Origin: Janthinobacterium sp. J1-1
GTDB taxonomy: Bacteria > Pseudomonadota > Gammaproteobacteria > Burkholderiales > Burkholderiaceae_D
NCBI RefSeq assembly: GCF_030944405.1
Contig: NZ_CP132339.1
Location: 3,100,001-3,164,000 of the forward strand
Length of the DNA: 64,000 nt
Direction: 5' to 3'
Positions within the stretch are counted from its first letter, which is position 1, and every line of letters starts with the position of its first letter. Below are positions 1 to 64,000 of the stretch, in pieces. The notes beneath the pieces are model-generated. The model worked only from the letters and a program-made list of their open reading frames with translations. It was not told where the DNA came from and searched no databases. The position numbers and the translations under genes were made by a program.

Positions 1-321
1 CTTGTCGGCCTCGGTGTCGGCATCGCGCCCCAGGTCCTGGGCCGCATCCTGGGCCCTCACCGGCCTGACGCAGCAAAACTCTCCCCGTACGAATGTGGTT
101 TTGAGGCATTCGAAGACGCGCGCATGAAATTTGATGTGCGCTACTATCTGGTTGCAATCCTGTTTATTTTGTTCGATCTGGAAACGGCATTCTTTTTCCC
201 GTGGGGCGTGGCAATGCGCGACCTGGGCTGGGCCGGTTTCGTCACGATGATGGTGTTTATCGCCGAATTCGCGGTCGGATTTTGGTACATTTGGAAGAAA
301 GGTGCCCTTGACTGGGAATAA
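1..321 (+). CDS. nuoA: NADH-quinone oxidoreductase subunit A (5' truncated by window edge)
   Basis: Membrane-arm subunit of respiratory complex I, which couples NADH:quinone electron transfer to proton export. The frame is open from base 1, so the first residues (start and first membrane helix) lie outside the window. An internal ATG at 124 is not the true start, because conserved family sequence precedes it: the loop SPYECGFE, with the NuoA cysteine, lies just upstream. It is followed by two hydrophobic helices separated by the conserved acidic turn FDLETAF. It heads the nuo operon, with nuoB 3 nt downstream. The assignment is secure; only the N-terminus is missing. Confidence 0.97.
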
Positions 322-324
322 GCC

Positions 325-801
325 ATGGCTATTGAAGGCGTATTAAGCGAAGGTTTCATCACCACCTCGGCCGACAAGCTGATCAACTGGGCGCGTACCG
401 GGTCGATGTTCCCGATGACGTTCGGTCTGGCCTGCTGTGCGGTCGAAATGATGCACGTGGGCGCAGCCCGCTACGACATGGACCGCTTCGGCGTCGTGTT
501 CCGTCCATCGCCGCGTCAGTCCGACGTGATGATCGTTGCAGGCACGTTGTGCAACAAGATGGCGCCGGCACTGCGCAAGGTCTACGACCAGATGGCCGAG
601 CCGCGCTGGGTCATCTCGATGGGTTCCTGCGCCAATGGCGGCGGGTACTACCATTATTCGTATTCCGTGGTGCGCGGTTGCGACCGCATCGTTCCCGTTG
701 ACGTGTATGTGCCTGGCTGCCCTCCGACAGCCGAAGCGCTGCTGTACGGCATCATGCAACTGCAGAACAAGATCAAGCGTACCAGCACGATCGCACGCTA
801 A
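325..801 (+). CDS. nuoB: NADH-quinone oxidoreductase subunit B
   Basis: 158 residues, the usual length. Peripheral-arm subunit that carries the terminal 4Fe-4S cluster N2, which passes electrons to quinone. All four cluster ligands are visible: the tandem pair C37-C38 in [11 protein letters not shown]102 in GSCANGGG and C132 in [11 protein letters not shown]. The start follows nuoA by 3 nt, so translation is probably coupled. Nothing unusual. Confidence 0.98.
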
Positions 802-818
802 CCGGGCCGCTTCAGATT

Positions 819-1412
819 ATGACAACACATTTAGAAGTACTGCAAAACGCCCTCGGCACTGCCCTGGGCGAACGCGTTAGCACGACTGTTGCGCTGGGCG
901 AAGTCACCCTGGTCGTCAAGGCCGAGGACTACCTGGCCGTGATGCAGACCTTGCGCGACGATCCGACCCTGCATTTCGAGCAGATGCTCGACTTGTGCGG
1001 CGTCGACTACCTGACCTATGGCGACGGCGCCTGGACCGGCCTGCGCTATGCGGCCGTGTCGCATTTGCTGTCCGTCAAGCACAACTGGCGCGTGCGCGTG
1101 CGCGTGTTCGCGCCCGACGACGACATGCCGCTGCTGCCGTCGGTGGTGAACATCTGGCGTTCGGTCAACTGGTATGAGCGCGAAGCGTTCGACCTGCTGG
1201 GCATCCTGTTCGAAGGCCATAACGACTTGCGCCGCATCCTGACTGACTACGGTTTCATCGGCCATCCGTTCCGCAAGGACTTCCCGGTCTCCGGCTATGT
1301 CGAGATGCGCTACGACCCGGAACAGAAACGCGTGATTTACCAGCCCGTGACGATCGAGCCGCGGGAAAACGTGCCGCGCGTGATCCGCGAAGAACATTAC
1401 GGGATGAAATAA
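819..1412 (+). CDS. nuoC: NADH-quinone oxidoreductase subunit C
   Basis: 197-residue 30-kDa-type subunit of the complex I connecting module, which packs against NuoD near the quinone site. The family signature [10 protein letters not shown]...GHNDLRRIL is present, followed by GHPFRKDFP near the C-terminus. It is a separate gene rather than the nuoCD fusion seen in enterobacteria, as is normal for betaproteobacteria. Its stop codon overlaps the nuoD start by one base (TAATG), suggesting coupled translation. Confidence 0.98.
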
Positions 1413-2665
1413 TGGCTGAGATTAAGAATTACACCCTGAACTTTGGGCCGCAGCACCCGGCCGCGCACGGCGTGCTGCGCCTGGTGCTCGAGCTCGATGG
1501 CGAAGTCATCCAGCGTGCCGACCCCCATATCGGCCTGCTGCACCGCGCTACCGAGAAACTGGCCGAACAGAAGACCTATCTGCAATCGGTGCCGTACATG
1601 GACCGTCTCGACTATGTGTCGATGATGTGCAATGAACACGCCTATGTGATGGCGATCGAAAAGCTGCTGGGCCTGGAAGTGCCATTGCGCGCGCAGTACA
1701 TCCGCGTGATGTTCGACGAGATCACCCGCGTGCTGAACCACCTGATGTGGCTGGGCGCGCACGCGCTCGACGTCGGCGCGATGGGCCCGTTCCTGTACTG
1801 CTTCCGCGACCGCGAAGACCTGTTCGACTGCTACGAGGCGGTATCGGGCGCGCGCATGCATGCGGCCTACTACCGTCCGGGCGGCGTCTATCGCGACCTG
1901 CCGGACGCGATGCCGCAGCACAAGGCCTCGATCATCCGCAACGCCAAGGCGATTGCCAAGCTGAACGAAAACCGCCAGGGCTCCTTGCTGGACTTCATCG
2001 AAGACTTCACGCGCCGTTTCCCGACCTATGTCGACGAATACGAAACCTTGCTGACCGACAACCGTATCTGGAAACAGCGTACCGTCGGCATCGGCGTGGT
2101 GTCGCCGGAAGATGCGCTGGCCATGGGCTTTACCGGCGCCATGCTGCGCGGCTCGGGCGTGCAGTGGGACTTGCGCAAGCAGCAGCCGTACGAAGTGTAC
2201 GACCTGATGGACTTCGACATTCCTGTCGGCACCAACGGCGATTGCTACGACCGCTACCTGGTGCGCGTGGAAGAGCTGCGCCAGTCGAACCGCATCATCA
2301 AGCAGTGCGTCGAGTGGCTGCGCAACAATCCGGGTCCTGTCATGACCAGCAACCGCAAGGTGGCGCCTCCGGGCCGGGTCGACATGAAGACCAACATGGA
2401 ATCGTTGATTCACCACTTCAAGCTGTTTACCGAAGGATTCCACGTGCCGCCGGGCGAAGCCTACAGCGCGGTCGAACATCCGAAAGGCGAGTTCGGCATT
2501 TACCTGGTATCCGATGGCGCCAACAAGCCGTACCGCATGAAGCTGCGGGCACCCGATTATGCGCACTTGCAGTCGCTCGACGAAATGGCGCGTGGACACA
2601 TGATTGCCGACGCCGTGACCATCATCGGTACGCAAGACATCGTGTTCGGCAGTATTGACCGCTAA
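1412..2665 (+). CDS. nuoD: NADH-quinone oxidoreductase subunit D
   Basis: 417-residue 49-kDa-type subunit that forms most of the quinone cavity with NuoB. It begins with the conserved [15 protein letters not shown], which contains the quinone-site histidines. [16 protein letters not shown], the conserved SNRIIKQC region and the C-terminal DIVFGSIDR ending follow. No cluster ligands are expected. It overlaps nuoC by one base, and nuoE starts 12 nt later. Confidence 0.98.
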
Positions 2666-2677
2666 GAGGCAAAAAGT

Positions 2678-3157
2678 ATGTTGTTATCAGAGCAATGCTA
2701 TAAAAAAATTGATCGCGAGCTGGCCAAGTACCCGGCCGACCAGCGTCAGTCGGCCGTGATGGCCGCGCTGGCCCACGCCCAGGATGAACTGGGCTGGCTG
2801 GCGCCGGAAACCATGAAGGAACTGGCCGACTACATCCGCATGCCGGCGATTGCCGTGCAGGAAGTGGCGACGTTCTACAATATGTACAACGTGAAACCGG
2901 TCGGCAAGCACAAGATCACCGTGTGCACCAACCTGCCATGCGCCCTGTCGGGCGGCGTGCGCGCTGCGGAATACCTGAAGCAGAAGCTGGGCATCGATTT
3001 CCGCGAAACCACCCCGGACGGCCAGTTCACGCTGGTCGAAGGCGAGTGCATGGGCGCTTGCGGCGATGCGCCTGTCCTGCTGGTCAGTAATAAAACCATG
3101 TGCAGCTGGATGTCGAACGAGAAGATCGACGCCATGCTGGAGGAACTCAAGAAATGA
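2678..3157 (+). CDS. nuoE: NADH-quinone oxidoreductase subunit E
   Basis: 159-residue 24-kDa-type subunit of the NADH dehydrogenase module with a thioredoxin-like fold. It binds the 2Fe-2S cluster N1a through C83, C88, C124 and C128, all present (CTNLPC and GECMGAC). A good ribosome site (AGAGGC) lies about 12 nt upstream. Its last bases overlap nuoF as ATGA, so NuoE and NuoF, which dock together in the N-module, are probably made in equal amounts. Confidence 0.98.
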
Positions 3158-4449
3158 CGTCACTCCACAACCGCCATATCGATCCATTGATCCTGAAGGA
3201 TCTGGATGGCAAGAACTGGCATTTGCAAGACTATGTGAACCGCGGTGGCTATTCGGCCCTGCGCCGCATCCTGGAAGAGAAGATCACGCCGGAACAGATC
3301 ATCGCCGACCTCAAGGCCTCGTCCTTGCGCGGCCGTGGCGGCGCGGGTTTCCCTACCGGCCTGAAGTGGAGCTTCATGCCGCGCCAGTTCCCGGGACAGA
3401 AATACCTCGTCTGCAATACAGATGAAGGCGAACCGGGCACTTTCAAGGACCGCGACATCATTCGTTACAATCCCCATGCCCTGATCGAAGGCATGGCCAT
3501 CGGCGCTTACGCGATGGGCATCACCGTGGGCTACAACTACATCCACGGCGAGATCTTCCAGGAATACCTGCGTTTCGAAGAAGCGCTGGAAGAGGCGCGC
3601 GCCGCCGGTTTCCTGGGCGACAAGATCATGGGCAGCGAATTCTCGTTCCAGTTGCATGCGCACCATGGTTATGGCGCCTACATCTGCGGCGAAGAAACCG
3701 CGCTGCTGGAGTCCTTGGAAGGCAAGAAAGGCCAGCCGCGCTTCAAGCCGCCTTTCCCGGCCTCGTTTGGCCTGTACGGCAAGCCGACCACCATCAACAA
3801 CACGGAAACCTTTGCGGCCGTGCCGTTCGTGCTGAACATCGGTCCGGAGAAATACCTGGCGATGGGCAAGCCGAACAACGGCGGCTCGAAGATCTTCTCG
3901 ATCTCGGGTGACGTGGAATTGCCGGGCAACTACGAAGTGCCGCTCGGCACGCCGTTTGCCAAACTGCTGGAACTGGCAGGCGGCATGCGTGGTGGCAAGA
4001 AGATCAAGGCCGTGATTCCTGGCGGCTCGTCCGCGCCGGTGATCCGCGGCGACATCATGATGCAGACCGACCTGGACTACGACTCGATCGCGAAAGCCGG
4101 TTCGATGTTGGGTTCGGGCGCCGTCATCGTGATGGACGAAACACGCTGCATGGTCAAGGCGCTGGAACGCCTGTCCTACTTCTACTTTGAGGAATCGTGC
4201 GGCCAGTGTACGCCTTGCCGTGAAGGCACAGGCTGGATGTACCGCATGGTGCATCGCATCGAGCAGGGGCAGGGTCGTCCAGACGACCTGGACATGCTCA
4301 ACTCGATCGCCGACAACATCCAGGGCCGCACCATTTGCGCGCTGGGCGATGCGGCTGCCATGCCGGTACGGGCCTTCATCAAGCAATTCCGTGAAGAATT
4401 TGAATATCATGTCGAGCACAAGCATTGCTTAGTGCCCGCTTACATCTAA
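3154..4449 (+). CDS. nuoF: NADH-quinone oxidoreductase subunit F
   Basis: 51-kDa-type subunit that binds NADH, FMN and the 4Fe-4S cluster N3; 431 residues. The nucleotide and flavin glycine-rich segment [14 protein letters not shown] lies near residue 60. The N3 ligands are C349, C352 and C355 (ESCGQCTPC) with C395 in TICALGD. An in-frame ATG at 3100 would add 18 residues inside nuoE that do not look like the family. I chose the ATG at 3154, which overlaps the nuoE stop by 4 nt. Confidence 0.97.
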
Positions 4450-4471
4450 GCTGCGTCAGGTAACGATCACC

Positions 4472-6805
4472 ATGGTTGAAATCGAAATAGACGGCAAAAA
4501 AGTCGAAGTCCCTGCTGGTAGCATGGTGATGGACGCCGCCAACAAATTGGGAACCTACATTCCGCACTTCTGCTATCACAAGAAATTGTCGATCGCAGCG
4601 AACTGCCGCATGTGCCTGGTCGAAGTGGAAAAGGCGCCCAAGCCTTTGCCCGCTTGTGCGACCCCGGTCAGCGCCGGCATGATCGTGCGCTCCGCCAGCG
4701 ACAAGGCTGTGCAGGCGCAGAAGTCCGTGATGGAATTCCTGTTGATTAACCACCCGCTCGATTGCCCTATCTGCGATCAGGGCGGCGAATGCCAGTTGCA
4801 GGATCTGGCAGTCGGCTACGGCAAGAGCGAATCGCGCTACCAGGAAGACAAGCGCGTCGTGAAACCGAAGGAAGCCGGCCCGCTGGTCTCGATGCAAGAG
4901 ATGGCGCGCTGCATCCAGTGCACCCGCTGCGTACGCTTTGGCCAGGAAGTGGCCGGCGTGATGGAGCTGGGCATGATCGGCCGCGGCGAACACTCGGAAA
5001 TCGTGTCCTTCGTGGGCCAGACGGTCGACTCCGAACTGTCGGGCAACATGATCGACCTGTGCCCGGTGGGTGCCTTGACCTCGAAGCCGTTCCGCTACAG
5101 CGCCCGTACCTGGGAACTGTCGCGCCGCAAATCGGTCAGCCCGCATGACGGCCTGGGCGCCAACCTGATCGTGCAAGTGAAAGCTGGCAAGGTCAAGCGC
5201 GTGCTGCCGCTGGAAAACGACGCCGTCAACGAATGCTGGATCTCGGACAAGGACCGTTTCTCGTATGAAGCGCTGGACAGTGCCGAACGCCTGACCTCGC
5301 CGATGCTGAAACAGGGCAACGAGTGGAAAGAAGTCGATTGGCAAACCGCGCTGGAATACGTGGCGCACGGCCTGAAAAACATCAAGCACGAACATGGCGC
5401 CGACGCCATCGCCGCGCTGGCCACGCCGCACTCGACCGTGGAAGAACTGGTCTTGCTGCAAAAAGTCGTCCACGGTCTCGGTTCCGAGCACGTCGACTTC
5501 CGCCTGCGCCAGCTTGACTTCGCGCTCGACGCGAGTGTGAAACCTTGGCTGGGCATGCCGATCAACGACTTTGGCCAGATCAAGCGCGCCTTCGTCATCG
5601 GCTCCTTCCTGCGCAAGGACCATCCGCTGCTGGCCACCCGCCTGCGCGCCTCGGTCAAGAGCGGCGCCAAGCTGTCGATCCTGCACGCTTCCGACGATGA
5701 TCAGCTGATCACCATCGCCAACAAGATGATCGTTGCGCCGAGCGACTGGCTGGCCGCCTTGTCGGAAGTGGTGGTTGCCGTGGCAAAAGCCAAGGACATC
5801 GCCGCTCCTGCCGGTTTCGACGCCGTCAACGCGTCGGACGTGGCCGTCAATATCGCCGCCAGCCTGATGGCCGGCGACCATGGCGCCATCCTGCTGGGCA
5901 ATGCGGCAACGCAACACCCGCAAGCGTCGCAACTGCATGCTGCCGCGCAATGGATCGCCGAACAGACGGGCGCCACCCTGGGTTACCTGACGGAAGCGGC
6001 CAACACGGTCGGCGCTCACTTGGTCGCCAAGCCGCGCACCAATGTGCAAGCCGCGTTTGCCGTACCGAAAAAAGCCTACGTGCTGCTGCACGCCGAGCCA
6101 GAATTAGATGCCGCCAATCCACAGGCGGCCCGCGCCGCCCTGGACGGCGCCGACATGGTCGTGGCCATGTCCGCCTTCAAGCACGGCATGGATTACGCCG
6201 ATGTCTTGCTGCCGATCGCACCGTTCGCCGAAACCTCGGGCACCTTCGTGAACTGCGAAGGCCGCGCGCAAAGTTTCAATGGCACCGTGAAACCGCTGGC
6301 GGAAACCCGTCCGGCCTGGAAAGTGCTGCGCGTCCTGGGCAATATCCTCGGCCTGCCAGGTTTCGACTACGACACCTCGGAAGCGATCCGCGACGAAGCG
6401 TTTGGCGCCGGCGTGACCGACCTGTCGGCACAGCTGAACAATATCGCCAAGAACGCCCCGGAAGCGGCCGCTTACGCACCGGCCTCGCCTGCGCTGCAAC
6501 GCATCGCCGACGTGCCGATCTATTTCGCCGACGCACTGGTACGCCGCTCCGAGCCTTTGCTGCGCACGGTCGACGGCGCCACGCCGCAAGCCCATTTGTC
6601 GCCAGCACTGGCCGCCAAGCTGGGCATCAAGGCCGGCGACAAGGTCAAGGTCGCGCAGGGCGCGGGCAGCGCCATCCTGGTGGCGGCCATCCATGCCGGC
6701 CTGCCAGCCAATGTGGTGAAAGTGTCGGCGGCGCATGCCTCGACCGCTCGCCTGGGCGGCATGTTCGGTGACATCACAGTTGAAACAGCAGAGGGGAACA
6801 TCTGA
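4472..6805 (+). CDS. nuoG: NADH-quinone oxidoreductase subunit G
   Basis: 777-residue 75-kDa-type subunit, the electron wire of the peripheral arm. The N-terminal ferredoxin-like domain carries 2Fe-2S N1b (C34, C45, C48, C62). The N5 4Fe-4S ligands follow (H94, C98, C101, C107), then the N4 motif [11 protein letters not shown] with a distal DLCPVGAL. The remaining two thirds is the molybdopterin-oxidoreductase-like domain without cofactor. A ribosome site (AGGT) lies about 12 nt upstream. The stop overlaps the nuoH start by one base (TGATG). Confidence 0.97.
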
Positions 6806-7887
6806 TGGCGCTGCCTGAATTTGTAAACGTCATCAATGCCGGCGGTCAAGATTTGCTGGGTGCGACCTGGCCGTTTTTCTGGACCCTGATCAAGATCCTG
6901 TGCGTGCTGCTGCCGCTGATGGGCCTGGTTGCTTACGCCACCCTGTGGGAGCGCAAGCTGATCGGCTGGATCCAGATCCGCGTCGGTCCGAACCGCGTGG
7001 GGCCATTGGGCCTGCTGCAGCCGATCGCCGATGCGCTCAAACTCTTGTTCAAAGAGATCATCATCCCGTCCAAGGCCGCCAAGGGCCTGTTCGTGATCGG
7101 TCCGATCATGACCATCATGCCGGCCTTGGCCGCCTGGTCGGTGGTGCCGTTCGGCCCGGAAGCGGTGCTGGCCAATGTCAACGCCGGCCTGCTGTTGCTG
7201 CTGGCGATCACTTCGATGGAAGTCTACGGCATCATCATCGCCGGCTGGGCCTCGAACTCGAAGTACTCGTTCATGGGCGCCATGCGCGCCTCGGCACAGA
7301 TGATCTCGTATGAAATCCCGATGGGTTTCGTGATGGTGATCGTGCTGATGGTGTCGGGCAGCCTGAACTTCATCGACATCGTCGGCGGCCAGCAGATCGG
7401 CTACTTCGCTGAAAAAGGCGTGAATTTCCTGTCGTGGAACTGGCTGCCGCTGCTGCCGATGTTCGTCATCTACCTGGTGTCGGGCTTGGCTGAAGCCAAC
7501 CGCCACCCGTTCGACGTGGTCGAAGGCGAGTCGGAAATCGTGGCCGGCCACATGGTCGAGTATTCGGGCATGGCCTACGCCATGTTCATGCTGGCCGAAT
7601 ACGCCAACATGATCCTGATCGGCGCGCTGGCGTCGATCATGTTCCTGGGCGGCTGGTCCGCACCGTTTGCCTTCCTCGAATTCTGGGGCGGTTTCGGCGG
7701 CTTCTTCTGGCTGTTTGCAAAAACCTTCTTCATCGTGTCGCTGTTCGTCTGGGTGCGTGGTACTTTCCCCCGCTACCGTTATGACCAGATCATGCGCCTC
7801 GGTTGGAAAGTGTTTATCCCGTTGACGCTGGTCTACCTGGTCTTCGTCGCTGCCTGGATGCAGACATCCTGGAATATTTGGAAGTAA
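6805..7887 (+). CDS. nuoH: NADH-quinone oxidoreductase subunit H
   Basis: 360-residue membrane subunit at the junction of the two arms of complex I, with about eight hydrophobic helices. Signature loops are present: [23 protein letters not shown] near the N-terminus and the acidic loop [22 protein letters not shown], which lines the quinone channel. Overlaps nuoG by one base. Nothing unusual. Confidence 0.97.
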
Positions 7888-7901
7888 GAGAGTGCATACG
7901 A

Positions 7902-8390
7902 ATGGATAAGGTAAAAGATTTTTTCAGCAGCCTCCTGTTAGGCGAGCTGATCAAGGGCATGGCGCTGACTGGCAAGTACATGTTTTCGCGCAAGATCACG
8001 GTGCAATTCCCGGAAGAGAAGACACCGATCTCGCCGCGTTTCCGTGGCTTGCACGCGCTGCGCCGCTACCCGAACGGCGAGGAACGTTGCATCGCCTGCA
8101 AACTGTGCGAAGCGGTTTGCCCGGCGATGGCCATCACGATCGAATCGGAGCAGCGTGACGACGGTTCGCGCCGTACCACGCGCTACGATATCGATTTGAC
8201 CAAGTGCATCTTCTGCGGTTTCTGCGAAGAGTCCTGCCCGGTCGATTCGATCGTCGAAACGCACGTGCTGGAATACCACGGCGAGAAACGCGGCGATTTG
8301 TATTACACGAAAGAGATGTTGCTGGCCGTGGGCGATCGTTATGAAAACGAAATCGCCGCCGCACGCGCCGCCGACGCACCTTATCGCTGA
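7902..8390 (+). CDS. nuoI: NADH-quinone oxidoreductase subunit I
   Basis: 162-residue 8Fe ferredoxin-like subunit carrying the clusters N6a and N6b. Two CxxCxxCxxxCP motifs are complete: C63/C66/C69/C73 and C102/C105/C108/C112. The reading frame is open upstream into nuoH, but those residues do not resemble the family. The ATG at 7902, whose product begins MDKVKDFF, gives the usual length and follows nuoH by 14 nt. Confidence 0.97.
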
Positions 8391-8395
8391 TGGAT

Positions 8396-8420
8396 GCGCC
8401 GTAGCCCCTGGCTGCGGCGC
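8396..8420 (+). other. Intra-operon hairpin between nuoI and nuoJ
   Basis: GCGCCG and CGGCGC arms enclose a second complementary pair AGCC/GGCT with a 3-nt loop, giving a nearly continuous 10-bp GC-rich stem. It lies in the 65-nt nuoI-nuoJ gap, the longest gap within the nuo operon here. No T-run follows, so it is not a standard terminator. It may be an mRNA processing or stability element; that role is inferred. Confidence 0.5.
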
Positions 8421-8455
8421 GCCCCTCGTTCATCTGTACGTCTATTGGGTTTTTT

Positions 8456-9085
8456 ATGGACTTTAAAACAATTTTGTTTTACGCCTTTTCGCTGATCTTG
8501 ATCCTGGCAGCGACGCGCGTCATCACGGCCCGTAATCCGGTCCACGCAGTACTGTTCCTGGTGCTGTCCTTCTTTTCCGCGGCAGGCATCTGGATGCTGC
8601 TGCAAGCTGAATTCCTGGCCATCGTGCTGGTGTTGGTGTATGTCGGCGCCGTGATGGTGCTGTTCCTGTTCGTGGTCATGATGCTCGATATCAATATCGA
8701 CCGCATGCGCGAAGGATTCTGGGGCTATCTGCCTTTGTCCGTGACGGTGGGCGTGATCATCGTGCTGGAAATGGCCGCCGTGCTGTGGCATGGTTTCCGC
8801 AACTTCTCGCCGAGCATCGCACCGGCCAACATCAACCTGGGCGGCACCAAGGAATTGGGCCTGCTGATCTACACCCAGTATGTGTTTGCCTTTGAAATCG
8901 CCGCTGTGGTGCTGCTGGTGGCCATCGTTGCCGCGGTTGCACTGACGTTGCGCAAGCGCAAGGACACCAAGCATTTTGCTCCTGGCGATGCCGTACGCGT
9001 CAAGCGTAACGACCGCCTGAAGATCATCAAGATGGATCCGGTCGTCGAGCGTCCTGCGGCGCCGGAAGTTAAGGAGACACCATGA
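8456..9085 (+). CDS. nuoJ: NADH-quinone oxidoreductase subunit J
   Basis: 209-residue membrane subunit next to NuoH and NuoK, with about five hydrophobic helices. The start region ([34 protein letters not shown]) and the helix [26 protein letters not shown] are family features. The second of these contains the conformationally active TM3 segment. The stop overlaps the nuoK start as ATGA. Confidence 0.97.
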
Positions 9086-9390
9086 CACTTACGCTCACAC
9101 ACTTTTTGGTCCTGGGCGCGATCCTGTTCGCAATCTCGATCGTCGGTATTTTCCTGAACCGCAAGAACATCATCGTATTGCTGATGGCAATCGAATTGAT
9201 GCTGCTGGCGGTGAACATGAACTTCATCGCGTTTTCCCATTTCCTGGGTGACGCGGCCGGTCAGATCTTCGTTTTCTTCATCCTGACGGTTGCCGCCGCT
9301 GAGTCGGCTATCGGTCTGGCTATTCTGGTGGTGATGTTCCGTAATCTGGATACCATCAACGTCGAAGACCTGGACAGCCTCAAAGGCTGA
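9082..9390 (+). CDS. nuoK: NADH-quinone oxidoreductase subunit K
   Basis: 102-residue antiporter-like small membrane subunit (MrpC-like) with three helices. Two conserved buried glutamates of the family are visible, in [11 protein letters not shown] and in [11 protein letters not shown]. The ATG overlaps the nuoJ stop by 4 nt. Length is standard. Confidence 0.97.
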
Positions 9391-9436
9391 TGTTTTTCAG
9401 ACTCGATCTCTCGAATAATAACGATTAAGGTTCATC

Positions 9437-11536
9437 ATGGCGGGGCAACTCCTCAACCCTAACCTCCTTCTTGCCGTACCGCTGGCGCCGCTGGCCGGTG
9501 CCGCGATTGCAGGTTTGCTTGGCACCCAGTTCCTGGGTAATTTGGTCGGTCGCAAGACGTCGCATACCGCGACGATCCTGGGCGTACTGATCGCGTTCAT
9601 CCTGTCCGTGCAGACGCTGCTGGCAGTGATGGACGGCGCGACATTCAATGGCACGATCTATAACTGGATGACGATCGGCACCCTGAAGATGGAAGTCGGC
9701 TTCCAGATCGATTCGCTGTCGGCGATGATGATGTGCGTGGTCACCTTTGTCTCGCTGATGGTGCACATCTACACGATCGGCTACATGAAGGACGACGAAG
9801 GCTACAACCGCTTCTTCGCCTACATCTCGCTGTTCACCTTCTCGATGCTGATGCTGGTCATGGCCAACAACTTCCTGCAACTGTTCTTCGGTTGGGAAGC
9901 CGTGGGCCTGGTCTCGTATCTGCTGATCGGTTTCTGGTACCAGCGTCCGACCGCCATCGTGGCCAACATGAAAGCGTTCCTGGTCAACCGCGTGGGCGAC
10001 TTCGGCTTTATCCTGGGCATCGGCCTGCTGCTGGCCTACGCCGGCACCATGAACTACCAGGAAGTATTCGCCAAGAAAGACGAACTGGCTTTGTTGAGCC
10101 TGCCGGGTACCGACTGGGCCCTGCTGACGGTTGCCTGCATCTGCCTGTTCATCGGCGCGATGGGCAAGTCGGCGCAGTTCCCGCTGCACGTGTGGCTGCC
10201 TGACTCGATGGAAGGTCCTACCCCGATCTCGGCACTGATCCACGCCGCGACGATGGTGACGGCCGGTATCTTCATGGTCTCGCGCATGTCGCCGCTGTTC
10301 GAATTGTCCGACACGGCCTTGTCCTTCATCTTGGTGATCGGTTCCATCACGGCGCTGTTCATGGGTTTCCTGGGCATCATCCAGAACGACATCAAGCGCG
10401 TGGTTGCTTACTCGACCCTGTCGCAGCTCGGCTACATGACCGTCGCGCTCGGCTCGTCGGCCTACTCGGTGGCCGTGTTCCATCTGATGACCCACGCATT
10501 CTTCAAGGCACTGCTGTTCCTGGGCGCCGGTTCCGTCATCATCGGCATGCACCATGACCAGGACATTCGCAACATGGGTGGCCTGCGCAAATACATGCCG
10601 ATCACCTGGATCACCTCGCTGGTCGGTTCGCTGGCCCTGATCGGTACGCCGCTGTTCTCCGGTTTCTACTCGAAAGACAGCATTATCGAAGCGGTCGAAG
10701 CGACCCATATCTGGGGTGCTGGCTTTGCCCAGTTCGCCGTGCTGGCTGGCGTGTTCGTCACCGCCTTCTACTCGTTCCGCATGTATTTCCTGGTCTTCCA
10801 CGGCAAGGAACGTTTCGGCCAGGCGCATGCGCACGGTCACGATGATCACCATGCACCGAAGGCTGCCCACGGCGCCCACGGTGACGCGCATGACGACCAT
10901 CATGAAGAGGAAGAAGACGACCACGCCCACCACGGCCTGGCGCCTGGCCAGAAACCGCATGAATCGCCATTCGTGGTCTGGTTCCCGCTGGTGATGCTGG
11001 CGATTCCTTCGCTGATGATCGGTTACTTCACCATCGGCCCGATGCTGCATGGCGACTTCTTCAAGGGCGTGATCTTTGTCGGCGAAAACCATCCTGCGAT
11101 GGAAGAGTTGTCGCATGAGTTCCACGGTGCGATGGCGATGGCCATCCACGGCCTGTCGACGGCGCCGTTCTGGCTGGCCCTGTCCGGCGTGGTGGCGGCT
11201 TACTACTGCTACATGATCAACCCGCGCGTACCGGCCTGGTTCTTCGCCAAGTTCCACGCGATCCACACCCTGCTGGACAACAAGTACTACATGGACAAGT
11301 TCAATGAAGTCGTGTTTGCCGGCGGCGCCCGCGTGTTGGGCAATGGCCTGTGGAACTTCGGTGACAAGAAGCTCATCGACGGTCTGCTGGTCAATGGCAG
11401 CGCCAAGCTGGTGGGCTGGATCTCGTCGCTGTCGCGTGGTTTGCAGACGGGTTACATCTACCACTACGCGTTCGTGATGATCCTCGGCGTGCTCGGCGCC
11501 CTGATCTATTTCCTGCCATTCTGGCCCGCTAAGTAA
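9437..11536 (+). CDS. nuoL: NADH-quinone oxidoreductase subunit L
   Basis: 699-residue distal proton-pumping subunit of the Mrp-antiporter type, longer than the roughly 610-residue enterobacterial protein. The antiporter core is clear (FFGWEAVGLVSYLLIGFW; GKSAQFPLHVWLPDSMEGPTPISALIHAATMVTAG). Residues about 464-499 form a loop rich in histidine and acidic residues (13 His and 11 Asp/Glu of 36), which accounts for part of the extra length. The C-terminal lateral helix and final membrane anchor follow. It starts 46 nt after nuoK. Confidence 0.97.
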   Translation: MAGQLLNPNLLLAVPLAPLAGAAIAGLLGTQFLGNLVGRKTSHTATILGVLIAFILSVQTLLAVMDGATFNGTIYNWMTIGTLKMEVGFQIDSLSAMMMCVVTFVSLMVHIYTIGYMKDDEGYNRFFAYISLFTFSMLMLVMANNFLQLFFGWEAVGLVSYLLIGFWYQRPTAIVANMKAFLVNRVGDFGFILGIGLLLAYAGTMNYQEVFAKKDELALLSLPGTDWALLTVACICLFIGAMGKSAQFPLHVWLPDSMEGPTPISALIHAATMVTAGIFMVSRMSPLFELSDTALSFILVIGSITALFMGFLGIIQNDIKRVVAYSTLSQLGYMTVALGSSAYSVAVFHLMTHAFFKALLFLGAGSVIIGMHHDQDIRNMGGLRKYMPITWITSLVGSLALIGTPLFSGFYSKDSIIEAVEATHIWGAGFAQFAVLAGVFVTAFYSFRMYFLVFHGKERFGQAHAHGHDDHHAPKAAHGAHGDAHDDHHEEEEDDHAHHGLAPGQKPHESPFVVWFPLVMLAIPSLMIGYFTIGPMLHGDFFKGVIFVGENHPAMEELSHEFHGAMAMAIHGLSTAPFWLALSGVVAAYYCYMINPRVPAWFFAKFHAIHTLLDNKYYMDKFNEVVFAGGARVLGNGLWNFGDKKLIDGLLVNGSAKLVGWISSLSRGLQTGYIYHYAFVMILGVLGALIYFLPFWPAK

Positions 11537-11565
11537 GCTGACCTGATAAAAGAATACTGAGAACC

Positions 11566-13068
11566 ATGATGCAGTCTACGATTTCTACACTACCTCCTTA
11601 CCTGAGTCTGTCGATCTGGGTGCCGATCATTTGCGGCGTCCTGGTCCTGGCTCTCGGCCGTGACAGCAAAGCGGGTTTTACCCGCTGGCTGTCGCTGGCT
11701 GGCGCGGTGCTCAGCATGCTGTGCACCTTGCCGCTGATCCAGCATTTCGACAATGCCGCGCACGGCATGCAGTTTGTCGAAAAAGCGCCCTGGATTGAAA
11801 CTTTCAATATCTGGTATTCGCTCGGTATCGACGGCCTGTCGCTGTGGTTCGTGCCGCTGACCGCCTTCATCACCGTGATCGTCGTGATCTCGGCCTGGGA
11901 AGTGATCGAGAAGCGCATCGCCCAGTACATGGGTTCGTTCCTGATCCTGTCGGGCCTGATGATCGGCGTGTTCTGCGCGCTGGACGGCTTGCTGTTCTAC
12001 TTCTTCTTTGAAGCAACCCTGATCCCGATGTTCATCATTATCGGTATCTGGGGTGGTTCAAACCGCGTGTACGCCTCGTTCAAGTTCTTCCTGTACACCT
12101 TCTTCGGTTCGCTGCTGACCCTGGTCGCCATCATCTACCTGCGCAATGCCTCGGGCACCTTCGACATCCTGGCCTGGCATCAGTTCAAGCTGACATTGAA
12201 CCAGCAGATCTTCATCTTCCTGGCCTTCCTGATGGCGTTTGCGGTGAAAGTGCCGATGTTCCCGGTCCACACCTGGTTGCCGGACGTCCATGTCGAAGCG
12301 CCTACCGGCGGTTCGGCCGTGCTGGCCGCCATCATGCTGAAACTGGGCGCCTACGGCTTCCTGCGTTTTTCGCTGCCGATCACGCCGGACGCCAGCCACT
12401 ATCTGTCGGGTTTCATGATCGCGCTGTCGCTGATCGCCGTGATCTACATCGGCCTGGTCGCCCTGGTGCAAACCGACATGAAAAAACTGGTCGCCTACTC
12501 GTCGATCGCCCACATGGGTTTCGTCACACTGGGCTTCTTCATGTTCAACGACATCTCGGTGCAGGGCGGTATCGTGCAGATGATTTCGCACGGCTTTATC
12601 TCGGGCGCCATGTTCCTGTGCATCGGCGTGCTGTATGACCGCATGCATACCCGCAACATCGCCGACTACGGCGGCGTCGTGAACCGCATGCCGAAATTTG
12701 CCGCCTTCTTCGTGCTGTTCTCGATGGCCAACTGCGGCTTGCCGGCGACCTCCGGTTTCGTCGGCGAGTTCATGGTCATCCTGGGCGCGGTCCAGTTCAA
12801 CTTCTGGATCGGCTTGCTGGCTGCGACGGCGCTGATCTGGGGCGCGGCATACTCGCTGTGGATGGCCAAGCGCGTGGTGTTCGGCAAGATCAAGAACAAG
12901 CATGTGGCCGAACTGACCGACGTCAACAAGCGTGAATTCTTCATGCTTGCCGTGCTGGCCATCGCCGTGCTCGTGATGGGTCTGTACCCAGCGCCGTTCA
13001 CCGACACGATGCAGACCTCGGTGACCGATCTGCTCGCCCATGTCAAAGTCGGCAAGCTGCTGCCTTAA
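11566..13068 (+). CDS. nuoM: NADH-quinone oxidoreductase subunit M
   Basis: 500-residue antiporter-like proton-pumping subunit between NuoL and NuoN, with about 14 helices. FEATLIPMFIIIGIWGG carries the conserved TM5 glutamate. VKVPMFPVHTWLPDVHVEAPTGGSAVLA is the TM7-8 signature. ATG codons at 11566 and 11569 are adjacent; either could initiate. It starts 29 nt after nuoL. Confidence 0.97.
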   Translation: MMQSTISTLPPYLSLSIWVPIICGVLVLALGRDSKAGFTRWLSLAGAVLSMLCTLPLIQHFDNAAHGMQFVEKAPWIETFNIWYSLGIDGLSLWFVPLTAFITVIVVISAWEVIEKRIAQYMGSFLILSGLMIGVFCALDGLLFYFFFEATLIPMFIIIGIWGGSNRVYASFKFFLYTFFGSLLTLVAIIYLRNASGTFDILAWHQFKLTLNQQIFIFLAFLMAFAVKVPMFPVHTWLPDVHVEAPTGGSAVLAAIMLKLGAYGFLRFSLPITPDASHYLSGFMIALSLIAVIYIGLVALVQTDMKKLVAYSSIAHMGFVTLGFFMFNDISVQGGIVQMISHGFISGAMFLCIGVLYDRMHTRNIADYGGVVNRMPKFAAFFVLFSMANCGLPATSGFVGEFMVILGAVQFNFWIGLLAATALIWGAAYSLWMAKRVVFGKIKNKHVAELTDVNKREFFMLAVLAIAVLVMGLYPAPFTDTMQTSVTDLLAHVKVGKLLP

Positions 13069-13084
13069 TTAGAAGATCCATAAC

Positions 13085-14587
13085 ATGACTAATGCACCTA
13101 ACCTGGTACCGCTGTACGCGGAAATCTTTCTGCTGATTGCCACGTCGGCGATCCTGCTGATCGATATGTTCTTGCCTGCGGCGAAGCGTTCGATCACCTA
13201 TGCGCTGTCGCTGCTGACCCTGGCCGGCTGCGCCTTGCTGACCGTGGGCGACTTCAACGCCGGCACCACCGTCTACACGTTCCACAATATGTTCGTGTCG
13301 GACCCGATGTCGCAGTTGCTGAAACTGTTCTCGTATGGCGCCGTCGCCATGACCCTGATCTACTCGCGCAGCTATGCCACCGACCGCACCATGCTGTCGG
13401 GTAACCTGGGCGGCGAGTTCTACGTGCTGGCCCTGTTCGCACTGCTGGGCCAGATGATCATGATCTCGGCCAACAGCTTCCTGATCATCTACCTGGGTCT
13501 GGAACTGATGTCGCTGTCGCTGTACGCACTGATCGCCTTGCGCCGTGATAACGCCAAGGCCACCGAAGCGGCCATGAAATACTTCATCCTGGGCGCGCTG
13601 GCCTCCGGCTTCATGTTGTACGGCATCTCGATGCTGTACGGCGCGACCGGCACGCTGGACCTGGGCGCCGTGCGCGCCGCGCTGGAAGCGCGCACCGCCA
13701 ATGAAACCATCATGGTCTTCGGCCTGGTGTTCCTGGTTGCCGGCCTGGCCTTCAAACTGGGTGTCGTGCCATTCCACATGTGGGTACCGGACGTCTATCA
13801 GGGTTCGCCAACGGCCGTGACCCTGCTGCTGGGCGCGGCGCCAAAACTGGCCGCGTTCGCCATCTGCCTGCGCTTGCTGGCCGAAGGCCTGCTGCCGATG
13901 GCACGCGACTGGCAACAGATGCTGATGATCCTGGCCGTGATGTCGCTGGCGATCGGCAACTTCACCGCCATCGCCCAGACCAACCTGAAGCGCATGCTGG
14001 CGTACTCGACGATCGCACAGATGGGCTTCGTGCTGCTGGGCCTGCTGTCGGGCACGGTTGCCGGTCCGGAGAACACCCTGAACGCCGCCGGTGCGGCCAC
14101 CGCCTATGGCGCGGCCATGTACTACGTGGTGACCTATGTGTTCACCACCCTGGGTACCTTCGGCGTGATCATGCTGCTGGCCCGCAACGGTTTCGAAGCG
14201 GAAGAACTGGCCGACTTCAAGGGCCTGGGCAAACGCAGCCCAATCTTCGCACTGGTGATGACCGCCTTCATGTTCTCGCTGGCCGGCGTGCCGCCACTGG
14301 TCGGTTTCATGGCCAAGTACTCGGTGCTGGCCGCCGTGCTGGGCACGGGCCAGATCTGGCTGACCATCGTTGCCGTGCTGTTCTCGCTGGTCGGTGCCTT
14401 CTACTACCTGCGCGTGGTGAAAATGATGTGGTTCGACGAGCCGATCGACACCAACGCCCTGGTGGTGCATGGCGACATGCGCCTGGTGCTGGCCGCTAAT
14501 GGCGCGCTGGTGCTGATCATGGGCGTGCTGCCAAACAGCATCCTGGTCGCTTGCGCGACGGCGATCAGCAAAACGCTGGCGTCGTAA
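13085..14587 (+). CDS. nuoN: NADH-quinone oxidoreductase subunit N
   Basis: 500-residue antiporter-like subunit next to NuoK and NuoM, of the usual length for this class. [17 protein letters not shown] carries the TM5 glutamate. [32 protein letters not shown] is the TM7-8 signature. Last recognised complex I subunit; a DUF2818 gene begins 1 nt after its stop. Confidence 0.97.
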
Positions 14588-14588
14588 G

Positions 14589-14915
14589 ATGGACGCCACG
14601 GTATCGAGCTGGCTGGTGATCGCCATGGGTATCCTGGCGGCCAACCTGCCGTTCTTCAACGACAAGCTGTTTGCCGCCGTGCCCTTGAAGCACGCGGCGC
14701 CAGCCGATGGCAAAAGCTGGCGCAAGCCGCTGGCGCTGCGCCTGCTGGAGATGGTGGTGTTGTACTTCATCGTCGGCAGCGTGGCCTTCATGCTCGAAGC
14801 GCGCCTGGGTAATGCGTTCCCGCAAACCTGGGAGTTTTATGCCATCACCGGCTGCCTGTTCCTGGTGCTGGCCTTCCCCGGCTTCGTGGCGCGCTACCTG
14901 CGCAAACGCCGCTAG
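14589..14915 (+). CDS. DUF2818 family small membrane protein
   Basis: 108 residues with about three hydrophobic helices, at roughly 6-24, 50-68 and 82-102, ending in the basic tail ARYLRKRR. It matches my recollection of DUF2818, a family seen directly behind nuoN in betaproteobacteria. It begins 1 nt after the nuoN stop and sits before the operon terminator, so it is co-transcribed with complex I. Its function is unknown; an accessory or assembly role for the membrane arm is inference from context only. Confidence 0.85.
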   Translation: MDATVSSWLVIAMGILAANLPFFNDKLFAAVPLKHAAPADGKSWRKPLALRLLEMVVLYFIVGSVAFMLEARLGNAFPQTWEFYAITGCLFLVLAFPGFVARYLRKRR

Positions 14916-14931
14916 CAACACACTCCGAAAG

Positions 14932-14954
14932 CGGCGCCTCTGGCGCCGTTTTTT
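14932..14954 (+). terminator. Rho-independent terminator of the nuo operon
   Basis: A 7-bp perfect stem CGGCGCC/GGCGCCG with a 3-nt loop is followed by a T6 tract. It lies 16 nt after the DUF2818 stop. Confidence 0.9.
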
Positions 14955-14972
14955 ATTGAATAAAAGGACATC

Positions 14973-15530
14973 ATGGACCAGCATCTGACTGAAACAAAAG
15001 TGGACGGCGAGACCGTTTTTACGGGCGGCTTTTTGCAGGTGCAGCGCGACCGCGTCAGCCTGCCTGACGGCAAGATCGCCGACCGCGAATATATCCTGCA
15101 CCCGGGCGCCGTGGTGATCCTGCCGCTGCTGGACGACGGCACGGTGCTGATGGAGCGCCAGTTCCGCTACCCGCTGAACCAGGTGTTTATCGAATTCCCA
15201 GCCGGTAAGATCGATGCGGGCGAAGCGCACCTGGCCTGCGCCCGGCGCGAACTGCTGGAAGAGACCGGCTATACGGCCAGCGACTGGCAATTCGTCACGA
15301 CCATTCATAACGCCATCGCCTATTCGGACGAGCACCTGGAACTGTTCCTGGCGCGCGGCCTGGTGGCCGGCGAGCGCCAGCTCGACGAAGGTGAATTCCT
15401 GGAAACGTTTACGGCCACCGTGCCGCAATTGCTGGACTGGGTGCGCGACGGCACGATTACCGACGTGAAAACCGTGATCGGCATCTTCTGGCTCGATAAA
15501 ATCACCAGCGGCGCCTGGCAGCCGGCCTGA
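14973..15530 (+). CDS. NUDIX hydrolase, ADP-ribose pyrophosphatase type
   Basis: 185 residues. The full NUDIX box GX5EX7REUXEEXGU is present at about residues 77-99 (GKIDAGEAHLACARRELLEETGY), giving the metal-binding glutamates. The upstream PGAVVILPLLDDG and RQFRYPLNQVFIEFPAGKID are typical of NudF/ADPRase-like enzymes, which split ADP-ribose to AMP and ribose 5-phosphate. The exact substrate cannot be read from the sequence. A ribosome site (AAAGGA) precedes it just after the nuo terminator. The next gene follows by 8 nt. Confidence 0.9.
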   Translation: MDQHLTETKVDGETVFTGGFLQVQRDRVSLPDGKIADREYILHPGAVVILPLLDDGTVLMERQFRYPLNQVFIEFPAGKIDAGEAHLACARRELLEETGYTASDWQFVTTIHNAIAYSDEHLELFLARGLVAGERQLDEGEFLETFTATVPQLLDWVRDGTITDVKTVIGIFWLDKITSGAWQPA

Positions 15531-15538
15531 GGTCAGGC

Positions 15539-16246
15539 ATGCGCGGCGCCGTCTTCCTGAGCCTGGCCCTGGCTTCCGGCAGCGTGCTGGCGCAGGCGCC
15601 GGCGCCGGCGCGCACGCCATTCCAGGTGCGCTGCGAAGACACCATCAGCAAGACCGTGTCCGTGCTGACGGCGCAGCAGAATGGTTATTCCATCGACACC
15701 CATCTGCCGTACCGGGCGCTGACCGCCATGAAGGGCGTGGCGCGCAGCAATGCCTTCGTGCTGGGCCTGACCAAGACCGATTCGCAGGTGAAAATCGCGC
15801 TGGCCGGCCCCATGCTGTTCGATCCCGCCAGCGGCTACGAATGCGTGGCGCCGCAGATCGGCGTCAGCCTGACGTATGCCCCCGTGATCATCTATATCGG
15901 CCGCGAATTTCCGCCCGGTACCTGCGCGTATGATGAGATACTCAAGCACGAGCTGCGGCACATGAAAACCTATATGGACCATCTGCCGCGCGTGGAAAAG
16001 ACCGTGCGCGCCGCGCTGGCCAGGCGGTTCGAGGCGCGGCCCCTGTATGCGCCGCGCGGCACCGCCAAGGCGGCGCTGGCGCGCGAGATCGACACGGGCT
16101 GGCTGCCGTATATCAAGGCGGAAATGCGCAAGGTGGAAACCCTGCAGGCGGCCATCGATTCGCCGCAGGAATATGCGCGCCTCGGCAAGGCCTGCAATGG
16201 CGAAATCCAGACCATATTGGCCGGCAAGGCGCCGGCCCGCAAGTAA
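15539..16246 (+). CDS. Exported protein with HExxH motif, function unknown
   Basis: 235 residues. An N-terminal hydrophobic segment ending in VLAQA (about residue 19-20) looks like a Sec signal peptide, so the product is probably periplasmic or secreted. The sequence H137-E-L-R-H141, in a segment reading YDEILKHELRHMKTY, is an HExxH zinc-peptidase-type motif. The third metal ligand is not obvious. C32, C101, C114 and C200 could form disulfides. It lies between the NUDIX gene and ispD, 8 and 11 nt away. I do not recognise the family with certainty; metalloprotease activity is an inference. Confidence 0.75.
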   Translation: MRGAVFLSLALASGSVLAQAPAPARTPFQVRCEDTISKTVSVLTAQQNGYSIDTHLPYRALTAMKGVARSNAFVLGLTKTDSQVKIALAGPMLFDPASGYECVAPQIGVSLTYAPVIIYIGREFPPGTCAYDEILKHELRHMKTYMDHLPRVEKTVRAALARRFEARPLYAPRGTAKAALAREIDTGWLPYIKAEMRKVETLQAAIDSPQEYARLGKACNGEIQTILAGKAPARK

Positions 16247-16257
16247 AGAAGGCAGCA

Positions 16258-16959
16258 ATGACAGAGCAACTCAATACCACCCGCCATATCGCGCTGATCC
16301 CCGCCGCCGGCGTGGGCGCGCGCATGGAAGCAAACAGCCCCAAGCAATACCTGAACATCGCCGGCAAGCCCATGCTGCGCCACGCGCTCGACGCCTTTTT
16401 GGCCAGTCCGCTGATCGCCCACACCTATGTGGTGGTCAGTGCCGACGACGGCTGGATCGACGAAGTGATTCCCGAACACGGCGTGACGGTATTGCGCTGC
16501 GGCGGCGCTACCCGCATGGACAGCATACTGAACGGCCTGCACGCCCTGCAAGACGTGCTGCAGGGCATTGATCAGATACTGGTGCACGACGCGGCCCGGC
16601 CCGGCCTGACGCCAGCGCTGATCGCAAAGCTGATCGATGAAGTGGGCGATCATCCGGCCGGCGGCTTGCTGGCCTTGCCGGTGGTCGACACCGTCAAGCG
16701 TGCAGGGCAGGGCGGTGTCGTGGCCGCGACCGTGCCGCGCGACGGCCTGTGGCTGGCGCAGACGCCGCAGATGTTTTCCTATGCGCTGCTGCACCGCGCG
16801 CTGTCGGAAGCACCCGACCCGCAAGCAATTACCGACGACGCTTCCGCCGTCGAAGCGCTGGGCCTGTCGCCGAAACTGGTCGAAGGCCATCCGCGCAACC
16901 TGAAAGTGACCCTGCCGCGCGATATACAGACGGCCGAGATGTATCTCGCCTATCCTTGA
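16258..16959 (+). CDS. ispD: 2-C-methyl-D-erythritol 4-phosphate cytidylyltransferase
   Basis: 233 residues; third step of the MEP pathway, joining CTP and MEP to give CDP-ME. The nucleotidyltransferase start [19 protein letters not shown] contains the glycine-rich loop and the conserved SPKQY lysine. [11 protein letters not shown] and the late [16 protein letters not shown] are family landmarks. It sits 11 nt behind the preceding gene and 20 nt before ispF, the usual ispD-ispF pairing. Confidence 0.97.
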
Positions 16960-16979
16960 ACCCCGAACAGAAAGACCGC

Positions 16980-17483
16980 ATGACGACCACCACCACTCCC
17001 GTTTTACCGTTCCGCATCGGCCAGGGCTATGACTGCCACGCGCTGGTGGAAAACCGCGACCTGATCATCGGCGGCGTGAATATCCCGCACCACCTGGGCC
17101 TGCTGGGTCACTCCGACGCCGACGTGCTGCTGCACGCGATCACCGACGCCATTTTTGGTGCGGCGGCCCTGGGCGATATCGGCCGCCATTTCCCCGACAC
17201 CGACGCGCAATTCAAGGGCGCCGACTCGCGCACCCTGCTGCGCGAAGCCGCCGCGCGCGTGCGTGCCGCCGGCTATGTGATCGGCAATATCGACGCCACC
17301 ATCATCGCCCAGCGCCCGAAAATGGCGCCCCATATCGGCGCCATGTGCGCCAACGTGGCCGAGGATTTGGGCGTGACGGTGGGCCAGGTCAATATCAAGG
17401 CCAAGACCAATGAAAAGCTGGGCTACCTGGGGCGCGAGGAGGGGATTGCGGCGGAGGCGGTGGCGTTGTTGCTGCGGGCATGA
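16980..17483 (+). CDS. ispF: 2-C-methyl-D-erythritol 2,4-cyclodiphosphate synthase
   Basis: 167 residues; makes the cyclic diphosphate MEcPP in the MEP pathway as a homotrimeric zinc enzyme. The metal site GQGYDCHAL supplies the Asp and His ligands. [36 protein letters not shown] and [27 protein letters not shown] complete the signature. The frame is open upstream, but family similarity begins after the ATG at 16980. That start also places it just behind the ispD stop. Confidence 0.97.
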
Positions 17484-17489
17484 GGTATT

Positions 17490-17508
17490 AATGGAAAAAC
17501 CATTTTTT
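17490..17508 (+). terminator. Weak terminator after ispF
   Basis: AATGG and CCATT arms around a five-A loop are followed by T4. The stem is only 5 bp, so termination may be partial. It marks the change from GC-rich housekeeping DNA to the AT-rich leader of the fic gene. Confidence 0.5.
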
Positions 17509-17535
17509 AAGCGTTTTTTTAATGCTGTATGCATT

Positions 17536-17541
17536 TATAAT
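17536..17541 (+). promoter_or_regulatory. Candidate -10 element of the fic gene
   Basis: A perfect TATAAT sits 26 nt before the fic start, inside an 80-nt AT-rich stretch. No good TTGACA-like box is seen 16-18 nt upstream; the region there is a T-run. Confidence 0.5.
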
Positions 17542-17566
17542 TAAAAAAAACGAGTTTTAATCAAAA

Positions 17567-19114
17567 ATGAGTAATTTTCTTGGTTATAAATGGCTGGCTG
17601 AGCACCTTGACATTGTTGCGGTGCAGCCATTTGCCGTCGAAAGTCAACTGGGACGCAGTCGTCGTACGCATGTCGCAGAAGAATTGCGTCAGGAAACCTA
17701 TCCTGCCAGTGCGCAGCTGCAACCCACCATTGCCGCCCATCTTACTTTCGCCTTCAAGCACGAAATAGTCAACCTTGAATTCCTGTTCCGACTTTTCAAG
17801 CGCGTAGACGCCGCCGTCTTCGAGCAGTGGATACGTAATGAGCCCACCGGCGGCTATGCGCGGCGGACCGGGTTTTTCTATGAATGGATGACAGGCCTGA
17901 AGCTCGACGTGCCGGATACGCCTGCCGGAAACTATGTCGATGCGCTCGATCCCGATACCTATCTTGTCGCGACGCGCGCGCTGAATGTGCCTAGGTGGCG
18001 AATACGCGATAACCTGCCGGGAACCCCACAATTTTGCCCGATTGTCATCCGTACCGGGGCTATCAGGCGCATGGAATCCTACGATTGCCCCGCTGCCTTG
18101 CATGCACTGGAGGTCGAGTTTGGTTCGGACATCCTGCTGCGCAGCGCTGTATGGCTGACCATCAAAGAGTCGCGGGCTTCCTTCCTGATCGAGCACGAAG
18201 AACGCAAAGTAGAGCGTGTGCAGCGATTTGCTGCCGTGATGGAAAGCCGCTGCGGCAAAGATCCGCAGCCGCTTTCTGTTGAAACGCTCAGTTCTTTGCA
18301 AGCGGAGATTCTGGGAGCCGCCACGCGCTATGGCATCCGGCAGTCGCCGGTCTTCGTCGGGCATAGCGTCAACTACCTCGACAAGGTTGATTACATTGCG
18401 CCGCATTGGGAGCAAACACAGCCTTTGTTGCAGGGTTTGCAGGATACACTTGTTAAAACGCAGACCGCGTCACCGCTTATCCGAGCAGCCATCGCCTCGT
18501 TTGGCTTCGTGTTCATTCATCCGATGAGCGATGGAAATGGGCGTATTTCAAGATTTCTGGTCAATGACATCTTGCGTCGCGACGGCGCCGTAACAGAGCC
18601 TTTCATCTTGCCGATATCGGCGACGATCACCAATAGTACTGCTGAGCGTGCTGGCTATGACAGAGCCCTTGAGCGCTTCTCCCGCCCACTCATGCGGCAC
18701 TATGCTGACAAGTACCGTTTTGGCGCAATGACAAGCCATGCGGATGGTGTAGAAAGCACGCTGCATTTCGATGCTTATGACGATGCTGAGCCGGTGTGGC
18801 GGTTTCCTGATTTGACTGGTCAAGCCGAATACCTGGGACACGTGATCCAGGCGACTATCGAACTGGAAATGACGCGTGAGGCGATATTTCTTCGTGACAT
18901 AGAGCGCGCACGGGCCGATGTAAAAGAGTATCTGGAAGGCCCGAATACGGACATTGATCACATTATCCGTTCGGTACGCGAAAATCGGTGGAGTGTTTCC
19001 AATAAACTGAAAAAGACTTTTCCTCAACTGCAAGATGGGGAACTGGCCGAGTCTATCGTCAGTGCGATTCGCAATGTATTCGATCCGCAACACGGTCCTG
19101 CAACGGACGACTAG
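17567..19114 (+). CDS. Fic-domain protein (predicted AMPylase/nucleotidyl transferase)
   Basis: 515 residues. The Fic catalytic signature is intact from H318 (HPMSDGNGRISRFL; consensus HPFxxGNGRxxR), so transfer of AMP or another nucleotide onto a target hydroxyl is plausible. Upstream, residues 205-210 read SFLIEH, close to the inhibitory helix (S/T)xxxE(G/N) of class II Fic proteins. The E209 position is kept but the final G/N is His. The C-terminal 50 residues are charged and helical and could be a DNA-binding or wing region. GC and codon use are visibly lower than in the neighbours, it stands alone, and it is convergent with the sensor kinase 31 nt away. Acquisition by transfer is likely. 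The target is unknown. Confidence 0.9.
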   Translation: MSNFLGYKWLAEHLDIVAVQPFAVESQLGRSRRTHVAEELRQETYPASAQLQPTIAAHLTFAFKHEIVNLEFLFRLFKRVDAAVFEQWIRNEPTGGYARRTGFFYEWMTGLKLDVPDTPAGNYVDALDPDTYLVATRALNVPRWRIRDNLPGTPQFCPIVIRTGAIRRMESYDCPAALHALEVEFGSDILLRSAVWLTIKESRASFLIEHEERKVERVQRFAAVMESRCGKDPQPLSVETLSSLQAEILGAATRYGIRQSPVFVGHSVNYLDKVDYIAPHWEQTQPLLQGLQDTLVKTQTASPLIRAAIASFGFVFIHPMSDGNGRISRFLVNDILRRDGAVTEPFILPISATITNSTAERAGYDRALERFSRPLMRHYADKYRFGAMTSHADGVESTLHFDAYDDAEPVWRFPDLTGQAEYLGHVIQATIELEMTREAIFLRDIERARADVKEYLEGPNTDIDHIIRSVRENRWSVSNKLKKTFPQLQDGELAESIVSAIRNVFDPQHGPATDD

Positions 19115-19145
19115 CCTTGCGAAATGGCTAGCAGCTTGAACTGGC

Positions 19146-20537
19146 TCAAATTGCCGACCTTGGCACCGCCAAACACAACACCACCCGCAATCCAGGATCA
19201 TTGTCTTCCAGTCGCAGAATGCCGCCATGCAGGCGCGCCACGGCGCATACCAGCGCCAGCCCCAGCCCGACGCCTGGCGTGCCGCGACTGGTGTCGCTGC
19301 GATAAAAACGCTCGACCACGCGCGCGCGTTCGCTTTCCGGCACGCCGGGGCCGTTGTCGGCCACCGTCAGTTCGATATCGAGCTCGCCGCAGCGGCGCGC
19401 GCCGATCGCGATATGGCCGTGGGCCGGTGCACATTTCAAGGCGTTTTCCACCAGGTTGCCCAGCGCTTGCGCCAGCAGCAGCGGGTCGCCCACGGTTTGC
19501 AGCATGCCCTGTGGCAGGAAAGTCAGGCTGACGTCGTTCAGTTCCGCCACCGGCAAGTAAAACTCCGTCACTTCCGCCGCCAGCTTCGCCAGGTCGACCG
19601 GCACGAAGCCGCCGCGGCGCGTGCCGCTGTCGATTTCGGCCAGGCGCAGCAGGGCGTTGAAAATCGCCATCACGCGGTCGACGTCGTTGATGGCGGCGTC
19701 GATCTCGGCATAGGTGTCGGCTTCCGGCGGGCGCGTGACGGACAATTCCTCGAGCCGGGCGCGCAGTTCCGACAGCGGCGTGCGCAGGTCGTGGGCGATG
19801 GCGTTCGACACGTCCTGCACGCTGTGCACCAGGTGCTCGATCTGGTCCAGCATGCCGTTCACGGTGTGGGTCAGCCTTTCCAGTTCGTCGCCCTGGTGCG
19901 GTGTCGGCAGGCGCTGCGTGAGCTTGCCGGCAATAATGGCGGCGGTGGTCTGGCTGATGCTGTCGACCTTGCGCAGCAGCACGCGGCGGATCAGCAGGGC
20001 GCCCAGCACCGCCACCAGCAGCACGGCGCAAGCGCAGCCGAGCAGGCCGCGCACGAACAGTTTTTCCAGTTTTTCAAAGCGATTCAGGTTGCTGGCCAGC
20101 AGCAGCCGGTAGCCGCCCGGCAGCACCGTGTGGGTCAGCTCGACCCGGCGTTCGATGCCATCGACCAGCAAGGTCGCCGAGCAGGGGCTGGTATGGCTGG
20201 GGGCGCCGGTTGGCCAGGCGTCAAGGTTGCCGGCCAGCTTGACGCCGTTCGGCGCCATGAACAGCATGAGCCGGCCCACGCCCTGGTAGGTGCCGCTGGT
20301 CTGCGCCTCGATCGCCACCGACAGCGCGCCCGGGCCATTGCTGGCAAACAGTTTCGACAGGCGTTCGGTATCGGTTTGCAACAATTCCGTGCGCACCTCT
20401 TCCACATTGGTTTTCCAGGTGTACCACAGCGGGCCGGCGAACATCGCCAGCACCAGCAGGCTGACGGCCACGTAGCCGGTGGCGATGGTGCGCGCCGAAA
20501 AGGCGGGCACGCGCAGCAGGGAAAACCGCTCAGGCAT
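19146..20537 (-). CDS. Sensor histidine kinase of the RND-associated two-component system
   Basis: 463 residues. Order: N-terminal membrane helix (about 18-38), a periplasmic sensing region of about 120 residues, a second helix (about 165-187), HAMP, a dimerisation/phosphoacceptor domain with H249 in NAIAHDLRTPLSELR, then an HATPase domain (NLVENALKCAP; VADNGPGVPE; GVGLGLALV). It resembles the QseC/CusS class. Its start overlaps the response regulator stop by 8 nt. It is the last gene of a five-gene operon with an RND pump, so it probably senses a pump substrate or envelope stress. The ligand is not evident. Confidence 0.93.
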   Translation of the reverse strand: MPERFSLLRVPAFSARTIATGYVAVSLLVLAMFAGPLWYTWKTNVEEVRTELLQTDTERLSKLFASNGPGALSVAIEAQTSGTYQGVGRLMLFMAPNGVKLAGNLDAWPTGAPSHTSPCSATLLVDGIERRVELTHTVLPGGYRLLLASNLNRFEKLEKLFVRGLLGCACAVLLVAVLGALLIRRVLLRKVDSISQTTAAIIAGKLTQRLPTPHQGDELERLTHTVNGMLDQIEHLVHSVQDVSNAIAHDLRTPLSELRARLEELSVTRPPEADTYAEIDAAINDVDRVMAIFNALLRLAEIDSGTRRGGFVPVDLAKLAAEVTEFYLPVAELNDVSLTFLPQGMLQTVGDPLLLAQALGNLVENALKCAPAHGHIAIGARRCGELDIELTVADNGPGVPESERARVVERFYRSDTSRGTPGVGLGLALVCAVARLHGGILRLEDNDPGLRVVLCLAVPRSAI

Positions 20538-21210
20538 GGTCGCTCAGCATGTAGCCGGCGCTGCGCACCGTGCGCAGCAACTGGGTAGGAAAACCAGCGT
20601 CGATCTTCTGGCGCAGCTTGCTGATATGCACGTCGATCACATTGGTCTGCGGATCGAAATGGTAGTCCCACACGTTTTCCAGCAACATGGTGCGCGTGAC
20701 GATCTGGTTGGCATGGCGCAGCAGATATTCCAGCAGCTTGAATTCGCGCGGCTGCAAGGTCAGCTGCTTGCCGTCGCGCATCACCTTGTGGGTCAGCAGG
20801 TCGATCGACAGGCCGCCCAGCGCCAGGCTGGTCTCCACGCTTTTTTCCTGCGAGCGGCGCAGCAGGGCATCCAATCTCGCCAGCAACTCGCCAAACGCGA
20901 ACGGCTTGATCAGGTAATCGTCGCCGCCGCTTTTCAGGCCACGGATGCGCTCGTCGACGCCATCGAGGGCGCTCAAAATCAGGATCGGCACCCGGTTGCC
21001 GCTCTTGCGCAAGGTTTCGACGATGGCCAGGCCATCGATGCCGCCCGGCAGCATGCGGTCCATGATGATGGCGTCATAGGTGGCGCTGACGGCGTGGTAC
21101 ATGCCGTCGCGGCCGTTGTCGGCATGGTCGACCGTGTGTCCGGCCTCGCCCAGTCCCTTGATGACGAAGCGCGATACGCGCTCGTTGTCTTCCACTAATA
21201 ATAATTTCAC
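20530..21210 (-). CDS. OmpR/PhoB-family response regulator
   Basis: 226 residues. The receiver domain has the acidic pocket E7/D8, phosphoacceptor D51 (IIMDRMLPGG) and the conserved lysine in DDYLIKPF. The C-terminal winged helix is complete (REFKLLEYLLRHANQIVTR...VIDVHISKLRQKID...VRSAGYML). It lies 17 nt behind the outer-membrane factor gene and overlaps the kinase gene. It most likely controls its own operon from the 26955-27122 intergenic region, where a palindrome is found. Confidence 0.95.
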   Translation of the reverse strand: MKLLLVEDNERVSRFVIKGLGEAGHTVDHADNGRDGMYHAVSATYDAIIMDRMLPGGIDGLAIVETLRKSGNRVPILILSALDGVDERIRGLKSGGDDYLIKPFAFGELLARLDALLRRSQEKSVETSLALGGLSIDLLTHKVMRDGKQLTLQPREFKLLEYLLRHANQIVTRTMLLENVWDYHFDPQTNVIDVHISKLRQKIDAGFPTQLLRTVRSAGYMLSDHA

Positions 21211-21227
21211 TGCCAGCCTCGTCTCGA

Positions 21228-22655
21228 TCAGGTCGCGCCGTGTTCGCGCCAGCCGCCACCGAGCGCACGGTACAGTTCCAGCAGGCTGTTCCAGCGATTC
21301 AGGCGCGCCGCGACCAGGGCGATCTGCGCATTGTACAGGTCGGTCTTTGCGTTCAGCACGCTCAGGTAATCGTCGACGCCGTTGTCGTAGCGCAGTTCGG
21401 CCAGGGCCAGGCGGCGCTGCTGGGTATCGCTGTAGGCCTGCCGCGCCGCCAGTTCCGCTTCATAGGTGCCGCGCGCCGCCAGGCCGTCGGCCACTTCGCG
21501 AAACGCCACCTGCACGCTTTGTTGGTATTGCGTGACGCCAATATCTTTCGCGATGCGCGCCGCATTGAGATTGGCCTGGTTGGCGCCGCCGTCGAACAGG
21601 GGCAGCAGCAATTGCGGCGCGAACGACCAGGCGCCCGAGCCGGCGTTGAACAGATTGCCCAGGCTGGAGCTGGCGGTGCCGGCGGTGGCCGTCAAGGCGA
21701 TGCGCGGAAAGAAGGCGGCACGCGCCACGCTGACGCGGGCGTTTTCTGCGCGCAACAACGCCTCGGCCTGCTGCACGTCAGGGCGGCGCAACAGCAGGTC
21801 CGACGGCAGGCCGGCCGGGATCTCGGCCATCAAGGCCAGGTCGCGCAGCGGTACCGGCGCGGCCAAGTCGGCCGGCAACTGCTGGCCCAGCAGCAGCACC
21901 AGCGCATTTTTCGCCTGTGCCTGCTGGCGTATCAAGGCCGCCTGGTTGGCCTGCGCCTGCTGCACCACGCCTTGCGCCAGGGTGGCATCGAGCTCCGATC
22001 CGGTGCCCGTGTCGTAGCGCAATTTGGCGATACGGTACGATTCGCGCGCCGCGGCCTCGGTATCGTTGCTGACCGCCAGCTGTTCACCGAGGGCCAGCAT
22101 CGACAGGTATTGCTCGCTGACCTGGGCGACGAGCACGATCTGCGCCGCCTGGCGCGCGTGGCTGGTCGCCAGGTATTGTGCGCGCGCCACATCGTCAAGC
22201 GCATTCAGGCGGCCGAAGAAATCGAGCTCCCACGAGGCCGACAGGCCCGCGCTGCGGTTGTAGCTGACGCCACGGTTGCGATTCACGTCATCGGTACTGG
22301 CCGAATTGTTCTTGCTGTTGCTGCCGGCAACGGACAGATCGACTTGCGGCACCTTGGCCGCTTGCTGCAGCTGCAGCTGGGCCCGTGCCTGCTCGACCCG
22401 CAGCATGGCCACGCGCAAGTCGCGGTTATTGTCGAGCGCGATGCGCACCAGGCGGCGCAGGCTGGCGTCGCCCAGGAATTCCGCCCAGCCGGTGTCGAAC
22501 GCCGACACGGTCGCGCCCGGTTTGTCGGCCGCATAGGCCGGGCCGGTGGGGTAGGCGGCTGGCGCCGCGTCGGGGCGCTGATACGGTTCCTGCAGCGCGC
22601 AGCCGGCCAGGGCCAGGGCGCCGGCGGCAGCGAAAAAGGTTTTCAGATAAGTCAT
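21228..22655 (-). CDS. Outer-membrane efflux lipoprotein (NodT/OprM family)
   Basis: 475 residues. The signal peptide ends in a lipobox (ALAGC, Cys19), so it is an outer-membrane lipoprotein. Two repeated efflux-protein halves follow, each with long coiled-coil helices forming the periplasmic tunnel (QARAQLQLQQAAKVPQVDLS; LRAENARVSVARAAFFPRIALTA). It overlaps the RND permease stop by one base. It is the exit duct of the tripartite pump encoded here. Confidence 0.94.
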   Translation of the reverse strand: MTYLKTFFAAAGALALAGCALQEPYQRPDAAPAAYPTGPAYAADKPGATVSAFDTGWAEFLGDASLRRLVRIALDNNRDLRVAMLRVEQARAQLQLQQAAKVPQVDLSVAGSNSKNNSASTDDVNRNRGVSYNRSAGLSASWELDFFGRLNALDDVARAQYLATSHARQAAQIVLVAQVSEQYLSMLALGEQLAVSNDTEAAARESYRIAKLRYDTGTGSELDATLAQGVVQQAQANQAALIRQQAQAKNALVLLLGQQLPADLAAPVPLRDLALMAEIPAGLPSDLLLRRPDVQQAEALLRAENARVSVARAAFFPRIALTATAGTASSSLGNLFNAGSGAWSFAPQLLLPLFDGGANQANLNAARIAKDIGVTQYQQSVQVAFREVADGLAARGTYEAELAARQAYSDTQQRRLALAELRYDNGVDDYLSVLNAKTDLYNAQIALVAARLNRWNSLLELYRALGGGWREHGAT

Positions 22656-25600
22656 CAGTGCGCTCCTTCTACCGCGGCGGCCGGCGTGACGGCGGGCTGT
22701 TTCACCTTGCCCGCCACCAGCACGTAAAACAGCGGGATCATGTAAGTGGCCAGGAACGTGGCGCTCAGCATGCCGCCGATCACGCCGATGCCCAGCGCCT
22801 TCTGGCTGGCCGCGCCGGCGCCGGACGCCAGCGCCAGTGGCAGCACGCCCAGCACGAACGCCATCGAGGTCATGATGATGGGACGCAGCCGCAGCTTGGC
22901 TGCTTCCATGGCGGCGGCCAGCGGTGTCGCGCCATGCTGCTGCAACTCGCGCGCAAATTCCACGATCAGGATCGCGTTCTTGGCCGACAGGCCGATGGTG
23001 GTCAAGAGCCCCACCTGGAAGTACACGTCATTCGACATGCCGAACAGGCTGGCCGCTCCCAGCGCCCCAAGGATGCCGATCGGCACCACCAGGATCACCG
23101 ACACCGGCACCGACCAGCTTTCATACAGCGCGGCCAGGCTCAAAAATACCACCAGGATCGACAGCGCATACAGCAGCGGCGCCTGCGCACCGGCTTTCGA
23201 TTCCTGCAAGGAGATGCCGCTCCATTCGTAGCCTATGCCTTGCGGCAATTGCTGCGCCAGCCGCTCCATGGCGGCCATGGCCTGGCCCGTGCTCTTGCCG
23301 GCTGCCGGCTTGCCGAGAATTTCAGCCGCTTCCACGCCGTTGTAGCGCTGCATGGCGGGCGCACCCCAGGCCCATTCGGCGCTGGCAAAGGCCGAAAACG
23401 GCACCATCTCGCCCTGCTTGTTACGCACGTGCAGCAGCTTGATATCGTCCGGGTTCATGCGGAACGGCGCGTCGGCCTGCACGTAGACGCGCTTGATGCG
23501 GTTGTCGGTGTCGAAGAAATTGTTGATGTATTTCGAACCCCAGGCGGTGGAAAAAGTCTGGTCGACTTCGCTCAGCGAGACGCCCAGCGCGGCCGCCTTT
23601 TCATGGTCGATATTGATTTTATAGGTCGGATTGTCGGCCTGTCCCGTAAACCGCACCTGCATCAGGTCCGGGTCCTGGCGGGCCAGGTCCAGCAACTGGT
23701 CGCGCGCCTTGGCCAGCGCCGCGTGGCCCAGGTTGCCCCGGTCCTGCAGCTGGAACGAAAAGCCCGAGGCCGAACCGAGGCCACGGATAGGCGGCGGTTC
23801 GATCGGCGTGATCAGTGCGCCCTGGTAGGAGCCATAGCGGGCGGCAATGCGCGCGCCCAGCGCCGAGACGGCCAGATTGGCATCCTTGCGCTCGCCCCAA
23901 GGTTTCAGGCGCACGAACAGGCGGCCCAGGTTCTGCCCGCGGCCGTTCGAATTGGCGCCGTTGATCATCATGGTGGCGTCGACCATGGCCGCCTCGTCCT
24001 TCAGCAAGTAGCTGCTGATCTCATCGAGCACGGCACCGGTGCGCTCCAGCGTGCTGCCGGCGGGCGTTTGCACCTGCACGAACATATAGCCCTGGTCTTC
24101 GTTCGGCAGGAAGCCGCCCGGCAGGCGCATGAACAGCCACAGCACCACGCCGATCAGCGCCGCGTAGACCAACAGCCAGCGGCCACGGTTGCGCACGATG
24201 CCCGCCACGCTGCCCAGGTAGCCGTCGCGGCGCGCGTCAAACGCGCGGTTGAACCAGCCAAAGAAACCTTTTTTATCGGCATGGCCCGGATCGGGACGCT
24301 TCAGGACCATCGCGCACAGCGCCGGCGTCAGCGTCAGCGCCACGAACACCGACAGCAGCATCGAGGCCACCACCGTCAGGGAAAACTCGCGGTAGATGGC
24401 GCCCACCGTGCCGCTGGAAAACGCCACCGGCACGAACACGGCGCACAGCACCAGCGCCACGCCGATCAGCGCGCTGCTGATCTGGCCCATGGCTTTTTGC
24501 GTCGCCTCGAACGGCTCCAGGCCGTCTTCATGCATCACGCGTTCGACGTTTTCCACCACCACGATGGCGTCATCGACGAGCAAACCGATGGCCAGCACCA
24601 GGCCAAACATCGACAGGGTATTGATGGTAAAGCCCATCGCCGACATCACGCCGAAGGTGCCCAGCAGCACCACCGGCACCGTGATCGACGGAATCAAGGT
24701 GGCGCGCACATTCTGCAGGAACAGATACATCACGAGGAAGACCAGGATGATGCCTTCGATCAGGGTTTTCACCACCTCATGGATCGATACTTCGATAAAC
24801 GGCGTCACGTCATTCGGATACACCACGCGCAGGCCGCGCGGAAAGTAGGGCGCCAGTTCGATCAGGCGCGCACGCACGGCTTCGGCCGTGGCCAGCGCAT
24901 TGGCGCCCGGCGCCAGCTGGATGCCCAGGCCCGAGGCGCTCTTGCCGTTGTAGCGCACGTCGACGTTGTAGTTTTCAGGCCCCAGCGCGATGCGCGCCAC
25001 GTCGGCCAGGCGCACGCGGGCACCATCGGGCAAGACTTTCAGCAGGATGCGGCCGAACTGCTCGGGCGTGCGCAGCAAGGTCGCCTGGGTAATCGTGGCG
25101 CTCAGCATCTGGCCCGGCACCGACGGCGAGCCGCCAAGCTGGCCGCCCGAGATCTGCACGTTCTGCGTCTGGATCGCCTGGTTCACGTCCAGCGGCGTCA
25201 GCGCATAGCCGGTCAGCTTTACCGGGTCGAGCCAGATGCGCATCGCGTACTGCGTGCCGAACAGATTCATGCTGCCCACGCCGGGAATGCGGCTCAGCGG
25301 GTCCTGGATATTCGACGCCACATAGTTCGAGATATCGAACTTGCTCATGCTGTTGTCGTCCGACACGAAGCCGGCCACCATCAGGAAGTCGCTGGTCGAT
25401 TTCGTCACGCGCAGGCCCGACTGCTGCACTTCGGCCGGCAGGCGCGAGGTGGCGGACTGCAATTTGTTTTGCACCTGCACCTGGGCAATGTCCGGGTCGG
25501 TGCCCGGCGCAAACGTCAATGTCGTCGTCGACTGGCCCGTGTCGTCGCTGGTCGACGACATGTACAGCAGGTTGTCGATCGCGCTCATCTGCTGTTCGAT

Positions 25601-25792
25601 GACCTGGATCACGGTATTTTGCAGGGTTTCGGCCGAGGCGCCGGGGAAGGTGGCGGCGATCTGCACCACCGGTGGCGAGACGGGCGGGAATTGTTCGACC
25701 GGCAGCTTGAAGACGGCGATGCCGCCGGCCAGCATGATGATCAGCGACAGGACGATGGCGAAAATCGGGCGGCGGATAAAGAAATGGGACAT
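22655..25792 (-). CDS. RND multidrug efflux permease (HAE-1/AcrB type)
   Basis: 1045 residues, the usual size. Twelve helices and two large periplasmic loops are expected. The start MSHFFIRRPIFAIVLSLIIML, the FPGASAETLQNTV region and the proton-relay pair in TM4 (GLLVDDAIVVVENVERVM) are all seen. It uses the proton gradient to expel amphiphilic compounds through the adaptor and outer-membrane factor beside it. It starts 10 nt behind the adaptor gene. Confidence 0.96.
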   Translation of the reverse strand: MSHFFIRRPIFAIVLSLIIMLAGGIAVFKLPVEQFPPVSPPVVQIAATFPGASAETLQNTVIQVIEQQMSAIDNLLYMSSTSDDTGQSTTTLTFAPGTDPDIAQVQVQNKLQSATSRLPAEVQQSGLRVTKSTSDFLMVAGFVSDDNSMSKFDISNYVASNIQDPLSRIPGVGSMNLFGTQYAMRIWLDPVKLTGYALTPLDVNQAIQTQNVQISGGQLGGSPSVPGQMLSATITQATLLRTPEQFGRILLKVLPDGARVRLADVARIALGPENYNVDVRYNGKSASGLGIQLAPGANALATAEAVRARLIELAPYFPRGLRVVYPNDVTPFIEVSIHEVVKTLIEGIILVFLVMYLFLQNVRATLIPSITVPVVLLGTFGVMSAMGFTINTLSMFGLVLAIGLLVDDAIVVVENVERVMHEDGLEPFEATQKAMGQISSALIGVALVLCAVFVPVAFSSGTVGAIYREFSLTVVASMLLSVFVALTLTPALCAMVLKRPDPGHADKKGFFGWFNRAFDARRDGYLGSVAGIVRNRGRWLLVYAALIGVVLWLFMRLPGGFLPNEDQGYMFVQVQTPAGSTLERTGAVLDEISSYLLKDEAAMVDATMMINGANSNGRGQNLGRLFVRLKPWGERKDANLAVSALGARIAARYGSYQGALITPIEPPPIRGLGSASGFSFQLQDRGNLGHAALAKARDQLLDLARQDPDLMQVRFTGQADNPTYKINIDHEKAAALGVSLSEVDQTFSTAWGSKYINNFFDTDNRIKRVYVQADAPFRMNPDDIKLLHVRNKQGEMVPFSAFASAEWAWGAPAMQRYNGVEAAEILGKPAAGKSTGQAMAAMERLAQQLPQGIGYEWSGISLQESKAGAQAPLLYALSILVVFLSLAALYESWSVPVSVILVVPIGILGALGAASLFGMSNDVYFQVGLLTTIGLSAKNAILIVEFARELQQHGATPLAAAMEAAKLRLRPIIMTSMAFVLGVLPLALASGAGAASQKALGIGVIGGMLSATFLATYMIPLFYVLVAGKVKQPAVTPAAAVEGAH

Positions 25793-25802
25793 GCGGCGGT
25801 CC

Positions 25803-26954
25803 TCAGTTCTGTGCCACGGCGGGGGCCGGGGACGCTGCCAGCACCTTGACGGCGCTGCCGGGCTTGAGCTTCTGGATGCCGCTGACGATCACGCGCTCGC
25901 CGTCCTTCAGGCCGCTCTCCACCAGCCACTGGCCGCGCAAGAGGGTCGTGGCGACCACCGTGCGCTGCTGCGCCTTGCCGGTGGCGTCCACCAGCATCAC
26001 CGTCGCCTCGCCTTGCGGGTTGCGCGTGATGGCCGGTGCCGGCACCAGCATGGCGCCTTCGCGCACGCCCTGTTTCACTTCGGCGCGCACGAACATGCCC
26101 GGCAGCAGCAAGTGTTGCGGATTCGGGAAACGCGCGCGCAGGGTGACCGAGCCGGTGGCCTGGTTCACCGTCACGCCGGAAAACTCCAGCGTGCCCTGCT
26201 CGCCATAGCTGCTGCCGTCTTCCAGTTTCAATGTCACGCTGGCCTGCTCCTTGCCGCCGCTCTTCAGGCTGCCATCCGTCAACTGGCGGCGTAGCGCCAG
26301 GCCTTCGGCGCTGGACTGCTGCAAGTCGACATACATGGGGTCGATCTGCTGCACCGTGGTCAGCAAGGTGGCGGCGCCGCCCTGCACATAGGCGCCTTGC
26401 GTCACTTGCGACACGCTCGAGCGCCCGGCGATCGGCGCCGTCACATTGGTATAGGCCAGGTTGATGCCGGCGCTGGTGACTGCGGCTTTTGCGGCGGCCA
26501 CGTCGGCGGCCGCCTGCAGTTGCGCGGCCAGCGCGTTGTCGTAGGCCTGCTTGCTGACGGCATTGCCCTTGATCAGCACCTGGTAGCGTTCCAGCTGCGC
26601 GTTGTTGCTGACCAGATTGGCCTGCGCACGCTGCAGCTGCGCCTCGGCGCTGGCCAGCGCGGCGCGGTAGGGCGCGGCGTCGATCTGGTACAGCGCCTGG
26701 CCGGCGCGCACGTCGGCGCCTTCCGTGAAGCTGCGTTTCAGGACCACGCCATCGACGCGGGCGCGCACTTCGGCGATCAGGAACGGTGCCGTACGGCCAG
26801 GCAATTCGACGCTGAGCGGCACGGCGCCATGGCGCACCGTCAGCACGGACACCTCCGGCGTGGTGCTGGCGGCCGGTTTGGGCGCGGGGCTGCAGGCAGC
26901 CAGGGTCAACAGGCAAAGGGGAGCGAGAGGGCGTAGACGGGACAAGGAGGGCAT
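25803..26954 (-). CDS. RND efflux periplasmic adaptor lipoprotein (AcrA type)
   Basis: 383 residues from the ATG at 26954. That start gives a proper lipoprotein signal peptide with lipobox LTLAAC (Cys21). A GTG at 26999 would add 15 residues before the signal and is less likely. A lipoyl-like half (VELPGRTAPFLIAEVRARVDGVV), an alpha-helical hairpin (residues about 95-160) and a beta-barrel domain follow. First gene of the five-gene pump and two-component operon. Confidence 0.92.
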   Translation of the reverse strand: MPSLSRLRPLAPLCLLTLAACSPAPKPAASTTPEVSVLTVRHGAVPLSVELPGRTAPFLIAEVRARVDGVVLKRSFTEGADVRAGQALYQIDAAPYRAALASAEAQLQRAQANLVSNNAQLERYQVLIKGNAVSKQAYDNALAAQLQAAADVAAAKAAVTSAGINLAYTNVTAPIAGRSSVSQVTQGAYVQGGAATLLTTVQQIDPMYVDLQQSSAEGLALRRQLTDGSLKSGGKEQASVTLKLEDGSSYGEQGTLEFSGVTVNQATGSVTLRARFPNPQHLLLPGMFVRAEVKQGVREGAMLVPAPAITRNPQGEATVMLVDATGKAQQRTVVATTLLRGQWLVESGLKDGERVIVSGIQKLKPGSAVKVLAASPAPAVAQN

Positions 26955-27038
26955 GGCGCAATTCCAGAAGTCGGACAAGAACAAGGAGGTTTGTTGCACT
27001 GCACTATGCCTGCGTGCCGCTTACGCCAGCCTTTGCGG

Positions 27039-27060
27039 AACATTAAATTTTTTTAATGTT
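27039..27060. promoter_or_regulatory. 22-bp AT-rich palindrome in the divergent pump/dehydrogenase promoter region
   Basis: AACATTAAA and TTTAATGTT form a perfect 9-bp inverted repeat around TTTT. It lies 85 nt from the adaptor start and 63 nt from the dehydrogenase start, in an otherwise GC-rich intergenic region of 168 bp. Inferred operator, perhaps for the response regulator of the operon. Confidence 0.5.
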
Positions 27061-27122
27061 GGTTTATGCTGGCACGACTAGGCTGTACGCTTGCCATTCA
27101 TGTCACGATCCAGGAGAAAACC

Positions 27123-28292
27123 ATGCCTCATTTACGTTCCCTACGCGCCACGGCGATTGCCGCCGCCATGCTGGCCTTGAGCTTGCCCGCCCACGCCGAA
27201 CTGGCCGCCACCGGCGAGCCGCCGGCCGCGAAACAGGCTTGGCGTGCCGTGACGGTGGCCGAGGGCGTGCGCCAGCCCTGGGGCATCGCCTGGCTCGGCG
27301 ACGGCCGCGCGCTGGTCACCAGCAAGGAGGGGAGCTTGCATATCCTGAACGGCCAGAAATTCGACGAGGTGGCGCTGGAAGGCATGCCCAAGGTATTCAC
27401 GGGCGGGCAGGGCGGCCTGCTCGATATCGTGCTGCACCCGCAAGATGCGGCGAAACCGAATCCGCGCGTCTACATGACGGTGGCGACCGGCACCAACGAG
27501 GCGAATCGCACGACCCTGGTGCAGGGTGTGTTCGATGGCAAGAAGGTGACGGGGATCAAGACCTTGTTCAAGGTCTCCACCGACAAGAGTGGTGGCCAGC
27601 ATTTTGGCTCGCGCCTGCTGTGGCTGCCGGACGGCACTTTGCTGATGAGCGTGGCCGATGGCGGCAATCCGCCGCTGCGCATAGGTGACCGGCTGGCGCG
27701 CGAGCAGGCGCAAAACCCGGCCACCCACCTGGGATCCATCCTGCGCCTGACCGACGAAGGCAAGCCGGCGCCCGGCAATCCGCTGGCGGCCAAGGGGGCC
27801 TTGCCGGAAATCTGGTCGATGGGGCACCGCAATATCCAGGGCCTGGCGCGCGATCCGGTCTCGGGCCGCATCTGGGCTACCGAACACGGCCCTTATGGTG
27901 GCGACGAGCTGAACCTGGTGGTGGCCGGCGGCAACTACGGCTGGCCGCTGCAGGGCTATGGCGCCGACTACAAAACCCATGAACCGGTGGGCAAGCATGA
28001 AGTGGCCGGCATGATCAACCCGAGCGTGGCCTGGGTGCCGTCACCGGCGCCCTCGGGCCTGGCCGTGTATTCGGGCGACAAGATTCCCGCCTGGCGCGGC
28101 AGCGTCTTCAGCGGCGGCCTGGCGGCCAAGGATATCCGCCGCGTGGCGCTCGACGCTGCTGGCAAAGTGACGGGCCAGGACCGCCTGGCGATTGGCGAAC
28201 GCGTGCGTGACGTGAAGCAGGGGCCGGACGGTTATCTGTATGCGCTGACGGACGAGAGCAACGGCAAGCTGCTGCGCATCGTGGCGCAATAA
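27123..28292 (+). CDS. PQQ-dependent soluble sugar dehydrogenase (YliI/Asd-like)
   Basis: 389 residues, predicted periplasmic: a signal peptide ends near LPAHAEL (about residue 24). The beta-propeller of soluble aldose sugar dehydrogenases is indicated by VRQPWGIAWLGDGRALVTSKEG, GGQGGLLDIVLHP, HFGSRLLWLPDGTLLMSVADGG, EIWSMGHRNIQGLA and EHGPYGGDELNLVVAGGNYGWP. The last of these carries the PQQ and calcium site. The ATG at 27123 has a strong ribosome site (AGGAG); an in-frame ATG at 27066 lacks one and adds sequence before the signal peptide. Oxidises aldoses; the native substrate is unknown. Confidence 0.9.
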   Translation: MPHLRSLRATAIAAAMLALSLPAHAELAATGEPPAAKQAWRAVTVAEGVRQPWGIAWLGDGRALVTSKEGSLHILNGQKFDEVALEGMPKVFTGGQGGLLDIVLHPQDAAKPNPRVYMTVATGTNEANRTTLVQGVFDGKKVTGIKTLFKVSTDKSGGQHFGSRLLWLPDGTLLMSVADGGNPPLRIGDRLAREQAQNPATHLGSILRLTDEGKPAPGNPLAAKGALPEIWSMGHRNIQGLARDPVSGRIWATEHGPYGGDELNLVVAGGNYGWPLQGYGADYKTHEPVGKHEVAGMINPSVAWVPSPAPSGLAVYSGDKIPAWRGSVFSGGLAAKDIRRVALDAAGKVTGQDRLAIGERVRDVKQGPDGYLYALTDESNGKLLRIVAQ

Positions 28293-28351
28293 ACCAGCGA
28301 GCAAGGCGCTGTCTGCTTTAAGATGGCGCCTTTGTTCAGGAAGAGTGAGTC

Positions 28352-28654
28352 ATGGCCCGTGATACCTATGCCTACCGGCAGGTCGCCGTCGAATCGCGCG
28401 AGATTCAAGGCAAGCTGGAAATCCGCCCGGTGCCGGGGCAGGCGTTCTCGCCCGAGCTGGCCGTGCAATGCTCGCGCCGCCTGCTTGACCTGCGGCGCTA
28501 CCCGCTGGGCAGCCGTTTTTTATTGTTCGCCAAACTGACCGACCGCCTCGGCGGCACGCCGTATCTGTATGCCTGGCATGGCGACGCCGACGTGCTGATG
28601 ACGCCGGCCGAAGTCACGAAATTTCTCGGCGAATTCAGGCGCGGGCGCATCTGA
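28352..28654 (+). CDS. Conserved-looking small protein of unknown function
   Basis: 100 residues, no signal peptide or membrane segment, rich in Arg and Leu. The ATG at 28352 has a good ribosome site (AGGAAG, about 10 nt upstream) and codon use matches the neighbours. It lies 59 nt behind the sugar dehydrogenase and ends 12 nt before the convergent YjbR-family gene. I do not recognise a domain. Confidence 0.7.
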   Translation: MARDTYAYRQVAVESREIQGKLEIRPVPGQAFSPELAVQCSRRLLDLRRYPLGSRFLLFAKLTDRLGGTPYLYAWHGDADVLMTPAEVTKFLGEFRRGRI

Positions 28655-28666
28655 CGCCGCATGACG

Positions 28667-29005
28667 TCAGGAACTGGCCGAAATGGTTTTCGCCAGGTCG
28701 CTCGGCGCCTTGCGCCGCCAGGCCGCCGTCAGGGCCGCCGCCAGCATGTCCAGTTCGGCGTCCGCCAGGCGCACCGTGATGCCGGCCAGCCGTTCTCCCC
28801 ACAGCAGTTTTTCGCAGCCGGTCGGCGAGATGACGGTGGCGATATGCGCCGCTTCCGCATCGAGCAGCACATTGATGTGCTCATCGTCGGGCAGGGTGGC
28901 GAAGATCTTCCCGCCGACGCGAAACGCGGGCCGGTCGTGGTGCTCTTCCTCGGTGGTATCGGGAAATGACAATGCCAGATAGCGTAGTTCTTCCAGGTCG
29001 ACCAT
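28667..29005 (-). CDS. MmcQ/YjbR-family protein
   Basis: 112 residues. The pattern LEELRYLALSFPDTTEEEHHDRPAFRVGGKIFATL fits the YjbR-like fold, a double-wing-type fold often labelled MmcQ/YjbR DNA-binding; the biochemical role is not established. The frame is open upstream to 29206, but those residues look non-coding. The ATG at 29005 has a good ribosome site (GGGAG and AGGAA). Convergent with the preceding small gene. Confidence 0.85.
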   Translation of the reverse strand: MVDLEELRYLALSFPDTTEEEHHDRPAFRVGGKIFATLPDDEHINVLLDAEAAHIATVISPTGCEKLLWGERLAGITVRLADAELDMLAAALTAAWRRKAPSDLAKTISASS

Positions 29006-29511
29006 TTCCTCTTTCTCCCTCAACGGACAGACAGTAATGTATGTGTGCATTTTGCCATGGTGCTTCGCCGCGTGGGGCCGGCATGCGTGAAAAGAATGCG
29101 GCGCCATGCGACAGCTGCCGCGCCGTTTGTGGCGTCGGCGCGACACCGCGGTCGCATCGCCAACCGCGCACAGGTACGCCGCAAGCCGCATTTTTCCTCG
29201 CAGCACCGAATTTTATTGATTGTAAGAATGGCATCTCTGATGGTAAAAAGAAAAATTCTTTGCATTTGAGAATTTTCAGCTAGAATAGCGTCATTGTCTT
29301 GCCTGACCCGTCTATCGTTTTGATCCTGTTCCGGAAACCCGACCCTTTTCCAGGACGCTTGTGGCGCAATCGCGCTGCCGCAAGTCCGCCACCCGCGCGG
29401 GGTTCATGCCACCGGCCGCTCATCCCTGCAGTTTGCAGCGCACCGCCGACACGCCTCAATGCAGCGTGAATTCAGCTGAAGCGCTCCCATGCCTTTATTA
29501 CTGGATCCATC
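29006..29511. other. 506-bp intergenic region with promoter and long leader
   Basis: No convincing gene; short open frames here lack ribosome sites. The left part is the YjbR promoter side. An AT-rich block at about 29210-29290 holds the promoter of the PEP-CTERM gene, leaving a leader of about 220 nt. That leader contains a stem of CTTGTGGC (29358-29365) with GCCGCAAG (29377-29384), 8 bp including one G-T pair. It matches no riboswitch class I know. Confidence 0.6.
29259..29286 (+). promoter_or_regulatory. Candidate sigma-70 promoter of the PEP-CTERM gene
   Basis: TTTGCA at 29259-29264 and TAGAAT at 29281-29286 are separated by 16 nt, in the only AT-rich block upstream of 29512. The predicted transcript start is near 29293. 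Confidence 0.5.
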
Positions 29512-30183
29512 ATGAAAAACTTGCCTAAATTTGCCTTGTCCCTGATCGCCGTTGGTGTGTTTGCCCACGCGAACGCCAGCACCATTACCGTTTCCACCGG
29601 CTATTCCACCGCCGGCGCGCAAAAAAGCGCCGATGCCTACAAGACCGTGGTCGATGCCGCCGTTGCCAAGCCGACCGTGGGCTATGGCAGCAAGACTGTC
29701 GCCAGCTACAACGCCCTCGACAACAGCAGCCTGTTCGGCAGCTCGACCAATATCGCGTTTCGTTCGACCATCGATTTCGGCGTGACCGCCGCCCAGGCCG
29801 GCAGCTGGAGCTTTCGCACCGGCGTCGATTTTTCGCAAGGCGGCGCCTTGTTCCTGGACGGCGTGGCGCTCGACGTCGGCACCAACGACATGTGGTGGAA
29901 CGGCAGCTACACCAACAGCAATGGTTTCCTGAACGGCAGCAGCACCCTGGCCGCCGGTAACCACACCTTGAGCATCTACGGCCTGGAAAGCTGCTGCGAC
30001 GGCTTCCAGCAAGCCCAGTTCAAGGCGGGCAACAGCAGCTACACCAGCTTCAGTTCCACCGACGGCCTGGCCTCGGTCTCGGCCGTGCCGGAACCGTCGA
30101 CCTACGCCATGCTGCTGATTGGCCTGGGCTTGCTGGCCTTTACCGGCCGCCGCAGTACGCAGGCGGTCAAGTTCCAGGCATAA
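29512..30183 (+). CDS. PEP-CTERM sorting-domain protein (CCXG type)
   Basis: 223 residues. A signal peptide (to about residue 23, FAHANAS) directs export. The C-terminus has the exosortase sorting signal: VPEPSTYAML, a hydrophobic stretch LLIGLGLLAFTG, then RR and a short tail. The mid-region reads LSIYGLESCCDGFQQAQF, and the CCDG motif fits the CCXG family of PEP-CTERM proteins as I recall it. The body is rich in Ser, Thr, Asn and Gly, as for extracellular-matrix proteins. It is preceded by a long leader and followed by a strong terminator, so it is a single-gene unit. Exosortase is not in the window. Confidence 0.88.
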   Translation: MKNLPKFALSLIAVGVFAHANASTITVSTGYSTAGAQKSADAYKTVVDAAVAKPTVGYGSKTVASYNALDNSSLFGSSTNIAFRSTIDFGVTAAQAGSWSFRTGVDFSQGGALFLDGVALDVGTNDMWWNGSYTNSNGFLNGSSTLAAGNHTLSIYGLESCCDGFQQAQFKAGNSSYTSFSSTDGLASVSAVPEPSTYAMLLIGLGLLAFTGRRSTQAVKFQA

Positions 30184-30201
30184 ACAGACTGGACCGCATT
30201 A

Positions 30202-30242
30202 AAAAAGCCCGCTGGCGCATTACCGCGCCAGCGGGCTTTTTA
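30202..30242. terminator. Bidirectional terminator between PEP-CTERM and FHA genes
   Basis: AAAAAGCCCGCTGGCGC and GCGCCAGCGGGCTTTTT form a perfect 17-bp stem around ATTACC. T-tracts follow on both strands, serving the two convergent genes. Confidence 0.93.
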
Positions 30243-30256
30243 TTGGTGCGCAGCGT

Positions 30257-31240
30257 TTATTCGCCGCTGTCGTCCTCGCTGTCTTCATCGCCGCTGCCAC
30301 CCTTGCCGCGTTCCGCATCGACGCCTTTTTGCAGCGCCTGCGCATCCTTGAACAGGGCGTCGGTGGTATGGTCGGGACTGAGGCGCAGCACCGGCGGATA
30401 CAGCACCGACATATACAGTTCGTCGGACAGACGGCCATTGATTTGCAGATTGCTCAGGAGAATCATGGTCGAGCCAAGAATCGCCAGCACCGCGCCCACC
30501 AGCGCGAAGCGGCGCGGGTGCTGGGGCTTGATGGTCCACAGGTGGAAGAAGATCATGGCGCAGACGATGACGATGAACAGATGGCGTCCGTAGCGCGTCA
30601 GCGATTCGAGCGACAGCGCATAGGCGGCCATGGTGCTGGCCAGTTCCCATACTTCCATCGCCACCAGGCCGCAGCCGATGATGAACACATGGCGCCCGAA
30701 ACGGGCCGTCTGGCCGAACAGGCGGTTGGCCACCGCCCAGATCGACGCCCACACCAGGCCGCCGGCCATCGCATAGGCGATGATCATCAGATAGGAAATC
30801 GGCTCGAACTTTTCCGCGTCGCCGAGCCAGTTGCTGAAAGCGGCCGAGGCGGCGATCATGGCCAGGCCCGCCACGGCCGGGCGCAATCCCTCCCAGCCAT
30901 GCATGGTGGTGTCGCTGCGCTCGGGCGCCACCGGCTGGTCGGCGCCGCGCACGCGCAGCCGCGTGTGGCCCAGGCGCACCACGGTGTCGCCTTGCAGGGC
31001 CAGGGCCTGCTGGCGCCGGCCCTGGTGGATCACGCCGTTATGGCTGCCCAGGTCGCGCAGCAGCAGGCCGCCTTCGCCGTCGTCTTCGACGATGGCGTGC
31101 TCGGGCGCCGTATGCGCGTCGTCGAGGATGAAGTCGTTGTCGTAGCCTCGGCCGATGCGGATCGGCAAGGACTCCACCCGCTGGCGCTGCTGCACCTCGC
31201 CATTGGCGGCCAGGATCTCGATGTAGTAGGGCGCTCTCAT
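30257..31240 (-). CDS. FHA-domain integral membrane protein
   Basis: 327 residues. An N-terminal forkhead-associated domain (about 22-98) shows the fold's key residues: RIGRGYDNDF, then PEHAIV, then LRDLGSHNGV. Such domains bind phosphothreonine peptides. Five or so hydrophobic helices follow (about 120-275), then an acidic hydrophilic tail ending EDSEDDSGE. The FHA domain should face the cytoplasm. Its start overlaps the stop of the upstream protease gene (ATGA), so the two are translationally coupled and likely act together. The phospho-partner is unknown. Confidence 0.85.
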   Translation of the reverse strand: MRAPYYIEILAANGEVQQRQRVESLPIRIGRGYDNDFILDDAHTAPEHAIVEDDGEGGLLLRDLGSHNGVIHQGRRQQALALQGDTVVRLGHTRLRVRGADQPVAPERSDTTMHGWEGLRPAVAGLAMIAASAAFSNWLGDAEKFEPISYLMIIAYAMAGGLVWASIWAVANRLFGQTARFGRHVFIIGCGLVAMEVWELASTMAAYALSLESLTRYGRHLFIVIVCAMIFFHLWTIKPQHPRRFALVGAVLAILGSTMILLSNLQINGRLSDELYMSVLYPPVLRLSPDHTTDALFKDAQALQKGVDAERGKGGSGDEDSEDDSGE

Positions 31241-32649
31241 GGCTTGCCCGCCAGCTTGGCTGACGGTGTGCGCGACAGCGCTTCGAGGAAGGTGCGCGTC
31301 ACGCGCAGGCCATTGGCATACGACACGCCGCGCGCGTCGATGCGGCTTTGCAGATTCATCAGTGGCTCATCGGTGCTGGCGGCCAGCAGGGCAAAATCAT
31401 ACAGGCCGGGAAATTTTCGGTAGGCGCGCACGCACACCAGGGCGCGCAGCGGCAGGCTGGCGTTCCTGACGAACTGCTCGGTACAGTGCGGACCGGTCAG
31501 GTGGGCGCTCTTGTAGTTGCCGAAGCTTTCGTTCTTGAACGAGGCGCTGGCCAGCTCGGCAAAGCGCAGTGCGCCCAGCTCGCTGCTGCGCAGGAACTCG
31601 TGGCGCATCGACACCTGCCCCGTTTGCAGGGCGCCGGAAATGAAAATGGCCGATTCCATCGCGCAACTGGTATTGTCGATGGTATAAGGCTTGTCGGCTT
31701 TGACGTTAGAGCGGCCCCAGCAGCGCATCTGTTCCGATTCGCGCACCGGCACCCGATACGGCCCCATGGCTTTCAGGCTCAACGGCGTTGCCAGCAGGCG
31801 CGCCAGCATGGCGTCCTGGTGCGCCAGCAATTGCGTGGTGACCACCGGCTTGAAATCCTTCGGCGGCTTGACCAGGCGCGCCGCCTGCTCCAGCAACTGC
31901 TGGGCGTAGCGGGCCGGCACCAGGAAGCTGACCAGTTCGCCGTCCAGGCGTTTCGATACATTGATGCCGGCCACGTCGCCGCTGGCCGTCACGCTGGGCC
32001 CGCCGCTCATGCCGGAATTGATCGGGCCCGTAAACATCAGCTGGTCGTAAAAGCTGCGCGTGACGACGCCGTTGTAGGCGCCTTCGGAAATCGCAAAGCC
32101 CAGGTCGAGCGGATTGCCCATCGAATACAGGTACTGGCCTTGCGTCAGGGTGGCCAGCTGCGCCGGCATCTGGAAAAATCCGGTGCCGTGGCGGTTGACA
32201 CGAATCACGGCCAGGTCGTGCAGCACGTCGACCGCCAGCAATTCCACGTTGCCGCGCTGGCCGGCCGTGTCCACCCATTCGCCGACATAGGTGTCCGGGT
32301 CGAGCGCGAATTGCGACACCACGTGGTAGTTGGTGACCACCAGGTCGCCCGTGCCGATCAAGAAGCCCGAGCCGACCGACGACTGCGTGCGGCCGTTTTT
32401 CAGCAGCACCCGTACTTGCAATATATCGGCGCGGGCGGCCGTGTACAGCTTTTGCGCGGCCGAGGACGGCGGCGGCAGGGCGGCATGTTCGGTGGCGGCG
32501 GGCGCGGCCGTGGCGGGCGGCGGTTTGGCGGGGGAGGCTGGCGCCGCAGTGGCGGACGCAGGAGCGGCGGGAGCCGGCGCGGGGGCGGCGTGCGTGCCGG
32601 CGGCGGCAGACAAGCCGGCCAGCAACAAGGCAGTGTTAAGTAATTTCAT
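31237..32649 (-). CDS. Exported trypsin-like serine protease (S1/DegP-like catalytic domain)
   Basis: 470 residues. A signal peptide (to about residue 22, GTHAAPA) is followed by an Ala/Pro-rich linker of about 45 residues, then a chymotrypsin-fold protease domain. The triad is visible: H109 (VTNYHVV), D145 (HDLAVI) and S215 (SGMSGGPS). No PDZ domain is recognisable; the C-terminal 200 residues are of unknown type and have several cysteines. It is the upstream gene of a two-gene operon with the FHA membrane protein, a pairing suggesting a protease under, or reporting to, a phospho-signalling membrane partner. Confidence 0.88.
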   Translation of the reverse strand: MKLLNTALLLAGLSAAAGTHAAPAPAPAAPASATAAPASPAKPPPATAAPAATEHAALPPPSSAAQKLYTAARADILQVRVLLKNGRTQSSVGSGFLIGTGDLVVTNYHVVSQFALDPDTYVGEWVDTAGQRGNVELLAVDVLHDLAVIRVNRHGTGFFQMPAQLATLTQGQYLYSMGNPLDLGFAISEGAYNGVVTRSFYDQLMFTGPINSGMSGGPSVTASGDVAGINVSKRLDGELVSFLVPARYAQQLLEQAARLVKPPKDFKPVVTTQLLAHQDAMLARLLATPLSLKAMGPYRVPVRESEQMRCWGRSNVKADKPYTIDNTSCAMESAIFISGALQTGQVSMRHEFLRSSELGALRFAELASASFKNESFGNYKSAHLTGPHCTEQFVRNASLPLRALVCVRAYRKFPGLYDFALLAASTDEPLMNLQSRIDARGVSYANGLRVTRTFLEALSRTPSAKLAGKP

Positions 32650-32717
32650 GCATCCTTGGGGCGTGAAGAAAGCAGGTGGCGCACCAGGCGCCGCGCGCCC
32701 GGCCCGCGTGGCAAAGC

Positions 32718-33383
32718 TTACAGGGCGCCGTCTTCCAGCGCCGGCGCTTCGACCGGTGTCATCATGTGGCCCAGCTTGCTTTCCTTGGTGTTCAGGTAAT
32801 GCTGGTTGAAGGCGTTGCGGTTGACCAGCAGCGGCACCCGTTCTGCCACCGTCACGCCCAGCGCTTCCATCGCCGCAATCTTGCGCGGATTATTGGTCAT
32901 CAGGCGCAGGCTGTGGATGCCGAACTGCGCGAACATCGGTTTGCACAAGGTGTAATTGCGCGCATCGGCCTTGAAGCCCAGCTGTTCATTGGCCTGCACC
33001 GTGTCGGCGCCCGCTTCCTGCAGGCGGTAGGCGCGGATCTTGTTGATCAGGCCGATGCCGCGTCCTTCCTGGCGCAAATACAGCAAAATGCCGCGGCCTT
33101 CCTCGGCGATGCGTTTCAGCGCGCCTTCCAGTTGCGCGCCGCAGTCGCAGCGCTGCGAAAACAGCACGTCGCCGGTCAGGCATTCGGAATGCACGCGCGC
33201 CAGCACCGGGGCGCCGTCGCCGACATTGCCCAGCACCATGGCCAGGTGTTCCTTGCCGGTCGCGTGTTCGACAAAGGCGTGCAGCGTGAACTGGGCCCAC
33301 GGCGTCGGCAGTGCACAGGAAGTCGTGTAATCCAATTCGCCTGTCGCCAGGAGGTCCGCGCCGCTTTGCATGGTTGTGCTCAT
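32718..33383 (-). CDS. ribA: GTP cyclohydrolase II
   Basis: 221 residues; opens GTP to the first riboflavin precursor. Zinc ligands C68, C79 and C81 lie in [16 protein letters not shown], and the catalytic region reads [14 protein letters not shown] late [13 protein letters not shown] is typical. A stand-alone RibA, not a RibBA fusion. The frame is open upstream, but the ATG at 33383 (MSTTMQSG) is the family start. Only 21 nt separate it from a strong hairpin at 33405-33440. No FMN riboswitch is visible upstream. Confidence 0.95.
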
Positions 33384-33404
33384 ATAAGTAAGTGTCAAAA
33401 ATAA

Positions 33405-33440
33405 AAGGCGCGCGGCACCACTCCGGTGCCGGCGCGCCTT
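33405..33440 (-). terminator. phoX terminator that also lies in the ribA leader
   Basis: On the minus strand a 15-bp GC-rich stem (AAGGCGCGC plus GGCACC arms, one bulged base, loop of 5) is followed by TTTTATTTTT. It terminates phoX, but the ribA start codon is 21 nt further on and the only good -10 box lies just upstream of the hairpin. The same structure would therefore open the ribA mRNA. Confidence 0.8.
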
Positions 33441-33443
33441 GCC

Positions 33444-33449
33444 ATCATA
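33444..33449 (-). promoter_or_regulatory. Candidate -10 of ribA
   Basis: On the minus strand TATGAT, preceded by TTTTTGG, sits 4 nt before the hairpin at 33440. No clear -35 is seen. The predicted start would be within the first bases of the hairpin. Confidence 0.4.
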
Positions 33450-33547
33450 CCAAAAAGCAGGAAAACGGTTTCCGCTGCTGCTATTTGGTTGATGCAATGC
33501 CTGGTGATAGGCCTGTACTTAAGGACACTTCACTGTTTTGCAAGGCA

Positions 33548-35788
33548 TCAGCTGCCGATGCGTCCGCCATCGTTCTTGGTGATCACGATGGTGGCCGAAC
33601 GCGGACGCTTGCCGGCGCCGTAGCCGGCGTTCGACGGCCACTGGCTGGTGTACTTGGTCGGGTCGCCGATATTGGCCACCGACGTCGTCTCGCCCGGATG
33701 CTGGATATTGATGAACATGGTCTTGCCATCGGGCGTTTCGCTGATGCCGGTGATTTCCGAACCGACCGGCCCCACCAGGAAGCGCTTGAGCGTGTCGGCG
33801 GTGGGCTTCTTGCCGATAAAGGTGTCGACCGCCAGGGTGCCGCCGGCCGCCGTGGCATAGTTCAGCGTGCTCTTCGCGCCGTCGCCGACCTTGCCGGGGA
33901 TGGCCGCCAGCATCATGCAGTTGGTGACATCGGTGTAAGCGCCATCGTCGGTCTGGATCCAGCAGATGCCGGTGTACGGGCTGAAGGCCAGGCCATCCGG
34001 GCTCGAGAAATCCTGGTCGGCCGTCAGGCTGGACAGGTTGATCTTGCTGGCGTCGGCGCCGCTTTCGGCGCCGAACAGGTAGACGTCCCAGGTAAAGGCG
34101 GTGGCCGCGGCCGCGCCGGTGCCTTCCTTGAAGCGGATGATATGGCCGTTCGGGTTGCCGTTTTGCGCCGTCGCGCCCTTCATGTCGGTGTAGGCGCGCG
34201 GGTTGGCGCTGTCCGGTGCCAGCTGCGACGAGCCGCTCGGATTGACGGTGCGGTTCGAATTGTTGGTCAGCGTGTAGTAGATCTCGCCGTTGGCCGGGTT
34301 GACCGAGCACCATTCCGGGCGATCCATTTTGGTCGCGCCGACGGCATCGGCCGCCAGGCGGGCGTTGACCAGCACATCGGCCAGGTCGGCAAACTTGTAC
34401 CCGCTGTAGGCCTGGATCAGCGCGTTCGACATGGCCAACTCGATCCACTGGCCGCTGCCGTCGGCGGCCAGCTTGGCCACGTACAGCTTGCCCGAATCGA
34501 GGTATTTGTCGCCGGTGGCGATGCGGTCCGCCGGCGTCGCATCGGCGGCGGCCCAGACGGCGGTGGTGACGAATTTATAGATGTATTCGTTGCGCGAATC
34601 GTCGCCCATGTAGACGGCCAGCTGCTGGCCCACGGTCGGCACGCTGAACGCGGCGCTTTCGTGCGCGTAGCGGCCCAGCGCGGTGCGCTTGCGGATCACT
34701 TTGGTCTTGTCGTACGGGTCCATCTCGACGATATAGCCCATGCCGTTCAGTTCGTTGCGGTAGTCGTCGCTGCCGTTGCTCGAGGCGCCGATCTTGCTCA
34801 GGTTCCAGCGCGCGTACTTGTCATCGCTGCCGCCGGTTTCCCAGCCGTGACGCGAGGCGCCGCCCTGGCTGCGGCCGTAGCGGTTCAGCGAAGCGACCGA
34901 TTTGTCATTGCCGCGCGCGGCATTGTCGGTGGCCGAGCGGGTGAAGTAGCCGGCCCAGTTTTCTTCGCCGGTCAGGTAGCTGCCCCATGGCGACTTGCCG
35001 GTGCCGCAGTTGTTGATGGTGCCGCGCGTCCTGGTGCCGGTCGGCGAGAATTTCGTCACCAGCAGGGCATTGCCGCGTACCGGGCCGGAGATGTCGATCT
35101 CGGTCAGCGGCGTGACGCGGCGGTTGAAGGCGGAATCGTTGACGGTGGCCCAGGTGCTGCCGGTTTTTTTCACCTCCACCACGCTCAGGCCGTGCACGGC
35201 CACTTCCTTGTCGACTTCGGCCGCAGGGCGCGGCAGCGAGGTGGTGCCGCCATTGACGTGCAGGAAGTGCGACGACAGTTTTTCGTCGGTGGTCGCTTCG
35301 TGGTTCATCGCCAGGACGCCCCGTTCGGCGCCGGAGGCCAGCGGCGCGCCGGCGGCGGACAGGCCATAGTATTCCATGCCGTCATGGTGGTCGCCGGCGC
35401 GGTTGTCGAAATCGGTATCGCTGCCGTCGTTCTTGTAGGCCGGGGTGGCGCTGCGCAGCGAGTCGCCCAGCGCGTACAGCGCGGTGGCGGTATAACCGGC
35501 CGGTACCGAGACCACGTCGGCCAGGCTTTTTGGCACGGCGGTAAAGGCCAGCAGTTTTTCCGCTGGCGGCGTCGGCGTGACGGCGACCGGGTCGCTATCG
35601 CCACCACAGGCGGACAGACCCATGGAGCCCATGACGGCGGTGGCCGCCGTGACGGCGCTGCCGCGCAGCCAGTTGCGGCGGCTCAGGCGCGCATTCAGGA
35701 TGCTGTTGAAATGGTTGTCGTGGGACGCGTTGCTGTCAATGTCGTTCAGATCGGCGGCGCTGATGGCCAGATCGTTGGGCTTGTTCAT
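33548..35788 (-). CDS. phoX: PhoX-family alkaline phosphatase, Tat-exported
   Basis: 746 residues. The N-terminal third of the signal region reads SRRNWLRG followed by a hydrophobic stretch ending in GLSACGG. This is a twin-arginine signal, so the protein is exported folded; the Cys could also be lipidated. The DUF839/PhoX propeller follows. C261 in NNCGTGKSPWGSYLTGEENW matches the iron-ligating cysteine region of PhoX enzymes, which release phosphate from organic esters using Fe and Ca. Start chosen at 35788 (MNKPNDLA), because 35842 would lie inside the Pho box and promoter. Regulated by a Pho box at 35848-35887, so expression under phosphate starvation is expected. Confidence 0.92.
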   Translation of the reverse strand: MNKPNDLAISAADLNDIDSNASHDNHFNSILNARLSRRNWLRGSAVTAATAVMGSMGLSACGGDSDPVAVTPTPPAEKLLAFTAVPKSLADVVSVPAGYTATALYALGDSLRSATPAYKNDGSDTDFDNRAGDHHDGMEYYGLSAAGAPLASGAERGVLAMNHEATTDEKLSSHFLHVNGGTTSLPRPAAEVDKEVAVHGLSVVEVKKTGSTWATVNDSAFNRRVTPLTEIDISGPVRGNALLVTKFSPTGTRTRGTINNCGTGKSPWGSYLTGEENWAGYFTRSATDNAARGNDKSVASLNRYGRSQGGASRHGWETGGSDDKYARWNLSKIGASSNGSDDYRNELNGMGYIVEMDPYDKTKVIRKRTALGRYAHESAAFSVPTVGQQLAVYMGDDSRNEYIYKFVTTAVWAAADATPADRIATGDKYLDSGKLYVAKLAADGSGQWIELAMSNALIQAYSGYKFADLADVLVNARLAADAVGATKMDRPEWCSVNPANGEIYYTLTNNSNRTVNPSGSSQLAPDSANPRAYTDMKGATAQNGNPNGHIIRFKEGTGAAAATAFTWDVYLFGAESGADASKINLSSLTADQDFSSPDGLAFSPYTGICWIQTDDGAYTDVTNCMMLAAIPGKVGDGAKSTLNYATAAGGTLAVDTFIGKKPTADTLKRFLVGPVGSEITGISETPDGKTMFINIQHPGETTSVANIGDPTKYTSQWPSNAGYGAGKRPRSATIVITKNDGGRIGS

Positions 35789-35831
35789 GGGCTGCGGTGT
35801 CCTGTGGTTGTGTGATGTAAATGGCAACCGG

Positions 35832-35837
35832 ATGATA
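35832..35837 (-). promoter_or_regulatory. -10 element of phoX
   Basis: On the minus strand TATCAT lies 10 nt downstream of the last Pho heptamer. This is the spacing expected when PhoB replaces a -35 box. Confidence 0.65.
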
Positions 35838-35847
35838 GTCATTTCAT

Positions 35848-35887
35848 GTGACAGGCTTGTGTCAGCTGGATGACAGTCTGATGACAG
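35848..35887 (-). promoter_or_regulatory. Tandem Pho box (four PhoB heptamers) upstream of phoX
   Basis: On the minus strand four heptamers, CTGTCAT, CTGTCAT, CTGACAC and CTGTCAC, start at 35887, 35876, 35865 and 35854: an exact 11-nt period with 4-nt spacers. The E. coli Pho box is two CTGTCAT-like heptamers with a 4-nt spacer, so this is a double box. Confidence 0.9.
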
Positions 35888-35908
35888 GCGAAGCAGCCCA
35901 GGCCGTAC

Positions 35909-36295
35909 TTATTTCACTTTGGCAAAGCCGCGTTCCACCAGTAACAGCATGCCGCCAAAGATGGACAGGTTTTTCAGGAAATTGGTCAATTGATCCTGGT
36001 AGTGGGCGGCGTCGGCGGCCCAGAATGCGTGGAAGACGAGTGTGGTCGGGATCAGGAACAGGGCCAGCGCCAGGGCTGCCCAGCGCGACTGCCAGCCGGT
36101 AATCAGCAGCAGGCCGCCGCCCACTTCCAGCGCGATCACGCCGGCCAGCAGCACGCTGGCGAACGGCAGGCCCATGCTGCTCATGTAGCCGGCGACACCG
36201 GCATAGCCGCCGATTTTCAGCAGGCCGGAGACAAAGAAGAGCACGCCGAGCGCGGCGCGGCCAGCAGGGTACAGCAGGGCGGTAGTGTTTTTCAT
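35909..36295 (-). CDS. DoxX-family membrane protein
   Basis: 128 residues with four hydrophobic helices, typical of DoxX/DoxD-like small membrane proteins. LGVLFFVSGLLKIGGYAG is the family start and GGGLLLITGWQSRWAALALALFLIPTTLVFHAFW the core. The function is not firmly known; relatives are linked to redox and thiosulfate:quinone reactions. A ribosome site (GGATC) precedes the ATG. It lies on the same strand as the pirin gene, but a 158-bp repeat separates the two. Confidence 0.85.
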   Translation of the reverse strand: MKNTTALLYPAGRAALGVLFFVSGLLKIGGYAGVAGYMSSMGLPFASVLLAGVIALEVGGGLLLITGWQSRWAALALALFLIPTTLVFHAFWAADAAHYQDQLTNFLKNLSIFGGMLLLVERGFAKVK

Positions 36296-36379
36296 GATGA
36301 GATCCAGGTTCTTGTTATTGTTGAGGTGGCTGGCTGTAGCGGGCCAGTTGGCGCGCTACAGCCGGTTCAATGGCATCGC

Positions 36380-36543
36380 TTAGAGCCTATCCCAGTAGTG
36401 AGCGTCTTCTGCTTGCAGCTCATCAGGAGCGCGGACAAGGCGCGAGGAGGCCGCATGGCGAGCCATGCAACGACGAGCAACGCAGTCCCCGCTTCTGAGG
36501 GGCGCCAGCAGGGGGCGTATTCATCTACTGGGATAGGCTCTTA
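36380..36543. mobile_element. 158-bp MITE-like repeat with 16-bp terminal inverted repeats
   Basis: GAGCCTATCCCAGTAG (36383-36398) and its exact complement CTACTGGGATAGGCTC (36525-36540) bound the element. TTA is repeated directly on both sides (36380-36382, 36541-36543), fitting a 3-bp target duplication. Inside is a perfect hairpin GCATGGC-GA-GCCATGC (36453-36468). It encodes no protein, so it would need a transposase in trans. The right TTA is the pirin stop codon. A TNA target is described for some IS5-family groups; the link is tentative. Confidence 0.8.
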
Positions 36544-37242
36544 GTAGGGCAGGTCGAACAGCAAAACTTCGGCATCTTCGGCATTTGCCAGCGTTACTTT
36601 GGCTTCCTGCGTCAGTTTCAGCGCATCGCCGGCTTTCAAGGGTGTGCCGTTGACCACCAGGCTGCCGCGGATCAGGTGCACATACGCGGTGCGGCCTTCG
36701 TCCAGGGCATGTTCCAGCGCATCGCCTTCTTTCATGATGCTGGCGTAGATCGAGGCGTTCTGGTGGATCAGCACCGAACCCTGGCGCCCGTCGCTGGAAG
36801 CAACCAGGCGCAGCTTGCCCTGTTTGCTTTCCGGTGCGAAGTGTTTCTCTTCGTAGCTGGGGGCGATGCCCGTCACGTTCGGCTGGATCCAGATCTGCAG
36901 GAAGTGCAGGCCATCCGTTTGCGAATGGTTGAACTCGCTGTGACGCACACCGCTGCCGGCGCTCATGCGCTGTACATCGCCGTAGTGCAGGACCGAGCCG
37001 GTACCCATGCTGTCTTTATGCTCGAGCGCGCCGTCCAGCACATACGAGATGATTTCCATGTCGCGGTGACCGTGGGTACCGAAACCCTGGCCCGGCGTGA
37101 CCCTGTCTTCATTGATCACCAGCAATGGACCAAAACCCATGTGTTTCGGATCGTGGTAGCTGCCGAAAGAAAAGCTGTGGTGGGAATTGAGCCAGCCGTG
37201 GTTTGCGGCGCCGCGTTCTTCGCTATGACGGATTTGTAACAT
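36541..37242 (-). CDS. Pirin-family protein (YhaK-like bicupin)
   Basis: 233 residues. The N-terminal cupin has the metal-binding pattern GFGTHGHRDMEIISYVLDG, with later SGVRHSEFNHS, giving the His/His/His/Glu site of pirins; some family members act as quercetin dioxygenases. The C-terminal half is the second, metal-free cupin. A ribosome site (ATGGAG) precedes the ATG. Divergent from a LysR-type regulator 174 nt away, its likely controller. The stop codon lies in the target duplication of the MITE-like repeat. Confidence 0.92.
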   Translation of the reverse strand: MLQIRHSEERGAANHGWLNSHHSFSFGSYHDPKHMGFGPLLVINEDRVTPGQGFGTHGHRDMEIISYVLDGALEHKDSMGTGSVLHYGDVQRMSAGSGVRHSEFNHSQTDGLHFLQIWIQPNVTGIAPSYEEKHFAPESKQGKLRLVASSDGRQGSVLIHQNASIYASIMKEGDALEHALDEGRTAYVHLIRGSLVVNGTPLKAGDALKLTQEAKVTLANAEDAEVLLFDLPY

Positions 37243-37416
37243 GGTGAGACTCCATTTCTTCGTAGGTTAATGTGCGATAATTTCGAAGGACCGTTGCCCG
37301 CCTTTGTGTTCCTTGCCGGGCTGACTTCGTCTTTCGTGATGCGATGAAGAGAGTATAGGCCCGTCATACGAGAAAGAAAAACGGAAAAATTACCGCTCTA
37401 TGATCGAAAAAATCGA

Positions 37417-38355
37417 ATGCTAAGACTCAGCCTGGAAGCCCTGCAAATTGTCGACGCCATCGACCGCCGCGGCTCGTTCTCGTCGGCCGGCAAGGAACTG
37501 CACAAAGTGCCGTCGACCATCTCGTATACGGTGGCGAAACTCGAAGACGACCTGGGCGTGCAGGTGTTCCAGCGCAACGGCCCGAAAGTGATGCTGACGG
37601 CGGCCGGCCAGGAATTGCTGAAGGAGGGGCGCTATCTGCTGAAGGCCGCGCAGGACCTGGAACACCGCGTGCGGCGGGTGGCCTCGGGCTGGGAAACGGA
37701 ACTGGCGATCGGCCTCGATTCGGTGTTTTCCGCGCTGGCGCTGGCCGGCGACATCACCGCCTTTTATAACGTGGCGCAGCAGACGCGCTTGCGGCTGGTG
37801 CAGGAAACCTTGTCCGGTACCTGGGAAGCGCTGCTGGAACGCCGCGTCGACCTGCTGGTCGGTGCGCCCGGCGACGGCCCGCCCGGCGGCGGCTATATCG
37901 CCCAGCCGCTGGGCATGCTGGACTTCGTGTTTGCCGTCGCCCCCACGCACCCGCTGGCGGCGATCGATCGGCCGCTGACGCGCGGCGACCTGCAGCATCA
38001 CCGCGCCGTGGTGGTGGCCGATTCGGCGCGCCAGCTGGCGCCGCGCACGGTGGGCTTGCTGCTGGGGCAAGATGCCTTGACCGTGCCCGGCATGCAGGTA
38101 AAATTCGATTATCAGGTGCTGGGCCTGGGCTTCGGCTTCCTGCCGGGACCGTGCGCGCGCGCCGCCATCGCGCGCGGCCTGCTGGTGGAAAAAACGGTGG
38201 AAGAGCCGAAGCCGGCCGAGACCTTTTACCTGGCCTGGCGCGTGGGCGAGGACGGCGCCGCCCTGCGCTGGTGGATGGCGCGCATGCGCGAGCCGGAACT
38301 GTTCGCCCGCCTGACCCGCTACCTGCCCGGCGAACCGTCCCTGCCATCGGCTTGA
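37417..38355 (+). CDS. LysR-family transcriptional regulator (divergent to pirin)
   Basis: 312 residues. The N-terminal winged helix-turn-helix is clear (LEALQIVDAIDRRGSFSSAGKELHKVPSTISYTVAKLEDDLGVQVFQRNG). A LysR substrate-binding domain follows from about residue 90. No strong ribosome site is seen before the ATG at 37417. The divergent placement with the pirin gene suggests it controls that gene, possibly together with doxX. The inducer is unknown. Confidence 0.92.
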   Translation: MLRLSLEALQIVDAIDRRGSFSSAGKELHKVPSTISYTVAKLEDDLGVQVFQRNGPKVMLTAAGQELLKEGRYLLKAAQDLEHRVRRVASGWETELAIGLDSVFSALALAGDITAFYNVAQQTRLRLVQETLSGTWEALLERRVDLLVGAPGDGPPGGGYIAQPLGMLDFVFAVAPTHPLAAIDRPLTRGDLQHHRAVVVADSARQLAPRTVGLLLGQDALTVPGMQVKFDYQVLGLGFGFLPGPCARAAIARGLLVEKTVEEPKPAETFYLAWRVGEDGAALRWWMARMREPELFARLTRYLPGEPSLPSA

Positions 38356-38401
38356 GCGAGGGCAGGGGCGCGCCGCTTTCATTCTGTGGGGCTGCAAAAT
38401 G

Positions 38402-38432
38402 TTGACATAGGCCAACAATTTCAGGTTACTAT
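38402..38432 (+). promoter_or_regulatory. Candidate sigma-70 promoter for the EAL protein gene
   Basis: A perfect TTGACA (38402-38407) is followed after 18-19 nt by TTACTAT. It lies about 110 nt before the gene start in an AT-rich pocket. Confidence 0.5.
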
Positions 38433-38543
38433 ATTCGCAGCATTTTGCGCCAAACTCCAAGCCCGATCACGGGATTTTGATGATGACATTCCCTGTAGCG
38501 CCCACTTTATGCCTTCCCCCGTTTGCTGTCGCGCGGAGGCGCC

Positions 38544-40700
38544 GTGCTTGAGGCCAGGGTCGCGCAGTGTTTGCGCCTGAGCCATGAAGCGCAGCAGCAG
38601 GGCGGCCCGCAACTGGCCGCCACCCTGGCGCAGTTGCAGGGCGAACTGGAGCAATTGCGTGGCGTCAGCCGGCCCGTGCTGCGCCTGGCGCCGGCCGACG
38701 CCTTGCTGGAAATCGACCTCGACGGTTATTTGATCGGCTGGAACCATGGCGCCGACCAGATGTTCGGCTATGCCGAGTTCGAAGCGCTGGGCCAGCACAT
38801 CCTGTTCCTGTATCCGCCCGACGACATGCAGACCAGCCCGGTGGAACTGCTGCCGGCGCAGGCCGAAGTGGCGGTCGATGTGTTGCGCCGCAAGAAGTCG
38901 GGCGTGCTGACCTGGCTGCGCATGCAGCGCCACGCCATCCTCGACCAGTCCGGCAAGACCTGCGGCATGGCCGTGCGGCTGTCAATGCTGGCCGAACCGC
39001 TGCCCGATATCGACAAGGTGAAATTGCACGCGCGCATCATCGAAGACAGCGAGCAGGGCGTGCTGATCACCGACGCCGACGAGCGCATCGTTTCCGTCAA
39101 CAGTTCCTTCAGCCGCATCACCGGTTACTCGCCGGCCGAAGCGATTGGCCGCACGCCGGACCTGCTGCGCTCGGGCGTGCACGACGCCGAGTTCCGCGCC
39201 AAGGTGCGCGCCGCCATGCGCGGCCACGGTTCCTGGCGCGGCGAAATCATCGGCCGGCGCAAGAATGGCGAACTGTTTCCGCAAGCGGTGACGATCAGCG
39301 TGGTGCGCAATGAATTCGGCGACATCAGTCATGTGTTTTCCCTGTTTTCCGATATCTCGGTGCACAAGGATGCCGAGGCGCGCATGCAGCGCATGGCCAA
39401 TTACGACGGCCTGACCGGCTTGCCCAACCGCTGCCTGCTGAACCAGCTGGTGGTGCAGGGCCTGGCCGAAGCGAAGCGCCAGGAAACCCATGGCGCGCTG
39501 ATGGTGATCGACATCAGCCGCATCGGTTCGATCAGCGACACCCTGGGCCACGAAGTAGGCGACCAGCTGGTGATCGCCATCGGCGAACTGTTCCGTGGCG
39601 CGCTGCGCGACGCCGATATCCTGGCGCGTGTCGACAACAGCAAGTTCGTCGTGGCGCTATTGCATATCGAAAAGCGCGAACACGCGGCGAATGTGGCGCA
39701 AAAGCTGCTGAACCTGCTCGAAGCGCCGATCCGCATCGACAGCCACGCCTTGTACGTGGGCGCCAGCATCGGCATTACGGTCTACCCGGAAGATGGCATG
39801 GAAGCGCCGGCCCTGTTCCGCTTTGCCGACGTGGCCGTGGCAAAAGCGGCGCAGACCATCGAGCCGACCTTTTTGTTTTACCGCGAAGACATGAATCGCC
39901 GCGCCAAGGAGCATTTGCGCCTGGAAAGCGAAATGCGCCTCGCCCTGGGCGACCAGGAACTGGAACTGCATTACCAGCCGAAAGTGAGCTTGAGCAGTGG
40001 CCAGATCGTCGGCGCGGAAGCCTTGCTGCGCTGGAAGCATCCGCTGCGCGGCATGGTCTCGCCCGGCGTCTTCATTCCGGTCGCCGAAGAAACCAGTTTG
40101 ATACTGGAACTGGGCACCTGGGTGCTTGATGAAGCCTGCCGCCAGATCCGCGAATGGGAAGACCGCGGCCTGCATATGCCGGTGATCGCCGTCAACCTGT
40201 CGGCGCGCCAGTTCGACGCCCACTTGCCGGCAAGGGTGGCGGCCGTGCTGGAACGCTACCAGGTACGGCCCGACCAGATCATGCTGGAAATTACCGAAAG
40301 CCTCTTGATGCGCGGCGCCGACAAGGTGATCGAGATCATGAACGAGCTGGTGGCCATGGGCCTGGCGCTGGCGCTGGACGACTTCGGCACCGGCTATTCC
40401 AGCCTGGCGTATTTGAAAAAGTTCCCGATCAGCACCCTGAAAATCGACCGCGCTTTCGTGATCGGCCTGCCCTACGAGGAAAACGACTGCGCCATCGCGC
40501 GCGCCATCGTCACCATGGCGCAGCAGCTGCGCCAGGAAATCGTCGCCGAAGGCGTGGAAACGCCGGAACAGATGCGTTTCCTGCGCAGCCTGGGGTGCGA
40601 CCAGTTGCAGGGTTATCTGTTCAGCCCGGCGGTGACGGCGGGCGAGTTCGAAATCATGCTCGATGAAGGCAAGCATTTGCACCTGGAAGAGGTGATGTAG
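38544..40700 (+). CDS. PAS-PAS-degenerate GGDEF-EAL protein, predicted c-di-GMP phosphodiesterase
   Basis: 718 residues from a GTG with GGAGG 4 nt upstream; a TTG at 38523 is the only earlier option. Domains: a coiled N-terminus, PAS 1 (about 45-145), PAS 2 (about 165-285, ARIIEDSEQGVLITDADERIVSVNSSF), a GGDEF-type domain (about 285-445), then EAL (about 460-710). The cyclase signature GGDEF is replaced by DNSKF at 364-368, so diguanylate synthesis is unlikely. The EAL domain keeps EALLRW (from E492), NLSARQF, EITES, DDFGTGYSSLAYLKKFP and KIDRAFV. Hydrolysis of c-di-GMP is therefore expected. No membrane helix is evident, so it is cytoplasmic. Confidence 0.92.
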   Translation: MLEARVAQCLRLSHEAQQQGGPQLAATLAQLQGELEQLRGVSRPVLRLAPADALLEIDLDGYLIGWNHGADQMFGYAEFEALGQHILFLYPPDDMQTSPVELLPAQAEVAVDVLRRKKSGVLTWLRMQRHAILDQSGKTCGMAVRLSMLAEPLPDIDKVKLHARIIEDSEQGVLITDADERIVSVNSSFSRITGYSPAEAIGRTPDLLRSGVHDAEFRAKVRAAMRGHGSWRGEIIGRRKNGELFPQAVTISVVRNEFGDISHVFSLFSDISVHKDAEARMQRMANYDGLTGLPNRCLLNQLVVQGLAEAKRQETHGALMVIDISRIGSISDTLGHEVGDQLVIAIGELFRGALRDADILARVDNSKFVVALLHIEKREHAANVAQKLLNLLEAPIRIDSHALYVGASIGITVYPEDGMEAPALFRFADVAVAKAAQTIEPTFLFYREDMNRRAKEHLRLESEMRLALGDQELELHYQPKVSLSSGQIVGAEALLRWKHPLRGMVSPGVFIPVAEETSLILELGTWVLDEACRQIREWEDRGLHMPVIAVNLSARQFDAHLPARVAAVLERYQVRPDQIMLEITESLLMRGADKVIEIMNELVAMGLALALDDFGTGYSSLAYLKKFPISTLKIDRAFVIGLPYEENDCAIARAIVTMAQQLRQEIVAEGVETPEQMRFLRSLGCDQLQGYLFSPAVTAGEFEIMLDEGKHLHLEEVM

Positions 40701-40708
40701 CCTTGCCG

Positions 40709-41260
40709 CTATATTCGCAGCACGCCGCGAAAGCCGCGCGCCGCATAGTAGGATTCGGCGCCGTTGTGATACACGAACACCTGGCCGTAGCGGCGGTCGC
40801 CAAACAGCGCGCCGCCCAGTGTTCTCACGCTGTCCGGCGTGGCTATCCAGCTGGATGTTTTCCGGTCGAATTCGCCCAGCTGCTGCAGTTGACGGTATTC
40901 ATCCTCCGTCAGCAGGGTCACGCCCATCTTGCTGGCCGCCCCGATGGCGCTGCCGGCCGGCTTGTTGTCCTTGCGCGCCTGCCATGCGGCCTGGTCGAAG
41001 CACAGGCTGCGCCGGCCTGCAGGGCTTTCGGCGCAGCAATCGCAAAACGCCAGCCTGTGCGTGTCGCCGTCAACGGTGCCCCCGTCAAAAGTGACAATGT
41101 CCGGTTCGCCGCCAGTGTCCTCCATTGCCTGCAGCGCCTGCAGATGCGCCGGCGCCGCTTCCAGCCTGGCGAGAACCAGCTCCCAGGCCAGGCCAGGGTG
41201 GCGCTGCCTATTGTTGCTGAAGCGGGTGTGCAAGATGCTGATCAGCTCGCTGGTATTCAT
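40709..41260 (-). CDS. DUF4256 family protein
   Basis: 183 residues. It matches the DUF4256 pattern as I recall it: CDCCAESPAGRRSLCFDQAAW, MGVTLLTEDEYRQLQQLGEFDRKTSSWI, and the C-terminal LGGALFGDRRYGQVFVYHNGAESYYAARGFRG. Function unknown. The ATG at 41260 has a ribosome site (GGGAG); an ATG at 41290 would add 10 residues and overlap the neighbouring LysR gene. Convergent with the EAL gene, 8 nt apart. Confidence 0.85.
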   Translation of the reverse strand: MNTSELISILHTRFSNNRQRHPGLAWELVLARLEAAPAHLQALQAMEDTGGEPDIVTFDGGTVDGDTHRLAFCDCCAESPAGRRSLCFDQAAWQARKDNKPAGSAIGAASKMGVTLLTEDEYRQLQQLGEFDRKTSSWIATPDSVRTLGGALFGDRRYGQVFVYHNGAESYYAARGFRGVLRI

Positions 41261-41286
41261 CGGTATGCTCCCGGTGGTGGGCAAGG

Positions 41287-42207
41287 TCAAGCCAGTTTGA
41301 CCTTTTCCAGCAGGTAGTCAAGCATCACGCGCACGCGCGCCGGCACTTGCTGGCCCGGCCCGACAAAGACGGCGTGGACGATTTCACTATCGCCCGGATT
41401 GAACGCTTCCAGCACCGGCACCAGCAATCCCCGGTCGATATCGGGCTGCACATGCAGCCGTGAAAAACGCCCCAGGCCCATGCCGGCCAGCACCAGCTGG
41501 CGCATGCTGTCGCCATCGCTGATTTGCGTATTGCCTTGCGGCGTGACTTGCAGCGTGCCGCCCGCGCCATCAAGAAAAGGCCAGGTTTCGTTCTGGCAGC
41601 GAAAATTGAAAGCCAGCAGATTGTGCTGGTCCAGGTCCGCCAGCGTGCGCGGCGTGCCGTGGCGCTCCAGGTAGCCGGGCGAGGCCACCACCACCATCGT
41701 ATCTTCCCCGAGTTTGCGCGCCACCAGGTTCGATTCCTTCAGCTTGCCGGTGCGGATGGCGATATCGGTGCGGTCTTCCAGCAGGTCGACCACGGCGTCG
41801 CTGACCACCACGTCGAGCACGATGTCGGGATAGCGCCGGGCAAATTCGGGCAGGATGGGCAGCAGGTGGCGCACGCCGAACGGGACAAAACAATTGATGC
41901 GCAAGCGCCCGCGCGGCGCGGCGCCTTGCGCCGCCTCGCGCTCGGCGCCGTCGATATCGTCGAGGATGCGCTTGCTTTGCGCATAAAACGCGTCGCCTTC
42001 GGGCGTGGTGTGCAGCTGGCGCGTGCTGCGCTGGAGCAAGCGCGCACCGAGCCGCGCTTCCAGGCGATTGACCAGCTTGCTGACAGCCGATGGCGTCAGC
42101 GCCAGCTTGCACGCCGCCGCCGTGAAGCTACCCGCTTCCACCACCGTGACAAACACGGCCATTTCAAACGAGCGATTGATATCGTGCCTGGCCATTGCTG
42201 AATCCAT
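41287..42207 (-). CDS. LysR-family transcriptional regulator (divergent to MFS transporter)
   Basis: 306 residues from the ATG at 42207; a second ATG at 42195 is possible. The helix-turn-helix reads FEMAVFVTVVEAGSFTAAACKLALTPSAVSKLVNRLEARLGARLLQRSTR, a CrgA/DmlR-like subclass with the RSTR motif. The substrate-binding domain follows (GRLRINCFVPFGVRHLLPILPEF). It is divergent from the MFS gene with only 87 bp between them, including a TATAGA-AG-TCTATA palindrome, so it most likely controls that transporter and itself. Confidence 0.93.
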   Translation of the reverse strand: MDSAMARHDINRSFEMAVFVTVVEAGSFTAAACKLALTPSAVSKLVNRLEARLGARLLQRSTRQLHTTPEGDAFYAQSKRILDDIDGAEREAAQGAAPRGRLRINCFVPFGVRHLLPILPEFARRYPDIVLDVVVSDAVVDLLEDRTDIAIRTGKLKESNLVARKLGEDTMVVVASPGYLERHGTPRTLADLDQHNLLAFNFRCQNETWPFLDGAGGTLQVTPQGNTQISDGDSMRQLVLAGMGLGRFSRLHVQPDIDRGLLVPVLEAFNPGDSEIVHAVFVGPGQQVPARVRVMLDYLLEKVKLA

Positions 42208-42224
42208 TTCACAGGTGTTTCGAT

Positions 42225-42238
42225 TATAGAAGTCTATA
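42225..42238. promoter_or_regulatory. LysR-type operator between the LysR and MFS genes
   Basis: A perfect palindrome TATAGA-AG-TCTATA fits the T-N11-A rule of LysR operators. It is 18 nt from the regulator start and 57 nt from the transporter start. Confidence 0.7.
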
Positions 42239-42294
42239 TCAAAAGTACTGCGGGCTCTACACTGAAGGTCTTGAATTGATCGCCGGAGAATCGC

Positions 42295-43515
42295 ATGAGC
42301 ACTACCGTTGTCACTACCAAAATGCCGCCCGGCGTGCTGTCGCTGGCCGTCGGTGCCTTTGCCATCGGGGTCACCGAATTTATTGTCGTTGGCATCCTGC
42401 CGGCGATTGCCAGGGACTTGCATATCTCCATCGAATCGGCCGGCTCGCTGGTCAGTCTGTATGCGCTGGCGCTGGCCATCGGCACGCCGCTGCTGGTGAT
42501 CGGCCTGTCGCGCCTGCCGCGCAAGCTGGCCTTGCTGGGGCTGATGACAGTATTTTTGGCCGGCAATTTGCTGGCGGCGCTGTCGCATACCTTCGAACTG
42601 TTACTGGTGGGCCGGGTCATCACCGCCGTCGCGCACGGTACTTTTTTTGCCATCGGCGCCACGGTGGCGGCCAACCTGGTGCCGAAGGCCCAGGCGGGCA
42701 GAGCGATCTCCGTGATGTTTGCCGGCCTGACCCTGGCCATGGTGATCGGCGTGCCGCTCGGCAGTTTCCTGGGCAACCTGATGGGTTGGCGCCTGCCCTT
42801 CTTTGCCGTGGCGGCGTTGGCCGCGCTGGGCCTGGCCGCGATGGCGCGCTGGCTGCCGGCGGGCCTGGCCCGAGGGGCGGGCGGCAAGGCGGCCACGCAA
42901 CTGGCGGCGCTCGGCAGCGGCCCCATCCTGACCATGATGGCGGTCACCGTGTTCGGTTTCGGCGGCAGCTTTGCCGCGTTTACGTTCATTACGCCGATAT
43001 TGACCGACATCACCGGCTTTTCCGCCACCATGGCCAGCGCCTTGCTGATCGTGTTCGGCGCCGCCACGTTTGCCGGCAACCTGGGTGGCGGCTATCTGAC
43101 CAGCCATGTCGGCTGGCAAAAAGCGCTGCGCCTGATGCTGTTGCTGCTGGCCGCCACGCAAGTGGGCGTGGCGCTGGCGATCGGCTCGCAGTGGATGATG
43201 GTGGTGATGCTGTTTGTCTGGGGCGTGTTTGCGTTTGGGTTGTCGCCGGCGCTGCAGGCCGGCATGCTGGCCACGGCCGAGCGTCATACGCCGAAGGCCG
43301 TCGATTTCGCTTCCGGCCTGAATATCTCGGCCTTCAACCTGGGCATCTCTTTGGGTTCGATGCTGGGTGCGCTGATGGTGTCGCGCCAGCTGATGGCGTC
43401 GTCGCCGTGGGCGGGCGTCGCCGCATCGCTGCTGGCGCTGCTGCCGCTGGCCTGGCTGGCACGCCGCCGCCGCCCGGCAGCCGAGGAGACCAGGGCGGCG
43501 GTTTGCGAGCGCTGA
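42295..43515 (+). CDS. MFS transporter (DHA1/AraJ-YdhP-like)
   Basis: 406 residues with about 12 helices. AFAIGVTEFIVVGILPAIARDL opens the family, and LPRKLALLG is the inter-helix basic motif. GRVITAVAHGTFFAIGATVAANLVP and VIGVPLGSFLGNLMGWRLPFF are the TM4-5 signatures of proton-driven drug or sugar exporters. A strong ribosome site (GGAG) precedes it. Paralogous to the MFS gene at 49219. It ends 4 nt from the stop of the convergent TonB receptor gene. Confidence 0.92.
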   Translation: MSTTVVTTKMPPGVLSLAVGAFAIGVTEFIVVGILPAIARDLHISIESAGSLVSLYALALAIGTPLLVIGLSRLPRKLALLGLMTVFLAGNLLAALSHTFELLLVGRVITAVAHGTFFAIGATVAANLVPKAQAGRAISVMFAGLTLAMVIGVPLGSFLGNLMGWRLPFFAVAALAALGLAAMARWLPAGLARGAGGKAATQLAALGSGPILTMMAVTVFGFGGSFAAFTFITPILTDITGFSATMASALLIVFGAATFAGNLGGGYLTSHVGWQKALRLMLLLLAATQVGVALAIGSQWMMVVMLFVWGVFAFGLSPALQAGMLATAERHTPKAVDFASGLNISAFNLGISLGSMLGALMVSRQLMASSPWAGVAASLLALLPLAWLARRRRPAAEETRAAVCER

Positions 43516-43519
43516 GGGC

Positions 43520-45961
43520 TTACAGGTCGAACTGCGCTGACAGCAGCAAGGTGCGCGCCGCCGCCGCCGTGCTGACGGTCAGCAAGGTGCTGCTCGACAG
43601 CCAGTAGTTCCTGTTGAACAGGTTCTCCACGCTGGCGCGCAAGGCCACCGGCTTGCCCATGATGGTGGTGCGGTAGCGGGCACCGGCATCGACCCGGGTC
43701 CACGACGGCATGTCCAGCGTATTGGCCACATCATAAGGCGTGGCGGCGGTGTGGATGGCGCGCGCATTGACGCTCAGGCCATGTACGCCCGGCACGTCCC
43801 AGTCGGCGCCCAGGTTGAGCGTGTACTTGGGCACGCCGATCGCGTCCTTGCCCTGGTTGACCGCGCCGGCCGAGCGTTTCAGCGTGGCGTCGTAGATGGT
43901 GGCGCTGGCCATCAGGCGCAGGTTGCGCACGGCTTCGCCGACGGCGGACAATTCCAGGCCGCGGTTGCGCTGGGTGCCGTCCATGCTGTAGATATTGGTG
44001 GCCTGGTCGGTGATGGCGTTCGGCCGGTCGATCTGGAACACCGACACGCCCGTCATGACCTGCTTGTGTTCCATCTTGACGCCCAGTTCATACTGTTTCG
44101 ACTTGAACGGCGCGAACACCTCGCCCGCATTGGCGGTGGTGGCCGGCGCCGACGAGCCGCGCGTCAGGCCCGAGGTAAAGTTGCCGTACAAGGAAACATT
44201 TGGCAGCGGACGCACCACCACGCCGGCGATCGGCGAGACGGCGCTTTCGCTGTACGAGCTGGTGACCGCGCCGGCCGCGCTGAAGTTCTGGGCTTGCACC
44301 TTTTGCTGGTGCAGGCCGCCCGTCAGCATGACGCGGCCGTCGGCGAAGGACACGGTGTCCGTCAGCGACATGCTGGTCAGCTGGGTTTCGGAGGTCTTGG
44401 TCGGCGACAGGCGTTCGCCGGTGACCTGGTACACGGGCACCGGCGCGTAGATATTCGAATCGAGCTTGGTGCTGGCGGGCGCCGCCAGATAAAAGCTGCC
44501 CGCTTCCTGTTCCAGGCGCGAGGCCGTCAGGGTCAGCACGTGTTGCACGCCCAGCGTGTTGAAGCGTGCGCGGGCGCCCACTTCGCCGGTCTTGCTGCGC
44601 GATGCCGCGTCGTACCAGGCGCTGCTGATGCGCAGGTTGCCCAGTTCATCCATGCCATCGCCGCTGCGCGCCGACGGAAAATCCTGTTCGCTGGCGCCGT
44701 AATGGTAGCCGGCCGCGGCGTACAGCATGATCTGCGGCGACAGGTCGTATTCCAGGCGCGAGGCGATGGTGGCGTCGCGCAGCGCCAGGTCGGCGCCGGC
44801 ATACACGGCGCGGTGGCCGGAAGGCGCTTGTGGCAGGCGGGTGATGCCCGACCGGAAGCCGGTCTGCGCGCGGAAGTTGTCGGTGTCTTCGCGCTGGGCA
44901 TAGCTGTCCACCGACCAGCGCACGGCGTCGGAACGGTAGTCCAGCGCCAGCGCCACCAGGCCGAACTCCTGCTTGCCGCCGTCGATATTGGTGTCGCCCT
45001 TGCGGTAGGCGCCGTTGAAGCGCACGCCCCAGGCGTTGTCCGGGCCGAAGCGGCGGCCCACGTCCAGGTGGCCGCCCAGCAGGGCCGCGCTTTCATAGGT
45101 GGCGGTCAGGCTGGTGATGGGCTCGTCCCTGGCGCGCTTGGTGACGACATTGATATTGCCGCCGATGCTGCCATTCGGGCTGATGCCGTACATCAGGGTA
45201 CCCGGACCCTTGAGCACTTCGACGCGCTCCATGAAGGCGGTCGGCATGCGGTTCGACGACGTGAGGCCGTACAGGCCGTTCAGGCCCACGTCGCCGCTGG
45301 TGACATTGAAGCCGCGGATCTGGAAGTCTTCGCTGAAGCCGCCGGTCGAGGTCATGGTGCGCACCGATGCCTCGTTGACGACCACGTCGGCCAGGGTGCG
45401 GGCCTGCTGGTCTTCGAGGATGCGGGCGGTGTAATTGGTGGTGCTGAACGGCGTGTCCATCACGTCGGCAAAGCCCAGCACGCCCAGGCCGCCGGCGCGC
45501 GCCAGGCGGCCGCCGGCCAGGTCGTTGCCGCTCCTGGCGCCGGTGATCAGCACGCGGTCGATGGACGAGGTATCGGCGGTGCTGGTGACCACCAGTTCCG
45601 GCATGGCGCCGGCCTGGGTGGCGATCGCCTTGCGCAGCGCATAGGCGCCGTTCGGCTGGGCCACGGCTTCCAGCCCGCTACCTTCGAGCAGGGCCGCCAG
45701 GCCCTGCTGGGCGGTGTAGTCGCCTTTCAGGCCGCTGCTGGTCTTGCCTGCGGTCAGCTTGCCGTCGATGGCCAGCAGGATGCCGGTGCTGCTGGCGAAG
45801 CGGTTCAGCGCGCCGTCCAGCGTGCCCGCGGCGATCTCGACATGGCGCCGGGCTTCCGCCGGCGACTGGGCCAGCGTGGCGCCGGCGCCCATCGACAATG
45901 CGGCCAGCAAAACGGCCTGGGCCATGCGGCGCAGGGGGAACGGTGACATTGGGTGCGACAT
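43520..45961 (-). CDS. TonB-dependent receptor with STN signalling domain (FecA-like)
   Basis: 813 residues. A signal peptide (to about residue 31, ATLAQ) is followed by an N-terminal STN signalling domain (about 40-110, TLDGALNRFASSTGILLAIDGKLTAG). The plug comes next (LADVVVNEASVRTMTSTGG...RVEVLKGPGTLMYG), then a 22-strand-type barrel ending in the aromatic-terminal LLLSAQFDL. The STN domain contacts FecR, whose gene is directly upstream. Siderophore or other iron-chelate uptake is expected; the ligand is unknown. A ribosome site (AAGGA) supports the ATG at 45961. Confidence 0.94.
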   Translation of the reverse strand: MSHPMSPFPLRRMAQAVLLAALSMGAGATLAQSPAEARRHVEIAAGTLDGALNRFASSTGILLAIDGKLTAGKTSSGLKGDYTAQQGLAALLEGSGLEAVAQPNGAYALRKAIATQAGAMPELVVTSTADTSSIDRVLITGARSGNDLAGGRLARAGGLGVLGFADVMDTPFSTTNYTARILEDQQARTLADVVVNEASVRTMTSTGGFSEDFQIRGFNVTSGDVGLNGLYGLTSSNRMPTAFMERVEVLKGPGTLMYGISPNGSIGGNINVVTKRARDEPITSLTATYESAALLGGHLDVGRRFGPDNAWGVRFNGAYRKGDTNIDGGKQEFGLVALALDYRSDAVRWSVDSYAQREDTDNFRAQTGFRSGITRLPQAPSGHRAVYAGADLALRDATIASRLEYDLSPQIMLYAAAGYHYGASEQDFPSARSGDGMDELGNLRISSAWYDAASRSKTGEVGARARFNTLGVQHVLTLTASRLEQEAGSFYLAAPASTKLDSNIYAPVPVYQVTGERLSPTKTSETQLTSMSLTDTVSFADGRVMLTGGLHQQKVQAQNFSAAGAVTSSYSESAVSPIAGVVVRPLPNVSLYGNFTSGLTRGSSAPATTANAGEVFAPFKSKQYELGVKMEHKQVMTGVSVFQIDRPNAITDQATNIYSMDGTQRNRGLELSAVGEAVRNLRLMASATIYDATLKRSAGAVNQGKDAIGVPKYTLNLGADWDVPGVHGLSVNARAIHTAATPYDVANTLDMPSWTRVDAGARYRTTIMGKPVALRASVENLFNRNYWLSSSTLLTVSTAAAARTLLLSAQFDL

Positions 45962-46017
45962 GAAGGTGATCCTTTTCAGTTCAAGATGGGGGTGATACCT
46001 GATATCCCGTATGAAAA

Positions 46018-46038
46018 GAAAAAAGTGCTACCGCTTTT
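46018..46038 (-). terminator. Possible attenuator between fecR-type gene and receptor gene
   Basis: On the minus strand AAAAGCG-GTAG-CACTTTT forms a 7-bp, mostly A-T stem with one G-T pair, followed by a T-rich run. It lies 3 nt after the fecR-type stop. It may give partial termination or be a processing site; the stem is weak. Confidence 0.35.
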
Positions 46039-46040
46039 GC

Positions 46041-47018
46041 CTATTTTTTTTCGACGGGCTGCACCGTCACCCAGTAACGGGTCCGGTAACGCACCTGTAC
46101 CGGCAGCGCCTGCACCAGGGCAGCCAGCACTTTGTCGGTGTCGCCCAGCGGGTAGATGCCCGATACCAGCTGGTTGGCCACGGCCGGATCGCAATCGATC
46201 ACGCCGTGCCGATGGCGGGCCAGCTCGGCCAGGAAATCCTGCAGGCGCATCTGCTCGGCTTCCAGTTCGCCGGCCAGCCAGGCCGGATCAAGGGGTGGCA
46301 GCGGCTGGGGTGGCTCGGCCTGCCGTGCGCTCAGGCGCAGCTGGCTGCCGGCCGCCAGCCGCCGCAGCGACGCCGGCTGCAGGCGTGGCCGTACTTCCAC
46401 CACGCCCTCGTAGACTTGCACCTGCGTATGTTCGCCATGCTGGTAGACCAGGAAACGCGTGCCCAGCGCGCGCGCCGTGCCGTGCGCCGTGTGGACCACG
46501 AAAGGGCGGTAGGGCCGGCCATGATCCTTGCCGGTGGTAATCATGATCTCGCCGCGGTGCAGGTCGATGCGGCGCTGGCCGGCATCGAAGCGCACGTCCA
46601 GCGCGGTGGCCGTGTTCATGGCGATGCGGCTGCCGTCGGCCAGCACGATGTCGCGCCGTTCGCCGGTGGCGGTGCTGTATTGCGCCGTCATCGCCTGCCA
46701 GCTTTCGGTCTCGCGCACGGCCTGCAACGCCGCGCCGCCGCCGCACAGCAGCGCCAGGCCGCGCAGTACGGCGCGCCGGCTGTTGCGCCGGGACGCGGCG
46801 CGCAGCACCGGGCCGGCGGTTCCGGCCGGCACGCTGCGCAGGCGCTGCTGCATCTGCTGCACCGCCTGCCAGGCCTGCTCATGCGCGGCCGACGCCTGGC
46901 GCCAGCGGCTCAACGCCTGCTGTTCTTCGTGGGTCGCTTCGCCGGACCACATCGTCACCAGCCAGGAAAGCGCCTGCTGATGCAGTTCGGACGGCACGTT
47001 GTCGGTGGCGCCGTTCAA
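46041..47018 (-). CDS. FecR-family anti-sigma/sensor protein
   Basis: 325 residues. The N-terminal cytoplasmic DUF4880 segment reads HQQALSWLVTMWSGEATHEEQQALSRW. One membrane helix follows (about 85-102), then the periplasmic FecR domain (IVLADGSRIAMNTATALDVRFDAGQRRIDLHRGEIMI; FRVHT-like FVVHTAHGTARALGTRFLVY). It relays the receptor signal to the sigma factor. No ATG is available at the expected start. The first codon after the sigma gene's TGA is TTG in the same frame; a GTG seven codons later is the alternative. Confidence 0.9.
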   Translation of the reverse strand: MNGATDNVPSELHQQALSWLVTMWSGEATHEEQQALSRWRQASAAHEQAWQAVQQMQQRLRSVPAGTAGPVLRAASRRNSRRAVLRGLALLCGGGAALQAVRETESWQAMTAQYSTATGERRDIVLADGSRIAMNTATALDVRFDAGQRRIDLHRGEIMITTGKDHGRPYRPFVVHTAHGTARALGTRFLVYQHGEHTQVQVYEGVVEVRPRLQPASLRRLAAGSQLRLSARQAEPPQPLPPLDPAWLAGELEAEQMRLQDFLAELARHRHGVIDCDPAVANQLVSGIYPLGDTDKVLAALVQALPVQVRYRTRYWVTVQPVEKK

Positions 47019-47525
47019 TCAGGCGGCCATCACGGCAAAGCAGGCCTGCGCCGCCTGCAGCATGTATTTGCGCACCGAGGCGACCGACACGTCCAGCTGC
47101 TGCGCGATGGCGCTGTAGGTCAGGCCGTCGAACTGCGACAGCAGGAACGCCTCGCGCACCCGCACCGGCAGGCGGTCCAGGGCGGCGTCGAGCCGGCACA
47201 GGGTTTCAAGCGTGATGGCGCGCTCTTCCAGCGACGGCAACTGGGCCGGCGGCAGGTGCCGCAGCGCTTCCATGTAAGCATGTTCGAGGCGGCGACGACG
47301 GTACAGGTCCACCACCAGGTGCTTGGCGATGCGCACCAGGTAGGCGCGAGACTGTTCGGCCTGCTCTGGCACGCGGCCCGTGACCAGCACGCGCACATAG
47401 GTATCCTGGGCCACGTCGGCGGCGTCGAAGGCGTTGCCCAGCTTGCCGCGCAACCACCCCACCAGCCAGCCGTGGTTCTGGCTGACCATGTCGGTGAGAA
47501 GATCGGAGGCCGTGCCTGCTGTCAT
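47019..47525 (-). CDS. FecI-type ECF sigma factor
   Basis: 168 residues from the ATG at 47525. Sigma region 2 (NAFDAADVAQDTYVRVLV...SRAYLVRIAKHLVVDLYRRRRLE) and region 4 (LDRLPVRVREAFLLSQFDGLTYSAIAQQLDVSVASVRKYM) are both complete. Two earlier in-frame starts (47555, 47573) would put the start codon inside or before the Fur box, so they are rejected. It directs transcription of the receptor gene when FecR relays a signal. First gene of the operon. Confidence 0.92.
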   Translation of the reverse strand: MTAGTASDLLTDMVSQNHGWLVGWLRGKLGNAFDAADVAQDTYVRVLVTGRVPEQAEQSRAYLVRIAKHLVVDLYRRRRLEHAYMEALRHLPPAQLPSLEERAITLETLCRLDAALDRLPVRVREAFLLSQFDGLTYSAIAQQLDVSVASVRKYMLQAAQACFAVMAA

Positions 47526-47539
47526 GGAAAATAGCTGAT

Positions 47540-47554
47540 TGAGAATTATTCTCA
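47540..47554. promoter_or_regulatory. Fur box upstream of the fecI-type gene
   Basis: TGAGAAT-T-ATTCTCA is a perfect 7-1-7 palindrome in an AT-rich stretch, matching the core of the Fur consensus (7-1-7 form). It sits 15 nt before the sigma factor start, so iron repression of the whole operon is expected. Confidence 0.85.
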
Positions 47555-47648
47555 TTATTGTAGCAAACTCCACCGTGCCGCGCTACTGCCGGGCAGCACA
47601 GGCTACAATGCGCGATCCGCACGCAACGTGCCTCCCCACAGGACTTCC

Positions 47649-48032
47649 ATGACCCGCGCCATTCTCGACGAAACCCAGATCCATCCCGCCGCCCGTGCCT
47701 CGATCGGCGGCAAGCATGGCGATATCGTGCGCGAAGTGCAGGCGGCGATTGCCGCGCATCAGGTGGTGGTGGTCGGCATGGCGCTCAATCCGTTTCCGCG
47801 CAAGGCGCGCAAGATCCTCGACGTGCTCGGCACGCCCTACCAGTATCTGCAATACGGCAGCTACCTGAACCAGTGGCACCGCCGCAACGCGCTCAAGATG
47901 TGGAGCGGCTGGCCGACTTTTCCGATGGTGTTCGTGAATGGCGTGCTGGTCGGCGGCGCCAGCGAGTTGCAGGCGCTGGTCGCATCCGGCGAATTGTCGG
48001 CCATGCTGGCAAAAAAAGTGCGCCAGTTTTAA
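47649..48032 (+). CDS. Glutaredoxin-fold protein lacking all cysteines
   Basis: 127 residues. The glutaredoxin pattern is recognisable: a beta strand VVVVGMAL, the active-site turn, helix KARKILDVLG, then the cis-proline segment WPTFPMVFVNGVLVGGASELQAL. However, the CPFC-type turn reads NPFP (47-50), and the protein has no cysteine anywhere. Thiol-disulfide activity is therefore impossible. A binding, scaffold or regulatory role is left open. The ATG at 47649 has a ribosome site (AGGA). Divergent from the fecI-type gene. Confidence 0.85.
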   Translation: MTRAILDETQIHPAARASIGGKHGDIVREVQAAIAAHQVVVVGMALNPFPRKARKILDVLGTPYQYLQYGSYLNQWHRRNALKMWSGWPTFPMVFVNGVLVGGASELQALVASGELSAMLAKKVRQF

Positions 48033-48124
48033 GCCGCCGCACGGCGAGTGATAATGCGAGAGATTTGCCCGCCGCCCTATTGCTTATAGTGAAGCTTTTC
48101 ATGCCGTAAGGCGAAAGGCGAGCG

Positions 48125-48865
48125 ATGGCGAATGACGAGGGCGTGCAAGGCAGGACGGGCAAGGGACTGATGGCGGCGTGCGCGCTGCTGTGCGTGGCGG
48201 CTGTGGCGCTGGCGGCCAGCTGGCAGGCCGGCGCGCTGGCCTTCCAGGCCAATTTTACGGCGCTGGTGCCGGGCATCTTCGGCTCGATGTTGCTGGTGGC
48301 CCTGTTTGTCGAGCGCATGATCGAAGTGTTCGTCTCGCTGTGGGCGCCGCCCGAAGTGGCGGCGCACCAGCAGGCCATCACCTGGTGGCAGGCCCAGCGC
48401 GGCCGCCTGAAGCGCCGCGTCAGCGATTTATTGGCCGAACTCAATGGCACGCCTGGCCCGCTGGACGACCGCAAGACCGCCATCGGCACGGCGCTGGACG
48501 ATGCGCGCCAGCAAATCGAGCAGGCCGACCTGAACGTCGACGCCGAGGAAAAAGCCCTGCTGCCCTACACCGTGGCGACCATCAAGGCCACCACCTGGGT
48601 CGGCCTGGCGCTGGGCATGATCACCTCGGCCGTGGGCTTCCGTTTCCTGTCGCAGATCATGGTGCTGACGCCGATTTCGGCGCCCGGCCTGCCGCTGTCG
48701 GTGCAGGATCAATACAGCGCCTTTATCGCCGTCGACGTGGTGCTGACAGGCGCCGTGCTGGCCGGCGGCAGCAAACTGGTGCATCAGATCTTCGGCGTCT
48801 ACGAGGCCTATACGACGGCGCTGTCCAAGGCGGCGCAGGCGAAAAGCGTGGCGTCTTCCAGCTAG
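48125..48865 (+). CDS. Membrane protein of unknown function
   Basis: 246 residues. Hydrophobic segments at about 15-32, 42-62, 155-178 and 197-217 suggest four membrane helices. Between the second and third is a soluble stretch of about 85 residues, rich in charged and Gln residues (QRGRLKRRVSDLLAEL; DDARQQIEQADLNVDAEEKALL) and probably coiled. A ribosome site (GGCGAG) lies just upstream. The stop shares a CTAG with the stop of the convergent DUF3820 gene. I do not recognise the family. Confidence 0.75.
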   Translation: MANDEGVQGRTGKGLMAACALLCVAAVALAASWQAGALAFQANFTALVPGIFGSMLLVALFVERMIEVFVSLWAPPEVAAHQQAITWWQAQRGRLKRRVSDLLAELNGTPGPLDDRKTAIGTALDDARQQIEQADLNVDAEEKALLPYTVATIKATTWVGLALGMITSAVGFRFLSQIMVLTPISAPGLPLSVQDQYSAFIAVDVVLTGAVLAGGSKLVHQIFGVYEAYTTALSKAAQAKSVASSS

Positions 48866-49095
48866 TCCTGTTGGCGTTTCCAGCTTGGCGGCCTGAGCGG
48901 ATCGAGCAGGCCGCGCAGGTCGTTGTGATCGAGCTCGTACATCAGCGCAATCAAACTGCCCAGTTCGCCCGAGGGGAAACCCTCGCGCGCGAACCAGCCC
49001 AGGTAATGGCCGGGCAGGTCGGCCAGCAGCCGTCCCTGATACTTCCCATATGGCATTTCGCGCGTCAGCAGCAGCGCCAGTTTGTCTGAATTCAT
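48862..49095 (-). CDS. DUF3820 family small protein
   Basis: 77 residues. MPYGKYQGRLLADLPGHYLGWFAREGFPSGELGSLIALMYELDHNDL fits DUF3820, small soluble proteins of unknown role, some annotated as putative quorum-regulated virulence factors. No signal peptide. Overlaps the convergent membrane protein gene by 4 nt through a shared CTAG. Confidence 0.85.
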   Translation of the reverse strand: MNSDKLALLLTREMPYGKYQGRLLADLPGHYLGWFAREGFPSGELGSLIALMYELDHNDLRGLLDPLRPPSWKRQQD

Positions 49096-49218
49096 GCGGC
49101 CATTCTAGCAGATCGCCGCATTGTTGAGATTGGCGCAAGTATCTTCTGCTCAATGAGGTATTTTTCGAAACAAAGAAAACTCCGATACTGCGTGCTATCA
49201 ACTTTATCGGAGTGTTCC

Positions 49219-50436
49219 ATGTTCAATATCCCCATTGCCCTGCTGGCGCTGACCATCAGCGCCTTTGCCATCGGCACCACCGAGTTTGTCATTGTCGGGC
49301 TGCTGCCCACCATCGCGCAGGACCTGGGCGTGAACCTGCCGTCGGCTGGTTTGCTGGTCAGCCTGTACGCGCTGGGCGTGGCCATCGGCGCGCCGGTGCT
49401 CACCGCCCTGACCGGCAAGGTGCCGCGCAAGACCTTGCTCTTGACCCTGATGGTGCTGTTCACCCTCGGCAACTTGCTGGCCTGGAAGGCGCCCGGCTAT
49501 GAAACCCTGGTGATCGCCCGCATCCTGACGGGCCTGGCGCACGGCGTGTTCTTCTCGATCGGCTCGACCATCGCCACCTCGCTGGTGCCGAAGGAAAAAG
49601 CCGCCAGTGCGATCGCCATCATGTTTACGGGACTGACCGTGGCGCTGGTGACCGGCGTGCCGCTGGGTACCTTTATCGGCCAGCATTTCGGCTGGCGCGA
49701 AACCTTCCTGGCCGTTTCCGCGCTGGGCCTGGTCGCCTTTGTCGGCAGCCTGCTGTATGTGCCGTCGACCATCGCGCACAGCAAACCGGCATCCCTGCTG
49801 CAACAGGTGCAAGTGCTGGGCCAGCCGCGCCTGCTGCTGGTGTACGCCATGACGGCGGTCGGCTACGGCGGCTCGTTCATCGCCTTCACTTACCTGGCGC
49901 CCATCCTGCAGCAAGTGTCCGGCCTGGGCGCGAACGCCGTCGGCCTGGTGATGCTGGTGTACGGCGTGTCGGTCGCGTTCGGCAATATCTGGGGCGGCAA
50001 GCTGGCCGACCAGCGCGGCCCGGTCGCCGCATTGAAATTGATCTTTTTGCTGCTCGCCGCGGTATTGCTGCTGCTGACCTTTACCGCGCCGCATCCGGTG
50101 CTGGTGGTCATCACCGTGCTGCTGTGGGGCGCCGTCGCCTTCGGTAACGTGGCTGGCCTGCAAGTGTACGTGGTGCGGCAAGCGGAACACTTCACGCCGC
50201 GCGCCGTCGATGTCGCCTCGGGCCTGAATATCGCCGCCTTCAACCTGGGCATCGCCGGCGGCGCATGGGGTGGCGGCCTGATCGTCGAACACCTGGGCCT
50301 GGTCCATACCGGCTGGATTGGCGCGCTGGTGGTGCTGGGGGCGTTCGGCCTGACGGCGCTGAGCGGACGGCTCGATCGCAAGAATCCGATACCGGTACGT
50401 GTCGGCGAAAAGTCGATTCATGCGGCCGGCCATTGA
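49219..50436 (+). CDS. MFS transporter (DHA1 family), paralogue of the one at 42295
   Basis: 405 residues with about 12 helices. AFAIGTTEFVIVGLLPTIAQDLGV, KVPRKTLLL and ARILTGLAHGVFFSIGSTIATSLVP align with the paralogue at 42295. The ATG at 49219 has a ribosome site (CGGAG); the upstream in-frame ATG at 49153 adds 22 residues before the first helix and is rejected. It has no adjacent regulator. The exported substrate is unknown. Confidence 0.92.
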   Translation: MFNIPIALLALTISAFAIGTTEFVIVGLLPTIAQDLGVNLPSAGLLVSLYALGVAIGAPVLTALTGKVPRKTLLLTLMVLFTLGNLLAWKAPGYETLVIARILTGLAHGVFFSIGSTIATSLVPKEKAASAIAIMFTGLTVALVTGVPLGTFIGQHFGWRETFLAVSALGLVAFVGSLLYVPSTIAHSKPASLLQQVQVLGQPRLLLVYAMTAVGYGGSFIAFTYLAPILQQVSGLGANAVGLVMLVYGVSVAFGNIWGGKLADQRGPVAALKLIFLLLAAVLLLLTFTAPHPVLVVITVLLWGAVAFGNVAGLQVYVVRQAEHFTPRAVDVASGLNIAAFNLGIAGGAWGGGLIVEHLGLVHTGWIGALVVLGAFGLTALSGRLDRKNPIPVRVGEKSIHAAGH

Positions 50437-50472
50437 GGCCATAGCGTACGGCTGCCGTTTTTTCCGTGTCCG

Positions 50473-50506
50473 GCTTGATGATCATGCCGTTGTCAGGTCA
50501 TCAAGC
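50473..50506. other. Inverted repeat upstream of the second PhoX-family gene
   Basis: GCTTGATGA and TCATCAAGC form a perfect 9-bp inverted repeat with a 16-nt loop, 84 nt before the gene start. It could be an operator or the end of the MFS transcript. A short ACGG-CTG-CCGT stem with a T-run at about 50452-50463 just before it may be a weak MFS terminator. Confidence 0.45.
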
Positions 50507-50589
50507 TGAAATATTTGTCCTCTATGATCCGACCTCGTCTTCACGCTGGTCTGTCCCACGATATTTATTTATAACGGAAGAAACAAAAA

Positions 50590-52590
50590 ATGTCGAATTA
50601 CGCTCCTGAGTCCACCCGCCGCCGCCTGTTGCAACTGTTCGCCGGTGCCCCCATGCTGCCGCTTGCCGGCCTGACCGGTGTCAGCGCCTTGCTGTCCGGC
50701 TGCGGCGGCAGCTCGGATAACGACCTGCCTCCGGTGACCACGCCAGTCACGCCCACCGCGACGTTTACCACGGCCGAATTCACCGGCATGGCCGCACCAG
50801 CCGCCAGTTCGCCTGCCGCACTGGCCACCACCACCGTCGGCTCCAAGCTCAAGGTCAATTTCAGCGATGGCAGCAGCAACAGCTATAACCTGGCGTACCA
50901 GCCATTCTTCCTGACCGGTGACCGCGTGCCGGATGGCAAGGGCGGCACCGTGATCGCGGGCGGCTATGTCGACATCAAGAACCAGCCCATCATCGACAGT
51001 TCGGTGGCAGGCAGGGAGCGCCAGTTCTTCTCGGACTCGCCGGACGGCAGCTCGATGCTGACGGTGGCCAACCCTACCGTGACCGGCATCAAGGGCAAGC
51101 CGGTGTTTGCCGTGGTGCAGTTTGAATACAACTCGCTGAACCAGGCCGGCGCGTCCACCTACGGCACCTTGCCGTCGCCGATCGCCGTGCTGACCCTGGA
51201 CCAGGACCAGACCACCGGCAAGCTGTCGATGGTGAAATACCACAATGTCGATACCTCGTCCGTCAAGGGCCTGTGGATCACCTGCGGCGCCAGCCTGTCA
51301 CCATGGAACACCCACCTGTCGAGCGAAGAGTACGAGCCCGATGCCTTCGACCAGGGCCTGGGTGGCCAGACCCTGGCCGTGCTCAAGGAGTTCAGCAAGA
51401 ACGTCTTCGGCAACACCGCCACCGCCAATCCGTACGACTACGGCCACCTGCCAGAGGTTTCCGTGAATCCGGACGGCACCGGCAGCATCAAGAAGCACTA
51501 CTGCCTGGGCCGCTACTCGCGCGAACTGGTGCAGGTCATGCCCGACCAGCGCACCATCCTGGGCGGCGATGATTACACCAATGGCGGCCTGTTCATGTTC
51601 GTGGCCGACAAGGCCGCCGACCTGGCGGCAGGCGGCACCCTGTACGTCGCCAAATACACGACGCAGCTGACCGAGACCACCACCGGCAAGCTGCAATGGG
51701 TCAAGCTGGGCCGTGGCACGCACGCCGAGATCAAGGCGCTGGTCGACGGCGGCATCAAGGCCACCGACATCATGGATTCGACCCTGACCGATCCGAACGA
51801 CACCAGCTACACGAAGATCGTGCTGAACAAGAAAACCGCCTGGGTCCGCGTCAAGGCCGGCCAGGAAAAAGCCGCCGCCTTCCTGGAAACCCACCGCTAC
51901 GCAGCCCTCAAGGGCGGCAGCATGGCTTTCACCAAGAACGAAGGCACGACGGTCAACGCCAAGGACAAGATCGCCTATTCGGCCTACGCCAATATCCAGG
52001 ACTCGATGGTCGAGGGCGGTTCGGGCTACGTGGCCGGCCACAACGTCAAGTTCAAGAAACTGGTGGCGGGCGGCGTCGTGTCGCACAAGCTGGCCGGTGG
52101 CCAGAAGGATGACACCGGCGCGGCCATCGACAGCGAATGGGTACCGAGCGAGTCGACCGTGCTGCTGGCAGGCGAAGACATCGCCGGCGACGCCCTGGGC
52201 AACACCGCCAATCCGGACAAGATCGCCAGCCCCGACAACCTGAAGTTCTCGGAAAAACTGCGCACCCTGTTTATCGGCGAAGACAGCGGCAACCACCTGA
52301 ACAACTTCCTGTGGGGCTACAACGTCGACACCAAGAAACTGGAACGCCTGCTGTCGTGCCCGGCCGGCGCGGAATCGACCGGCCTGCACGCGGTCGACGA
52401 AATCAATGGCTGGACCTACGTGATGAGCAACTTCCAGCACCCGGGCGACGAGTGGAACCGCTTCCCGACCTTGCCATCGGCGCTGAAGGACCAGATCAAC
52501 ATCATGATCAACACCAACTACAACAACAAGTTCAGTGGCGCGGTCGGCTACCTGACGGCGGAGTTGTCGCAGGTGAAACTGTCGAAATAA
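50590..52590 (+). CDS. PhoX/DUF839-family protein, Tat-exported
   Basis: 666 residues. The N-terminus STRRRLLQLF followed by a hydrophobic stretch ending LLSGCGG is a twin-arginine signal with a possible lipobox. The PhoX-like propeller is indicated by C232 in ITCGASLSPWNTHLSSEEYEPDAF, EVSVNPDGTGSIKKHYCLGRYSRE and GGDDYTNGGLFMFVADKAADL. It is a distant paralogue of the phoX at 33548, but the region around its cysteine diverges and no convincing Pho box lies upstream. Phosphatase activity is likely but less certain. A terminator follows. Confidence 0.87.
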   Translation: MSNYAPESTRRRLLQLFAGAPMLPLAGLTGVSALLSGCGGSSDNDLPPVTTPVTPTATFTTAEFTGMAAPAASSPAALATTTVGSKLKVNFSDGSSNSYNLAYQPFFLTGDRVPDGKGGTVIAGGYVDIKNQPIIDSSVAGRERQFFSDSPDGSSMLTVANPTVTGIKGKPVFAVVQFEYNSLNQAGASTYGTLPSPIAVLTLDQDQTTGKLSMVKYHNVDTSSVKGLWITCGASLSPWNTHLSSEEYEPDAFDQGLGGQTLAVLKEFSKNVFGNTATANPYDYGHLPEVSVNPDGTGSIKKHYCLGRYSRELVQVMPDQRTILGGDDYTNGGLFMFVADKAADLAAGGTLYVAKYTTQLTETTTGKLQWVKLGRGTHAEIKALVDGGIKATDIMDSTLTDPNDTSYTKIVLNKKTAWVRVKAGQEKAAAFLETHRYAALKGGSMAFTKNEGTTVNAKDKIAYSAYANIQDSMVEGGSGYVAGHNVKFKKLVAGGVVSHKLAGGQKDDTGAAIDSEWVPSESTVLLAGEDIAGDALGNTANPDKIASPDNLKFSEKLRTLFIGEDSGNHLNNFLWGYNVDTKKLERLLSCPAGAESTGLHAVDEINGWTYVMSNFQHPGDEWNRFPTLPSALKDQINIMINTNYNNKFSGAVGYLTAELSQVKLSK

Positions 52591-52629
52591 GCTGCCGCAT
52601 CTGATGCCGGCGTGAACCGGCAGGCAAGT

Positions 52630-52668
52630 AAAAAAGCGCCCGTCTTCGCAAGGAGACGGGCGCTTTGC
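52630..52668. terminator. Terminator after the second PhoX-family gene
   Basis: AAAGCGCCCGTCT and AGACGGGCGCTTT form a 13-bp perfect stem around an 8-nt loop. The T-run is short on the plus strand (three T) and longer on the minus strand (six T). Confidence 0.85.
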
Positions 52669-52792
52669 TGTATGCACGCCGCTGGCTTTTTTGTCGCGGC
52701 GGCTCAGGTTGGCGATCTTTGTTTGGATTTTTGAAACTTTATCGGGTCCTGGCGGTCAAATTACTGTTGATGTTTTGGTTTGACTGACAGCA

Positions 52793-54535
52793 ATGGCATA
52801 TAAAAACAATGCTGCCTTTGGCGGCAACTGCAAGATGTCGGCAAGCATGGCCGCCCTGGTGGCGTCCGGTGAACCGAGCTCTGCCTTGAGAGCGCGGTTG
52901 GGGCCAGCGGCAGGCAAAAAAAGTGGCGTTTCTGTATTGAGTTATCACGTCTTTGTCCGCTGCAGCACGACCGAAGCAACATCGATTGCCAGCATACCGT
53001 TGGCAAAAGGCAGGGGCGAGGTAATGACGGCAATTGTGCCGTCCGCGAGCCTGTCGGACTTTATCGCTGATGAGCGGGTAACGCGGGTATCGGCACCCAA
53101 GCGTCTGTGGCCACTGATGGACATTGCATCGCCATTGATCGGTGTGCCGCAATTTGCAGACAAGTACAAGGTGTCAGGAAAAGGCGTCATTATTGGCATC
53201 GTCGATACCGGCATGGATATCAGCCATGAAGCCTTTGCGGGGCGGGTGTTGAAGATATGGGATCAGGAAATCGCGGGGCCGGGACCAGGAACAGGCTTCA
53301 GCAAGCTTGGAACGATACTGACCGGTGAGGCCATGGCGGCCAGCAAAGACGTGCATGGACATGGCACGCATGTCGCCGGCATCGCAGGCGGTGCCGGATC
53401 AATCTACGGCGGCATCGCGCCAGAGACGTGCTACCTGATCGTCAAGACCAACTTCCAGACCAGCGCCGTCGTGGAAGGGGTGCGCTGGATATTCAGCGAG
53501 GCAGAAAAACTCGGCCGTGCCTGCGTGGTCAACCTGAGTCTGGGTGGACACTTTGGCAGCCATGATGGCGAGGACGACACCAGTATCGGCATCAGCGACG
53601 AATGCAGGGAGGGGCGCCTGGTGGTTGCGTCTGCCGGCAATGAGGGCCGCGCGCCGATACATGCCCGTAAAGAGGTCGGGGCAGGGCCGCCGACACGGTT
53701 TGAGCTGGCAGTGAAACCCGGCACGTCTCCTGCGGGGGCGCCGCCATTGATACTGAATGGCTGGTATGGCGGTGCGGCCAGGTGTGAAACAAGGTTGCAC
53801 AGTCCCACTGGCAAAAAAACGTCATGGCAAGGATTGATCGGCAAGGACCCAGCCGCAAAATCTTACTATCTTGGAAATGACAAGGTCGTCATTTCCACGC
53901 CGGACGCACTGGCGCCCAATGGTGACAGGCAGTTTTTGATGGAAATCTTTGGCGATGCTGATGCGATCCAGGAAGGAACATGGGTGCTGGAAGTACGGCT
54001 GAAATCGGGCAAGGCGAGCGCTGTTGATGTATGGCTGGTGCTCGATCCGGAGGGGCCTGGTGCGGCGGAATTCATGGCGCCGGTCCGTGATACCTTGATC
54101 GGCGCGCCGGGAGCGGCGCATGAAGCGGTGACCGTTGCTTCCTACACCAGTCGCAATCAATGGAATGACCTGTCCGGAGCATCCGTGTCGGTCGGATTGG
54201 CGCTGCATTCGGTGTCTGAATTCAGCAGCCCCGGACCGCTGCGCGGTGGCAGGTTGAAACCTGACGTCACCGCGCCAGGAGCGATGATTGCTTCCTGCTC
54301 CTCATCTGACTCATCGGTAGACCCCAACGATCTTGTTGCAGGAAACTATAGAATGATGGCGGGCACCAGCATGGCGGCACCGGTGGTGACCGGGTTGCTG
54401 GCCTTGTTTTTGGAAAGCCATCCAAAAGCAACACCGAGCGTGGCAAAAGAGTGGCTTAAAAAAAATTCGTGCGTGCCGCATGCCGACTCCGGGACGCATG
54501 ATATAAAGTGGGGCTATGGCCTAGTCAAGGTGTAA
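52793..54535 (+). CDS. S8 (subtilisin-type) serine protease with propeptide-like N-terminus
   Basis: 580 residues. The catalytic triad is complete: D138 (IGIVDTGMDISH), H190 (GHGTHVAG) and S526 (AGTSMAAP). A large insert (about 255-430) separates the second and third motifs, as in fervidolysin- or C5a-peptidase-like members. There is no signal peptide. Residues about 47-112 have the beta-alpha-beta pattern of an I9-like propeptide (SYHVFVRCS...MTAIVPSASLSDFIADERVTRVSAPKRL). GC is visibly lower than the surroundings and the ribosome site is weak. The next gene starts 3 nt after the stop. Likely an acquired cytoplasmic or non-classically exported protease. Confidence 0.9.
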   Translation: MAYKNNAAFGGNCKMSASMAALVASGEPSSALRARLGPAAGKKSGVSVLSYHVFVRCSTTEATSIASIPLAKGRGEVMTAIVPSASLSDFIADERVTRVSAPKRLWPLMDIASPLIGVPQFADKYKVSGKGVIIGIVDTGMDISHEAFAGRVLKIWDQEIAGPGPGTGFSKLGTILTGEAMAASKDVHGHGTHVAGIAGGAGSIYGGIAPETCYLIVKTNFQTSAVVEGVRWIFSEAEKLGRACVVNLSLGGHFGSHDGEDDTSIGISDECREGRLVVASAGNEGRAPIHARKEVGAGPPTRFELAVKPGTSPAGAPPLILNGWYGGAARCETRLHSPTGKKTSWQGLIGKDPAAKSYYLGNDKVVISTPDALAPNGDRQFLMEIFGDADAIQEGTWVLEVRLKSGKASAVDVWLVLDPEGPGAAEFMAPVRDTLIGAPGAAHEAVTVASYTSRNQWNDLSGASVSVGLALHSVSEFSSPGPLRGGRLKPDVTAPGAMIASCSSSDSSVDPNDLVAGNYRMMAGTSMAAPVVTGLLALFLESHPKATPSVAKEWLKKNSCVPHADSGTHDIKWGYGLVKV

Positions 54536-54538
54536 ATC

Positions 54539-54820
54539 ATGAACATTGCAAAGTTTGATGCCGCTCTGAACTCGCGGTTGGTTCAGCAGCGCGATCAGGA
54601 GGTCAATGTTTCCGTGCGCTTACGTTCCCAACTGACGCCTGAGGAAGTGACGCGGCTGCAAGCGATGGGGCTGGATGATGCGGATACAAGACGGCGAGTG
54701 CTGTTTGGCACCTTGTCGCCCAAGTCCTTGGCCTTGTTGGCAACGCTGGACAAGGTCGCACAATTGTCCCTGGTGCAGCAGATGACACCTCATTTAGTTC
54801 ACGGAAAGATCGGCATCTAG
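54539..54820 (+). CDS. Small partner of the S8 protease, possible propeptide-like inhibitor
   Basis: 93 residues, soluble, no cysteine and no signal peptide. Residues about 21-88 (VNVSVRLRSQLTPEEVTRLQAMG...RRVLFGTLSPKSLALLATLDKVAQLSL) have the same strand-helix-strand-helix-strand rhythm as the protease's own residues 47-112. Both end in SLxxxxAxxxxV-type patterns. It starts 3 nt after the protease stop, so the two are almost certainly co-translated. By analogy with I9 propeptides acting in trans, an inhibitor, chaperone or immunity role is inferred. I do not recognise a named family. Confidence 0.65.
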   Translation: MNIAKFDAALNSRLVQQRDQEVNVSVRLRSQLTPEEVTRLQAMGLDDADTRRRVLFGTLSPKSLALLATLDKVAQLSLVQQMTPHLVHGKIGI

Positions 54821-54961
54821 CGTCCCGAGCTTATCTCGGAGGCATGGCTGGCAGGACGGTGCGTGTGATATTGCCGCGCCATGTACTGGCTTGGCCGCAA
54901 TTTCTTCCAGCGCGCGGCTTTCCTGTATATTTGCGCCCCTGTCCGTTTTGCTTGCGCCCTC

Positions 54962-56440
54962 ATGTCCCCCGCCATCCTGTTTTCCGTCGTCCTCGCCTAT
55001 TTCCTGATCCTGCTGGCCGTCGCTTGGCGCACCTCGCGCCATGCCACCAATGACAGCTTTTTTATCGGTAACAAGGACAGCAACTGGATGCTGGTCGCGT
55101 TCGGCATGGTGGGCACGACGCTCACGGGCGTGACGTTTATCAGCGTGCCGGGTGCGGTGGGGCGCGACGGTTTTGGCTATGTGCAGCTGATGATCGGCTA
55201 TGTGCTGGGCTACCTGGCCATCACGTTTATTCTGCTGCCGCTGTATTACCGGCTGCAACTGACGTCGATTTACCGCTACCTGGAGCTGCGGCTGGGGCGG
55301 CGCTCCTACCAGAGCGGGGCGGCGTTTTTTATCCTGTCGCGGCTGCTGGGGGCGACGGCGAGGCTGTATCTGGTGGTCAATATCCTGCAGACGACCATCC
55401 TCGACAGCCTGGGCGTGCCGTTCTGGGCCACCGCCTCGGTGGTGCTGCTGCTGATTCTGCTGTACACCTACGAGGGTGGCGTGAAAACCATCGTCTGGAC
55501 CGATACCTTGCAGACGGCCTGCATGCTGGCCGGCCTGGTGATCTGCAGCGTGTTTTTGCTGCGCGAGATGGATCTTTCCGTGATCGACAGCCTCGAGCGC
55601 ATGCGCGCGCAGGGGCTGGCGCGCATGTTCACGCTGGACCCGGACAGCCCGGCCTATGTGTGGAAGCATATCGTGGCCGGCATGTTCATCACGATCGCGA
55701 TGACGGGCATGGACCAGGAGATGATGCAGAAGAATATCTCGGTGCGCACCCTGCGTGATTCTCAGAAAAACATGCTGAGCCTGACGGTGGTGCTGACCGG
55801 CGTGCTGCTGCTGTTTTTGTTCCTCGGTGGCCTGCTGCATTTGTATGCGCCTTTGGCGGGCGTGACGGCGACCGGAGATAAACTGTTTCCGGCCGTGGTG
55901 CTGGGGCATTTCCCGGCGGTTGTGCAGCTGATCTTTTTCATCGCCCTGATTTCCGCCCTGTTCCCCAGCGTCGACGGCGCGCTGACGGCGCTGACCTCGA
56001 CTTTTTGCATCGATATCCTGGGCCTGCAGCGCAGGAGCGATTTGCATCCTGCCACGCAGATGCGCTGGCGCCGCCGCGTGCACCTGGGGTTTGCCGCGCT
56101 GTTCCTGCTCCTGATCATGGCGTTCAAGTGGATGGACAGCCCCAGCATGATAGTCGTGATCCTGAAACTGGCCAGCTATACCTATGGGCCGCTGCTGGGA
56201 CTGTTCGCATTTGGCCTGCTCAGCCGGCGCGGCGTGCGCGACCGCTGGGTGCCGGTGGTGGCGGTGGCCGGGCCGCTGTTGTGCGCGCTGGTCGAGCAGG
56301 AGCAGGCGCTGCTGTTCGCGCATTACCGCATCGGCCTGGAACTGCTGATATTGAACGGTGGACTGGTGCTGGCCGGGCTGTTTTTGATCTCCACGCCGGC
56401 GCAAAAGGGTGGGGTGCAGTTGCCAAAACAAGACTATTGA
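54962..56440 (+). CDS. Sodium:solute symporter family transporter
   Basis: 492 residues with about 13 helices (SSS family, LeuT fold). DSFFIGNKDSNWMLVAFGMVGTTLTGVTFISVPGAVG and LGATARLYLVVNILQTTI are typical, as is the late ALISALFPSVDGALTALTSTFCIDI, which carries the family's sodium-site serine/threonine region. Start placed at 54962 (MSPAILFSVV); an ATG at 54881 would add 27 residues. The solute is unknown. Followed by sppA 55 nt later. Confidence 0.88.
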   Translation: MSPAILFSVVLAYFLILLAVAWRTSRHATNDSFFIGNKDSNWMLVAFGMVGTTLTGVTFISVPGAVGRDGFGYVQLMIGYVLGYLAITFILLPLYYRLQLTSIYRYLELRLGRRSYQSGAAFFILSRLLGATARLYLVVNILQTTILDSLGVPFWATASVVLLLILLYTYEGGVKTIVWTDTLQTACMLAGLVICSVFLLREMDLSVIDSLERMRAQGLARMFTLDPDSPAYVWKHIVAGMFITIAMTGMDQEMMQKNISVRTLRDSQKNMLSLTVVLTGVLLLFLFLGGLLHLYAPLAGVTATGDKLFPAVVLGHFPAVVQLIFFIALISALFPSVDGALTALTSTFCIDILGLQRRSDLHPATQMRWRRRVHLGFAALFLLLIMAFKWMDSPSMIVVILKLASYTYGPLLGLFAFGLLSRRGVRDRWVPVVAVAGPLLCALVEQEQALLFAHYRIGLELLILNGGLVLAGLFLISTPAQKGGVQLPKQDY

Positions 56441-56495
56441 TGTGGTTTTAAGTTATATTGATTTTTTCAGCTCACCCTCTACGGAGCATCAATCA

Positions 56496-58370
56496 ATGTC
56501 ACTCAATCCGTTTCCTCCGCTGCGCCGCGGTTTCGGCGCCTTCTGGCGTGCGCTCGACGCCACGCGCCGCGCCGTGTTCAACCTGATTTTCCTGCTGATC
56601 GTGATTGCCATCCTGATCGGCATCTTTGGCGGCGGCGCCAAGCCGCTGCAGGAAAAGACCACCCTGGTGCTGGACCTGCAAGGTCCACTGGTGGAAGAGG
56701 CGCCGGGCGGCGTGCGCGAAGCGGTGCTGGCCAATGTCAGCGGCGACGTCAAGAAAACCGTGCAGCTGCGCGATGTGCTGGCCGTGCTGGACTCCGCCGC
56801 CAAGGACAAGAATGTCGGCGCCATGGTGTTGCTGCTCGATGACCTGGAAGGTGGTGGCCTGGCCTCCCTGCGCGAAGTGGCGGCCGGCATCGAGCGCTTC
56901 CGCGCCAGCGGCAAGAAGGTCACGGCCTGGGGTTCGAGCTACAACCAGCGCCAGTACCTGCTGGCCTCGAAAGCCGACGAGGTGTTCGTGCACCCGATGG
57001 GCGGCGTGCTGCTGGAAGGCTTTGGCCGCTACCGCAATTACTACCGCGATGCGCTCGACAAGGTCGGCGTCACGGTCAACCTGCTGAAAGTCGGCACCTA
57101 CAAAAGCTTTGCCGAACCGTTTATCGCCAACGGCCCGTCGGAAGCGGCGGCCGAAGCGGACCGTTACCTGAACAACGGCCTGTGGACCACCTACACCACC
57201 GACGTGGAAAAAGCCCGCAAGCTGCCGGCCGGCGCCATCATGGCGGCGATCGACAACCTGCCGCAGCTGCTGGAAGCGACCGGCGGCGATATCGCCAAGG
57301 CCTCCCTGAATGCCAAGCTGGTCGACGGCCTGAAAACGCGCGATGAAATCCGCCAGCTGATGATGACGCGCGGCGCGAAAGACGCGGACGGCAACAACTT
57401 CCGCCAGGTCGGCTACAGCGACTACCTGGCCCGCTTGCATCCGGCGCTGGTCGGCGACGCCGTCGGCGTGGTGATCGCCTCCGGTGAAATCGGCGACGGC
57501 GTGGCGCCGGCCGGTGCTATCGGCGGCCTGTCCACCTCGCGGTTGATCCGCCAGGCGCGCGAAGACAAGGCCATCAAGGCGGTGGTGCTGCGCATCGATT
57601 CGCCCGGTGGCAGCGCCTTCGGTTCGGAACTGATCCGCCGCGAACTGGAACTGACGCGCGCCGCCGGCAAGCCGGTGGTGGTGTCGATGGGCAACGTGGC
57701 CGCCTCGGGCGGCTACTGGATCAGCACCTCGTCCGATGAAGTGATCGCCGACGCGGCCACCATCACCGGTTCGATCGGCGTGTTCGCCATCCTGCCGACG
57801 GCGGAAAAAGTCATCGACAAGCTGGGCATCCACACGGCCGGCGCGCCGACCACCTGGCTGGCCGACGCCGGTAATCCGCTGCGCCCGCTCGACCCGCGTT
57901 TCGCGCAAGTGATACAGGGCTCGATCAACCATGTGTACGGCGACTTCATCAGCATCGCCGCCAAGGCGCGCAAGACCACGCCCGAGAAAATCAACGAAGT
58001 GGCGCAGGGCCGCGTGTGGACCGGCCTGCAGGCGAAAGACCGCAACCTGGTCGACCGCATCGGCAGCTACCGCGATGCGCTGGCCTCGGCCGCCAAGCGC
58101 GCCAACCTGGGCGCCGACTACCGGGTGGCGTATATCGAGCGTGAAACGTCGACCGTCGACCGCGTGATCGGCATGTTCGGCGCCAAGGCGATGGCCTCGC
58201 TGGGCCTGGGCGAACACGTGAAACTGGGCCTGGCCGCCACCGGCCTGCCGCCACAAGCGGCGCTTGGTATTGCCAGTGACCTCAGTTGGTTGTCTTCCAT
58301 CACGCGTGAACAGAAGCCGTTTATGGCTTTGACGCACTGCTTGTGCACTGATCCGATGGGCGGGAAGTAG
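56496..58370 (+). CDS. sppA: Signal peptide peptidase SppA, 67-kDa type
   Basis: 624 residues, the long double-domain form. An N-terminal membrane anchor (about 26-48) precedes two tandem ClpP-like domains. The catalytic lysine K203 lies in GTYKSFAEPF in the first domain and the nucleophile S404 in MGNVAASGGYWIST in the second. This matches the cross-domain dyad of E. coli SppA (K209/S409). It digests leftover signal peptides in the membrane. The ATG at 56496 has a ribosome site (CGGAG); an earlier in-frame start at 56409 lies inside the symporter gene. Confidence 0.95.
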   Translation: MSLNPFPPLRRGFGAFWRALDATRRAVFNLIFLLIVIAILIGIFGGGAKPLQEKTTLVLDLQGPLVEEAPGGVREAVLANVSGDVKKTVQLRDVLAVLDSAAKDKNVGAMVLLLDDLEGGGLASLREVAAGIERFRASGKKVTAWGSSYNQRQYLLASKADEVFVHPMGGVLLEGFGRYRNYYRDALDKVGVTVNLLKVGTYKSFAEPFIANGPSEAAAEADRYLNNGLWTTYTTDVEKARKLPAGAIMAAIDNLPQLLEATGGDIAKASLNAKLVDGLKTRDEIRQLMMTRGAKDADGNNFRQVGYSDYLARLHPALVGDAVGVVIASGEIGDGVAPAGAIGGLSTSRLIRQAREDKAIKAVVLRIDSPGGSAFGSELIRRELELTRAAGKPVVVSMGNVAASGGYWISTSSDEVIADAATITGSIGVFAILPTAEKVIDKLGIHTAGAPTTWLADAGNPLRPLDPRFAQVIQGSINHVYGDFISIAAKARKTTPEKINEVAQGRVWTGLQAKDRNLVDRIGSYRDALASAAKRANLGADYRVAYIERETSTVDRVIGMFGAKAMASLGLGEHVKLGLAATGLPPQAALGIASDLSWLSSITREQKPFMALTHCLCTDPMGGK

Positions 58371-58547
58371 ATTGATTAAGAACTGCGGGCCGGAGACGCG
58401 AACTTCGGATCCGCTTGGCCCGAGAGCCTGGGATTGCGTCTTGAGCACTGGCATAGTTTGCCGATGTGCTCATGAAGCGGAAAAGCCCGTGATGACGCTA
58501 CGAAGTTAGGGCGACAGATTTGGATGTTGACATTCGCTTTACCCCTC

Positions 58548-58576
58548 AAGCCGGCTTTGTCCGGCTTGTTTTTATT
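58548..58576 (+). terminator. Rho-independent terminator downstream of sppA
   Basis: AAGCCGG-CTTTGT-CCGGCTT is followed by GTTTTTATT. The stem is 7 bp and perfect. It lies about 178 nt after the sppA stop. Confidence 0.75.
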
Positions 58577-58724
58577 GTGGGGCTGTAAAGGCAAGTAAAG
58601 GCCGCCGGAGATTTGTAGCGAGTTTGTATCTGGCTTCCCGCCACCGGCGCCCTTGCGCTCCCCCCTGCAAGCCTGATGCCGCCGTGCGCGGCGTCGCGGC
58701 GCACCCTCTATTTCCATGTGCAAT

Positions 58725-58746
58725 TGTTTCAGACAGAAATGAAACA
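58725..58746. promoter_or_regulatory. Candidate operator TGTTTC-N10-GAAACA before the MdtABC-type operon
   Basis: A perfect 6-bp inverted repeat with a 10-nt spacer sits 10 nt upstream of a possible -10 (TATGCT, 58757-58762). The position suits a repressor or activator site. The cognate regulator is not in the window. Confidence 0.45.
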
Positions 58747-58929
58747 GTTACATGACTATGCTAGAGTCCTCGCTCGATGGAGAACGATGTTTTTTCAGCT
58801 GATTTTCAGCTCTTGATTCCCCGTTAATCTTGTAAAAAATACCCGAAAAACGGGCGCCTTGCCAGAGTGAACCGACTCGGTGGGCGCCCAACAGCTACGC
58901 CGTGCCAGCGGCTCATAAAAGGATAAGCG

Positions 58930-60321
58930 ATGGATTCGCAGATGACACCCCCACCAGTACGGCGCAGCCGCCGCTCCAAGATCGTCGGTACCGTGATTGC
59001 CCTGGCCGTGATGGCCGCCCTCGGCGGCGGCGCATGGTATCTGACGCACTCGGGCGCCAGCGCGCAAGGCGGCGCCGGCGCCATGGGGCCCGGCGGTCCT
59101 GGCGGCCCTGGTGGTCCCGGCGGTGCGCGCCGCGGCGGTCCGTCGACCACGGTGGGCGTGGCCACGGCGGTGAAATCCGATCTGCCGGTGGTGCTCGATG
59201 CGCTCGGCACGGTGACTGCGGCCTCGACCGTGACGGTGCGCCCGCAGGTGTCGGGCATCCTGAAGGAACTCAAGTTCAAGGAAGGCGCGATGGTCAAGGC
59301 CGGCCAGGTGGTGGCGCTGATCGACCCGGCGCAGTTCGAGATGGCGCTGATGCAGGCGTCCGGCCAGCGCCAGCGCGATGAAGCGCAGCTGGAAAACGCG
59401 CGCCTGACCCTGAAGCGCTACCAGACCCTGCTGGGCCAGGATTCGATCGCGCGCCAGGACGTCGACACGCAGGCCGCGCTGGTCAAGCAACTGGAAGGCA
59501 CCGTGATGACCGACCGCGCCGCCGAAGGCACGGCGCGCCTGAACCTCGGCTACACCAAGGTGGTCTCGCCGATCAGCGGCCGGGCCGGCCTGAAGGTGGT
59601 CGATATCGGCAACCTGGTCAGCACCAGCGACGCCGGCGGCGTGGTGGTGATTACCCAGCTGTCGCCGATCGACGTGCAGTTCTCGATCCCGCAAGACAAG
59701 GTGCAGACCATCCAGGAACGCCAGGCGCAGAACGTCGCGCTGCCGGCGCTGGCGTTGGACCGCACGCGCAGCATCACGCTGGACAAGGGCAGCCTGACGG
59801 CGCTCGACAACCAGGTCGACGTGCAGACCGGCACCGTGCGCGCCAAGGCCCGCTATGCCAACGACAAGATGGCGCTGTTCCCCAGCCAGTTCGTCAATGT
59901 GCGCCTGGAGATGGGCAATATCACGGGCGCCGTGCTGGTGCCCGTCACGGCCCTGCGCCACAGTAATAACGGCGACTTTGTCTACGTGCTGAAAGATGAC
60001 AAGACCGTCACCGTACGCATGGTCACGCGCGGCCAGGCCACCACCGATATGGTGGAGATCCGCGCCGGCCTGGAAGCGGGCGAGAAGGTGATCACGGAAG
60101 GCGCCGACCGCCTGAAGGAAGGCGCGAAAGTCACCCTGGCCGGCGACAAGCCTGCCGCTGCTGGTCAGGGCCAGGGCGCGCGCGGCGCGAACGGTGAACA
60201 CCGCCAGCGCCGCCAGCACACTGACGGTGCCGCGCCGGCCGGCGCACCGGCCGCGTCGGCGCCTGCGGCATCGGCTCCGGCCGCGCCTGCCGCCGCGCCA
60301 GCGAAGGGTGCGGCGCAATGA
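58930..60321 (+). CDS. mdtA: RND periplasmic adaptor, MdtA-like
   Basis: 463 residues. A single N-terminal membrane anchor (about 20-38) is followed by a Gly-Pro-rich collagen-like linker (about 50-70). The adaptor body comes next: barrel-sandwich TVTAASTVTVRPQVSGILKELKFKEG, a helical hairpin, then KVVSPISGRAGLKVVDIGNLVS and VPVTALRHSNNGDFVYVL. The last 50 residues are Ala/Pro-rich low complexity. It overlaps the next gene as ATGA. Together the three genes form an MdtABC-like pump with two different RND permeases. Confidence 0.92.
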   Translation: MDSQMTPPPVRRSRRSKIVGTVIALAVMAALGGGAWYLTHSGASAQGGAGAMGPGGPGGPGGPGGARRGGPSTTVGVATAVKSDLPVVLDALGTVTAASTVTVRPQVSGILKELKFKEGAMVKAGQVVALIDPAQFEMALMQASGQRQRDEAQLENARLTLKRYQTLLGQDSIARQDVDTQAALVKQLEGTVMTDRAAEGTARLNLGYTKVVSPISGRAGLKVVDIGNLVSTSDAGGVVVITQLSPIDVQFSIPQDKVQTIQERQAQNVALPALALDRTRSITLDKGSLTALDNQVDVQTGTVRAKARYANDKMALFPSQFVNVRLEMGNITGAVLVPVTALRHSNNGDFVYVLKDDKTVTVRMVTRGQATTDMVEIRAGLEAGEKVITEGADRLKEGAKVTLAGDKPAAAGQGQGARGANGEHRQRRQHTDGAAPAGAPAASAPAASAPAAPAAAPAKGAAQ

Positions 60322-63300
60322 GTCCATCGACCCCGTTCATCAAGCGGCCGGTTGCCACCGCGCTGCTGATGCTGGCCATCGTGCTGGCCGGGATGGTGGG
60401 CTTCAAGTTCCTGCCGCTGGCGGCCTTGCCGCAGGTTGATTTCCCGACCATTCAGGTGCAAACGCTGTATCCGGGCGCCAGCCCCGAAGTCATGGGCCAG
60501 ACCGTCACCGCGCCGCTGGAGCGCCAGTTCGGCCAGATGGCCGGCCTGCAGCGCATGAGTTCGACCAGCGCGGCCGGCGTCTCCATCATCACCCTGCAAT
60601 TCACCCTGGGCCAGACCCTGGACGTGGCCGAGCAGGAAGTGCAGGCGGCGATCAATGCCGGCGGCTCCCTGCTGCCGACCGACCTGCCGGCGCCGCCCGT
60701 CTACGCCAAGGTCAATCCGGCCGACGCGCCGGTGCTGACACTGGCGATCACGTCCGACACCATGCCGCTGACGCAGGTGCAAAATATCGTCAACACGCGC
60801 CTGGCGCTGAAGATCAGCCAGGTCAATGGCGTCGGCCTGGTCTCGCTGTCGGGCGGCCAGCGGCCTGCCGTGCGCATCCAGGGCGACACCAAGCTGCTGG
60901 CCTCCTATGGCCTGGGCCTGGACAGCCTGCGCACCGCGATCGCGGCCGCCAACGTCAACAGCGCCAAGGGCAGTTTCGACGGCCCCACGCGTTCGTTCAC
61001 CATCAATGCCAACGATCAACTGGTGACGGCCGAAGACTACAAGCGCCTGATCATCACCTATAAAAACGGCGCGCCGGTGCGCCTGCTCGATGTCGCCACG
61101 GTGGTCGACAGCGCCGAGAACACGCGCCTGGGCGCCTGGGCCGGCAAGCAGCCGGCGATTATCCTGAACGTGCAGCGCCAGCCCGGCGCCAACGTGATCA
61201 AGACGGTCGACGCCATCAAGGCGCTCTTGCCCGAGCTGCAAACGAGCTTGCCGGCGGCCATGAAGCTCGATGTGCTGAGCGACCGCACGACGGGCATCCG
61301 CGCCTCGGTGGAACACGTGGAGCTGGAACTGCTCGCTTCCGTGCTGCTGGTGGTGCTGGTGATCTTCGCCTTTTTGCACAGCCTGCGCGCCACCGTGATC
61401 GCCAGCCTGTCGGTGCCGATCTCCCTGATCGGCGCCTGCGGCGTGATGTATTTGCTCGGCTACAGCCTGAACAACCTGTCATTGATGGCCTTGACGATCG
61501 CCACCGGCTTTGTGGTCGATGACGCCATCGTCATGATCGAGAATATCGCCCGCTATATCGAAGAGGGCGAAACGCCGATGGCCGCCGCCCTGAAAGGTGC
61601 GTCGCAGATCGGCTTTACCATCATTTCGCTGACGGTTTCGCTGATCGCCGTGCTGATCCCGCTGCTGTTCATGGGCGACGTGGTGGGGCGCCTGTTCCGC
61701 GAGTTCGCCATGACCTTGGCGATTACCATCCTGATTTCCGCCGTGGTGTCGCTGACCCTGGTGCCGATGATGTCGGCGCGCTGGCTGAAAAGCCACGCCG
61801 ACGAAAAGATCGGCGCCACCGGCCAGCGCATCCAGGCTTTTCTGGACCGCGTGATCGTGCGCTACGACCATGCGCTGGTGTGGGTGCTGAAGCGCCAGGG
61901 ATTGACCTTGCTGGTGGCGCTGGCGACCTTGATCCTGACGGTGATCCTGTACATGACGATCCCGAAAGGCCTGTTCCCGACCCAGGACACGGGCCAGCTG
62001 CAGGCGCGCATCGAAACCTCGCAAGCCGTCTCGTATGAACGCATGGCCAGCCTGCAGCAGGCGGCCGCCAGCGCCATCCTGGAAGACCCGGACGTGGAAA
62101 CCTTGAGTTCCCTGGTCGGCGTCGACGCGGCCAACAACACCATGCTGCACACCGGCAGCATGCTGATCAACCTGAAGCGCTCGCGCAGCGACCATCAGGA
62201 CGACATCATGGACCGCCTGCGCAACCGCGTGGCCCAGGTGGCCGGCGTGACGCTGTATCTGCAGCCGACGCAGGACCTGACCATCGATGCCGAATCGGGC
62301 CCGACGCAGTACCGCGTGTCGCTCGAAGGCGCCAACACGGCCATCGTCACCGAGTGGGCCACAAAATTGGCGGCGCGCATGCGTGAAAAAACGCAGCTGC
62401 GCAATGTCACCACGGACGCCGGCGCCACCGGTGCGGCCGTCAACGTGGCGATCGACCGCGACAGCGCGGCGCGCATGTCGGTCACCACCGCCACCGTCGA
62501 CGACGCGCTGTACAACGCCTTTGGCCAGCGCATCATCTCGACGATTTTTACCGAGACGAACCAGTACCGCGTGATTCTCGAAGCGCAGCCGGGCATCGTC
62601 ACCACGCCGGCCGACCTGGGAGACCTGCAGGTGCGCACCGGTTCCGGCAAGTCGACGCCCTTGTCGGCGTTTGCCACCATCACCGAAAAGCAGTCGCCGC
62701 TGCAGATCACGCACGTGGCGCAATACCCGGCCACCACCCTCGGTTTCGATACCACCAAGGGCGTGGCGCTGGGCAGCGCGGTCGATGCGATCCGCGAGGC
62801 CGCGCACGACATCGCCTTGCCCGCTTCCGTGACGATGACTTTCCTGGGAGCGGCCGGCGCGTATGAAAATTCGCTGTCGAACCAGTTGTGGCTGATCCTG
62901 GCGGCCGTGGTGTGCGTATATATCGTGCTCGGCGTGCTGTACGAAAGCTATATCCACCCGCTGACGATTTTGTCGACCCTGCCGTCGGCCGGCGTCGGCG
63001 CGCTGCTGGCGCTGATGCTGTCCGGCCAGGACCTGGGCGTGATCGGCATTATCGGCATCATCCTGCTGATCGGCATCGTCAAGAAGAACGCCATCATGAT
63101 GATCGACTTCGCCATCGAAGCGGAACGCGACCAGGGCAAGAGCCCGCAGGAAGCGATCCACCAGGCGGCCTTGCTGCGCTTCCGGCCTATCCTGATGACG
63201 ACCCTGGCGGCGCTGTTCGCGGCCGTGCCGCTGATGCTGGGCTGGGGCGAGGGCGCCGAACTGCGCCGTCCGCTGGGCCTGGCCATTTTCGGCGGCCTGA

Positions 63301-63458
63301 TCGTCAGCCAGGTGCTGACCTTGTTCACCACGCCGGTGATCTACCTGGGCTTTGACCGCCTGGGCCGCCGCTTTGGCGGCAAGCCGAAAGAGGGCGAAAA
63401 GGGGACCGTAAGCCTCGACAAGCCGGGCGGCCATCCGCCGGCGGGGAGCGCGGCGTGA
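60318..63458 (+). CDS. mdtB: RND efflux permease, MdtB-like
   Basis: 1046 residues, the usual size with 12 helices. [20 protein letters not shown] and [32 protein letters not shown] are MdtB-type starts. [22 protein letters not shown] is the TM4 proton-relay signature with the Asp pair. It overlaps the adaptor gene by 4 nt and the next permease by 4 nt (GTGA). In E. coli MdtB works with MdtC as a heterotrimer, exporting bile salts and novobiocin. Confidence 0.94.
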
Positions 63459-64000
63459 ATCTGTCCGAACCCTTCGTCAAGCGGCCCATCGCCACGGTGC
63501 TGCTGACCATCGGCATCGCGCTGGCGGGCATCGGCGCGTTCTTCGTGCTGCCCGTCTCGCCGCTGCCGCAGGTCGACTACCCGACCATTTCGGTCAGCGC
63601 CAGCCTGCCCGGCGCCAGCCCCTCCACCATGGCGTCGTCGGTCGCCACGCCGCTGGAGCGGCGCCTGGGCGTGATCTCGGGCGTCAACGAGATGACCTCG
63701 TCGTCGAGCACCGGCTCGGCGCGCATCAACCTGCAATTCGACCTGAACCGCAAGATCGACGCGGCCGCGCGCGAAGTGCAGGCGGCGATCGCCGCTTCGC
63801 GCGTCGACCTGCCGGCCACCTTGCGCAGCAACCCGACCTACCGCAAGGCCAATCCGTCCGACGCGCCGGTGATCATCCTGGCGCTCACTTCCAAGACGCG
63901 CACGCCAGGCCAGATCTACGATGCCGTCTCGAACCTGGTGCAGCAGAAGGTGGCGCAGGTCAAGGGCGTGGGCGACGTGGAACTGGGCGGCGGTTCGCTG
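63455..64000 (+). CDS. mdtC: RND efflux permease, MdtC-like (3' truncated by window edge)
   Basis: 182 codons are visible from a GTG start that overlaps the previous stop as [71 protein letters not shown] is the MdtC-type N-terminus, and the first periplasmic porter subdomain follows. The gene continues past base 64000. It is the second permease of the MdtABC-like system. Confidence 0.93.

Follow-up and report, generated by a model that had tools for sequence, protein, structure and literature searches.

Streptopain SpeB and Spi are a bacterial example of a protease accompanied by a stand-alone propeptide-like inhibitor, the gene of which adjoins that of the protease. SpeB is a cysteine protease of family C10, and its fold is unrelated to that of the S8 case described below. 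Among subtilisins, the available part of one report (PMC6993865) describes SUB1-ProM of Plasmodium, a stand-alone inhibitor with the propeptide fold, which is a free protein encoded beside subtilisin genes and inhibits its cognate protease. The same part of that report names POIA1, the yeast proteinase B inhibitor, Arabidopsis SPI-1 and TgMIC5 as stand-alone I9-type inhibitors, all of them eukaryotic, and gives the first three as having no significant sequence similarity to propeptides (PMC6993865).

In CspB, a Clostridium germination protease, the propeptide stays bound and its tail fills the active site. According to the accessible text of PMC3567191, the CspB propeptide supplied in trans restores folding and blocks active-site labelling, and this block is lifted when the last three residues of the propeptide are removed. 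Protealysin and emfourin of Serratia, as presented in the accessible sections of PMC9505478, are likewise an intracellular bacterial protease and a small inhibitor encoded in one operon. However, protealysin is a metalloprotease, and emfourin is called the prototype of a new inhibitor family and is not a freed propeptide.

Here, we analyzed a two-gene unit in a 64,000-nucleotide stretch of DNA from Janthinobacterium sp. J1-1 (the window), in which an S8 protease gene is followed by a small gene. In contrast to SUB1-ProM, which belongs to a eukaryotic parasite, the unit in the window is bacterial and without signal peptides, its family occurs in nine phyla or candidate phyla, and the protease is CspB-like by sequence. 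Unlike for POIA1, the yeast proteinase B inhibitor and SPI-1, homology to the cognate propeptide is detectable here at the level of the family. CspB is the closest solved protease by sequence (1.9e-25), and the insertion in our protease appears to lie at the same place as its inserted domain. However, no stand-alone propeptide copy is mentioned for CspB in the accessible text of PMC3567191, and our protease misses the cut-off of the CspBA family. Neither a bacterial precedent nor an earlier description of the pair was found in the open-access papers searched.

Results

The S8 protease of the two-gene unit

The original prediction was that the window encodes a complete subtilisin-type protease without a signal peptide. 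Both parts of this claim were confirmed. The gene is complete (Table 1), and its product passes the Pfam model PF00082 (Peptidase_S8) with 124.3 bits against a cut-off of 21.8. The catalytic Asp, His and Ser and the oxyanion Asn are all present. Every one of the 81 proteases examined has them: a pattern search recognised 75, and the six that it missed were confirmed by eye. No signal peptide was seen: the first 60 residues are without a strongly hydrophobic stretch, and their top 15-residue Kyte-Doolittle mean, 0.89, is located in strand 1 of the propeptide.

The propeptide has a short helix, which is followed by an I9-like core at about residues 47-108. Based on the alignment with CspB, self-cleavage is predicted near L108/M109. 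The best PDB sequence match of the protease is the CspB chain 4i0w_B, which is aligned with residues 118-541. This alignment continues through an insertion that, judged from the sequence, appears to occupy the place of the CspB jellyroll; the second Pfam S8 stretch starts at residue 436. In the NCBIfam scans, the protease was below the curated cut-offs of NF040809 (CspBA; 88.3 bits against 1250) and of the equivalog for IteS, the ietAS anti-phage protease (13.5 bits against 900). The PADLOC model 'subtilase' matched it at 1.5e-29. No delivery or sensor domain was found in the protease by the Pfam and NCBIfam scans.

Table 1. Positions of the features of the two-gene unit in the window
Feature	Position	Strand	Basis
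Inverted repeat, 13 pairs, strong, terminator-like	52633..52666	.	Listed as minus-strand terminator
S8 protease, 580 aa	52793..54535	+	PF00082, 7.8e-36; CspB-like by sequence
N-terminal propeptide, about residues 1-108	52793..53116	+	Alignment to CspB, profile comparison
Catalytic Asp138	53204..53206	+	DTGMD motif
Catalytic His190	53360..53362	+	GHGTH motif
Oxyanion-hole Asn283	53639..53641	+	AGNEG motif
Insertion between catalytic Asn and Ser segments	53666..54097	+	Pfam gap, CspB alignment
Catalytic Ser526	54368..54370	+	GTSMA motif
Shine-Dalgarno-like AAGGTG	54527..54532	+	In last two protease codons, 6 nt before small-gene ATG
Stand-alone propeptide-like protein, 93 aa	54539..54820	+	AlphaFold2 model, structural matches, family homology
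C-terminal tail of small protein, residues 79-93	54773..54817	+	Structural alignment to CspB

The small gene and the predicted fold of its product

The gap between the protease gene and the 93-residue gene is 3 nt (TAA, ATC, ATG), and the coordinates and frames of the small gene are in agreement with those predicted earlier. The AAGGT of the Shine-Dalgarno-like site is kept in all four Oxalobacteraceae loci compared. The AlphaFold2 model of the small protein, which is of moderate confidence (pLDDT 77, pTM 0.58), consists of helix 8-16, strand 22-28, helix 34-43, strand 54-59, helix 61-68 and strand 73-78. Structural matches of the model were obtained with VIA-align, and the best 29 rows consisted solely of S8 propeptide chains, S8 pro-enzyme chains and the inhibitor POIA1. 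Thus, the small protein is predicted to have an I9 propeptide-type alpha/beta fold and not an unrelated fold.

In the alignment with 4i0w_A, residues 1-87 of the model correspond to residues 7-96 of the chain, and the last pair is residue 87 with chain residue 96 (P1). The C-terminal tail, which is the least confident part of the model (residues 81-93 have a pLDDT of about 52 in the model of the protein by itself), would correspond to the end of the propeptide that reaches into the active-site cleft.

The small protein of the window did not match PF05922 (Inhibitor_I9), and across the small-protein family the cut-off of this model was missed, with matches in 14 of 58 relatives and a best E of 0.015. 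NCBIfam gave only scattered matches to the 58 small proteins (best, 0.0045; at most two of the 58 members per family). The PDB-chain sequence search with the small-protein profile yielded solely a channel/riboflavin-synthase fusion protein (E 0.015 and 0.4), which was judged to be a chance match and rejected.

Homology between the small proteins and the protease propeptides

Residues 21-88 of the small protein had been likened to residues 47-112 of the protease from a shared strand-helix pattern. This likeness is firm in the wide family and weak in Oxalobacteraceae taken separately. We compared the profile of 58 small proteins (that of the window, 12 database proteins and copies from 45 of the 68 paired loci described below) with that of 81 propeptides. 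The score was 76.6 (E 1.5e-13, probability 98), and the alignment spans 85 columns, including the N-terminal helix. The controls scored at most 14.0 (30 column shuffles), 16.1 (reversed) and 9-14 (five other protease segments). A second profile comparison, with a 15-row propeptide alignment, gave an E of 5.3e-10. With Oxalobacteraceae only (24 small proteins and 10 propeptides), hhalign returned the expected register with a score of 19.3 (E 0.0085), against values of up to 17.0 for 30 column shuffles; this signal is weak.

An HMM built from 11 small proteins was used against 80 related proteases. It matched 78 of them at E<=0.1, 72 at 0.01 and 55 at 0.001, and the matches fall at about residues 57-110; there was no match to the proteases of loci L032 and L039 or to that of the window. 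When 11 whole genomes were searched with the 58-row profile, the propeptide of the protease of about 580 aa was the only match below 1e-3 other than the small gene, and it was found in eight of them. Of 10 genomes from other or divergent lineages, only four gave the propeptide as the second match, twice at E 0.008.

Judged by these profile comparisons, the small-protein family is homologous to the propeptides of the cognate proteases. For the pair of the window itself, the case for homology comes from the wide family, because the Oxalobacteraceae-only signal is weak and the window protein is firmly placed in that family (HMM E 1.2e-29, as one of the 11 HMM seeds). Relatives outside the host's taxonomic family share 20-35% identity with it.

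At a presumed helix-capping position, both the propeptide and the small protein have Ser in 62 of the 68 loci. Both depart from Ser in four loci (three of one Oxalobacteraceae lineage and one Nitrospira), and the propeptide alone departs in two. The joint change in two lineages is a weak hint, suggestive only, of the mode of action proposed below.

For a tree, we took the small protein and the propeptide of the window and of 30 of the 68 loci with a pair (31 sequences of each kind). Within the limits of few columns, several long branches and a midpoint root only, a single branch separates the small proteins from the propeptides (support 97/92; 98% of bootstrap trees). This split is consistent with a single duplication, after which both copies were inherited together. 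For 14 close pairs picked by hand, dN/dS was 0.12-0.42, which shows purifying selection in these close pairs.

Distribution and linkage of the pair

One genome per species was scanned with a 22-row protease alignment, and the best 80 of 351 loci were retained. These loci are mostly from Nostocales and are not independent; two of them (L041 and L042) come from different contigs of the same strain. Within the flanking sequence retrieved, 68 of the 80 loci have the small gene on the protease strand and downstream of the protease gene: it overlaps the protease gene in one locus, and the distance is 1-100 nt in 12, 101-350 nt in 35, 351-1000 nt in 13 and more than 1 kb in seven. Since the small gene is within 1 kb of the protease in 61 of the 80 loci, the homologues do not occur mostly away from S8 genes. 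For the remaining 12 loci, 11 genomes were searched, and 10 carry the small gene elsewhere; one of these 10 unlinked genes has a stop codon inside the matched stretch. In genome G299, where the protease locus is partly masked, no small gene was found by the genome search.

Among 194 Cyanobacteriota genomes, a draw centred on G298, the small gene was detected in nine (E<1e-25) and the protease in 10, and all nine are among the 10. In genome G405, the protease is present and the small gene was not detected. Five of the nine pairs are adjacent, and the others are separated by 7.3 kb, 0.5 Mb or 1.46 Mb or lie on another contig. Two of 294 Planctomycetota genomes, one of them the centre of the draw, have the small gene, in both cases beside the protease. 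In 299 Pseudomonadota genomes, the small gene was found at 1e-4 only in the genome of the window itself. A single-sequence search of 294 genomes of the host's taxonomic family, which would miss divergent pairs such as that of Janthinobacterium locus L032, detected it in two: that of the window and G089, which is apparently the strain of locus L003 and has the same small protein.

The nine phyla or candidate phyla are Pseudomonadota, Cyanobacteriota, Verrucomicrobiota, Planctomycetota, Nitrospirota, Bipolaricaulota, Poribacteria, KSB1 and Actinomycetota. A database search gave at least 704 clusters of the small-protein family at E<=1e-6. None of the 120 clusters listed has a Pfam domain, and those among them that are named are called 'hypothetical' or 'uncharacterized', except for one 'adhesin AidA'. 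Thus, the pairing is old and wide, and the small protein tightly co-occurs with one protease family across phyla.

Further relatives were also observed. At KSB1 locus L104 (1951-8238, minus strand), two S8 proteins are encoded in tandem. Both have a signal peptide, and a divergent small relative directly adjoins each of them; one of the small relatives has a lipoprotein-type signal. The signals were judged by eye. The C-terminal stretch of these S8 proteins resembles sorting domains. KSB1 locus L103 contains two close copies of the small protein (11-448, at the contig end, and 4639-4959). No S8 gene was seen near either copy; for one of them, the flanks covered were about 4.6 kb (upstream) and 3 kb (downstream). 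A weak relative (locus L087, 1208-1537; E 4.5e-4) is present in a 2.3-Mb cyanobacterial genome, G400, that is without the protease. This protein possibly represents another stand-alone propeptide family.

Proposed role of the small protein

We consider it likely that the small protein inhibits the cytosolic CspB-like S8 protease in trans, as a cognate, propeptide-type inhibitor with a gene of its own, and that it is maybe a folding helper in addition. The unit would thus be composed of this protease and a free-standing paralogue of its own propeptide. The small protein may dock on the face of the catalytic domain to which the propeptide binds, and its C-terminal tail may occupy the substrate cleft in the manner of a cleavage product; inhibition in trans would follow from this binding face and this tail. 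As a reusable inhibitor that is not tied to folding, it would prevent activity of the intracellular protease once the built-in propeptide has been cleaved, or regardless of that cleavage. By analogy, it would work like SUB1-ProM, POIA1 and TgMIC5, as far as these are described in the available part of PMC6993865. The part of the original prediction that concerned a stand-alone propeptide or inhibitor is therefore well supported by the I9-like fold, the propeptide homology and the pairing across phyla, and also by the KSB1 genome, in which both the protease and its small neighbour are exported, as far as the signals can be judged by eye. Several findings speak against a simple picture of this role: the weak Oxalobacteraceae-only signal, the lack of an HMM match to the protease of the window, the second propeptide match in only four of the 10 divergent genomes, the moderate confidence of the model with its least confident part in the tail, the missed PF05922 cut-off, the unlinked copies, the KSB1 copies with no S8 gene seen nearby, the weak relative in G400, and G405 and G299, which have the protease and no detected small gene.

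The small protein could instead be mainly a folding helper, that is, a propeptide chaperone in trans that inhibits little. Subtilase propeptides are chaperones, that of CspB rescues folding when supplied in trans (PMC3567191, accessible text), and the homologous stretch takes in the N-terminal helix of the propeptide. However, a second chaperone is not obviously needed because the proteases retain their own propeptide (78 of 80 are matched by the HMM), and the free-standing I9 proteins of eukaryotes that the available part of PMC6993865 names act as inhibitors. We therefore regard a role mainly in folding as unlikely.

Genomic setting of the window copy

Both genes had been noted as lower in GC than their neighbours, and this was confirmed: GC is 58% in the protease gene and 55% in the small gene, and GC3 is 64% and 67%, respectively, against 83-88% in four neighbouring genes. 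The terminator-like inverted repeat is located between the upstream PhoX gene and the protease gene, and it may also close the PhoX unit on the plus strand. The site between PhoX and the SSF symporter (window 52590-54962; L099, L100 and L101) is variable in the genus. The three siblings compared have a different content from the window at this site: one of them has an AbiEi/AbiEii type IV toxin-antitoxin pair (by Pfam), and the other two have other ORFs, as judged by eye. PhoX was found in only nine of 40 genomes of the genus. The atypical GC3 and the variable site suggest that the window copy of the pair was recently acquired, in this genus alone, and local mobility of the pair in this genus is plausible.

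One short direct-repeat family (two copies) and two inverted pairs were found, and none of the repeats flanks the protease and the small gene as a pair of ends. The palindrome search found nothing, and the promoter scan was uninformative, with one promoter against 1.4 expected. A single tRNA gene, tRNA-Arg (37167-37264), was detected in the window, 15 kb away from the module.

The neighbour scan with Pfam covered 16 of 112 listed ORFs at seven loci, and no defence family was found among these 16. Based on these scans, a 'defence island' reading was set aside. At the cyanobacterial loci L008 and L016, the neighbours scanned are housekeeping genes (glgC, dnaJ, peptide deformylase and a histidine kinase), and those of L003, L032 and L021 encode regulators, a transporter, and metabolic or TPR proteins. 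Six of the 16 ORFs (L004, L005 and L021) had no Pfam match. Upstream of the pair, ORFs that gave no Pfam match are present in L004 (4819-5721, Pseudoduganella) and L005 (4150-5970, Duganella), and these may be spurious frames. No relative of the protease was found in 50,697 phage records, and none in viral contigs by three single-protein scans, which reach close relatives only. Among 72,556 plasmid records there was one match, the 3.1-Mb replicon of the actinobacterium Embleya on which the pair sits.

The original prediction had also proposed a mobile toxin/immunity or defence module, and this part was not supported, given the housekeeping neighbours, the unlinked copies and the lack of phage or viral relatives in these searches. 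In such a pair, the protease would be freed on attack, as in abortive defence, or delivered to rivals, and the small protein would be the antidote. A role of this kind has been proposed for protease-plus-inhibitor operons, with protealysin and emfourin (PMC9505478, accessible sections). The PADLOC 'subtilase' match, the low GC3 and the variable site, with AbiEi/AbiEii there in one sibling, are consistent with it. However, the protease has no delivery or sensor domain detectable by Pfam or NCBIfam and misses the IteS cut-off, the 16 scanned neighbours include no defence family, and the two genes are frequently unlinked, unlike type II toxin-antitoxin or effector/immunity pairs with their constant linkage. 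Therefore, a toxin/immunity or defence pair seems quite improbable to us.

A decoy or activator that competes for the zymogen site, displaces the built-in propeptide and speeds activation would have the same fold and presumed site as the propeptide, but the small protein's own tail would fill the cleft because it reaches the P1 position, and we know of no precedent; we consider this role highly unlikely.

Discussion

With the small protein as a cognate inhibitor of the cytosolic protease, a further proposal can be made. The protease may be suicide-capable and held by the freed propeptide copy, so that loss or degradation of the free propeptide, and not cleavage of the built-in propeptide, would commit the cell to proteolysis. 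This proposal is speculative, and we give it a small but real chance. If it is true, the free-propeptide switch would be an unnamed, phylum-crossing proteolytic toxin-antitoxin or programmed-death switch, which would be notable for filamentous cyanobacteria.

The small proteins are a bacterial family that is paired with its cognate protease and, at the level of the family, is still recognisable as a propeptide copy. The inhibitor role would give a function to a protein that is mostly named 'hypothetical' in cyanobacteria. It would also show the birth of an inhibitor from a propeptide via gene duplication, and it would make the control of bacterial cytosolic subtilases testable.
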